38,100 nt of DNA from an uncultured Pelagibacteraceae bacterium (GTDB lineage Bacteria; Pseudomonadota; Alphaproteobacteria; Pelagibacterales; Pelagibacteraceae), in assembly GCA_902556065.1 (NCBI GenBank), contig CACDUV010000007.1:1-38100 (forward strand). The letters are read 5' to 3'. The position numbers were made by a program, and so were the translations under genes. Numbering within the stretch: position 1 is the stretch's first letter; each line of letters starts with the position of its first letter. Under the pieces are notes generated by a model. It was not told the DNA's origin, did no database searches, and saw nothing but the letters and a program-made list of their open reading frames with translations. Shown here in pieces: positions 1-38,100 of this stretch.

Positions 1-536
1 ATAAAGTTTCCTATTAAATAATTTTGATCAATTTTAGATGAGTTTATAACTAATATTTTATTTTCAACTTTATCTCTTATCCATAATCCATTTTTTGTTA
101 CAACAGCTAGATATTTTCCATCACTAGTAAAAGGTGATTTTAATTCTAAATAAAAATTTTTTAAATTTGATGAAAAATAGTAAAATACTGTAATAATTAA
201 AATTCCTGTTATTAAAGTTAATGTAGATAAAATCGTGATGATTTTTGAGTTTTTTAAACCAGAATATTTAAGAGTTACTAATTCATTGTTATTAAAAAGT
301 TTAATAAAGAATAATTGTGATGCTATTAGAAAGATAAAAGGGAACATATCAAAAATTAGAGCAGGGGAATTTAAAATAGCTAAAAAAATTGTAAAACGAG
401 TTTCGATTTCTTTATTTTGAAAAAAATCTAGTTCTCCTAAAAAATTCAATATAAAGACCAAGCTCAATGTAACACCTAAAACATAAATTAATGATTTTAA
501 AAAAGTATTTGAAAGAAATCTAATATATACACTCAT
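1..536 (-). CDS. lptG: LPS export ABC transporter permease LptG (5' part; gene runs off the window)
   Basis: Partial gene: the ATG is at 536 and the reading frame stays open to base 1, giving about 178 N-terminal residues. LptG pairs with LptF as the inner-membrane permease that, with the LptB ATPase, extracts lipopolysaccharide and passes it to LptC. Visible are an N-terminal membrane segment, further hydrophobic segments near residues 60-80 and 100-120, a cytoplasmic coupling stretch (NNNELVTLKYSG), and the start of the periplasmic domain with a TKNGLWIRD motif typical of LptG. It follows lptF with a 6-base gap, so the two are surely co-transcribed. The C-terminal half lies outside the window. 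Confidence 0.88.
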   Translation of the reverse strand, partial: MSVYIRFLSNTFLKSLIYVLGVTLSLVFILNFLGELDFFQNKEIETRFTIFLAILNSPALIFDMFPFIFLIASQLFFIKLFNNNELVTLKYSGLKNSKIITILSTLTLITGILIITVFYYFSSNLKNFYLELKSPFTSDGKYLAVVTKNGLWIRDKVENKILVINSSKIDQNYLIGNF

Positions 537-542
537 AACAAA

Positions 543-1679
543 CTATGTTTTTGAATTTAATCTGAAAATAAATGATAAGTAAAAAATAAAAAAAATAAAA
601 AAAGGTGAAAATAAAATATAAAAATTTCTAAATAATTCCTCAGAAACAAATCTGATTACACCTTCGGAAAAAATTATTATTAAAATTCCAGTAAAAAATG
701 CAGTTAATTTTATTTTTGAATAGTTTGACTTTTCTTTAGAGGTAAATATTAAGAGGTATGGTATTAGCATTAAAATTGGTATGTAAAAAGGAACAATCAA
801 TCTTTTATAAAGTTCTTTTAATAAAACTAATTTATTATCAGTTGAACAATTAATGATTTGTTTTTTTTTATTATTAAATAATGAAATAGCACCTGTTACT
901 TTATAGAGTCTTGAAACACAAAGTAAAATATCCATTGTGTTCATTTGTTGTGTTTTTGGATGTGTAACTGTATTTGCATCTAGATTAGCTAATAGGAAAT
1001 CTGACTTAGAAAAATTAAAATTTGTAAGTTTTTGATTTATATTTCTTGTTGTTTCGCCATCATAAAGAATTAATACTGGTGCTGAATTTTTTTTGGTAAA
1101 AATTCCTTTTTTTGCGTATGTAAGTTCAAAACCATTATCAATGTTTTTCTTAATATAAAGATTATACAAAAAACCATCTTCATCATTTTTTTCACTGTAA
1201 ATTGTTACACCCTTTATAGTGTCATTAAATCTTTTAGGTTTGATAAAATTTCCTACAAAATCAATATTAGAGTTACTTAAAAATGATCTAGCTTTATTAA
1301 GAGATTTAGGAACAATTATATTAGTTAAAAAAACCTGAATAACTAATAGAAAAATAGATAATTTTAAAATAAAATTCACAAATTGAACTTTATTTACTCC
1401 AAAATTCCAAAATATAATCAGTTCATTGTTTTGTTCATATCTTGTTAAAATGAAATATATGCTAAAAAATAGAACAAATGGAAGTAATCTACTTAATATT
1501 TTTGGAAAATTTAGTAGAGCATAACTAATATAAACATCATAATCTCTTCCATCTTCAATCATAATATCAAGAAAATTTACAGCTTGAAAAATCCATATAA
1601 TTAAAGTTGATATAATTAGAGCCAGAAAAAAAAAGCTCATATAGTCAATAAATAGTTTTCTATATAATAATTTTTTCAT
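543..1679 (-). CDS. lptF: LPS export ABC transporter permease LptF
   Basis: 378 residues, close to the usual LptF length. Membrane segments lie near residues 14-36, 55-77 and 97-118, then a periplasmic beta-rich domain (about 125-270), then three C-terminal segments (about 290-370). This is the LptF/LptG (YjgP/YjgQ) layout. The N-terminal start (LLYRKLFIDY) and the coupling-helix region (RYEQNNELIIFWNFGV) fit LptF rather than LptG. It forms the transmembrane part of the LPS exporter with LptG, encoded 6 bases downstream. It diverges from pepA across about 60 bases. Confidence 0.9.
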   Translation of the reverse strand: MKKLLYRKLFIDYMSFFFLALIISTLIIWIFQAVNFLDIMIEDGRDYDVYISYALLNFPKILSRLLPFVLFFSIYFILTRYEQNNELIIFWNFGVNKVQFVNFILKLSIFLLVIQVFLTNIIVPKSLNKARSFLSNSNIDFVGNFIKPKRFNDTIKGVTIYSEKNDEDGFLYNLYIKKNIDNGFELTYAKKGIFTKKNSAPVLILYDGETTRNINQKLTNFNFSKSDFLLANLDANTVTHPKTQQMNTMDILLCVSRLYKVTGAISLFNNKKKQIINCSTDNKLVLLKELYKRLIVPFYIPILMLIPYLLIFTSKEKSNYSKIKLTAFFTGILIIIFSEGVIRFVSEELFRNFYILFSPFFIFFIFYLSFIFRLNSKT

Positions 1680-1739
1680 TGAAATAAGGTATTTTTATTC
1701 TTATATACCATCCATCCATATCATATAGAATTGAAATTT

Positions 1740-3194
1740 ATGAGCGTCAAAATTAGTTACAACAAAAAGCTTCCTTCGAAAAATTCAATAAATAAGGTTC
1801 TATTTGTCGATGAGAAATATAAAATTTCAAGTTTAAAACAGTTCATATCTAATAATGAATATAAATGCATTTCTGATTTAATAAAATCAAAAGATACAAA
1901 GAAGAAGATATTAGAATTTGATATTTCATCAAAGGTTAAAATAATACTAGTATCTTTAAAATCAGATATCGCAAATTCTGATTTAGAGAATTTGGGTGCA
2001 AAATTTTATGATAGTTTTAAGTCATTAAAAAATAAAGATTTTAATTTATATTCAAATACTGCACCAAAAAACAATGAAAGCATAGTTAGTTATTTTTTGC
2101 ATGGATTAAAATTAAAATCTTATAGGTTTGAAAAATACAAAAATAAAAAAAGTAAAGAAATTTTAAATATAATTGTAAGCGGTAACAGAATACCTTCTAA
2201 AAGGGAGAAAATAAAATTTAAAGCAATTGAAGAAGGAGCTTTTTATGCAAGAGATTTAGTTTCTGAGCCAGGAAATGTTTTGCATCCAGATGAGTATGCA
2301 AAAAGATTGGTGTTATTGAAAAAAGATGGTTTAAAAGTAAATATTTATGATGAAAAAAAATTAAAAAAATTAGGCATGAACACTTTACTTGGTGTTGGTC
2401 AAGGAAGTATTAGAGGTTCGTATTTAGTTACAATGGAATGGAAAGGTCTGAGAGATAATTCTAAACCTCTAGCATTTGTTGGTAAAGGAGTTTGTTTTGA
2501 TACTGGAGGAATTTCACTTAAACCAGCAAAATTTATGGAAGATATGACTTATGACATGGCTGGTTCAGCAGTTGTTGTGGGTTTGATGAAAAGTTTAGCT
2601 CTCAGAAAAGCAAAAGTTAATGCTGTAGGTGTAGTTGGATTGGTAGAAAATATGCCAGGCGGAAATGCTCAAAGACCAGGTGATATCGTAAAATCCTATA
2701 GTGGAAAAACTGTTGAAATTTTGAACACAGATGCTGAAGGTAGACTAGTACTTGCAGACGCACTTACTTATACTGAAGAAAAATTTAAACCTAAATTTAT
2801 TATTGATTTAGCAACTTTGACTGGTGCTATTATCGTTTCACTTGGGTCAGAGTATGCGGGGTTATTTTCAAATGACGATAAATTATCAAATCAATTAATT
2901 GAAGCTGGAGACAAAGTAGAAGAAAAAGTTTGGAGAATGCCCTTAAATAAAAATTTTGATAAATTAATTGACTCTAAAAATGCTGATATGCAAAACATTA
3001 ATTATGTTGGTGGGGCTGGATCTACAACTGCTGCTCAATTTTTACAAAGATTTATTTTAAATAAAACACCGTGGGCTCACCTTGATATAGCTGGGATGGC
3101 TTTCTCCAAGTATGGAGGTGCGTTAAATTCAGGTGGAGCGACTGGTTATGGAGTAAGATTATTAAATAAACTAATAGAGGATAAATATGAGTAA
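1740..3194 (+). CDS. pepA: Leucyl aminopeptidase (cytosol aminopeptidase, M17 family)
   Basis: 484 residues from the ATG at 1740; an in-frame TTG at 1731 would add three residues and is less likely. M17 aminopeptidases release N-terminal residues from peptides in the cytosol using two metal ions. The metal and catalytic motifs are intact: GKGVCFDTGG with Lys249 and Asp254, DMAGSAVV just after, and NTDAEGR at 329-335 carrying the Asp, Glu and Arg. The N-terminal domain (about 1-150) is divergent, as is normal for M17. The stop overlaps the ndk start by 8 bases, so the two are probably translationally coupled. There is no strong Shine-Dalgarno sequence before the start. Confidence 0.93.
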   Translation: MSVKISYNKKLPSKNSINKVLFVDEKYKISSLKQFISNNEYKCISDLIKSKDTKKKILEFDISSKVKIILVSLKSDIANSDLENLGAKFYDSFKSLKNKDFNLYSNTAPKNNESIVSYFLHGLKLKSYRFEKYKNKKSKEILNIIVSGNRIPSKREKIKFKAIEEGAFYARDLVSEPGNVLHPDEYAKRLVLLKKDGLKVNIYDEKKLKKLGMNTLLGVGQGSIRGSYLVTMEWKGLRDNSKPLAFVGKGVCFDTGGISLKPAKFMEDMTYDMAGSAVVVGLMKSLALRKAKVNAVGVVGLVENMPGGNAQRPGDIVKSYSGKTVEILNTDAEGRLVLADALTYTEEKFKPKFIIDLATLTGAIIVSLGSEYAGLFSNDDKLSNQLIEAGDKVEEKVWRMPLNKNFDKLIDSKNADMQNINYVGGAGSTTAAQFLQRFILNKTPWAHLDIAGMAFSKYGGALNSGGATGYGVRLLNKLIEDKYE

Positions 3195-3597
3195 CATTGA
3201 GCAAACTTTATCAATAATTAAACCTGATGCAGTTGAGAGGAATCTTGAAAATGAAATAAAAGAAATATTTAAAAACAAAGGTTTTAAAATTTTAAAAGAA
3301 AAAAAAATTCAAATTGAAAAATCTGAGGCTGAGAACTTTTATAAAGTACATGAAACAAAGCCATTTTATAATGATTTATGTGCATATTTATCATCTGGAC
3401 CAATTGTTGTAATGGTACTTGAAAAAGAAAATGCAGTTTTGGGAAATAGAGAATTGATGGGCGCAACAAACCCTAAAGATGCTAAAGAAGGTACAATTAG
3501 AGAGAAGTATGGGATTTCAATAGACAAAAATTCTGTACATGGATCAGATAGTGTTGAAAATGCAAAAATTGAAATCGACTTTTTTTTTAAAGACTAA
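3187..3597 (+). CDS. ndk: Nucleoside diphosphate kinase
   Basis: 136 residues, near the usual 140. It transfers the gamma phosphate of ATP to NDPs through a phosphohistidine. The family motifs are complete: IIKPDAV at the N-terminus, GNRELMGATNP in the nucleotide-binding region, and NSVHGSDS with catalytic His118. It overlaps pepA by 8 bases at its start and overlaps the convergent purN by 11 bases at its end, so its last codons are antisense to the purN stop region. There is no room for an intrinsic terminator. Confidence 0.96.
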   Translation: MSNIEQTLSIIKPDAVERNLENEIKEIFKNKGFKILKEKKIQIEKSEAENFYKVHETKPFYNDLCAYLSSGPIVVMVLEKENAVLGNRELMGATNPKDAKEGTIREKYGISIDKNSVHGSDSVENAKIEIDFFFKD

Positions 3598-4168
3598 AAA
3601 CTTTCAAAATAGCTTTTGGAAATAATTTATGTTCTTCTGCCAAAACTTTTTTGGCAAGACTATTATTGTTGTCTTTTTTTAAAATTCTTACCTTTTTTTG
3701 AAGAATTATTTTCCCAGAATCCAATTTTGAATTAACAAAATGTACAGTGCATCCTGCGAATTTATCTTTATTTTCTATAGCTCTTTGATGAGTATTTAAA
3801 CCTTTATGTTTTGGTAATAGGGAAGGGTGAATATTTAAAATTTTACCTTTAAAATTTTTAATAAAATTTTTTGAAAGTATTTTCATAAATCCTGCCAAGC
3901 AAATTAATTCAATTTTATTTTTTTTAAGTTCATTAAGTATTTTTTTTTCAGCAATATCTTTATCTTTGAAATTAATTATTTTTTTTTGGATTTTAAAAAT
4001 GGCTCCAAACTTCAAACCTGTTGCTAATTTATTATTAGTAATGATTAGATTTATAGAAATAGGTGATTTTTTTAATTTAGAGAATTTAATTAGTGATTTT
4101 AAATTACTACCAGTTCCAGAGATAAAAACTGCAGTTTTTACTTTATTTGTTCCAGTTGATAGAACCAT
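3587..4168 (-). CDS. purN: Phosphoribosylglycinamide formyltransferase 1 (GART)
   Basis: 193 residues, slightly short for the family (about 200-215). It transfers a formyl group from 10-formyl-THF to GAR in purine synthesis. Visible are the phosphate-binding loop FISGTGSN (Gly18-Asn22), NIHPSLLP with catalytic Asn112 and His114, and KLDSG with catalytic Asp150. The start overlaps the end of purM by 26 bases on the same strand, indicating one operon and coupled translation. The first about ten residues are not conserved family sequence, but no nearby internal ATG offers a better start. Confidence 0.94.
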   Translation of the reverse strand: MVLSTGTNKVKTAVFISGTGSNLKSLIKFSKLKKSPISINLIITNNKLATGLKFGAIFKIQKKIINFKDKDIAEKKILNELKKNKIELICLAGFMKILSKNFIKNFKGKILNIHPSLLPKHKGLNTHQRAIENKDKFAGCTVHFVNSKLDSGKIILQKKVRILKKDNNNSLAKKVLAEEHKLFPKAILKVFSL

Positions 4169-5174
4169 TTAATTTTACTTTATTTTTACCACTGATAATT
4201 TTTCCAATTACATATGGTTTGTAATCTTTAGGAAAATAATTTTGGATTTTATTCAAGTTTTTTTTGTTAATAATTAAACAGAAACCAACACCACAGTTAA
4301 ATGTTTTTAACATTTCATTTTCTGATATTCCATTTATTTTAAGCCAGTTAAATATTTTTAAAGGTTTAATTTTATTTAAATTAATATCAGCTACCAAATT
4401 ATCAGGTAAAACTCTTTTGATATTATCAGCAAGTCCTCCCCCTGTGATATTTACACAACCATTGATAATATCTTTTGAAATAAGGTTAATTACTTCTTTA
4501 ACATATATTTTTGTAGGTTTTAAAAGTTCCGTTTTTAAAAATTTATTTTTTTTTATATTAATTTTTTTTTTATTAATCAGATACCTTACTAGTGAGAAAC
4601 CATTTGAATGTAATCCACTAGATGGAATTGCTAGTATTAAATTATTTTTTTTGATTTTATTTTTATTCAAGATTTTATTTTTGCCAACAACACCAACAGC
4701 AAAACCTGCTATATCAAATTTCCCTTTAGAATAAGTGCCAGGCATTTCTGCTGTTTCACCACCCACAAGATCACATTCAGAGATTTTACATCCTTTAACA
4801 ATACCTTTAATAATTGATTTTAATTTAGATAAATCAATCTTGTTTATTGAAATATAATCTAAAAAAAGTAGAGGTTTTGCTCCTTGAACAATTAAATCGT
4901 TAACACTCATAGCTACAAGATCAATACCAATTGTGTCAAATTTATTTAAAGAATTAGCTATTTCAATTTTAGTCCCAACACCATCTGTACAAGCAACTAT
5001 TTGAGGTTTTTTAATATTGCTTGGAATATTTGAAATAGAACCAAAACCTCCAATATTAGAAAACTTTTTTTTGCCCTTTTTTTTTGATGATACTAATGAA
5101 ATGAAATTTACAAACTTATCGGCAGCTTTAATATTAACACCACTTTTTTTATAGGTAAAATTTTTATTATTCAT
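4143..5174 (-). CDS. purM: Phosphoribosylformylglycinamidine cyclo-ligase (AIR synthetase)
   Basis: 343 residues, the standard PurM length. It converts FGAM to AIR with ATP in purine synthesis. Recognisable are the N-terminal YKKSGVNI segment, the ATP/metal motif CTDGVGTK, the region with DLVAMSVNDL, the VGGETAEMPG loop and the NITGGGLADN motif of the C-terminal domain. It is the first gene of a two-gene unit with purN. Its ATG lies only 11 bases from the ATG of the divergent DUF2066 gene, so its promoter must sit inside that gene. Confidence 0.95.
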   Translation of the reverse strand: MNNKNFTYKKSGVNIKAADKFVNFISLVSSKKKGKKKFSNIGGFGSISNIPSNIKKPQIVACTDGVGTKIEIANSLNKFDTIGIDLVAMSVNDLIVQGAKPLLFLDYISINKIDLSKLKSIIKGIVKGCKISECDLVGGETAEMPGTYSKGKFDIAGFAVGVVGKNKILNKNKIKKNNLILAIPSSGLHSNGFSLVRYLINKKKINIKKNKFLKTELLKPTKIYVKEVINLISKDIINGCVNITGGGLADNIKRVLPDNLVADINLNKIKPLKIFNWLKINGISENEMLKTFNCGVGFCLIINKKNLNKIQNYFPKDYKPYVIGKIISGKNKVKLNGSINWNK

Positions 5175-5185
5175 TACAATATTTT

Positions 5186-6265
5186 ATGAGGTGTTTTTCA
5201 AAATTAATTAAACTAGAGAGTTTATATAATCTTTTTCTATTTCTTGCTTTATTAAATATTTTTTTTTCCACAGAAAACAGTGTAGCCAAAACATTTTCTA
5301 TAAAAGAAATTGAAATTTCATCACCATTTAATGCCTCTTTTGATAAAAGTAAGATCATTAACAAAGGTTTTGCCAAAGCATATGAAGAACTAATTTTAAC
5401 CATTGTTCAAAGCAAGGATCAAACAAAACTTAAAAAATCTTCATTAAAAGAAGTCAAAAGTGTGGTTGAAACATTTTCAATTGTTGAGGAAAATTTTATT
5501 GATGAAATATACAATCTTACTCTGAATGTAGAATTCAATAAAAGAATTTTTTTTGAATTATTAGAGAAAAAAAATGTATTTCCCTCATCAATTATTAAAA
5601 AAGATTTAATTTTTTTCCCGATTGAAATTGATGAGAAAAATAACGAAATTTTTCTTTTTACAGAGAGTCAATTATTTAAAAATTGGAATATAAAAAATCA
5701 AAAATATCATCAATTAAATTACATTTTACCTAATGAAGATATTGACGATTATAATTTAATTAAAAAAAATATTAACAATTTAGAAGATTTTGATTTTAGC
5801 CAAATTTCAAAAAAATATAATTTTGAGGATTATATTATAATGATTGTTTTTAAAAATAATAAAGAAACTCGAGTACTTAATCAGATAGTTTTTAATAACA
5901 CCCAAAATTTAAAAAATTTTAAATTAAAAAATATTAATTTTACAAATTTAAATGATTTAGAAAATTTTATAGATAAACAAAAAATAGTTTTCGAAGATTA
6001 TTGGAAATTAAAAAACATAATAAATACATCTATCAAATTAGATTTGACTATCTCTGTTGATAATAGAAATATTATTAAAATTGATCAGTTTGAAGAAACA
6101 CTTTCAAACATAGAATTGATTAACAATTTCAACATATTTAAATTTGATAATAAAAAAAATATTTATAAAATAATTTTTAATGGAACTAGAAATCAATTCT
6201 TAGATGTAATGAAAGATTATAATTATTTTTTTGAAATTAAAAATAAAGTTTGGGTATTAAAATGA
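5186..6265 (+). CDS. DUF2066 domain-containing exported protein
   Basis: 359 residues. The N-terminus (MRCFSKLIK, then a hydrophobic stretch to about residue 28) looks like a signal peptide. The next part contains the early DUF2066 pattern, with a FDKSKIINKGFAKAYEELI segment; the rest is low-complexity and rich in Asn, Lys and Ile. In alphaproteobacteria DUF2066 proteins are commonly encoded next to purM and an hda-like gene, which supports the call; their molecular role is not established. It overlaps hda by 4 bases (ATGA) and is probably co-transcribed with hda and aspS. Confidence 0.78.
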   Translation: MRCFSKLIKLESLYNLFLFLALLNIFFSTENSVAKTFSIKEIEISSPFNASFDKSKIINKGFAKAYEELILTIVQSKDQTKLKKSSLKEVKSVVETFSIVEENFIDEIYNLTLNVEFNKRIFFELLEKKNVFPSSIIKKDLIFFPIEIDEKNNEIFLFTESQLFKNWNIKNQKYHQLNYILPNEDIDDYNLIKKNINNLEDFDFSQISKKYNFEDYIIMIVFKNNKETRVLNQIVFNNTQNLKNFKLKNINFTNLNDLENFIDKQKIVFEDYWKLKNIINTSIKLDLTISVDNRNIIKIDQFEETLSNIELINNFNIFKFDNKKNIYKIIFNGTRNQFLDVMKDYNYFFEIKNKVWVLK

Positions 6266-6924
6266 AAACTTTAAATCAAGAAATTTTAAAATTTGATTTT
6301 GATCAAAATTTTAAAGATCAAGATTTTTATGTTTCAAAGTCAAATGAATTTTCATTCTTATTATTAAATAGTTGGCCAAAGTGGGAAAAAAATTTTATAA
6401 ATTTGATTGGTGAAAAATTTTCAGGTAAATCACATTTAATTAATATTTTTTTACATAAATTTAAAGGAATTAAAATAAATGCTGCTGATATCAGCAATGA
6501 ATATTTAAAAAAAATCAAAATCTATGAAAATATAATTATTGAGGATTTAAATAAAAATATAGATGAAAAATTACTATTCACTTTTTTGAATAATATAGAG
6601 CAAGACAACAAATATTGTATTATTACTTCAACAAAACCTATTGTTGAATATTCATTTAAATTAAATGATTTAAATTCTCGAGCTAAAAATTTTATCTTAT
6701 CAAGAATTGATAAACCAGAGGATGATTTATTGTATGCATTAATATTAAAAAATCTTTCTGATCGTCAGATATTAATAGATAAAAAATTGATAGATTTTAT
6801 AATAAAAAGAATAAATAGATCTTATGGTAAAATATCTGAATTCATATATAAGATCGACGAAATTAGTTTAAAAAGAAAAAAACCAATCGATTTTAAAATT
6901 ATTAAAGAGGCTTTAGGAGATTAA
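6262..6924 (+). CDS. hda: Hda/DnaA-type AAA+ regulatory protein
   Basis: 220 residues from the ATG at 6262, which overlaps the previous stop as ATGA; a TTG four codons upstream is less likely. It is a DnaA domain III homologue without the DNA-binding domain, as in Hda, which together with the sliding clamp promotes ATP hydrolysis by DnaA after initiation. Visible are an N-terminal FDF segment in the position of a clamp-binding motif, a P-loop-like EKFSGKSHL, a degenerate Walker B (IIIEDLN), and a sensor II/arginine-finger region (LNSRAKN, SRIDKPEDD). Sequence divergence is high, so function rests on architecture and on context before aspS. Confidence 0.82.
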   Translation: MKTLNQEILKFDFDQNFKDQDFYVSKSNEFSFLLLNSWPKWEKNFINLIGEKFSGKSHLINIFLHKFKGIKINAADISNEYLKKIKIYENIIIEDLNKNIDEKLLFTFLNNIEQDNKYCIITSTKPIVEYSFKLNDLNSRAKNFILSRIDKPEDDLLYALILKNLSDRQILIDKKLIDFIIKRINRSYGKISEFIYKIDEISLKRKKPIDFKIIKEALGD

Positions 6925-8709
6925 TTGAGTAAATATAGAACACATACTTGTAATGAATTAAGAAAAGAAGACGTAGATAAAAGAGTATTTCTTTCAGGCT
7001 GGATTAATAAAAAAAGAGATCATGGTAACTTGTTGTTCATAGATTTAAGAGATAATTATGGTGTTACTCAATGCATTATAGATAAAGATAACAAAAATTT
7101 TATAAATTTAGAAAAAACTCAATTAGAAACTGTTGTTAAAATTGAAGGTAAAGTAGTAGCTCGATCTGAAGATACAGTTAACAAAGAAATAGGTACAGGA
7201 GAAATTGAGGTAATAATTGAAAGTTATGAAGTATTAGGTTCTTGCAAAGAATTACCAATGCCAGTATTCAGTGATCAAGAATATGCTGAGGAAATAAGAT
7301 TAAAATATAGATTTTTAGATTTAAGAAGAAAAAAAATACATGAAAATATAATTTTAAGATCAAAAGTTATTTCTCACATTAGAAATGAAATGACTAAATT
7401 AGGTTTTTTGGAATTTCAAACACCAATACTAACATCCTCTAGTCCGGAAGGTGCTAGAGATTTTTTGGTACCAAGTAGATTAAATCCAGGAAAGTTTTAT
7501 GCGCTACCTCAAGCGCCACAACAATTTAAACAACTAATTATGGTGTCTGGTTTTGATAAGTATTTTCAAATAGCCCCTTGCTTTAGGGATGAGGATGCAA
7601 GAGCAGACAGAAGTCCAGGTGAATTTTACCAATTAGATTTAGAAATGTCTTTTGTAGAACAAGAAGATGTTTTTAATGTTGTTGAAAAATTAATGGTTAA
7701 TACTTTTAAAACATTTTCGAATAAAAAATTATTAAACGACAAGTTTCCAAGAATTTCTTACAAAGAAGCAATGTTAAAGTATGGAAGTGATAAACCTGAT
7801 TTAAGAAATCCACTTATAATAAATGATATTACTGAAATATTTACAAGAGAAGATGTATCTTTTGAAATATTTAAAAAGTTAGTAAAATCTGGTTCAAGAG
7901 TAAGATGTATAATAACAAAAAATACTAAGGATAAACCAAGAAGCTTTTTTGATAATATTGATAAATGGGCCAAAGAACAAGGAGCATCAGGTTTGGCATA
8001 TTTTACGTTTGAAAAAGATACTGAGTTATCTGGTAAAGGACCTATAGGAAAATTTTTCACCAAAGAAGCATTGTTAGAAATAATGAATTTAACTAATGCT
8101 GAAGTAGGTGATAGCATTTTTCTAGCTTGTGGAAAACAAAATGAATTAGAAAAAATAACTTCTCAGGCAAGAAATAAAATTGCAGAAGATTTAGACTTAA
8201 TAGATGAGGATGTCTTTGCGTTTTGTTGGATAGTTGATTATCCAATGTTTGAAAGAGATGAGGTTACCAACAAAATTGAATTTAGTCATAATCCATTTTC
8301 TATGCCACAAGGTGATTTGACAGAAAAAGAACTTGAAAATCCTCTAGAACTTTTAGCTTATCAATACGATATTGTTTGTAATGGTATTGAATTATCCTCT
8401 GGCGCTATAAGAAATCATAAACCCGAACTTATGTACAAGTTATTCTCAATTGCTGGTTACGATAAGCAGCAAGTAGATGAAAAATTTAGTGGTATGATAA
8501 ATGCATTAAGTTACGGCGCCCCACCTCACGGCGGTATTGCTCCAGGAATTGATAGAATTGTTATGCTGTTAGCTAATGAAAAAAATATTAGAGAAGTTAC
8601 AATGTTTCCAATGAACCAAAATGCTCAGGATTTAATGATGAATGCTCCATCAGAAGTTAACCCAGAACAGTTAAAAGAATTAAATTTGTCTTTAAAAAAT
8701 AAAAAATAA
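6925..8709 (+). CDS. aspS: Aspartyl-tRNA synthetase
   Basis: 594 residues, the bacterial-type length with an inserted GAD domain. The start is TTG at 6925, immediately after the hda stop, and is backed by a GGAGA Shine-Dalgarno stretch in the end of hda; no ATG occurs near the conserved N-terminus (YRTHTCNELR). An OB-fold anticodon domain (about 1-105) is followed by class II motif 2 (PCFRDEDARADR), the GAD insertion (about 280-420), and class II motif 3 with HGGIAPGIDRIVML near the C-terminus. It loads Asp onto tRNA-Asp. Two bases separate its stop from that of the convergent gene. Confidence 0.96.
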   Translation: MSKYRTHTCNELRKEDVDKRVFLSGWINKKRDHGNLLFIDLRDNYGVTQCIIDKDNKNFINLEKTQLETVVKIEGKVVARSEDTVNKEIGTGEIEVIIESYEVLGSCKELPMPVFSDQEYAEEIRLKYRFLDLRRKKIHENIILRSKVISHIRNEMTKLGFLEFQTPILTSSSPEGARDFLVPSRLNPGKFYALPQAPQQFKQLIMVSGFDKYFQIAPCFRDEDARADRSPGEFYQLDLEMSFVEQEDVFNVVEKLMVNTFKTFSNKKLLNDKFPRISYKEAMLKYGSDKPDLRNPLIINDITEIFTREDVSFEIFKKLVKSGSRVRCIITKNTKDKPRSFFDNIDKWAKEQGASGLAYFTFEKDTELSGKGPIGKFFTKEALLEIMNLTNAEVGDSIFLACGKQNELEKITSQARNKIAEDLDLIDEDVFAFCWIVDYPMFERDEVTNKIEFSHNPFSMPQGDLTEKELENPLELLAYQYDIVCNGIELSSGAIRNHKPELMYKLFSIAGYDKQQVDEKFSGMINALSYGAPPHGGIAPGIDRIVMLLANEKNIREVTMFPMNQNAQDLMMNAPSEVNPEQLKELNLSLKNKK

Positions 8710-8711
8710 AA

Positions 8712-9527
8712 TTATTTTTTGCCCTTAAGACTTATTTTAACATCAGACAAATCAACAAGATTTTTTTTATAGTTATTTCTAACAAATCCTTTGCTGGTAA
8801 TATCCTTTACAATTTTTAATAATTGATTTTGATCATCATTTTCTTGATCATTTGAATCATTTTCACCAATTGCAGGAGTATGCGCAAGATCTTCTCTGTT
8901 TTGATAAGATATAGCTAGCTCTCTAAAAATATAATCTAAAATAGAAGTAGCGCTCAATATTCTATCATTTCCATGTACTTTACCCGATGGTTCAAATTTT
9001 GTTCCCACAAATGCACTTATAAATTCATCTAATGGAACTCCATATTGAAGACCTAAAGATACTGCTATGGCAAAGTTGTTCATTAATGCCTTAACCAATT
9101 CACCTTCTTTGCTTGTATCGATAAATATTTCACCAATTTTTCCATCTTCATATTCACCTGTATGAAGATAAACTTTATGATCTCCAATTGTAGCCTTTTG
9201 GATATAGCCTTTCCGTCTGTCAGGCATACTAAATCTTTTTCCACCTTTTTCTGTGGTTTTGTTTAAATTTTGAACAACTGTTTCTTTGCTTATAGAATTT
9301 TCGCTTGTACTTTTTGAGACAATTTCAATTTTTTTATTTTCAACTATTTTATTATTATTAGGATCTAAGCTTTTAGTTTTTCTATTATCTAATTTGACAT
9401 CTAAAACTTCGAACTTACCATCGTCTCTTTTTTCTAAGTTTTTAAGCTCCGTTTCATTTATATCGTCTAAATAATGATTCACTTTAAATGTACAAGTGTA
9501 ATAAGTTTCTACTAGATATTTTGCCAT
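8712..9527 (-). CDS. Stand-alone NrdJ C-terminal-like (TSCPD domain) protein
   Basis: 271 residues. Residues about 100-210 ([58 protein letters not shown]) match, from memory, the C-terminal TSCPD region of B12-dependent class II ribonucleotide reductase. The catalytic barrel and its radical-site motifs are absent, and the protein contains a single cysteine, in YYTCTFK. Residues 1-53 form a second conserved-looking block; 54-98 look like a variable linker. It resembles the separately encoded NrdJb half of split NrdJ enzymes, but no NrdJa partner is in the window. It could be a regulator or a remnant; function is unassigned. Transcribed alone, convergent with aspS. Confidence 0.72.
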
Positions 9528-9638
9528 TTTACCTCAATTTAAAATTAGTTTGAAAATAAACTCTTTTAACTTATATACTTATTCATATTTTAGTCTAATT
9601 TAATTTTTACAATTTTTAATTGAATATAAAAAAATAAC

Positions 9639-9998
9639 ATGTTGACACTTTTAAAAAAAATATTCACTTGGTGGAATCAAGACACATTTGGCACAAGATT
9701 AAAAACAATTTTTTTTGGAAAGCTTGCTGGTACTGATGAGTTTGGAAATAAATATTATGAAGATAAAAATGGAAAAAGATGGGTAATATACTCTGATGTA
9801 ATTGATGCATCAAAAATCCCAGTAGAGTGGTATTCATGGATGCATTTTACACCTAACAAAATAGAAAAAAAACATGAGCTAGAAAAATATGAATGGCAAA
9901 AACCTCATCAATCCAACTTAACTGGCACAGAAAAAGCATATTATCCAAATAAAAATAAAGATGGTATTAAAAAAAAATATACTAGTTGGAAAGAATAG
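9639..9998 (+). CDS. NDUFA12-type NADH:ubiquinone oxidoreductase subunit
   Basis: 119 residues. The pattern WWNQDTFGTRLKT, LAGTDEFGNKYYED, KRWVIY and IPVEWYSWMH is characteristic of the NDUFA12 (B17.2) family, an accessory complex I subunit shared by mitochondria and alphaproteobacteria. It would bind the matrix-like (cytoplasmic) side of complex I. The C-terminal end (KPHQSNLTGTEKAYYP) also fits. It overlaps the next gene by 38 bases in another frame. In alphaproteobacteria it is often followed by a DUF2155 gene, as here. The core nuo genes are not in this window. Confidence 0.9.
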   Translation: MLTLLKKIFTWWNQDTFGTRLKTIFFGKLAGTDEFGNKYYEDKNGKRWVIYSDVIDASKIPVEWYSWMHFTPNKIEKKHELEKYEWQKPHQSNLTGTEKAYYPNKNKDGIKKKYTSWKE

Positions 9999-10362
9999 TT
10001 TTTTTCTTTATTTCCTATTCTTATTTTTTTTATTTACATCTATTTCAAATTCCAAAAGTCAGCTTGAAGGTTCTTTTACTGAAATAAAAATTTTAGATAA
10101 AATTAGTTCAAAAAATACTTCATTGAAACTTAAAAATGGTCAATTACTAAAATTTAAAGACTTATCAATTCAAAGTTTAAAATGTAAAAATTCTGAATTT
10201 GATGATAATCCAGAAATCACTGCTTACATTAAAGTTAGAGATTTATCATATCAAAATAATGATGAAGTTTTTGTTTTTAATGGATGGATGTTTTCATCTA
10301 GCCCTTCAATAACTCCCTTTGATCATCCAATTTATGATGTGTGGTTAGTAAAATGCTATTAA
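9961..10362 (+). CDS. DUF2155 domain-containing exported protein
   Basis: 133 residues. A basic N-terminus followed by a strongly hydrophobic stretch (about 14-28) indicates a signal peptide. The mature part carries the DUF2155 pattern: KILDKISSKN, LKNGQLLKF, a Cys in SLKCKN, then FNGWMFSSSPS and HPIYDVWLVKC with a second Cys, perhaps forming a disulfide. The ATG at 9961 lies inside the NDUFA12 gene, and no later standard start precedes the signal peptide, so the 38-base overlap appears real. Function is unknown; it may be a periplasmic protein. Its stop overlaps that of the convergent accC by four bases. Confidence 0.84.
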   Translation: MVLKKNILVGKNSFFLYFLFLFFLFTSISNSKSQLEGSFTEIKILDKISSKNTSLKLKNGQLLKFKDLSIQSLKCKNSEFDDNPEITAYIKVRDLSYQNNDEVFVFNGWMFSSSPSITPFDHPIYDVWLVKCY

Positions 10363-11696
10363 ACTATAGTATCTCTATCTAGCCAGCTTACATTAAAATC
10401 TGAATTGATAAATTTTTTATGATTTAACAATTTTTTGTGAAGTGGAATAGTAGTTGTAATACCTTCAATTACAAACTCATCTAAAGATCTGTTCATTCTT
10501 TGAATAGCTTCAGTTCTATTTCTTCCATGACAAATTAACTTACAAACCATACTGTCATAATATGGAGTAACTTTGTAACCTTGAAATATTGCACCATCTA
10601 CTCTTGTTCTAAATCCAGATGGTTGGTGACACATACTTATAACTCCTGGAGAAGGTTGAAAATTTTTACTAGCATCTTCGGCGTTTATCCTACATTCAAT
10701 AGCATGACCTCTTGGGTTAATATCGCTTTGTTTTAATGCTGTTTCTTCAGAAAATGCTATCCAAATTTGTTCTTTAATAATATCTATTCCTGTTACCATT
10801 TCTGTAACAGGATGTTCTACTTGAACTCTTGTATTCATTTCTAGAAAATAAAACTTTCCATCTTCATAAATAAATTCTACCGTACCTGCACCCATATAAC
10901 CAATTTTAGTAACCATATTCACAGTTTTTTTAAAAAGATCTTTTCTAATTTCATCATTCAAAACAGGACTTGGAGTTTCTTCGATAAGTTTTTGATGTCT
11001 TCTTTGTACAGAACAATCTCTTTCATGCAAATGCACAACTCTGTTTTTTCCTGCGAGTATTTGTACTTCTATATGCCTTGGATTTTGAAAGAATTTCTCA
11101 ATATACACTTCATCGTTACCAAAGTATTTTTGTGCCTCAGATTTAGCTATAGAAAACAAGGTTTCAAATTCATCTTCTTTATGAACTATTTTCATACCTT
11201 TTCCACCTCCTCCTCCTGAGGCTTTAATTAAAACAGGAAAACCAATTTTTTTACAAAGATTTTTTGCTTCATTAATATCCCTTACGCCACCCTCAGATCC
11301 TTCGATAACTGGTAAACCATTTTCTTTAGCTATTCTTTTGGCTTGTATTTTATCTCCCATCATCTTGATGTGTGTTGATGATGCACCGATAAATTTAATT
11401 TTATTTTCCTCTAAAATTTTAGCAAAGTTAGCATTTTCAGATAGGAAACCATATCCTGGATGAACAGCATCTGCGCTTGTCAGCTCTATTGCAGACATTA
11501 AAGCTGGAATATTTAAATAACTATTTGCTGGTTGGTGAGAACCTATGCAGACACTTTCATCTGCCATTCTTACATGCATGCTTTCTCTATCAACATCTGA
11601 ATGGACTGCTACAGTTGCTATACCCCATTCTTTGCATGCTCTTATAATTCTAACTGCAATTTCCCCACGGTTTGCAATTAAAATTTTTTTAAACAT
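10359..11696 (-). CDS. accC: Acetyl-CoA carboxylase, biotin carboxylase subunit
   Basis: 445 residues, the usual length. It carboxylates the biotin on AccB with ATP and bicarbonate in the first step of fatty-acid synthesis. Visible are the N-terminal FKKILIANRGEIAVRI, the glycine-rich ATP-grasp loop KASGGGGGKGM, HERDCSVQRRHQK, EMNTRVQVEHPVTE with the catalytic Glu/Arg region, and the C-terminal GHAIECRINAED. It lies 3 bases after accB in the operon aroQ-accB-accC. The stop overlaps the DUF2155 stop by four bases. Confidence 0.97.
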   Translation of the reverse strand: MFKKILIANRGEIAVRIIRACKEWGIATVAVHSDVDRESMHVRMADESVCIGSHQPANSYLNIPALMSAIELTSADAVHPGYGFLSENANFAKILEENKIKFIGASSTHIKMMGDKIQAKRIAKENGLPVIEGSEGGVRDINEAKNLCKKIGFPVLIKASGGGGGKGMKIVHKEDEFETLFSIAKSEAQKYFGNDEVYIEKFFQNPRHIEVQILAGKNRVVHLHERDCSVQRRHQKLIEETPSPVLNDEIRKDLFKKTVNMVTKIGYMGAGTVEFIYEDGKFYFLEMNTRVQVEHPVTEMVTGIDIIKEQIWIAFSEETALKQSDINPRGHAIECRINAEDASKNFQPSPGVISMCHQPSGFRTRVDGAIFQGYKVTPYYDSMVCKLICHGRNRTEAIQRMNRSLDEFVIEGITTTIPLHKKLLNHKKFINSDFNVSWLDRDTIV

Positions 11697-11699
11697 TAT

Positions 11700-12134
11700 T
11701 TATTCTAAGATAATTATTGTTTGACCAAACTCAACTGGCTGACCATCATCAACACAAATTTCTTTTACAACACCATCATGCGTAGAGGGCACGTGGTTCA
11801 TTGTCTTCATTGCTTCAACAATCATTATAGTGTCACCTTTTTTAATTTTTTTACCAACTTCAACAAATTTTTTTGCTCCTGGTTCTGGCGCATGATAAGC
11901 TGTTCCAATTATTGGAGATGTAATTTCAGTTCCAGATTTAACACTTTCAGTGGATTGAGAAGTATTAATTGAATTTGAATTACCTATAGATGTTGGAACA
12001 GTTTGATTACTAATTGATACATTATTTTTCGAAACTTTAATTTTTGTATCCTTCTCAGTTATTTCTATTTCAGTTAAATTAAACTCATCTAAATAATCAC
12101 TAAGCTCTTTAATAATTTTTTTATCTATTTTCAT
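11700..12134 (-). CDS. accB: Acetyl-CoA carboxylase, biotin carboxyl carrier protein
   Basis: 144 residues. The C-terminal biotinyl domain carries IVEAMKTMNHV, with Lys110 as the biotin attachment site. Most bacteria have EAMK(L/M)MN, so the Thr after the Lys is a small variation. The N-terminal part (about 1-35) is the usual helical and acidic segment, joined by a Ser/Thr/Asn-rich linker (about 36-68) in place of the common Ala/Pro linker. It carries CO2 between AccC and the carboxyltransferase. It overlaps aroQ by 14 bases and precedes accC by 3. Confidence 0.95.
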   Translation of the reverse strand: MKIDKKIIKELSDYLDEFNLTEIEITEKDTKIKVSKNNVSISNQTVPTSIGNSNSINTSQSTESVKSGTEITSPIIGTAYHAPEPGAKKFVEVGKKIKKGDTIMIVEAMKTMNHVPSTHDGVVKEICVDDGQPVEFGQTIIILE

Positions 12135-12570
12135 TTTGTAAAAGCTTTTGTAATGAAATTATGGCCAAAATATATCCCTCAGCACCTAGTCCAAAAATCC
12201 CACCAGTTGCAACTCCACTAATAAGAGATTTATGTCTGAATTCCTCTCTTTTGTATATGTTTGATATGTGCATTTCAATTATTGGTTTCTTGAATAATTC
12301 AAGCGCATCTCTTATTGCAACAGAGGTATGCGTGAATGCAGCAGCATTTATGATCATTCCATCATAAACTTTACGTGCATCTTGAATTATATTTACCAAA
12401 TCTCCCTCTAAATTTGATTGAATAAATTCACATTCTAATCCAATTTCTTTAGATTTTTTTAAACAGTCTTGTTTAAGTTGTTCATAGTTGTTCGATCCAT
12501 ATTGTGATTGTTCTCTTTCACCTAATAGATTAAGATTTGGACCATTGATAATAATTATTTTATTATTCAT
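12121..12570 (-). CDS. aroQ: 3-dehydroquinate dehydratase, type II
   Basis: 149 residues, typical of the small dodecameric type II enzyme that converts 3-dehydroquinate to 3-dehydroshikimate. Motifs are complete: INGPNLNLLGERE, SQYG with the catalytic Tyr, NAAAFTHTS, IIEMHISN with the catalytic His, and the REEFRHKS arginine. It heads the aroQ-accB-accC unit, an arrangement common in proteobacteria. Its start is 16 bases from the start of the divergent thiS. Confidence 0.96.
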   Translation of the reverse strand: MNNKIIIINGPNLNLLGEREQSQYGSNNYEQLKQDCLKKSKEIGLECEFIQSNLEGDLVNIIQDARKVYDGMIINAAAFTHTSVAIRDALELFKKPIIEMHISNIYKREEFRHKSLISGVATGGIFGLGAEGYILAIISLQKLLQNENR

Positions 12571-12586
12571 TCAGCTTTTATATACG

Positions 12587-12796
12587 ATGAAAAAAATAAA
12601 AATCAAAGTAAATGGTAAAATCAGATCAATTTCTGAAATATATAAACTTTCAGATTTAATAAAACACCTAAAAATACCAATGAAAAAAGTAGCAATTGAA
12701 CTTAACGAAGAAATAATAGATAAAAAAAAAGTTAATAAAATTAAATTAAGACAAAACGACAAAATTGAGATTGTTCATTTTATAGGGGGAGGATAG
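12587..12796 (+). CDS. thiS: Sulfur carrier protein ThiS
   Basis: 69 residues from the ATG at 12587; longer in-frame readings begin inside aroQ and lack support. It is a ubiquitin-like protein whose C-terminal Gly-Gly becomes a thiocarboxylate and gives sulfur to ThiG. The sequence starts KKIKIKVNGK, has the middle AIELNEEII strand and ends in KIEIVHFIGGG, with an extra Gly in the tail. It is followed after one base by thiG. Small size and compositional bias lower certainty slightly, but the tail and neighbour settle it. Confidence 0.92.
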   Translation: MKKIKIKVNGKIRSISEIYKLSDLIKHLKIPMKKVAIELNEEIIDKKKVNKIKLRQNDKIEIVHFIGGG

Positions 12797-12797
12797 T

Positions 12798-13571
12798 ATG
12801 AAAAAAGATAATCTCATTATCGCTAAAAAAAAATTTAAATCAAGATTAATTGTTGGCACCGGCAAGTATAAGACAATGTCTGAATGTGCTAAAGCTATTA
12901 AATTATCTGGAGCAGAGATTGTAACTGTTGCTGTTAGAAGAGTAAATATTTCAGATAAAAATAAACCTTTATTGATGGATTATATAGATCCAAAAAAAAT
13001 TACCTATTTACCTAATACAGCAGGTTGTTTTAATTCTAAAGAAGCACTTAGAACTTTGAGGTTGGCAAGAGAAATAGGTGGGTGGAAATTAGTTAAATTA
13101 GAAGTTTTGGGGGATAAGGAAAATTTATTTCCTGATATGATTGAAACTTTAAATTCTACTGAAATTCTTACCAAAGAAGGATTTAAAGTTATGGTATATT
13201 GTAATGATGATCCATTAATGGCAAAAAGATTAGAAAATGTTGGAGCTGCTGCGATAATGCCATTAGCAGCACCAATTGGATCAGGTTTAGGAATACAAAA
13301 TAAAATTAATATTCAAATAATCAGGAAACAAACAAAACTTCCATTAATAATTGATGCTGGTCTGGGACAAGCTTCAGACGCAACAATTGCAATGGAACTG
13401 GGTTGTGATGGAGTTTTGGTAAATACGGCTATTGCAAAGGCAAAAAAACCATTTGATATGGCTCTCGCATTTAAAAATGCTGTTATTGCTGGAAGACAAT
13501 CTTATAACTCAGGAAGAATTGATAAAACTTTGATGGGAAATCCTTCTTCTCCACTTAAAGGTATTATTTAG
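12798..13571 (+). CDS. thiG: Thiazole synthase
   Basis: 257 residues, full length. It builds the thiazole phosphate of thiamine from deoxyxylulose phosphate, dehydroglycine and ThiS thiocarboxylate. Visible are SRLIVGTGKY, the KLVKLEVLGD motif with the Schiff-base Lys, MPLAAPIGSGLG, and the phosphate-binding IIDAGLGQASDA. No other thiamine gene is adjacent. SAR11 isolates are known to lack thiC and to need the pyrimidine precursor, so retention of the thiazole branch fits that biology, but thiC status here cannot be judged. Its end overlaps the convergent RNase gene by 8 bases. Confidence 0.96.
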   Translation: MKKDNLIIAKKKFKSRLIVGTGKYKTMSECAKAIKLSGAEIVTVAVRRVNISDKNKPLLMDYIDPKKITYLPNTAGCFNSKEALRTLRLAREIGGWKLVKLEVLGDKENLFPDMIETLNSTEILTKEGFKVMVYCNDDPLMAKRLENVGAAAIMPLAAPIGSGLGIQNKINIQIIRKQTKLPLIIDAGLGQASDATIAMELGCDGVLVNTAIAKAKKPFDMALAFKNAVIAGRQSYNSGRIDKTLMGNPSSPLKGII

Positions 13572-15372
13572 TCTTTTTAAAAAATTTCTTTTTTTTATAA
13601 TTTTTTTTTATTTTCTTAACTTCTTTCTTTTGAGAAGCTTTATTTTCTTTGTTTTGAATTTCCAAATTTTTTAATTTTTCATAATATTCAACAAGCTCAA
13701 TAGTTTTTTTTGATTTGTTTTGAATATTTATAATATATTCTGGAATGATCAGAGAATTGTCACTGATTATATCAATTGTCATTTTATTCTTTTTTTCAAA
13801 GTAAGTTAAATCGTTAACAAAGTTTTCTTTGAGAAAATCTGAAACTTTTTTACAGACTTTTACCTCAACAAATTTTGCTTTATTGATTACAGCCTTTAAT
13901 TCAACAATTTTTAGTAATTTTTGTGCAAAAGACTCATCTGTTAAAGTCACCTTCCATTTGACAGCACTTTCTCTTAATCTTTGTCTAGACATTTCTAGAA
14001 GACCAAAATTACTTATTCTTCCAATTTGAATTCTTGCTCTATCTAATCTACATTTTTCCTTAAGTTTCCTTTCGACCAATCTTCGATTGCCATAACTAAG
14101 CATGTCAATGAAATCTATTATTATTAATCCTGATAAATCTCTTATTTTGATTTGTCTCGCAATTTCTTCTGCAGCTTCTATATTTGTTTCTAATGCTGTG
14201 CTTTCTACATTTTTTGCTTTAATAGAACTTCCAGAATTAATATCAATTGATACAAGCGCTTCGGTAGGATTAATTACTAAATATCCGCCAGATTTAAGTT
14301 TGATTTCTGATTCAAAAATTTGATTTAATTTTTGTTCGATATTTTCTTGTATGAATAATGGGATTTTTCCTCTGTATTTTTTAACTTTTTTTACATTAGA
14401 TGGCATCATCGTTTTCATGAATGATTGGGCTTTTTTATAACCTTCGTTTCCTTCAACAATAATTTGGTTAGTAGTATCATCGTACATATCTCTCAAAGTC
14501 CTTTTAATTATTTCGCTTTCTTGATGAATTAAAGAGGGAGCTATAGAATTAATTGCATTATCTTTTATTTGTCCCCAAGTATTAACAAGAGTTGTTAAGT
14601 CACTATTGATTTCATTTTTTGTTTTGTTGCTACCTGCTGTTCTTACAATTAAACCCATCTCTTTAGGAATTTGGATTTCATTTAGAATAGTTCTAATTTT
14701 TTTTCTGTCTGCAGGATTAAATATTTTTCTTGAAATTCCTCCACCTTTTGGAGTGTTCGGCATCAGTACTATGTATTTCCCGGCGATTGAAATAAATGTA
14801 CTTAGTGCAGCACCTTTTTGACCTCTTTCATCTTTGATGACCTGAACAAGAATTACTTGATTTGGTTTAATAACTTCTTGAATTTTATATCTTTTTAATT
14901 TGAATTTTTTTTCATTTTTTTTTTCAGTTTTTTCCTCTGTATCTGAATTTTCTTTAGCCTCTACTTCCTCTTTATCTACTTCAATATTTTCAACTTTTTC
15001 TTCTATTGGATCGTCTATTTCAAGTTTGCCTTCAGCAATATTTTCTTCTTCTTTTGCCTCAACTTGTTTTGAAAGTTCTTCTCTTGCTTTTTCTTCTTGT
15101 TCTTTTATTTGTTCAAGGTCAGCTTTTGGTATTTGATAATAATCTGATTGAATATCATTAAAAGATAAAAACCCATGTCTTTCTCTTCCAAAGTCAACAA
15201 ATGCTGCTTGGAGCGAGGGTTCGATCCTGCTTACTTTTCCCAAATAAATGTTATTTTTTATTAAATTATTTTTTAAACCTTCGTACTCGTAATCTTCAAT
15301 ATTATCATCTGATTTAAGCACAACTCTAGTTTCATTTGGATGCGATGCATCAATATATAAATTCTTTTCCAT
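13564..15372 (-). CDS. Ribonuclease E/G family endoribonuclease lacking the Zn-link motif
   Basis: 602 residues, much shorter than enteric RNase E. The S1 domain (about 35-165) is interrupted by an acidic Glu/Lys-rich insertion (about 83-157), as in many alphaproteobacteria. The DNase I-like catalytic domain carries both metal-binding aspartates: VSIDINSG (Asp377) and IIIDFIDM (Asp420), then GLLEMSRQR. The CPxCxGxG zinc-link motif that normally follows this point is missing; residues 467-490 contain no Cys. The C-terminus is a short Lys-rich tail, with no long degradosome scaffold. It would cleave mRNA and rRNA precursors in AU-rich single strands. Whether to call it rne or rng is uncertain. 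Confidence 0.88.
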   Translation of the reverse strand: MEKNLYIDASHPNETRVVLKSDDNIEDYEYEGLKNNLIKNNIYLGKVSRIEPSLQAAFVDFGRERHGFLSFNDIQSDYYQIPKADLEQIKEQEEKAREELSKQVEAKEEENIAEGKLEIDDPIEEKVENIEVDKEEVEAKENSDTEEKTEKKNEKKFKLKRYKIQEVIKPNQVILVQVIKDERGQKGAALSTFISIAGKYIVLMPNTPKGGGISRKIFNPADRKKIRTILNEIQIPKEMGLIVRTAGSNKTKNEINSDLTTLVNTWGQIKDNAINSIAPSLIHQESEIIKRTLRDMYDDTTNQIIVEGNEGYKKAQSFMKTMMPSNVKKVKKYRGKIPLFIQENIEQKLNQIFESEIKLKSGGYLVINPTEALVSIDINSGSSIKAKNVESTALETNIEAAEEIARQIKIRDLSGLIIIDFIDMLSYGNRRLVERKLKEKCRLDRARIQIGRISNFGLLEMSRQRLRESAVKWKVTLTDESFAQKLLKIVELKAVINKAKFVEVKVCKKVSDFLKENFVNDLTYFEKKNKMTIDIISDNSLIIPEYIINIQNKSKKTIELVEYYEKLKNLEIQNKENKASQKKEVKKIKKNYKKKKFFKKTK

Positions 15373-15473
15373 AATGTTTTGATTTTTAAGTTCATTACTT
15401 TGTTTTTAATTATAAATTTTGTTTAATTTAGATGCCTTATCTTTAACAAATTCCAAGATATAATGGAAATAAA

Positions 15474-17810
15474 ATGAGCAAATTATTCAAAAATATTTTA
15501 CTATTTTCTTCAACTATTTTACTTTTATTGGGTATTTTCATATTCGGTATTTTATGGAAATACTCTAATGATATTCCAGATTATAAATTTCTTAAGAGTT
15601 ATAAGCCACCAGTTTCAAGCAAAGTCTATTCTAGGAATGGAGAATTAGTTGCAGATTTTTCAAAGGAAAAAAGAGTTTTTGTTCCATACAATGCTATACC
15701 GAAAAACGTAATTAATTCTTTTCTATCTGCAGAAGATAAAAATTTTTTCTCTCACCCTGGTGTTGATGCAAAAGGTGTTTTAAGAGCAGTTATAAATAAT
15801 ATTTCAAATATTATGACGTCCAAAAGGCTAGAAGGTGCCTCAACAATTACACAACAAGTAGCAAAAAATTTTTTATTAACAAATGAAGTAAGTTTAAATA
15901 GAAAGATAAAAGAGGCAATTTTAGCATTTAGGATTGAGAGAGCATTATCTAAAGAAAGAATATTAGAACTTTATTTAAATCAAATTTATCTTGGAAGTGG
16001 AGCTTATGGTGTAGCTGCTGCAAGTTTGGAATATTTTGATAAGTCTATAAGAGAACTTAACTATTCAGAAGCCGCATTGTTAGCTGCCTTGCCCAAAGCG
16101 CCAAGTAAATACAACCCTTATAAAGATAAAGATTTAGCAAAATTTAGAAGAAATTTAGTTTTAAAAAATTTATATGAAAATAATTATATTACATTTGAAT
16201 GGTTAGAAAAATTAAGTAATCAAGAAATTGAATTAAAGAAAAAACAAAAAATTTACTTAGAGGATGCACAATATTATATTGAAGATGTTAGAAAGAACGT
16301 TATAGAAAGTTTGACTTATGACAAAGTTTATAAACAAGGTCTAAATATCAATACCCCTATAGATTTGGAATTACAAAAATTAGCAACTAATTCTTTGAGA
16401 TACGGTTTAATTTCTTATGATCAAAGAAAAGGATGGAGAGGATCTTTAGCAAACAAACCTTATAATTCAAATTGGACAAAGAATTTAGATAAATATAAAC
16501 TTGAAAAAACTATTAATTGGAAATTAGCAATTGTTAAAAAATTAAATAAATTTTCAGCAATTATAGAAACGATTGATAAAGATGATGGAGTTATTGAATA
16601 TAAAGATATTTCTTGGACTAAAAAAGAATTTAATCAATTATTAACAATAGGTGACATCATTTATGTTAAACCAATAAAGGATAAAAAATATAGTCTACAA
16701 CAATTACCAAAAATAAATGGTGGAATTGTTGTAATGGATCCTTATACAGGAAGAGTTTTGGCACTTAATGGTGGATTTAGTTTTAAAAAGAGTGAATTTA
16801 ATCGTGTAACACAAGCCAAAAGACAGCCAGGTTCAGCTTTTAAACCTTTTATTTACGCCATAGCTTTAGAAAATAATTATACCCCCACTTCTTTAGTTTT
16901 GGATGCACCTTTAGTTTTAGATCAGGGCGATGATTTAAAGTTATGGAAGCCAGAAAATTATGGAAAAAAATTTTATGGTCCATCGACGATTAGAACTGGA
17001 TTGGAGAAATCAAGGAATCTAATGACAGTTAGAATAGCTCAAGATTTAGGAATTGATAAAATCATTAATTATTCTAAAAAACTAGCGATATACGAAAATC
17101 CTGAGGAACTTTTATCAATTTCTTTAGGTTCTGCGGAAACTACGTTATTGCAGCTTACATCTGCTTATTCTGTCTTTATTAATGGTGGTAAACTAGTTGA
17201 ACCTTTGTTGATTGATAGAATACAAGACAGCGAAGGAAACACAATTTACAATAGTGATAAGAGATCTTGTATTAATTGTGATAAAATATCTTATCTTAGT
17301 GATGATTATCCAGAGTTAAGAAATAAATATAAAAAAATTTTTTCTCAAGAAACTTCCTATCAAATGACCTCAATCCTTGAAGGTGTAGTTCAAAGGGGCA
17401 CTGCAAAAAAATTAAGAGATTTAAAATTAAATATCGCTGGAAAAACTGGGACCACAAATAAAAATACTGATACATGGTTCATAGGTTTTACATCAAACTT
17501 ATTAGTAGGTGTTTATGTGGGTATGGATAATCCAACTCCACTCGGTAAGTTTGAAACCGGTTCAAAGACTGCCTTACCAATATTTAAAAATTTTATAAAA
17601 AATTCTGTTAAAAAATCTGAAGCAAGACCATTTAAAGCTGCAAAAGATACAATTATGATGGTTGTAGATCCCTCAACAGGTCAAAAGGCTAAATTTACAT
17701 CGAAAAATACAATAATTGAGGTTTTTAAAAAGAAAAATGTTGTAGATGGTAAAGTTCTTTATTCAAATTCTGATAGAATGGATATAAACAACATATTAAA
17801 GTTTTACTAA
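15474..17810 (+). CDS. Penicillin-binding protein 1A (bifunctional transglycosylase/transpeptidase)
   Basis: 778 residues. A cytoplasmic start and one membrane segment (about 8-28) precede the glycosyltransferase domain with catalytic Glu87 in SAEDKNFF, EGASTITQQVAKN and RKIKEAILA. The transpeptidase domain has the SxxK serine Ser454 (PGSAFKPF), the SxN motif (KSRN), and KTG at 657-659. It polymerises and cross-links peptidoglycan in the periplasm. A family OB-like insertion lies between the domains. The start is preceded by a TATAAT box at 15459-15464, 101 bases from the divergent RNase gene. prfB begins within the stop codon (TAATG). Confidence 0.95.
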   Translation: MSKLFKNILLFSSTILLLLGIFIFGILWKYSNDIPDYKFLKSYKPPVSSKVYSRNGELVADFSKEKRVFVPYNAIPKNVINSFLSAEDKNFFSHPGVDAKGVLRAVINNISNIMTSKRLEGASTITQQVAKNFLLTNEVSLNRKIKEAILAFRIERALSKERILELYLNQIYLGSGAYGVAAASLEYFDKSIRELNYSEAALLAALPKAPSKYNPYKDKDLAKFRRNLVLKNLYENNYITFEWLEKLSNQEIELKKKQKIYLEDAQYYIEDVRKNVIESLTYDKVYKQGLNINTPIDLELQKLATNSLRYGLISYDQRKGWRGSLANKPYNSNWTKNLDKYKLEKTINWKLAIVKKLNKFSAIIETIDKDDGVIEYKDISWTKKEFNQLLTIGDIIYVKPIKDKKYSLQQLPKINGGIVVMDPYTGRVLALNGGFSFKKSEFNRVTQAKRQPGSAFKPFIYAIALENNYTPTSLVLDAPLVLDQGDDLKLWKPENYGKKFYGPSTIRTGLEKSRNLMTVRIAQDLGIDKIINYSKKLAIYENPEELLSISLGSAETTLLQLTSAYSVFINGGKLVEPLLIDRIQDSEGNTIYNSDKRSCINCDKISYLSDDYPELRNKYKKIFSQETSYQMTSILEGVVQRGTAKKLRDLKLNIAGKTGTTNKNTDTWFIGFTSNLLVGVYVGMDNPTPLGKFETGSKTALPIFKNFIKNSVKKSEARPFKAAKDTIMMVVDPSTGQKAKFTSKNTIIEVFKKKNVVDGKVLYSNSDRMDINNILKFY

Positions 17811-18905
17811 TGGATAATAACTATCAAAATTACAAAGAGGAAATAAATAAAATTAATCAAAGAATTAAGGAGTATCTTTGAAAACAATAACATTTACTCA
17901 AAACTTGAAAAATTAAATTCTCTAATGTTGGATGCCAATTTTTGGCAAGATAAAGATAATTCAAAAAAAGTTATTAAAGAGAAAAAACTTTACGAAGATT
18001 TAGTCAATTCTTTAAATCATTCTATTCAAAAATTAAATGATTTTGATGATTTCAATGAACTTGCTATTGAGGAAAATAACTTGGCTGTACAGGAAGAAAT
18101 ATTACTAAATATTAAAGATTTAAAAAAAGAAGTAAAAAAAAATGAAATCAAATGTTTTTTATCAGACGAAGCAGACTCATTAGATTGCTATATAGAAATA
18201 CATGCAGGTGCTGGAGGTACAGAAAGTCAAGATTGGGCAGATATGTTGAGAAGGATGTATTTGAAGTGGTCTGATAAAAAAAATTTTACATCAAATTTAA
18301 TTAGTGAGCATAAAGGAGATGAAGCTGGTATTAAATCAGCAACAATAAAAATTGAAGGTGATTATGTATTTGGTTGGTTGAAAAAAGAGTCTGGAATTCA
18401 TCGTTTAGTTAGAATCTCACCATTTGACTCAGGAGCAAGAAGACACACAAGTTTTGCAAGTGTTTGGATTTATCCAGTTGTAGATGAAAATATAAATGTT
18501 GAAATTTTAGAAAAAGATCTGAGAATAGATACTTATAGATCAAGTGGTGCTGGTGGACAGCATGTAAACACGACAGATAGTGCTGTTAGAATTACCCACA
18601 TTCCATCAAAAATAGTAGTCCAATGTCAAAATGAAAGGTCGCAACACAAAAATAAAGAAACTTGTCTGAATATGTTAAAGGCCAGATTGTATGATTTTGA
18701 AATTAAAAAAAGAGAAGTGGAGAACCAAAGTACGGAAAACAGTAAATCAGAAATTGGATGGGGTCATCAAATAAGATCATATGTTTTGCAACCTTATAGA
18801 TTGGTTAAAGATAATAGAACAAATTTTGAAAGCACAAGTCCAGATAAAATTCTTGATGGAGAATTAGATGATTTTTTGGAACAATCCCTTTATAAAATTA
18901 AATGA
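17810..18905 (+). CDS. prfB: Peptide chain release factor 2, expressed by programmed +1 frameshift
   Basis: The gene starts with ATG at 17810, overlapping the PBP1A stop, runs 23 codons to an in-frame TGA at 17879, then continues in the +1 frame to a TGA at 18903, giving about 364 residues, normal for RF2. The signal before the TGA is the classic one (see separate entry). Downstream are the SPF stop-codon recognition motif (RISPFDSG) and the catalytic AGGQHVNTTDSAV (GGQ). RF2 reads UAA and UGA, so the shift is autoregulatory. A start at the downstream ATG (17925) would drop the N-terminal helix and is not preferred. It overlaps the next gene by ATGA. Confidence 0.95.
17867..17881 (+). promoter_or_regulatory. 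prfB programmed +1 frameshift site
   Basis: An internal Shine-Dalgarno-like AAGGAG (17867-17872) is followed by TAT, CTT and the in-frame TGA at 17879-17881. Spacing is identical to the E. coli prfB site (SD, three bases, CTT, TGA). The slip skips one T, so the peptide reads through Tyr-Leu into Glu-Asn-Asn. Low RF2 favours the shift and raises RF2. The base after TGA is A rather than the C found in E. coli. Confidence 0.95.
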
Positions 18906-21538
18906 AAATAAATATTTTTAAATATTTTTTATTACTTCTAGGAATTTTAATATCATCCATAATTTATTTAAGCACTATTGGAATAGAAACAGATAAATTT
19001 AATCAACAAATTAAAAACACAGTTATTCAAAGTAATAAAAATTTAGATGTATCTTTAAAAAAAGTAAAATTAATTCTTGATCCTTTTAAACTTAAAATAA
19101 ATGCAAAAACTGTTGGTGCAATCATCTACTACATAAAAAGACCACTTGAGCTCGAATATATAAAAACCCAAGTATCACTTGATTCTATTATTAAAAATAA
19201 ATTAGTTTCTACTAATTTTGAGGTGGCAACAAAGTCAATATTATTAAAAGATTTTGTAAAATTTATAAGAGCTACAAATAACAAACCAGAATTATTAATT
19301 TTGGAAACTTTTGTTAAAAAAGGACATGTAATTTTAGATCTAAATATAAATTTAGATCAAAATGGAAAAATCAAAAATGATTATAAAATCAAAGGATTAT
19401 TAAGAGATGGAAAATTTAAATTTTTTAATGGATTAGATTTAAATAATATTAATTTTTTATTTAATATAGAAAAAGACAAATATTTATTTGAAGATATTAA
19501 ATTTGAATCAGATCAAATTAATTTTTCATCGCAATTATTAAAAGTTAATAAAAAGAATAATAATCATTACATAGAAGGTAAAATTCAAAATTCTGAGGCA
19601 GTTTTATCAAATAATTTAATTAATTTATTAAATTTAAATTTAAATAATTTTAATTTTAAAAATACCAAGTTTAGTTCTGAGAATAATTTCAAATTTGAAA
19701 TAAATGATAAATTTAAATTAAATAATTTAAAAATAAAATCAGACATAAATCTTAAAAAAATTATTTATAATGATAATTTAATTTCAAATTATCTTTCAAA
19801 CCAAAATAAAGAAATCTTATTTGAAAACCATAAATTAAAATTAATTTATGAAGACAAAGTTCTTTTAGGTGACGGAGTAGGTGAGCTAAAGTTAGAAAAT
19901 AAAACAAATAAAATTGAGTACACTTTTAAAAAAGATCAAAATAACTTTGAATTTGGAGCTAGTTTAAATATTAAAAAAGGAATATTAAAAAATCAAAAAA
20001 TTATTCAAGATTATTTTCCACTTATCAAGGATCAAATAAATATTGAAAATCATAAAATAAATTTAAAGTATAAAAACAATGATTTTACCCTCAAAGGTGA
20101 AGGTAAAGTAAAACTTAATAAAGATTTTGACTATATTAAATATTTTTACAACAAAAATGATAAGGATTTTGAATTCATATCCGACATTAATTTTAAAAGT
20201 GTTGATTTAAAAAATCAAGAATTCTTAAAACAATTTTTTCCATCTACTAAAAAATTTCTTAACCTTCAAAATCATAAACTCAATATTAAATATAAAAAAG
20301 GTTTATTAACTCTTTCAGGTAACGGAAATATAAAAATTGATAAAAACTATGATGAAATAAATTACTTTGTTCTTAATGATAAAGAAAAAACCAATTTTGA
20401 TCTAAAATTAATTATAAATCAAACAGATTTTGAAATTAAAAATTTAAATTATAAGAAAAATATAAATGAAAAAACAAATTTAGCAGTTACTGGAATATTA
20501 AAAAGTTCAAAAAATTTAATTTTTGAAAATATAAGCATTTCAGATAAGGCAAATAAAATTAAGATTAATAATTTAATATTAGATAAAGAATATTTAATAG
20601 ACAGGTTTGATAAAATTGATTTTGATTATATTGATACTGAAAACAAAGAAAATCAATTTATAATTCAAAGACAAAATGAAAATCATTATAAATTAAACGG
20701 ATTGTTCTTGAACGGTAATTCAATTGTATCAAATTTGCTTGAAAGTAAAAAGGAAAAAGAAAATAAAATTTTTAAGAATAATTTTAATTTAAAAATAAAT
20801 CTGAACGAAGTTTATATAGATGAAATTTATTTTGTTAAAAATTTACAAGGGTTAATTTTTATCAAAGACAATAAAATTATTGATGCAAATTTATCTGCAA
20901 ATTTTGAAAATAATAAAAACATAGTTTTTTCTATTGAAACAAGAGATAACGGCGAAAAAATAACTAAACTTTATTCATCTAAAGCAAAACCATTGGTCAA
21001 AAGATATAAATTTATAAAAGGATTTGATGAAGGTAATTTAGATTTTATATCGACAAAAATAAATGAAAAATCAGTGTCAAATCTTAAAATATATGATTTT
21101 AAGTTAAAAGAGGTACCTGCATTAACAAAACTTCTAACACTTGCATCTCTTCAAGGAATTGCTGATATTTTAACTGGAGAGGGAATAAGATTTGATGAGT
21201 TTGAAATGAAATTCAATAATCAAAAAAATCTAATGACAATAGATGAACTTTATGCAATTGGCCCAGCTATTTCGATATTAATGAGTGGTTATGTAGAAGA
21301 AGAAAAATTGATAAGTCTAAGAGGGACTTTAGTGCCAGCAACAACTATAAATAAAACAATAAGTAAAATTCCATTATTAGGTAAAATTTTAGTTGGTGAT
21401 AAAACAGGAGAGGGTGTTTTTGGAGTAAGTTTTAAAATAAAAGGACCACCTAAAGATCTTGAAACCTCAGTAAACCCAATAAAAACATTAACTCCAAGAT
21501 TTATAACTAGAACTCTTGAAAAAATAAAAAAAAACTAA
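18902..21538 (+). CDS. AsmA/YhdP-like (DUF3971-type) envelope protein with tandem repeats
   Basis: 878 residues. An N-terminal membrane anchor (about 5-24) is followed by a long, beta-rich, Asn/Lys-rich body and a conserved C-terminus: ALTKLLTLASLQGIADIL, GEGIRFDEFEMKF, SLRGTLVPATTIN, IPLLGKILVG, GVFGVSFKIKGP. This end matches the AsmA-like C-terminal domain of YhdP/AsmA proteins, thought to form lipid-conducting rods between the two membranes. The body holds three consecutive copies of a 74-residue unit (see repeat). It overlaps prfB by ATGA and the convergent tyrS by four bases. Exact subfamily is uncertain; phospholipid transport is an inference from family. Confidence 0.82.
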   Translation: MKINIFKYFLLLLGILISSIIYLSTIGIETDKFNQQIKNTVIQSNKNLDVSLKKVKLILDPFKLKINAKTVGAIIYYIKRPLELEYIKTQVSLDSIIKNKLVSTNFEVATKSILLKDFVKFIRATNNKPELLILETFVKKGHVILDLNINLDQNGKIKNDYKIKGLLRDGKFKFFNGLDLNNINFLFNIEKDKYLFEDIKFESDQINFSSQLLKVNKKNNNHYIEGKIQNSEAVLSNNLINLLNLNLNNFNFKNTKFSSENNFKFEINDKFKLNNLKIKSDINLKKIIYNDNLISNYLSNQNKEILFENHKLKLIYEDKVLLGDGVGELKLENKTNKIEYTFKKDQNNFEFGASLNIKKGILKNQKIIQDYFPLIKDQINIENHKINLKYKNNDFTLKGEGKVKLNKDFDYIKYFYNKNDKDFEFISDINFKSVDLKNQEFLKQFFPSTKKFLNLQNHKLNIKYKKGLLTLSGNGNIKIDKNYDEINYFVLNDKEKTNFDLKLIINQTDFEIKNLNYKKNINEKTNLAVTGILKSSKNLIFENISISDKANKIKINNLILDKEYLIDRFDKIDFDYIDTENKENQFIIQRQNENHYKLNGLFLNGNSIVSNLLESKKEKENKIFKNNFNLKINLNEVYIDEIYFVKNLQGLIFIKDNKIIDANLSANFENNKNIVFSIETRDNGEKITKLYSSKAKPLVKRYKFIKGFDEGNLDFISTKINEKSVSNLKIYDFKLKEVPALTKLLTLASLQGIADILTGEGIRFDEFEMKFNNQKNLMTIDELYAIGPAISILMSGYVEEEKLISLRGTLVPATTINKTISKIPLLGKILVGDKTGEGVFGVSFKIKGPPKDLETSVNPIKTLTPRFITRTLEKIKKN
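19823..20446 (+). repeat. Three in-frame 74-residue tandem repeats within the AsmA-like gene
   Basis: Unit starts, marked by a (E/Q)NHK motif, fall at residues 308, 382 and 456, exactly 222 bases apart (19823, 20045, 20267). Each unit runs NHK, a KY/IY strand, a G-G (DGVGEL, GEGKV, GNGNI) strand, a (K)I-Y-F segment, then an N(F/I)K-LKNQ helix-like stretch with a Phe-Pro (DYFPLIKD, QFFPSTKK). The third copy is cut at about residue 515. A tail-like half unit (about 280-307) precedes the first. The copies are diverged in DNA sequence, so the duplication is old. Confidence 0.8.
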
Positions 21539-22764
21539 CTTAATTCAATTTTAAAGTGCCTTTTTTTACCTATAGAAAGCTTTAAATAATTCTCTGTGAA
21601 TAGCTCCTGATTAATAATAAATTTTTCATCTGAAACTACAGCATCATTAATCTTAATAGCTTTACCCTTAATTAATCTTCTTATCTCACTTTTTGAAACT
21701 TCTAGCTTAGATAAAATTATTAAATCAATTATATTGACATTATTCTCTAATTGTTTTGTTTCAATTTTAACACTTGGTAAGTTAGAGCCCAAAGAGTTTT
21801 CAGAAAATGCCTCTTTTGCTGCTTGTTCAGAATTTTGAGCAGCTTCTTCTCCATGCAACATAGTCGTCGCTTTGTTAGCTAATAATATTTTTAATTCATT
21901 AATATTTTTTTCCTCTAAAGCATTGATTTCACTTATATCAATATCAGTAAACATTTTTAAAAATTTCATTACATCTCTGTCATCAATATTTCTCCAAAAT
22001 TGCCAATAGTCATAAGGTGACAAATATTTTTCGTCTAACCAAATAGCACCGTTTTCAGTTTTTCCCATTTTTGCACCTGTGGCTAAAGTAATCAATGGAG
22101 TTGTTAATCCGTATGTTTGGTTATTAGAATATCTCTTGATAAGTTCGACACCATTTACAATGTTTCCCCATTGATCTGAACCACCTATTTGCAGAACACA
22201 ATTTTCTTTTTTATTTAATTCTAAAAAATCATAGGCTTGGAGTATCATGTAATTGAATTCCATATAACTAAGCGACTGTTCTCTTTCTAATCTTAGTTTT
22301 ACACTATCAAATGTAAGCATTCTATTGATGGTAAAATGTTTTCCTATATCTCTTAGAAAAGAAATATAATTTAAATCTTTAAGCCAGGTATAATTATTGA
22401 CATAAATAGGTTTTGTTTTTGGATCATCATTATATAGAAATTTTTTTAGAATATTTTGAATATTTTTAATATTTTTTTCAATTTCACTTTCATCTAAAAT
22501 TTTTCTTGTCTTATCTTTTCCTGATGGATCGCCTATTCTTGTTGTTCCACCTCCCAATAATACAATTGGTTGGTGACCATTTTTTTGCAACAATCTCAAA
22601 CACATGATTTGCAACAAACTACCAACGTGCAAACTTTCAGCAGTGCAATCAAATCCTATGTAAGCTTTAATTTTTTCTTTATTTAATAAATTAGATAAGT
22701 CAGCTTCACTAGTACATTGATAGAAATATCCTCTATCTTTAAATTCTTTTAAAAATTTATTCAT
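21535..22764 (-). CDS. tyrS: Tyrosyl-tRNA synthetase
   Basis: 409 residues, the usual bacterial TyrS length. Class I signatures are present: GFDCTAESLHVGSL (HIGH-like HVGS) and ATGAKMGKTENGA (KMSKS-like KMGKT). Tyr-binding QIGGSDQWGNI is intact. The C-terminus has an S4-type RNA-binding domain (LEVSKSEIRRLIKGKAIKIN). It attaches Tyr to tRNA-Tyr. It is divergent from anmK, as in many alphaproteobacteria. The 3' end overlaps the AsmA-like gene by four bases. Confidence 0.97.
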   Translation of the reverse strand: MNKFLKEFKDRGYFYQCTSEADLSNLLNKEKIKAYIGFDCTAESLHVGSLLQIMCLRLLQKNGHQPIVLLGGGTTRIGDPSGKDKTRKILDESEIEKNIKNIQNILKKFLYNDDPKTKPIYVNNYTWLKDLNYISFLRDIGKHFTINRMLTFDSVKLRLEREQSLSYMEFNYMILQAYDFLELNKKENCVLQIGGSDQWGNIVNGVELIKRYSNNQTYGLTTPLITLATGAKMGKTENGAIWLDEKYLSPYDYWQFWRNIDDRDVMKFLKMFTDIDISEINALEEKNINELKILLANKATTMLHGEEAAQNSEQAAKEAFSENSLGSNLPSVKIETKQLENNVNIIDLIILSKLEVSKSEIRRLIKGKAIKINDAVVSDEKFIINQELFTENYLKLSIGKKRHFKIELS

Positions 22765-22809
22765 AAGACTATAGTTACTATATACAAATTTTTTTTAAAA
22801 ATAATATCA

Positions 22810-23955
22810 ATGAAAAAAAAATTATTTTCAGCTATGGGCTTAATGAGTGGCACATCCATGGATGGAGTCGATGTTTCAATAATTAAATCTGATGGATTTG
22901 ATGAGGTAGAGCTAATTCTGGATAAATACTTTGAGTACGATACTGATCTATATAACCAATTATCAACTTTGAGAGACAAAATTAAAAGTAGTGAAGATTT
23001 GATAAAATATTCTAAAGAATTAAGTGATTTAGAGAGAGCTTTAACTATTTTTCATGCTGAAAAAATTAGCAAAATAGCATTAAAAAATGGAACAGAAATT
23101 GATCTCATAGGTTTTCACGGCCAAACGATTTTCCATAATCCTCAGATTAAAATTACTAAACAACTAGGTGATGGCAATTTGTTATCTCAATTATTAAAAA
23201 AACCAGTAATTTATGATTTTAGAAAAGCAGATATTGATAACAATGGTCAAGGAGCACCTCTAACACCAATTTACCATAGATTATTAGTTAATAATTTTTT
23301 AAATAAAGAAAAAGAAAATTCAGCTCAAACTATTTGTATTGTTAACATTGGAGGAATATCTAATGCTACAATAATAAATGATATATCTAATAATATAGAA
23401 AATGATTTGATTGCTTATGATATTGGTCCAGGAAATTGTTTAATAGACGAATGGATTAGGAATAATTCAAATTTTACCTTTGATGAAGATGGTAAGATTG
23501 CAAAATCTGGAAAAATTGATCAATTAATTCTAAATCAAGTAATAGATAATTTCAAAATTGAGACTTATTCAAAATCACTTGATGTAAAAGAATTTGATAC
23601 ATCTTTTGCAAGAGGTTTATCTTTAGAAGACGGGTGTTCAACAATTACAGAATTTACAGCATATTTGATTGCACAAGGAATAAAATTTTTAAATAAAAAT
23701 AATTCTAATAAATATTTATTTTGTGGTGGAGGTCGAAAGAACAAATTTTTGATTGAGTCAATTATTAGAAATTCAAATTTAAAAAAGAATAATTTTGATA
23801 TAATTGATAATTTTCATTTGAATGGAGATTATATTGAGTCGCAAGCATTTGCATATTTAGCTATTAGATCTAAATTAAATTTACCAATTTCTTTTCCAAA
23901 TACGACAAGATGTAATTCCCCAGTTATTGGAGGTAAGCTAGCGAATAATTATTAG
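22810..23955 (+). CDS. anmK: Anhydro-N-acetylmuramic acid kinase
   Basis: 381 residues. AnmK phosphorylates and opens 1,6-anhydro-MurNAc released during peptidoglycan turnover, giving MurNAc-6-P. The ASKHA-type motifs are visible: GLMSGTSMDGVD (ATP loop), GFHGQTIFHNP, GQGAPLTPIYH, VNIGGISNAT, YDIGPGNCLIDEW and LFCGGGRKN. The start codon lies 45 bases from that of tyrS on the other strand. The end overlaps the hydrolase gene by four bases. It implies that cell-wall recycling persists in this reduced genome. Confidence 0.95.
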   Translation: MKKKLFSAMGLMSGTSMDGVDVSIIKSDGFDEVELILDKYFEYDTDLYNQLSTLRDKIKSSEDLIKYSKELSDLERALTIFHAEKISKIALKNGTEIDLIGFHGQTIFHNPQIKITKQLGDGNLLSQLLKKPVIYDFRKADIDNNGQGAPLTPIYHRLLVNNFLNKEKENSAQTICIVNIGGISNATIINDISNNIENDLIAYDIGPGNCLIDEWIRNNSNFTFDEDGKIAKSGKIDQLILNQVIDNFKIETYSKSLDVKEFDTSFARGLSLEDGCSTITEFTAYLIAQGIKFLNKNNSNKYLFCGGGRKNKFLIESIIRNSNLKKNNFDIIDNFHLNGDYIESQAFAYLAIRSKLNLPISFPNTTRCNSPVIGGKLANNY

Positions 23956-24608
23956 TATAAAGCTGTTTCCTTTTTTATATATTTATCCAAAGTTTTAATT
24001 AAAGCATCATCAGTTTTAGAAAAAAAATGATTTGCTTCAGTTATTGTTTGGAATTCAACTTTTATACCTTTTTGAGAACTTAATCTTTTATCCAATTCAG
24101 TAATATATTCTACAGGCACCAATTCATCTTTTTTTCCATAAACAACCATCCCGGACGTTGGACATGGAGATAAAAAAGAAAAATCATAAACATTAGGTTG
24201 TGGAGATATAGCTATAAATCTATTTATTTCTGGTCTTCTCATAAGTAGCTGCATTGCAATCAAAGAACCAAAAGAAAATCCTGAAACCCAACATTGCGAG
24301 TTATCAAAATTTTCTCTTTCCAACCAATCTAGTGCTGCTGCAGCATCTGCTAGTTCACCTTGGCCATTATCAAATTCCCCATCGCTTTTACCAACCCCTC
24401 TGAAGTTTACTCTACAAACCGAAAAATCATTTTCCATAAATGTATGAAATATATCTACAACTACTTTGTTATTCATAGTTCCTCCGTACTGCGGATGAGG
24501 TTGTAAGACTAATGCTATGGGAGAAGTATTTTTTTTACTTTTATAATACTTAGCTTCTAATCTACCAGCGGGTCCAGGTATAAAAATTTCTAAAATTTTA
24601 TTGTCCAT
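23952..24608 (-). CDS. Alpha/beta hydrolase
   Basis: 218 residues with the alpha/beta hydrolase layout: LQPHPQYGGTMNN (family-typical), VNFRGVGKSDGEFDNGQGE, the nucleophile elbow VSGFSFGS (Ser in GxSxG), a late Asp (YGKKDELVP) and a His (EANHFF). These supply a complete Ser-Asp-His triad. The subfamily is a dienelactone-hydrolase-like group frequent in alphaproteobacteria, of unknown substrate. No signal peptide is visible, so it is probably cytosolic. It is divergent from iscR across 136 bases. Confidence 0.85.
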   Translation of the reverse strand: MDNKILEIFIPGPAGRLEAKYYKSKKNTSPIALVLQPHPQYGGTMNNKVVVDIFHTFMENDFSVCRVNFRGVGKSDGEFDNGQGELADAAAALDWLERENFDNSQCWVSGFSFGSLIAMQLLMRRPEINRFIAISPQPNVYDFSFLSPCPTSGMVVYGKKDELVPVEYITELDKRLSSQKGIKVEFQTITEANHFFSKTDDALIKTLDKYIKKETALY

Positions 24609-24690
24609 ATGTGCAATTGATTATTGTTCTCAAAAAAAAGGTACGTTTATCATAACTGAGCGACAATATGGTAGTTTTTTTTTACTTAAT

Positions 24691-24722
24691 AAACTTGACC
24701 ATTTTAGTCGGGTATGTATAAA
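24691..24722 (+). promoter_or_regulatory. iscR-suf promoter with IscR-type operator
   Basis: A 25-base near-match to the type 1 IscR site lies at 24691-24715. By eye it fits the enteric consensus at 23 of 25 positions, with the two half-sites containing CTTGACC and TAGTCGGGTAT. The operator covers a sigma70 -35 (TTGACC, 24695-24700), which is followed after 16 bases by a -10 (TATAAA, 24717-24722). Binding of Fe-S-loaded IscR would block polymerase, giving feedback control of the whole suf operon. The iscR ATG is 22 bases beyond the -10. Confidence 0.8.
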
Positions 24723-24744
24723 AAGCTCGAATTTAAGGGTAAAA

Positions 24745-25170
24745 ATGAAACTAACATCAAAAGGAAGATATGCCGTAATGGCATTAGTTGATCTAGCAAG
24801 GTTTGATAATATCAATCCTGTATCACTAAGAGATATATCGTTAAGACAAGGCATATCATTAGATTACCTAGAGCAAATTTTTTCTAAACTAAAAAAAAAT
24901 GAAATTGTTAAAAGTATTAGAGGAACTCAAGGAGGATATGTTCTTAATAAAAACCCAAACGAAATTAAATTAACAAATATTTTTCATGCGGTAGATGAAA
25001 AAGTAAAAACTGTTCAATGTAAAAAAGAATCAAAAAAAGGATGCAACGGTAAAGCCACAAAGTGTATTACTCATAATCTATGGGATGAGTTGGAGATACA
25101 TATAAATACATTCTTTGAAAATAAAAGCCTAAAAGATTTATTAAATAACAATAAAGAAACAAGAGTTTAG
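24745..25170 (+). CDS. iscR: Fe-S cluster-responsive Rrf2-family repressor IscR
   Basis: 141 residues from the ATG at 24745. Longer readings into the upstream region run through the promoter and operator and are rejected. The winged-helix N-terminus begins [18 protein letters not shown]; the recognition part is [20 protein letters not shown], then RGTQGGYVL. Likely cluster ligands are Cys92, Cys100, Cys107 and His110 (CITH); spacing between the cysteines is longer than in E. coli IscR. It senses Fe-S sufficiency and represses the suf genes that start two bases after its stop. Confidence 0.92.
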
Positions 25171-25171
25171 A

Positions 25172-26614
25172 ATGGATAACAGACAAAAAGAAATAAATAA
25201 TTTAAAAGATTATAAATATGGTTTTTCAACGGATATAGAAAATATTCAAGCTCCAAAAGGTTTGAATGAAGATGTTATTAAATTCATTTCTAATATTAAA
25301 AAAGAACCTGCATGGATGCTTGAGTTTAGATTAAAATCTTTTGAAAGATTTAAAGTATTAAAAGAACCAGATTGGCAAAAACCTAAATTTCCAAAAATAG
25401 ACTATCAAGATTTATATTATTACTCTGCTCCTAAAAGTATGAAAGATAAGCCAAAGAGCTTAGATGAATTGGATCCTAAACTTTTAGAAACTTATAAAAA
25501 ACTTGGAATTCCTTTACAAGAGCAAGCGAGATTAAATGGAATAGCTGTCGATGCTGTATTTGACTCGGTCTCAGTAGCTACTACTTTTAAAGATGAATTG
25601 ACAAAACAAGGTATTATATTTTGCCCTATATCAGAGGCAATTCAAAATCACCCTGAATTAGTAAAAAAATATTTAGGCTCCGTAATCCCAACAAGCGATC
25701 ATTTTTTTGCAACATTAAATTCAGCGGTTTTTACAGATGGTTCTTTTGTATACATTCCAGAGGGTGTTAGATGTCCAATGGAACTATCAACTTATTTCAG
25801 AATTAATGCATCTAATACAGGTCAATTTGAAAGAACTTTAATTATTGCTGACAAAGGAAGTTATGTTAGCTACTTAGAAGGATGTACAGCTCCAATGAGA
25901 GATGAAAATCAATTACATGCAGCTAATGTTGAATTAATTGCACTTGATGATGCGGAAATAAAATATTCAACAGTTCAAAATTGGTATCCAGGCGATAAAG
26001 ATGGTAAAGGTGGAATTTATAACTTTGTAACAAAAAGAGGTTTATGCAAAGGAAAAAATTCAAAAATTTCATGGACACAAGTTGAAACGGGCTCAGCAAT
26101 TACCTGGAAGTATCCTAGTTGTATTCTTAAAGGGGATAATTCTGTTGGTGAGTTCTACTCAATAGCTATTACCAACAATCATCAAAAAGCTGATACTGGT
26201 ACTAAAATGATCCATCTAGGTAAGAATACTAAAAGTAAAATAATTTCGAAAGGAATATCAGCAGGTAGTTCAGATATGACTTACAGAGGATTAGTTGATA
26301 TTTCATCAAAAGCTAAAAATTCAACTAATTATACTCAGTGTGACTCTTTGTTAATGGGCAATAAATGTGGGGCTCATACTGTTCCATATATAAAAAATAA
26401 AAATTCTGAATCTAATATTGCTCATGAGGCAACCACATCCAAGATTAGTGAAGAGCAGTTACATTATTGTCAACAAAGAGGATTAAACCCAGAGGAAGCT
26501 GTTGGCTTAATTGTTAACGGTTTTTGTAAGGAGGTATTGCAACAATTGCCCATGGAATTCGCTGTAGAAGCTCAAAAACTTGTAGGTATCAGTCTAGAAG
26601 GAAGTGTAGGTTAA
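25172..26614 (+). CDS. sufB: Fe-S cluster assembly scaffold subunit SufB
   Basis: 480 residues, standard SufB length. SufB forms the SufBC2D scaffold on which clusters are built. Family features are clear: [12 protein letters not shown] near the start, the [21 protein letters not shown] segment, [39 protein letters not shown], and the end with [30 protein letters not shown] and GLIVNGFC. It is the first structural gene of the operon, two bases after iscR and one base before sufC. Confidence 0.97.
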
Positions 26615-26615
26615 T

Positions 26616-27350
26616 ATGCTTAAAATAAATAATTTAAATGCAACAATTGATAACAAGTCTATTTTAAACGGACTATCCTTAGATATAAATCCTGGTGAGG
26701 TTCATGCAATTATGGGCCCTAATGGATCTGGAAAAAGTACATTATCAAATATTCTATCTGGAAAAAAAGGCTATGAAGTTTCTGGGGAAGTTCTTTTTGA
26801 AGAAAAAGATTTATTTGAGCTTGAAACAGAGGAAAGAGCGCACAAGGGTATATTTTTAGCTTTCCAATATCCTCTAGAAATTCCAGGTGTAAATACAAAT
26901 ATATTTTTAAAGACTTCTTTAAACGCTGTAAGAAAAGCTAGGGGTGAGAAAGAGCTTGATGCTATTGAATTTTTAAAATTGGTAAAAGAAAAATCTAAAG
27001 AACTAAAATTTGATGAGGAAAAATTAAATAGACAATTAAATGTAGGTTTTTCTGGAGGAGAAAAAAAGAAAAATGAAATTTTACAGATGTCATTACTAGC
27101 TCCAAAACTATCAATTTTAGATGAAACTGACTCTGGTTTAGATATTGATGCTTTAAAGATTGTTGCAGATGGAGTTAATACATTGAGAGATAAAAACAAT
27201 TCATTTTTAATTATTACACACTACCAAAGATTACTTGATTATATAAAACCTGACTTCGTTCACGTTTTGATGAATGGAAAAATTGTAAAATCTGGTGGTC
27301 CAGATTTAGCTTTAGAATTAGAAAAAAAAGGATATGAAAATTTTAATTAA
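26616..27350 (+). CDS. sufC: Fe-S cluster assembly ATPase SufC
   Basis: 244 residues. It is an ABC-type ATPase of the SufBC2D complex. Walker A is GPNGSGKST, the Q-loop is in FLAFQYP, the signature is FSGGEKKKNEI (the degenerate SGGE form of SufC), Walker B is LSILDETDSGLD, and the switch His is in IITHYQR. It starts one base after sufB and ends immediately before the sufD ATG, with no gap, so the three scaffold genes are translated as a block. Confidence 0.97.
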   Translation: MLKINNLNATIDNKSILNGLSLDINPGEVHAIMGPNGSGKSTLSNILSGKKGYEVSGEVLFEEKDLFELETEERAHKGIFLAFQYPLEIPGVNTNIFLKTSLNAVRKARGEKELDAIEFLKLVKEKSKELKFDEEKLNRQLNVGFSGGEKKKNEILQMSLLAPKLSILDETDSGLDIDALKIVADGVNTLRDKNNSFLIITHYQRLLDYIKPDFVHVLMNGKIVKSGGPDLALELEKKGYENFN

Positions 27351-28598
27351 ATGAAAGAACAATTACAAAAAGATTTTGATAACAGTATAAAAAATTTAAG
27401 TTTATCTCAAAAAGATATTGAAATAAAAAAATTTTGTTTAAACAATTTTATAGACAAAGGTTTTCCAAACAGAAAAGAGGAAGATTGGAAATTTTCAGAT
27501 CTTAATCAAATAATAAAAAAAAATATTGGAGAACTTAGTTTTTACAATGATCAAGCATCTACTAATAAAGTCGATACGTCTGTATTTGTAGATGGATTAG
27601 AGCATAATAAAATAGTTTTTATAAATGGAAGAATTGAAAAAATTGACTTTGAATATGAAAAAAAAGATCAAATAGAAATAATTGATCAATCAGAAACTAT
27701 AAATGAATTCAAAAATAGCAATTCATTATCTGACTTGAATAATGCCTTTACTAATAAATGTTTTAAAATATTGGTAAAAAAAGGTTATCAATTAGTAAAA
27801 CCTCTTATTATCTATCATACTACGAACTCAAAAATTTGGTCTAAAAACATTAATTTAAGACTTAATTTTGAACTAGATAAAGATAGTTCTCTAAGATTAA
27901 TTGATTTATTTAATGATACATCCCAAAAGAATTTTTTAAATATATTTTACAATTTTGAAATAAAGGAAAATGCAGTTTTAAAAAATTATAAAGTAGATAA
28001 ATTTGAAAATAAAAATATTAAGTATTCTTTTAACAATATTGATCAAGATAAAAACAGTATTTCTGAAACATTTATTTTATCTTCTGGATCAAATTTTTCA
28101 AAAAATGAGATAACTTGTAATTTAAATGGAGTTTATGCATCAGCTTTTGTAAATGGTGTTTTTTCATTGAATAATGAGAAACATCACGAAATTAGATCAA
28201 TAATAAATCATTTAACTGAGAATACAAAAAGTTATCAACTAATTAAAAGTGTTTTAGATGAAAATTCTAAAGCAGTGTATCAAGGAAAAATATTTGTAAA
28301 TTCAGATGCTCAGAAAACGGATGGATACCAATTGAGTAAAGCAATATTATTAAATAAAGATTCAGAGTTTAATGCTAAGCCAGAACTAGAAATTTATGCA
28401 GATGATGTTAAATGCTCGCATGGTTCAGCTTCAGGTAGTTTAAATGAGGATTCTATATTTTATTTAATGTCTAGAGGTTTAAGTTATCAGCAATCAAGAG
28501 AGCTATTAATTAATGGTTTTCTGCTTGATGTTGTTGAAAAAATTACTGACTCAGAAATAAAAAACTTAATAAAAAATATGATTGGAATTAAAGAATGA
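27351..28598 (+). CDS. sufD: Fe-S cluster assembly subunit SufD
   Basis: 415 residues. The N-terminal part is divergent and helical, with FPNRKEEDWKFSDL typical of SufD. The conserved beta-helix C-terminal half includes GVYASAFVNGVFS, NEKHHEIRSIINH, VYQGKIFVN, KTDGYQLSKAILL, DVKCSHGSASG and GLSYQQSRELLINGF. The His in CSHGSA is the SufD residue known to help iron acquisition. It partners with SufB and SufC. The last bases overlap the sufS ATG (ATGA). Confidence 0.95.
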   Translation: MKEQLQKDFDNSIKNLSLSQKDIEIKKFCLNNFIDKGFPNRKEEDWKFSDLNQIIKKNIGELSFYNDQASTNKVDTSVFVDGLEHNKIVFINGRIEKIDFEYEKKDQIEIIDQSETINEFKNSNSLSDLNNAFTNKCFKILVKKGYQLVKPLIIYHTTNSKIWSKNINLRLNFELDKDSSLRLIDLFNDTSQKNFLNIFYNFEIKENAVLKNYKVDKFENKNIKYSFNNIDQDKNSISETFILSSGSNFSKNEITCNLNGVYASAFVNGVFSLNNEKHHEIRSIINHLTENTKSYQLIKSVLDENSKAVYQGKIFVNSDAQKTDGYQLSKAILLNKDSEFNAKPELEIYADDVKCSHGSASGSLNEDSIFYLMSRGLSYQQSRELLINGFLLDVVEKITDSEIKNLIKNMIGIKE

Positions 28599-29812
28599 AT
28601 ATTGATCAGATAAAAAAAGAATTTCCTATTTTTGATGAAAAAATTCAGAATAATGATCTAGTTTATTTAGATAGTGCGAATTCATCACAAAAACCCAAAA
28701 TAGTTGTGGACAGAATTAATGAATTTTATACCAAACAATTTTCAAATGTTGGTAGAAGTGTCCACTATCTTGCAGTTGCTGCTACAAATTTATATGAAAA
28801 TACCAGAACATCTGTTCAAAAATATATTAACGCTAAAGATAAAAATGAAATTGTTTTTACAAAAGGTGCCACGGAAGCATTAAATTTGGTTGCTAATACA
28901 TTAGGTCAAAGCTATTTACAGGAGGGTGACGAAGTATTGATCACAGAACTTGAGCACCATTCAAATTATGTGCCATGGCATTTCTTAAGAAAATCAAAAA
29001 ATATTAAAATTAATTTTGCCGAAATAAACAATGAAGGTGAAATTACTCTTGAAGAAATAGAAAAGAAAATAACTCCAAAAACAAAATTAATCTCAATTAC
29101 TCATTTGTCCAATGTAACAGGTGCAATTTTACCAGTAAAAGAAATTGCCCAGCTTGCACATTCAAAAGGAATAATTGTTGTAGTTGATGGATGTCAGGGG
29201 GCACCACATTTAAAATTAGATATGCAAGACTTAGATTGTGATTTTTATGCAATTTCATGTCATAAAATGTATGGACCTACAGGTTTAGGAGTTCTTTACG
29301 GTAAGAAAAAATGGTTAGAAGAATTACCTCCATACCAAGGTGGCGGAGGAATGATTAATGAAGTTAAAAAAGACAGGATTTCCTATGGTGAATTGCCCAA
29401 TAAGTATGAGGCAGGGACTATGGCTACAGCACAAGTAATTGCTTTTGATCAATCAATAAAATTTTTAGAAAGCATTGGTATAGAAAATGTAATGAAGCAT
29501 GAAGCTGATTTAGTTGCATACGGGCAAGAATTACTGCAAAAAAATAATTCGGTTAAACTAATAGGTAATCCAAAAAATAAAGGTGGAGTGTTATCTTTCA
29601 CGGTAGAAGGAGTTCATCCTCATGATATAGCAACAATCTTGGATGAAGATGGTGTTGCGATAAGAGCAGGACATCATTGTTGTCAAATTTTACATGATAA
29701 ATTAAATATCCCAGCAAGTGCTAGAGCATCAGTTGGTATTTATAATACAAAAGAAGATTTAGATCAGCTAAATGAGTCAATTAAAAACTGTAAAAAAATA
29801 TTTAATCTATAA
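28595..29812 (+). CDS. sufS: Cysteine desulfurase SufS
   Basis: 405 residues, class V aminotransferase fold, group II. It removes sulfur from cysteine for cluster assembly. Visible are LDSANSSQKP near the N-terminus, ELEHHSNYVPW, VVDGCQGAPH, the PLP lysine in ISCHKMYGPTGLGVL, and the catalytic loop Cys in RAGHHCCQ. It overlaps sufD by 4 bases and sufU by 1 base (TAATG). The partner that accepts the persulfide is likely SufU, encoded next; no sufE is present here. Confidence 0.96.
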   Translation: MNIDQIKKEFPIFDEKIQNNDLVYLDSANSSQKPKIVVDRINEFYTKQFSNVGRSVHYLAVAATNLYENTRTSVQKYINAKDKNEIVFTKGATEALNLVANTLGQSYLQEGDEVLITELEHHSNYVPWHFLRKSKNIKINFAEINNEGEITLEEIEKKITPKTKLISITHLSNVTGAILPVKEIAQLAHSKGIIVVVDGCQGAPHLKLDMQDLDCDFYAISCHKMYGPTGLGVLYGKKKWLEELPPYQGGGGMINEVKKDRISYGELPNKYEAGTMATAQVIAFDQSIKFLESIGIENVMKHEADLVAYGQELLQKNNSVKLIGNPKNKGGVLSFTVEGVHPHDIATILDEDGVAIRAGHHCCQILHDKLNIPASARASVGIYNTKEDLDQLNESIKNCKKIFNL

Positions 29813-30276
29813 TGAATTTAAAAGAGCTTTATCAAGAAATTATATTAGAACACGGTAAAAACCCTAGAAATCTTAGAAAGACAGAAGATTTTAATAAAGA
29901 TGCAAAAGGTAATAATCCACTTTGTGGTGACAATGTTCATGTTTATTTAAAACTAAATGGACAAAAAATTGTAGAAGATGCATCTTTCGAAGGGAGTGGT
30001 TGTGCAATTTCAATGGCCTCAGCTTCTATAATGACAGATTTGATTAAAGGAAAAAATGAGCATGAGGCTAAAGAAATAGTTGAGGATTTTTTAGGCATGA
30101 TTAAAGAAAATCCTGAATTAAAATCTAAGTATTTAAGTGAAGATGAAAAAACTAAGCTAATGTGTTTATCTGGTGTTAAGCAATATCCAATGAGAGTTAA
30201 ATGCGCAACGCTATCTTGGCACACAATGGTTTCTGCTTTTGAAGAAAAAACAGAAGAAGTAAAAACAGAGAATTAA
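29812..30276 (+). CDS. sufU: SufU-type sulfurtransferase/scaffold protein
   Basis: 154 residues of the IscU/SufU fold. Likely ligands are Cys38 and Asp40 (LCGDN), Cys64 (GSGCAIS) and Cys131 (RVKCATLSWHT). A longer loop between the second and third conserved cysteines (PELKSKYLSEDEKTK) marks the SufU subtype rather than IscU. In SufU systems a zinc site accepts sulfur from SufS and passes it to SufB. The order sufS-sufU supports that role. An alternative name is IscU-like scaffold. Four bases separate it from the next gene. Confidence 0.9.
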   Translation: MNLKELYQEIILEHGKNPRNLRKTEDFNKDAKGNNPLCGDNVHVYLKLNGQKIVEDASFEGSGCAISMASASIMTDLIKGKNEHEAKEIVEDFLGMIKENPELKSKYLSEDEKTKLMCLSGVKQYPMRVKCATLSWHTMVSAFEEKTEEVKTEN

Positions 30277-30279
30277 ATT

Positions 30280-30600
30280 ATGTCAAAAAAAGAACAGATC
30301 ATTGAAGAAATAAGAAAAATTTATGACCCAGAGTTACCTGTAAATATCTACGAATTAGGTTTGATTTATGATATTAAAGTAAAAGATGAAAAGTTTGCTA
30401 TTATTAAAATGACCTTAACAACCCCAAACTGTCCAGTTGCGGAAAGTTTACCAAAAGAGGTGAAAGAGGGTGCAATGCAAGTCGAAGGTATTGAGGATGT
30501 TGATCTTGAATTAGTTTGGGACCCACCTTGGAATAAAGATATGATAACGCTGCAGAAAGAATTAAAGAAATCATGTCAAATGCAGAAAAAGATTCTTTAG
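30280..30600 (+). CDS. SUF-associated MIP18/DUF59 family protein (SufT-like), 3' end apparently altered
   Basis: 106 residues. The core fits the DUF59 (FeS_assembly_P) family: IYDPELPVNIYELGLIYDI, MTLTTPNCPVAE, and DLELVWDPPWNKDM. The conserved Cys in TPNCPV is present. Homologues in other alphaproteobacteria end about a dozen residues after WDPPW in a stretch like MSDEARLELG (from memory). Here the frame after Met88 instead reads MITLQKELKK and then unrelated residues, and it runs over the coding region of sufA in another frame. So the last about 19 residues are probably not original. The family helps cluster maturation or transfer. Confidence 0.85.
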   Translation: MSKKEQIIEEIRKIYDPELPVNIYELGLIYDIKVKDEKFAIIKMTLTTPNCPVAESLPKEVKEGAMQVEGIEDVDLELVWDPPWNKDMITLQKELKKSCQMQKKIL

Positions 30601-30851
30601 GTGTAAGAGTTTCAGTTAAATCAGGTGGTTGTGCAGGTATGTCTTATGTAATGGAGTATACCAAAGAAGTAAATCCAAATGACGAAGTCATTGAGGAAAA
30701 AGGTGTAAAAGTATTTGTCGATTCAGCGGCTATTATGTATTTGCTTGGAACAGAAATGGATTACAAAAAAGAGGAACTATCCTCTTCATTTGTATTCAAT
30801 AATCCCAACGAAACAGAGAGATGTGGCTGCGGGGAATCCTTTAAAATCTAG
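30573..30851 (+). CDS. sufA: A-type Fe-S carrier SufA, probably truncated or frame-disrupted at its N-terminus
   Basis: From the first usable ATG (30573) there are 92 residues. Cys20 (GGCAGMS), Cys84 and Cys86 (RCGCGES) are the three cluster cysteines of A-type carriers. The frame upstream of this ATG is open back to 30537 and encodes DNAAERIKEI (30543-30572), which matches the first conserved helix of SufA, but no ATG, GTG or TTG is available there. The expected MITLT start is lost or lies in the other frame (see findings). The protein as read would lack its first strand and helix. It ends the suf operon. Confidence 0.8.
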   Translation: MSNAEKDSLGVRVSVKSGGCAGMSYVMEYTKEVNPNDEVIEEKGVKVFVDSAAIMYLLGTEMDYKKEELSSSFVFNNPNETERCGCGESFKI

Positions 30852-30876
30852 CAAAAGTTGAATATTCCCATTTTAC

Positions 30877-30922
30877 GCATATCAGTATTGCATCATATGC
30901 ATAGCTAGTATATATATTTAGG
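30877..30922 (+). promoter_or_regulatory. Possible promoter and dyad before the 56-residue gene
   Basis: Between the sufA stop and the small gene lie GCATAT (30877-30882) and ATATGC (30895-30900), an inverted pair around 12 bases, and an overlapping palindrome TATGCATA (30896-30903). TTGCAT (30888-30893) could be a -35 and TATATA (30911-30916) a -10, 17 bases apart. If so the transcript would begin within a few bases of the ATG at 30924, with a very short or absent leader. In such AT-rich DNA these matches may be chance. Confidence 0.35.
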
Positions 30923-30923
30923 T

Positions 30924-31094
30924 ATGAACAAATTTGAATTTAAAAATCTTGTTAAAAACCTGAAAGATTCAATTAAAGAAAAAACGTTCTTTAAAGATCT
31001 TCGTAAAGAAGTAGAGACCGGTGCTAACGGTACTCAAGATTACGTTGTTAAAAAAGGTATTAACAAAGATACAATTGCAACAACCAGACAGTAA
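30924..31094 (+). CDS. Small conserved-looking protein of 56 residues, function unknown
   Basis: An ATG at 30924 opens a 57-codon frame ending in TAA at 31092. The product has a charged, helical N-terminal half (MNKFEFKNLVKNLKDSIKE, then FFKDLRKEVE) and a C-terminal half with GANGTQDYVVKKGINKD. There is no signal peptide or membrane segment. All three Gly codons are GGT, Arg includes CGT, and Asn is mostly AAC; this is unlike the AAT- and AGA-rich neighbours and resembles highly expressed genes. It stops 9 bases before the end of the convergent glnA. I do not recognise the family. A basic, soluble, abundant small protein is the most that can be said. Confidence 0.68.
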   Translation: MNKFEFKNLVKNLKDSIKEKTFFKDLRKEVETGANGTQDYVVKKGINKDTIATTRQ

Positions 31095-31103
31095 TTAAAT
31101 AAA

Positions 31104-32510
31104 TTAACTACTGTAGTACATCTCAAACTCAACAGGATGAGGTGCGTGTTCAAATTTATGAATTTCCTCAAATTTAAGAGCTATATAAGCATCGATTTGG
31201 TCGTCAGTAAATACACCACCTTGAGTTAAAAACTCTCTATCTTTATCTAAACTTTCCATTGCTTCTCTTAAAGATCCACATACCGTTGGAATAGCTTTTA
31301 CTTCTTCTGGTGGTAATTCATACAAATCTTTATCAAAAGATTCACCCGGATGTATTTTATTTTTAATTCCATCAATACCTGCCATTAGCATTGCTGCAAA
31401 TGTTAGGTAAGGATTACCTGCTGCATCTGGAAATCTAATTTCACATCTTGCACCTTTTTTACTTAAAGTAATTGGAATTCTACATGATGCTGATCTGTTT
31501 CTTGCAGAGTAAGCTAATAATACTGGCGCTTCAAAACCAGGAATTAATCTTTTGTAACTGTTTGTTGTTGAGTTAGCAAAAGCATTAATTGCTTTAGCAT
31601 GTTTTAAAATTCCACCAATATAGTGTAATGCAGTTTCTGAAAGTCCTGCATATGCCTCACCTGAAAATACTGGAGTATCACCTTTCCAAATAGATTGGTG
31701 AATATGCATACCTGAACCATTATCACCAGCAACTGGTTTTGGCATGAAAGTTGCAGTTTTTCCAAATGAATGTGTCACCATTTGAACTACATATTTATAA
31801 AGTTGAACGTTGTCAGCTTGGTTAACCAAAGTTCCAAAATACATACCAAGCTCGTGTTGACTTGGTGCAACTTCATGGTGATGTTTTTCAACTTTGATAC
31901 CAACTTCTTTCAAATTTTTTAAATATTCACTTCGCATATCTTGTTCACTATCAACAGGTGGTACAGGGAAATAACCTCCTTTAATTTGTGGTCTATGTCC
32001 CATGTTTCCATTTTCATATTCTTTACCTGAATTATATGGACCTTCTTTACTATCAATTTTAAATCCACTTTCATTCATATCATTTTTAATTCTTACATCA
32101 TCGAAAACAAAAAATTCTGGCTCAGGTCCAAAAAATGCCTTATCCCCAATACCTGATGCTTTTAGATATTCTTCAGCTTTTTTAGCAACACCTCTTGGAT
32201 CTCTTTCATATGGATCTTTTTTAATTGCATCAAGAATATCACAAAACAAAACTACAGTATTATGAGACGTGAAAGGGTCCATGAACATTCTTGCTGTATC
32301 TGGTTTTAAAATCATGTCAGACTCATTAATTGCTTTCCAACCAGCTATTGATGAACCATCAAAAAAGACACCCTCGTTTAACATATCTTCATCAACTATT
32401 GATGCATCCATTGTTAAATGTTGAAGTTTTCCTCTTGGATCAGTGAATCTTAGATCTACAAATTCTGCATCTTTTTCTTTGATATATTTTAAAACGTTTG
32501 CTGCACTCAT
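31104..32510 (-). CDS. glnA: Glutamine synthetase type I
   Basis: 468 residues, the normal GSI-beta size. It makes glutamine from glutamate, ammonia and ATP. Visible are [10 protein letters not shown], the [10 protein letters not shown] metal site, [13 protein letters not shown], the ATP-binding [19 protein letters not shown]-type loops in NRSASCRIP, and the adenylylation site Tyr397 in DLYELPPEE, implying control by AMP addition (GlnE). It has one of the few strong Shine-Dalgarno sequences in the window. No PII gene is adjacent, so it is transcribed alone. It is convergent with the small gene at 30924 and divergent from the ybaK-like gene. Confidence 0.97.
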
Positions 32511-32514
32511 TTTG

Positions 32515-32520
32515 TCTCCT
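32515..32520 (-). promoter_or_regulatory. Strong Shine-Dalgarno of glnA
   Basis: On the minus strand AGGAGA stands four bases before the glnA ATG (32510). Most starts in this window have only weak purine runs or begin inside the previous stop, so this site suggests high translation of glnA. The 137-base divergent gap to the next gene (32511-32647) is AT-rich; I could not assign a convincing promoter or an NtrC-type dyad in it. Confidence 0.75.
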
Positions 32521-32647
32521 ATGTAATTTTGTTTGGCCTAATTAGCAAAAAAATACTTAAAAATATTGCTTATTTAATAAATAACACCTATGCAATTTTC
32601 ACATAAGTAGTGTAATTAGTCACTAAAATATTAAATTAATTAAACTT

Positions 32648-33130
32648 GTGAATTCAATACTAAATAAAGAGTCAGTTATAAGAGCTGAAAAATCATTAAA
32701 ACAGTTTAACCCAGACCTAAAAGTGATTGTTTTAGAGCAAACTGCTAGAACAGCGAATGATGCAGCTACAGCTCTAGGTTGCAAAGTTGGAGCTATTGTT
32801 AAAAGCTTACTTTTTAAAGCAGGTGACACTTTTGTTTTATGTTTAGTTTCTGGAGACAAAAGATGTTCATTAAATAAATTAAAAAAAATTTTAGAGGAAA
32901 AAGATGTTTTAATGGCGAACCCAGATGATGTTAAAAAAATTACTGGATATACAATTGGCGGAGTATCACCAACAGGACATTTAACAAAAATAAAAATTTT
33001 TATAGATGAAACTTTAAATAGATTCTCTTCAATTTTTGCAGCCGCAGGTCATCCTAATGCGGTTTTTGAAATAAATTATGAAAATTTAATTGCATTAACT
33101 TCAGGTGAAATAAAAGAGATAACTGAATGA
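32648..33130 (+). CDS. YbaK/EbsC-family aminoacyl-tRNA deacylase-like protein
   Basis: 160 residues from a GTG at 32648. The fold is the editing domain shared with prolyl-tRNA synthetase, which hydrolyses mischarged tRNA. Family marks are LGCKVGAIVKSLLFK with the conserved Lys, FVLCLVSGDKRCSLNKL, the YTIGGVSPTGH loop, and the terminal FAAAGHPNAVFEI. Stand-alone members act on Cys-tRNA(Pro) or related substrates; the exact specificity here cannot be told. It overlaps the EamA gene by 4 bases (ATGA). Confidence 0.88.
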   Translation: MNSILNKESVIRAEKSLKQFNPDLKVIVLEQTARTANDAATALGCKVGAIVKSLLFKAGDTFVLCLVSGDKRCSLNKLKKILEEKDVLMANPDDVKKITGYTIGGVSPTGHLTKIKIFIDETLNRFSSIFAAAGHPNAVFEINYENLIALTSGEIKEITE

Positions 33131-34014
33131 GAAAACCGCAATTAATTGATTATTTGTTATTAACTTTATTGTCATTAATATGGGCATCAGCCTTTTTTAA
33201 TATAAAGATTGCTACATATTCATTTGGACCTATTACAATAGGTTTTTTAAGATCCCTTTTAGGGGCTATACCAGTTTTAATTTTATGTTTTTATAAAAAA
33301 ATAAAAGTTGAAGCATTTTCAAAGGATTGGAAGTGGTTTGCAATTATAGGATTAATAAATTTAGTTATTCCATTCATACTAATATCATATGGAGTAAATT
33401 TTGTTCAAAGCAACTTAGCAGCTATCTTAATGTCAACGACACCATTGAGCTCAACTGTTCTAGCTCACTTCTTTTTAAAAGGAGAAAAATTTAATTTATT
33501 AAAAACAATTGGTTTGTTAATAGGTTTTTCAGGAATAGTTTTTTTATTTTCAGATAATTTTTTAATAAATGAAAATAACTTTGTTGCTGCACTTCTAATT
33601 CTTCTTGGATCTACTTGTTATGTAATAGGAGGGGTAATAACTTTAAAAATTAGTGATAAAGAAAATGAAAATGTTACAAGTTCAATTTTAATTTGGTCAA
33701 CAATTATACTTTTTCCGTTCACCTTAATTTTTGAAAAACCTTGGACTCTAAATCCTTCAATGGACTCTATTATATCTGTAATATATTTAGGAATTTTTCC
33801 CACTGGAATAGCATGGTTGTTGAGATTTAGGATTTTAAAAACAAATGGACTAATATTTCATTCACAAGTCTCGTACATCATTCCAATATTTGGGATTATT
33901 TTAGGATACATATTTCTCAATGAAATAATTACTTCAAAAATTATAGTTGCATTAATTGCTGTCTTTATTGGAATATATTTGGCAAGAAAAGCAGATTATA
34001 AAAATGTTACTTAA
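33127..34014 (+). CDS. EamA (DMT) family transporter
   Basis: 295 residues with about ten hydrophobic segments in two EamA halves (about 8-140 and 150-290), the usual drug/metabolite transporter plan. N-terminal LLLTLLSLIWASAFFNIKIA and FGPITIGFLRSLLGAI are characteristic, as are IPIFGIILGYIFLNE in the second half. It sits in the inner membrane. Substrates of this family are diverse (amino acids, metabolites) and cannot be predicted from sequence. It is co-transcribed with the YbaK-like gene and overlaps the convergent methyltransferase gene by 8 bases. Confidence 0.9.
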   Translation: MRKPQLIDYLLLTLLSLIWASAFFNIKIATYSFGPITIGFLRSLLGAIPVLILCFYKKIKVEAFSKDWKWFAIIGLINLVIPFILISYGVNFVQSNLAAILMSTTPLSSTVLAHFFLKGEKFNLLKTIGLLIGFSGIVFLFSDNFLINENNFVAALLILLGSTCYVIGGVITLKISDKENENVTSSILIWSTIILFPFTLIFEKPWTLNPSMDSIISVIYLGIFPTGIAWLLRFRILKTNGLIFHSQVSYIIPIFGIILGYIFLNEIITSKIIVALIAVFIGIYLARKADYKNVT

Positions 34015-34912
34015 TTTTTGAAATGGCTTCTATATGTGAAGGACTTGTTTCACAACATCCCCCAAGAATAGTAGCTCCAGCGTCTTTAAATTTTTTTGCA
34101 ATTTCTTGAATTTTAATTGGTGTTAGATCTTGTCTTTTACCTAAAATTTCATTTGGATTAGTTTTTTTTCCTAAAAAAACTGATGTGTAACTTTCTCTTA
34201 GTTTGGTGGTAACAAAGCCATTCAATTTAAAACCAAATGGTATATTTAAACTTTTTAAATCTTTTAAATTTTTCTCAAAATTTTCAGGAGAAACACATGA
34301 CAACATTACCCCTAGAGCGTTTTCATCAATTATATCTTTTATTTTTGTTATATTTTCTCCACTAGGTAAAGTCGTTCCTTCAGATATATGTAATCCAACT
34401 AAATAGGGTTTGTTAAATTCTTTCAAAGCTTTAATTCCACATTTAACCTCTTTAATGCTACTCCAAACATCAAAGTAAAAAAAATCAATATAAGGATTAA
34501 GAGCTTTTGCTTGACTATTAAAGTTTTCAATAATTTCAAATTCATCTCTATCATCTGCTTCATAAGTTAAATTTTGGGGAGGTATACCACCAGCAATATA
34601 AGTATTGGGATATTTTTGTTTTGCAGCTTGAGCAATTTCACCTGCTTTTTGATTTAAATATTCAAATTTATCTAAAAGGTTATTCTCTTTTAAACGTTTC
34701 TGTCGTGTTGCAAAAGTAGTAGTGACAATAATTTCTGCTCCTGCTTTTATAAAATCGAGGTGAGTATCTAAAACAAGTTGATGGTAATTTTCATCCAATA
34801 TTGCATTGGCACTCCATAATGTTGAATTTGGTTTCATGCCTCTCGCGAGTAATTCTTGTCCCATCCCACCATCTAAAACTCTAGTTTGTCTGAAATAATC
34901 TTTTTTAATCAT
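34007..34912 (-). CDS. Homocysteine S-methyltransferase family protein
   Basis: 301 residues, the single-domain zinc methyltransferase (S-methyl_trans) family. Visible are LDGGMGQELLARG, an NAILDENYHQLVLDTHLDF segment, TTTFATRQ, and the zinc cysteines Cys206 (MLSCVSPE) and Cys286/Cys287 (GGCCETSP). Members move a methyl group from S-methylmethionine, betaine or a related donor to homocysteine. There is no cobalamin or folate domain, so it is not MetH. The donor is uncertain. It is followed by the TauE-type and oxygenase genes on the same strand in the order tauE-like, oxygenase, this gene. Confidence 0.86.
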   Translation of the reverse strand: MIKKDYFRQTRVLDGGMGQELLARGMKPNSTLWSANAILDENYHQLVLDTHLDFIKAGAEIIVTTTFATRQKRLKENNLLDKFEYLNQKAGEIAQAAKQKYPNTYIAGGIPPQNLTYEADDRDEFEIIENFNSQAKALNPYIDFFYFDVWSSIKEVKCGIKALKEFNKPYLVGLHISEGTTLPSGENITKIKDIIDENALGVMLSCVSPENFEKNLKDLKSLNIPFGFKLNGFVTTKLRESYTSVFLGKKTNPNEILGKRQDLTPIKIQEIAKKFKDAGATILGGCCETSPSHIEAISKIK

Positions 34913-34918
34913 TACTTT

Positions 34919-35503
34919 TTAAAAAATAATTTTAGCATTAAAAGAAAAAGATCTTCTTTCAGCATTAATATTAAATGGATATGCAGTATGCATTAAGTAG
35001 TTAGGAAAAATTAGCAAATCTCTTTCTTTAGGTACAATATTAAAAATACTTCTGCTTAAAAAACCTCTTTGTCCGTTTATAAAATCAATTGTGCCATTAG
35101 TTTTATCTTTTTTAATTTTTAGAAATCTATTTATAGTCATACCTTTTGGGACCTTTAAATAACCGACACCAGATAAATCTCCATCATGATAATGTATAGG
35201 GTTGTATTCATTTTTAAATTGACTAACTACCCATAAATTCAATATTTTTATATTTTTAACTTTTTTAACTTTTTCATTTTTAAGAAAATTTTTGATATTT
35301 TTTTTTATTTCGCTTTCTAAATTTTTTTTTATAAAATTATTTGATATTTTAATTTCTTTTTTAATCTGACTAGCCAATTTAGAACTATAATTATTATTTT
35401 TTGTCAGAACTTTATTGTCAATCTCTTTATTCAAAATATATAAAAATTTCTTTGAAATTTTTCCTATACCTATAGATGGACCAAATGGTCTTATGTTTTT
35501 CAT
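34919..35503 (-). CDS. Putative 2OG-Fe(II) oxygenase family protein
   Basis: 194 residues. The N-terminal half is Lys-rich and helical. The C-terminal half has NPIHYHDGDLSGVGYLKVP (metal-site His and Asp), then DLLIFPNYLMHTAYPF (His172), and ERRSFSFNAKI with an Arg for 2-oxoglutarate. This pattern resembles the 2OG-FeII_Oxy_5 group, common in marine bacteria and their phages, whose substrates are mostly unknown. It lies 6 bases upstream of the methyltransferase gene and 36 bases downstream of the permease gene. Function beyond the fold is not inferred. Confidence 0.7.
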   Translation of the reverse strand: MKNIRPFGPSIGIGKISKKFLYILNKEIDNKVLTKNNNYSSKLASQIKKEIKISNNFIKKNLESEIKKNIKNFLKNEKVKKVKNIKILNLWVVSQFKNEYNPIHYHDGDLSGVGYLKVPKGMTINRFLKIKKDKTNGTIDFINGQRGFLSRSIFNIVPKERDLLIFPNYLMHTAYPFNINAERRSFSFNAKIIF

Positions 35504-35539
35504 ACACTTTTAATATCTTAAAAATAATTATATTCAACC

Positions 35540-36286
35540 TTATGCCAATAATCTAAATCCCATTCTTATTGCAACAAAAATAACTAAAAAAGAAGTTATA
35601 AGAGCTAGTACTTTGTGTGATAAAAATTTGATATTAAGAAAACTTCCAATTTGTCCACCGATTAAAACAGCAACAAACAAAGGCCAGTAGTTTAAAAATT
35701 CATGTAAAACTATATCTTTTGTCAATTGTCCTGCTATACCAAAAATAGAGTTGATCAATATAAATAGAGATGCGGTACTAGTTATATGTCTTGGGTAACC
35801 AGCTTTAAGAAGAAACAAAATTGGACTTAAAAATATTCCCCCACCTATTCCCACTAAACCAGATATAAATCCAATAATAGAACCAATAATAATAGAAATT
35901 AATTTTGGGATCTTTTTAATTTTTATTTGATCTTTGGTGAATGATTTGCTCTCTAATAATAAAAAAATACCTGCTATTAATAAAATAAGAAAAAGTAAAA
36001 TTTCAAATAAATCTTTATCTATTGAAACAGAAGCTCCAAAAAAAGCAAAAGGTACAGATCCAATCAAATAAGGCGCAAGTAAATTTAAATTTATATTCTT
36101 TGTTCTTAAAAAATTTATAGAATTACCAGATACAACAATAATATTACAAATTAACGCTATAATTGGAAAAATATAGAATGGGATATCCCAAATTAACATC
36201 AAAGCGAGATAAGTAGACCCACCACCAAAACCAATACTAGAGTATAAAATTGCAGTTATAAAAAAAAATATTGTAAGTATAATCAT
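35540..36286 (-). CDS. TauE/SafE-family sulfite/sulfoacetate exporter-like permease
   Basis: 248 residues, almost entirely hydrophobic, about eight membrane segments in two repeats. Motifs YSSIGFGGGSTYLALML in the first half and GFISGLVGIGGGIFLSPILFLL in the second are the paired glycine-rich loops of TauE/SafE (DUF81) proteins. Members export sulfite, sulfoacetate or other organic anions. The nearby methyltransferase and MsrPQ genes make a sulfur-related role plausible but not shown. Its ATG is 14 bases from the divergent moaB ATG. Confidence 0.87.
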   Translation of the reverse strand: MIILTIFFFITAILYSSIGFGGGSTYLALMLIWDIPFYIFPIIALICNIIVVSGNSINFLRTKNINLNLLAPYLIGSVPFAFFGASVSIDKDLFEILLFLILLIAGIFLLLESKSFTKDQIKIKKIPKLISIIIGSIIGFISGLVGIGGGIFLSPILFLLKAGYPRHITSTASLFILINSIFGIAGQLTKDIVLHEFLNYWPLFVAVLIGGQIGSFLNIKFLSHKVLALITSFLVIFVAIRMGFRLLA

Positions 36287-36300
36287 TTTTGAAATTTATT

Positions 36301-36801
36301 ATGATTGTAAATATAGCTTTATTAACTGTAACAGATACAAGAACAATTGATAACGATAAATCGGGTGCAATCTTGGTTGAAAAAATTAAAGAAGCCAAGC
36401 ATAAGCTTATCGAGAGAAAAATCTGCAAAGATAATAAGGCCGATATAGTCGAAATTTTAAAAGACTGGACTAATCATAAAGACATTGATGTTATCATTAC
36501 AACTGGCGGCACAGGTTTGACTGGAAGAGATATCACGCCTGAAGCTATTGATGAAATAGCAGACAAACAAATTCCAGGATTTGGCGAAGTATTCAGGACT
36601 ATTAGTTTGAAAACAGTTGGAACTTCCTCAATTCAATCTAGAGCGTGCGCAGTTTTATCAAATGGTAAATATATATTTGCATTACCAGGATCTTCAGGCG
36701 GTGTAACAGATGCTTGGGAAGGTATTTTAAAACATCAATTGGATATTAATCATAAACCCTGTAATTTCGTAGAATTATTTCCTAGATTAAAAGAAAAATA
36801 A
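36301..36801 (+). CDS. moaB: Molybdenum cofactor biosynthesis protein B (MoaB/Mog-like)
   Basis: 166 residues from the ATG at 36301; an in-frame TTG at 36289 would add four residues and is less favoured. The MoCF fold is clear: VNIALLTVTDTRTI, the DVIITTGGTGLTGRDITPEAI loop, PGFGEVFR and the FALPGSSGGVTDAW region. It binds or adenylylates molybdopterin. It is transcribed alone between two opposite-strand blocks. The only visible molybdoenzyme gene in the window is msrP. The stop abuts the DUF1244 stop with no base between. Confidence 0.92.
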   Translation: MIVNIALLTVTDTRTIDNDKSGAILVEKIKEAKHKLIERKICKDNKADIVEILKDWTNHKDIDVIITTGGTGLTGRDITPEAIDEIADKQIPGFGEVFRTISLKTVGTSSIQSRACAVLSNGKYIFALPGSSGGVTDAWEGILKHQLDINHKPCNFVELFPRLKEK

Positions 36802-37047
36802 TTACTTCTGATATTTTTCTTTCCACTCAGAGTAGGGCATTCCATAAACATGTTGCCTTGCATCAGGATCTGATATCTCTATTCCCTTTTTCTCAGCTTC
36901 TTCTCTGTACCATCTAGACAAACAATTTCGACAAAACCCTGCTAAATTCATCAAATCAATATTTTGTACATCTTTTCTTTCACCTAGATGTTTCATTAAT
37001 CTTTCAAGTGTAGCTGATTGAATTTCTTTTTTTAAATTATCATCCAT
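36802..37047 (-). CDS. DUF1244 domain-containing small protein
   Basis: 81 residues. The pattern LERLMKHLGERKDVQNIDLMNLAGFCRNCL, here split as LERLMKHLGER and NLAGFCRNCLSRWY, with a later SDPDARQHVYGMPYSEWKEK is the DUF1244 family, found widely in proteobacteria. It is short, soluble and has two cysteines (FCRNC) that could bind metal. The role is unknown. It overlaps the end of msrQ by 8 bases, so it is the last gene of the msrP-msrQ-DUF1244 unit. Confidence 0.9.
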   Translation of the reverse strand: MDDNLKKEIQSATLERLMKHLGERKDVQNIDLMNLAGFCRNCLSRWYREEAEKKGIEISDPDARQHVYGMPYSEWKEKYQK

Positions 37048-37624
37048 AATTTATATTTCTATTTTTAATTTTTATTCTAAATGCTAACAACAATATTATT
37101 ATTATAAAGTATATTAAAGGCTTAAAAAAAATAGTTTTTGATAACCAAATGTAATGAAGAGAACCAAAAATGGCTATTACATAAATTAGTCTGTGTAATT
37201 TTTTCCAATTATTTTTAAGTAACATTACCATTTTTTTTGAAGAGGTAATTACCAAAGGAATTAATAGTAGCCATGCTGCGAAACCAATGAATACATATTT
37301 TTTTTTAACAACATCATTAAATATTGGTTGCCAATCAAATCTATAATCTAATCCAACATAAGTTAACAAATGAAGTGTTGCGTAGAAAAACACAAATAAA
37401 CCTAACATTCTTCTAAAATTTATCCACAATGATAATTTAGTAAATTTTTTAAGTGGACTCATGCTCAAAGTTAAACAAATAAAAATAAGCGTCCATTCTC
37501 CTGTAAAATGAGTAATTTCTTTTACTGGTTCAGGACCTAGTTTATTAAAAAAAATTTTGTAAGTGATGATAAGGAAAGGAAATAAACTCAAAATGAAAAC
37601 ACTTGGCTTCAAATATTTTGTCAT
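37040..37624 (-). CDS. msrQ: MsrQ, heme-binding membrane subunit of the MsrPQ methionine sulfoxide reductase
   Basis: 194 residues with about six hydrophobic segments (roughly 8-26, 48-60, 72-92, 108-126, 144-162, 166-184). Heme-ligand candidates include the His in ITHFTGEW, HLLTYVG, KKLHRLIYV and SLHYIWL, as in the YedZ/MsrQ family. It carries electrons from the quinone pool to MsrP in the periplasm. Its start overlaps the msrP stop by one base and its end overlaps the DUF1244 gene by 8 bases. Confidence 0.92.
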   Translation of the reverse strand: MTKYLKPSVFILSLFPFLIITYKIFFNKLGPEPVKEITHFTGEWTLIFICLTLSMSPLKKFTKLSLWINFRRMLGLFVFFYATLHLLTYVGLDYRFDWQPIFNDVVKKKYVFIGFAAWLLLIPLVITSSKKMVMLLKNNWKKLHRLIYVIAIFGSLHYIWLSKTIFFKPLIYFIIIILLLAFRIKIKNRNINYG

Positions 37625-38100
37625 TAAAAATATTTTTTTAAATCCATACCAGTATATAAATTCGCAACTTGATCTCCGTAACCATTAAACATAGTTGTTG
37701 GAATTCTAGGACTGATTATACTTTCGCCAATAACCCTTTCTGTTGCTTGAGACCATCTAGGATGATCAACTGTTGGATTTACATTAGAATAAAAACCATA
37801 CTCTTTTGGAGAAGCTTTCATCCATGAGGAGGTAGGCATTTTTTCAACTAATTTTATATTCACGATTGCTTTGGCGCTTTTAAATCCATACTTCCAAGGA
37901 ACCATTAATCTTAAAGGTGAACCATTTTGATTGGGTAATTTTTTTCCATATAAACCTGTAACCATAATGGTCAGATCGTGCATAGCTTCATCTATTCTTA
38001 AACCTTCTTTATAAGGCCAATCTAAAATTGGATATCTTTGTCCAATCATTTGTTCTGGATCTAGTATAGAAGTAAACTTAACAAATTTTGCCTTACTATT
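37624..38100 (-). CDS. msrP: MsrP, periplasmic molybdoenzyme subunit of MsrPQ (C-terminal part; runs off the window)
   Basis: The frame is open from 38100 to the stop at 37624, giving 158 C-terminal residues. Matching family sequence includes [62 protein letters not shown] and [11 protein letters not shown]. MsrP (YedY) reduces methionine sulfoxide in periplasmic proteins using a molybdopterin cofactor; the Cys that binds Mo lies upstream, outside the window. It is followed directly by msrQ. Confidence 0.95.

Follow-up and report, generated by a model that had tools for sequence, protein, structure and literature searches.

A 60-base segment is absent from the sufT-sufA junction of one Pelagibacteraceae assembly, possibly through an amplification or assembly error

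The window analysed here, a 38,100-nucleotide stretch of contig CACDUV010000007.1 from an uncultured Pelagibacteraceae bacterium, carries a suf operon (25172-30851) in which sufU, sufT and sufA lie in succession on the forward strand. The features at and around the sufT-sufA junction are as follows:
29812..30276, + strand: sufU, encoding 154 aa that match NifU_N, next to sufT on its 5′ side.
30280..30600, + strand: the sufT ORF, 106 aa, composed of 88 SufT residues and 18 residues from the sufA region read in another frame (ITLQKELKKSCQMQKKIL).
30534..30536, + strand: a TAA in the sufA frame, 5′ of the DNAAERIKEI stub.
30542..30545, + strand: TGAT, a direct repeat of 4 bases on which the deletion join falls, located by alignment with relatives.
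30543..30572, + strand: sufA codons 9-18 (DNAAERIKEI), in frame and without a preceding start codon.
30573..30851, + strand: the sufA ORF, 92 aa when counted from the earliest start it can use, compared with about 110 aa when intact.

After the TAA at 30534-30536, the sufA frame reads AGA TAT GAT AAC GCT GCA GAA AGA ATT AAA GAA ATC before reaching the ATG at 30573, and it contains no ATG, GTG or TTG ahead of that codon. The sufT and sufA frames overlap at 30573-30600, the sufA frame being -1 relative to that of sufT, which continues 28 bases beyond the sufA start and presents CAG AAA AAG near its stop. A sequence-only reading of this region had placed DNAAERIKEI at 30543-30572 behind a stop at 30534, with no start before 30573 and with MITL in the sufT frame, and the letters and open reading frames agree with it on each of these points. 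The sufT-sufA locus was matched once in its own genome (G000, contig C7), with no second copy there; this draft genome totals 995,793 bases over 43 contigs and is 74.5% complete. Downstream of sufA, a small ORF at 30924-31094 (MNKFEFKNLVKNLKDSIKEKTFFKDLRKEVETGANGTQDYVVKKGINKDTIATTRQ) precedes a glutamine-synthetase-like gene and produced no Pfam match at E 0.01.

The comparison with close relatives revealed that the window lacks exactly 60 bases at this junction, within the 30-90 extra bases for which the sequence-only reading had proposed to inspect the relatives. Among six close relatives, isolate AG-447-L02 (L095) is the one nearest to the window across most of the operon, though not in sufA. 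Its sufT also adjoins sufA, 87 SufT codons carry a single amino-acid change and the 92 SufA codons are the same in amino acids as those of the window. In contrast, its junction is 60 bases longer, with the stop and the start overlapping as TAATG, and it encodes a SufT of 99 aa ending in MSEAAKLELNL and a SufA of 110 aa beginning with MNQIIKLS. When 60 bases were removed from L095, the result corresponded to 131 bases of the window with three mismatches, the removal having five equivalent placements with TGAT as the shared repeat. In this alignment the missing segment is bounded by ATGAT in sufT and AGTGAT in sufA. As in a deletion between direct repeats, the extra 60 bases of the relatives are flanked by TGAT and a single copy is left in the window. 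The window thereby lacks SufT residues 89-99 (11 codons) together with the stop codon, as well as SufA residues 1-8, start included, and after the join the SufT frame reads 18 codons into sufA. The proposal made from the letters, one loss that joins ...GATATGAT to ...GATAAC at the cost of an end of each gene, fits the relatives, and so does the proposed departure of SufT from its expected C-terminus after WDPPWNKDM, where the foreign tail of 18 residues was found. Three details needed correction: the GAT presumed to be shared at the join is part of the full repeat TGAT; although the sufT end and the sufA start are indeed gone, no spacer was lost with them, the stop and the start overlapping in relatives; and the dozen or so sufT codons presumed lost are 11 plus the stop, with 8 codons gone from sufA. 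Of 1200 overlapping positions at which a 60-base deletion could be placed in L095, 31 offered repeats of at least 4 bases, a non-independent count in which adjacent placements share repeats, and longer repeats in the vicinity (of 7 bases with spacing 24 and of 6 with spacing 89) were left unused by the loss.

Junction length was taken as the distance separating the WDPPW codons in sufT from the SGGC codons in sufA, which is 104 bases in the window. Across 170 loci, in which many genomes are represented twice, this distance was 164 bases in 159, 158 in six, 190 in one locus from another family and 104 in three that are copies of the window; 166 of the 170 were longer, and the one unscored locus (L030) is from another family. 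Strict motifs scored 142 of these loci (138 at 164 bases, one at 158 and the three window copies at 104) and looser motifs another 24 of the remaining 28 (18 at 164, five at 158 and one at 190), while L024, L147 and L164 were assigned 164 bases from where their SufT tail and GGC motif lie. The strict set represented 109 distinct junction sequences, 107 of them at 164 bases, one at 158 and one being the window; the sufT stop and the sufA start overlapped by one base in 93 and by four in 14 of the 109. Six loci (L019, L022, L025, L026, L027 and L028) showed a distance of 158 instead of 164 bases, that is, two codons shorter.

Neither relatives with the identical junction nor family SufT proteins naturally ending in such a tail, the two observations that the sequence-only reading had named as evidence against its proposal, were found. 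A degenerate junction pattern matched one of 399 genus genomes (one genome per species), which was the window's own, and among the 142 strict-motif loci the window's SufT tail occurred in its three copies and nowhere else. A protein search matched 303 of the 399 genomes and, among the matches listed, the sufA open frames other than the window's had at least 113 codons against its 104. A DNA search gave matches in 31 of 61 genomes (60 relatives plus the window's own) and, in many close relatives, the match was broken in two at 30542-30545. The exact junction had no match in viral contigs, in a search that may omit records near the window's own. The short junction was thus not found in the relatives examined, which leaves other cells of the window's species unaddressed: the listing of relatives may omit records very near the window, and each species is represented by one genome in the collections, where a deletion widespread in the window's own species would look private.

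Both predicted products are altered. Residues 4-95 of the window's SufT match TIGR02945 (SUF_assoc), with the C-terminal residues replaced and a score of 131.4 bits, under the NCBIfam cut-off of 143.4, whereas the intact SufT of L095 reached 146.0. Against PF01883 (FeS_assembly_P), the same product scored 58.9 bits (gathering threshold 23.5) over profile positions 1-69 of 73, which is near full length. The window's SufA scored 117.4 bits against TIGR01997 (sufA_proteo, cut-off 136.2), its match starting at position 20 of 107 and running to 107, and so it attained neither the score nor the full length; the intact L095 SufA covered positions 1-107 with 134.8 bits, itself slightly below the cut-off. 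The shortened product nevertheless scored 112.7 bits against TIGR00049 (cut-off 58.8) and 59.4 against PF01521 (26.3), the latter match starting at profile position 22 of 110. As in the SufA/IscA A-type carriers with solved structures (1r94, YfhF; 2d2a, SufA), the core and the SGGC and CGCG cysteine motifs are retained, also in the alignment of L095 with 1r94, and by score and motifs the sufA ORF would qualify as an A-type carrier. It would differ from them by the absence of the first 18 residues if translation begins at 30573. In the alignment of L095 SufA with 1r94, this start corresponds to chain residue 17, and the part before it would comprise the initial strand and helix of the A-type carrier fold. 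The same genome encodes a second A-type carrier (C19:9093-9410), for which ErpA was the best among the single-protein models (104.7 bits against a cut-off of 117).

The codons that remain give little sign of decay. The 92 sufA codons presented no amino-acid changes and 15-20 silent changes against each of the six close relatives, and within the 10-codon stub the one amino-acid difference was with L096 alone. Compared with L095, sufT showed one amino-acid and 10 silent changes. At sites where all six relatives agree and the window differs, the sufA core presented no amino-acid and one silent change, and sufT the same numbers. Judged by these counts, there would be little room for an unselected period, and the deletion would either have happened very recently, not exist in the cell or have no effect; with no amino-acid change in 92 sufA codons, a real loss would therefore have to be very recent. 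Along the suf operon, divergence from L092 and L093 declines (the window differs from L092 by approximately 53 amino-acid and 194 silent changes in sufB and by 0 and 16 in the sufA core), which suggests recombination within the operon. Similarly, genome G179 (L064, L293) shows 99% identity across 201 bases of gltB (L234:14560-14760) and 93% across 230 bases of sufA (window 30621-30850), a contrast that may hint at mosaic ancestry.

Direct observation covers the loss, its 60-base size, the TGAT repeat at the join and the lack of such a loss in the relatives examined. As to its origin, we consider an error of amplification or assembly, confined to one assembly, to be slightly likelier than a real deletion. 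The names of near relatives indicate that the window's genome is probably a single-cell genome, and genomes of this kind were presumably made with WGA-X. During whole-genome amplification of the single cell, a DNA strand would have jumped between the two TGAT copies or, alternatively, the join would have arisen at some later step up to assembly; the living cell would then probably carry normal sufT and sufA. Speaking against an artefact, an assembler should be unable to collapse a repeat as short as 4 bases unaided, and therefore a real or an amplified molecule probably carried the join. Consistent with an artefact, the short junction occurred in the window's genome only, among those searched, the sufA codons appear to have been kept as described above, and the same fragmentary draft contains frameshifts in genes read as gltB and ilvB. 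According to PMC1855051, phi29 amplification joins DNA at short complementary bases, present in 90.9% of the direct joins of <10 kb, and such MDA chimeras resemble the join described here in having few shared bases between nearby segments. They differ in frequency, which argues against an artefact: in the same study, one E. coli cell yielded 475 mapped chimeras, of which 406 (85%) were inverted and 69 direct, only 11 of the latter being <10 kb, the rarest of the four classes in its Table 1. When WGA-X was compared with ordinary MDA, read deletions were slightly more frequent and read-level chimeras no different (PMC5519541). In the literature on SAR11 pseudogenes in single-cell genomes, nothing apparently relevant appeared among the matches listed.

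The frameshifts were identified by comparing 849 kb of G000 with relative G105 (a single contig of 1,437,930 bases, 8,000 of them masked). Among 1017 G105 ORFs of at least 60 aa (738 of at least 90 aa), three presented frameshift pairs in G000; from their protein sequences we took them to be gltB, ilvB and hemC, the first two read as housekeeping genes. In gltB (contig C2; L234:14560-14760), six T replace seven and the gene is broken; 14 of the 15 relatives searched were matched and all carry seven, including G179. In the ilvB-like gene (acetolactate synthase large subunit; contig C10; L276:3880-4120), six T replace five and the gene is also broken, all 14 matched relatives out of 15 having one base fewer. 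Read base by base in the alignments, both one-base frameshifts are thus private to the G000 assembly among the relatives searched. The hemC case was set aside, its missing base being located immediately 5′ of the likely start codon. In the reverse direction, 1016 G000 ORFs gave four frameshift pairs, in ORFs of 63, 63, 71 and 118 aa; on alignment, G000 and G105 differ in the 118-aa ORF by small gaps in a short repeat. End mismatches of G105 ORFs against G000 numbered 19 at the C-end and 41 at the N-end (12 and 41, respectively, in the reverse comparison), figures taken as counts, with sufT and sufA individually inspected.

As a control, 80 relative loci plus part of the window (1.41 Mb) were compared with 27 of 29 G105 ORFs, two having been dropped for low median coverage. 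The control relatives were treated as single-cell genomes from their isolate names, which, like AG-447-L02, we assume to be single-cell plate names; several titles say MAG, and MED-G42 is a plain MAG. Low coverage affected 21 of 1361 gene instances: three belonged to the window itself (sufT, sufA and the sufU end), six were frameshift pairs (three in L158, two in L134 and one in L097) and 12 were end mismatches, seven of them in one variable 194-aa ORF, one in another and four at the sufT start. Of the latter, L106, L147 and L155 had a normal start on inspection, L142 being the fourth case. The three pairs of L158 fall within about 1.3 kb (L158:15755-17082), perhaps a low-quality stretch. Control loci of relatives also show frameshift pairs (6/1361), which fits an artefact. 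Against one, the rate in G000 (2/738) is not above theirs, and no second deletion like that of sufT-sufA was recognised among the 1361 control gene instances. Indels in T runs are a different error class that does not prove a 60-base artefact.

A real and very recent deletion in the cell's lineage, with replication slipping from one TGAT copy to the other, is a serious candidate, although we give it somewhat less than an even chance. The cell would then make a SufT with a foreign tail and, if SufA is made at all from 30573, a protein minus its first 18 residues, and it would depend on the second A-type carrier on contig C19. The presence of this carrier agrees with such a deletion, as do the clean join and a repeat that exceeds those at most placements, and the deletion could extend beyond one cell since the genomes searched represent one per species. 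On the other hand, it was absent from every relative scored, selection on sufA and sufT appears unrelaxed and, if all lesions were real, it would coexist with the gltB and ilvB breaks. Published work points both ways. A sufA deletion by itself is nearly neutral in E. coli and becomes lethal in air when iscA is lost too (PMC2682760), and S. aureus without sufT grows approximately as the wild type in full defined medium (PMC4982691). Against such a deletion, E. coli has further carriers plus the ISC system, SufT is described as essential in M. tuberculosis (PMC9045647; PMC4982691), and the sole A-type carrier of M. smegmatis resisted deletion attempts (PMC10301553).

It is very improbable that the junction is a selected working arrangement, either a short SufA with a re-tailed SufT or a SufT-SufA fusion produced by -1 frameshifting in 30573-30600. 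The overlap that the two frames now have, the CAG AAA AAG shortly ahead of the sufT stop and the retained SGGC and CGCG motifs would suit it. Against it, the arrangement is present in a single genome, no conservation can be demonstrated, 18 N-terminal SufA residues are gone, and the GCAGAAAAAGA stretch is already present in relative L095, hence nothing is new there. We hold it to be highly doubtful that a SAR11 species has welded sufT and sufA in overlapping frames, with a 92-residue SufA or a frameshifted SufT-SufA that functions despite lacking the first strand and helix. Slippage between two TGATAAC copies within sufA, the other option of the sequence-only reading, has similar bases near the join and nothing more in its favour and was refuted, with practically no probability left, because the missing bases include the sufT end together with the sufA start.

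Altogether, the short junction is either an assembly or preparation error or the accidental mutation of one lineage, ordinary in both cases and no new gene arrangement. It calls for caution, as gene breaks in a single SAR11 draft assembly can mimic evolutionary events, and such a clean case, with 60 bases, a 4-base repeat and many intact relatives, could serve as an example for examining amplification-made deletions against reads. If the loss is real, one cell would have been able to survive, at least for a short time, with neither SufT nor SufA intact.
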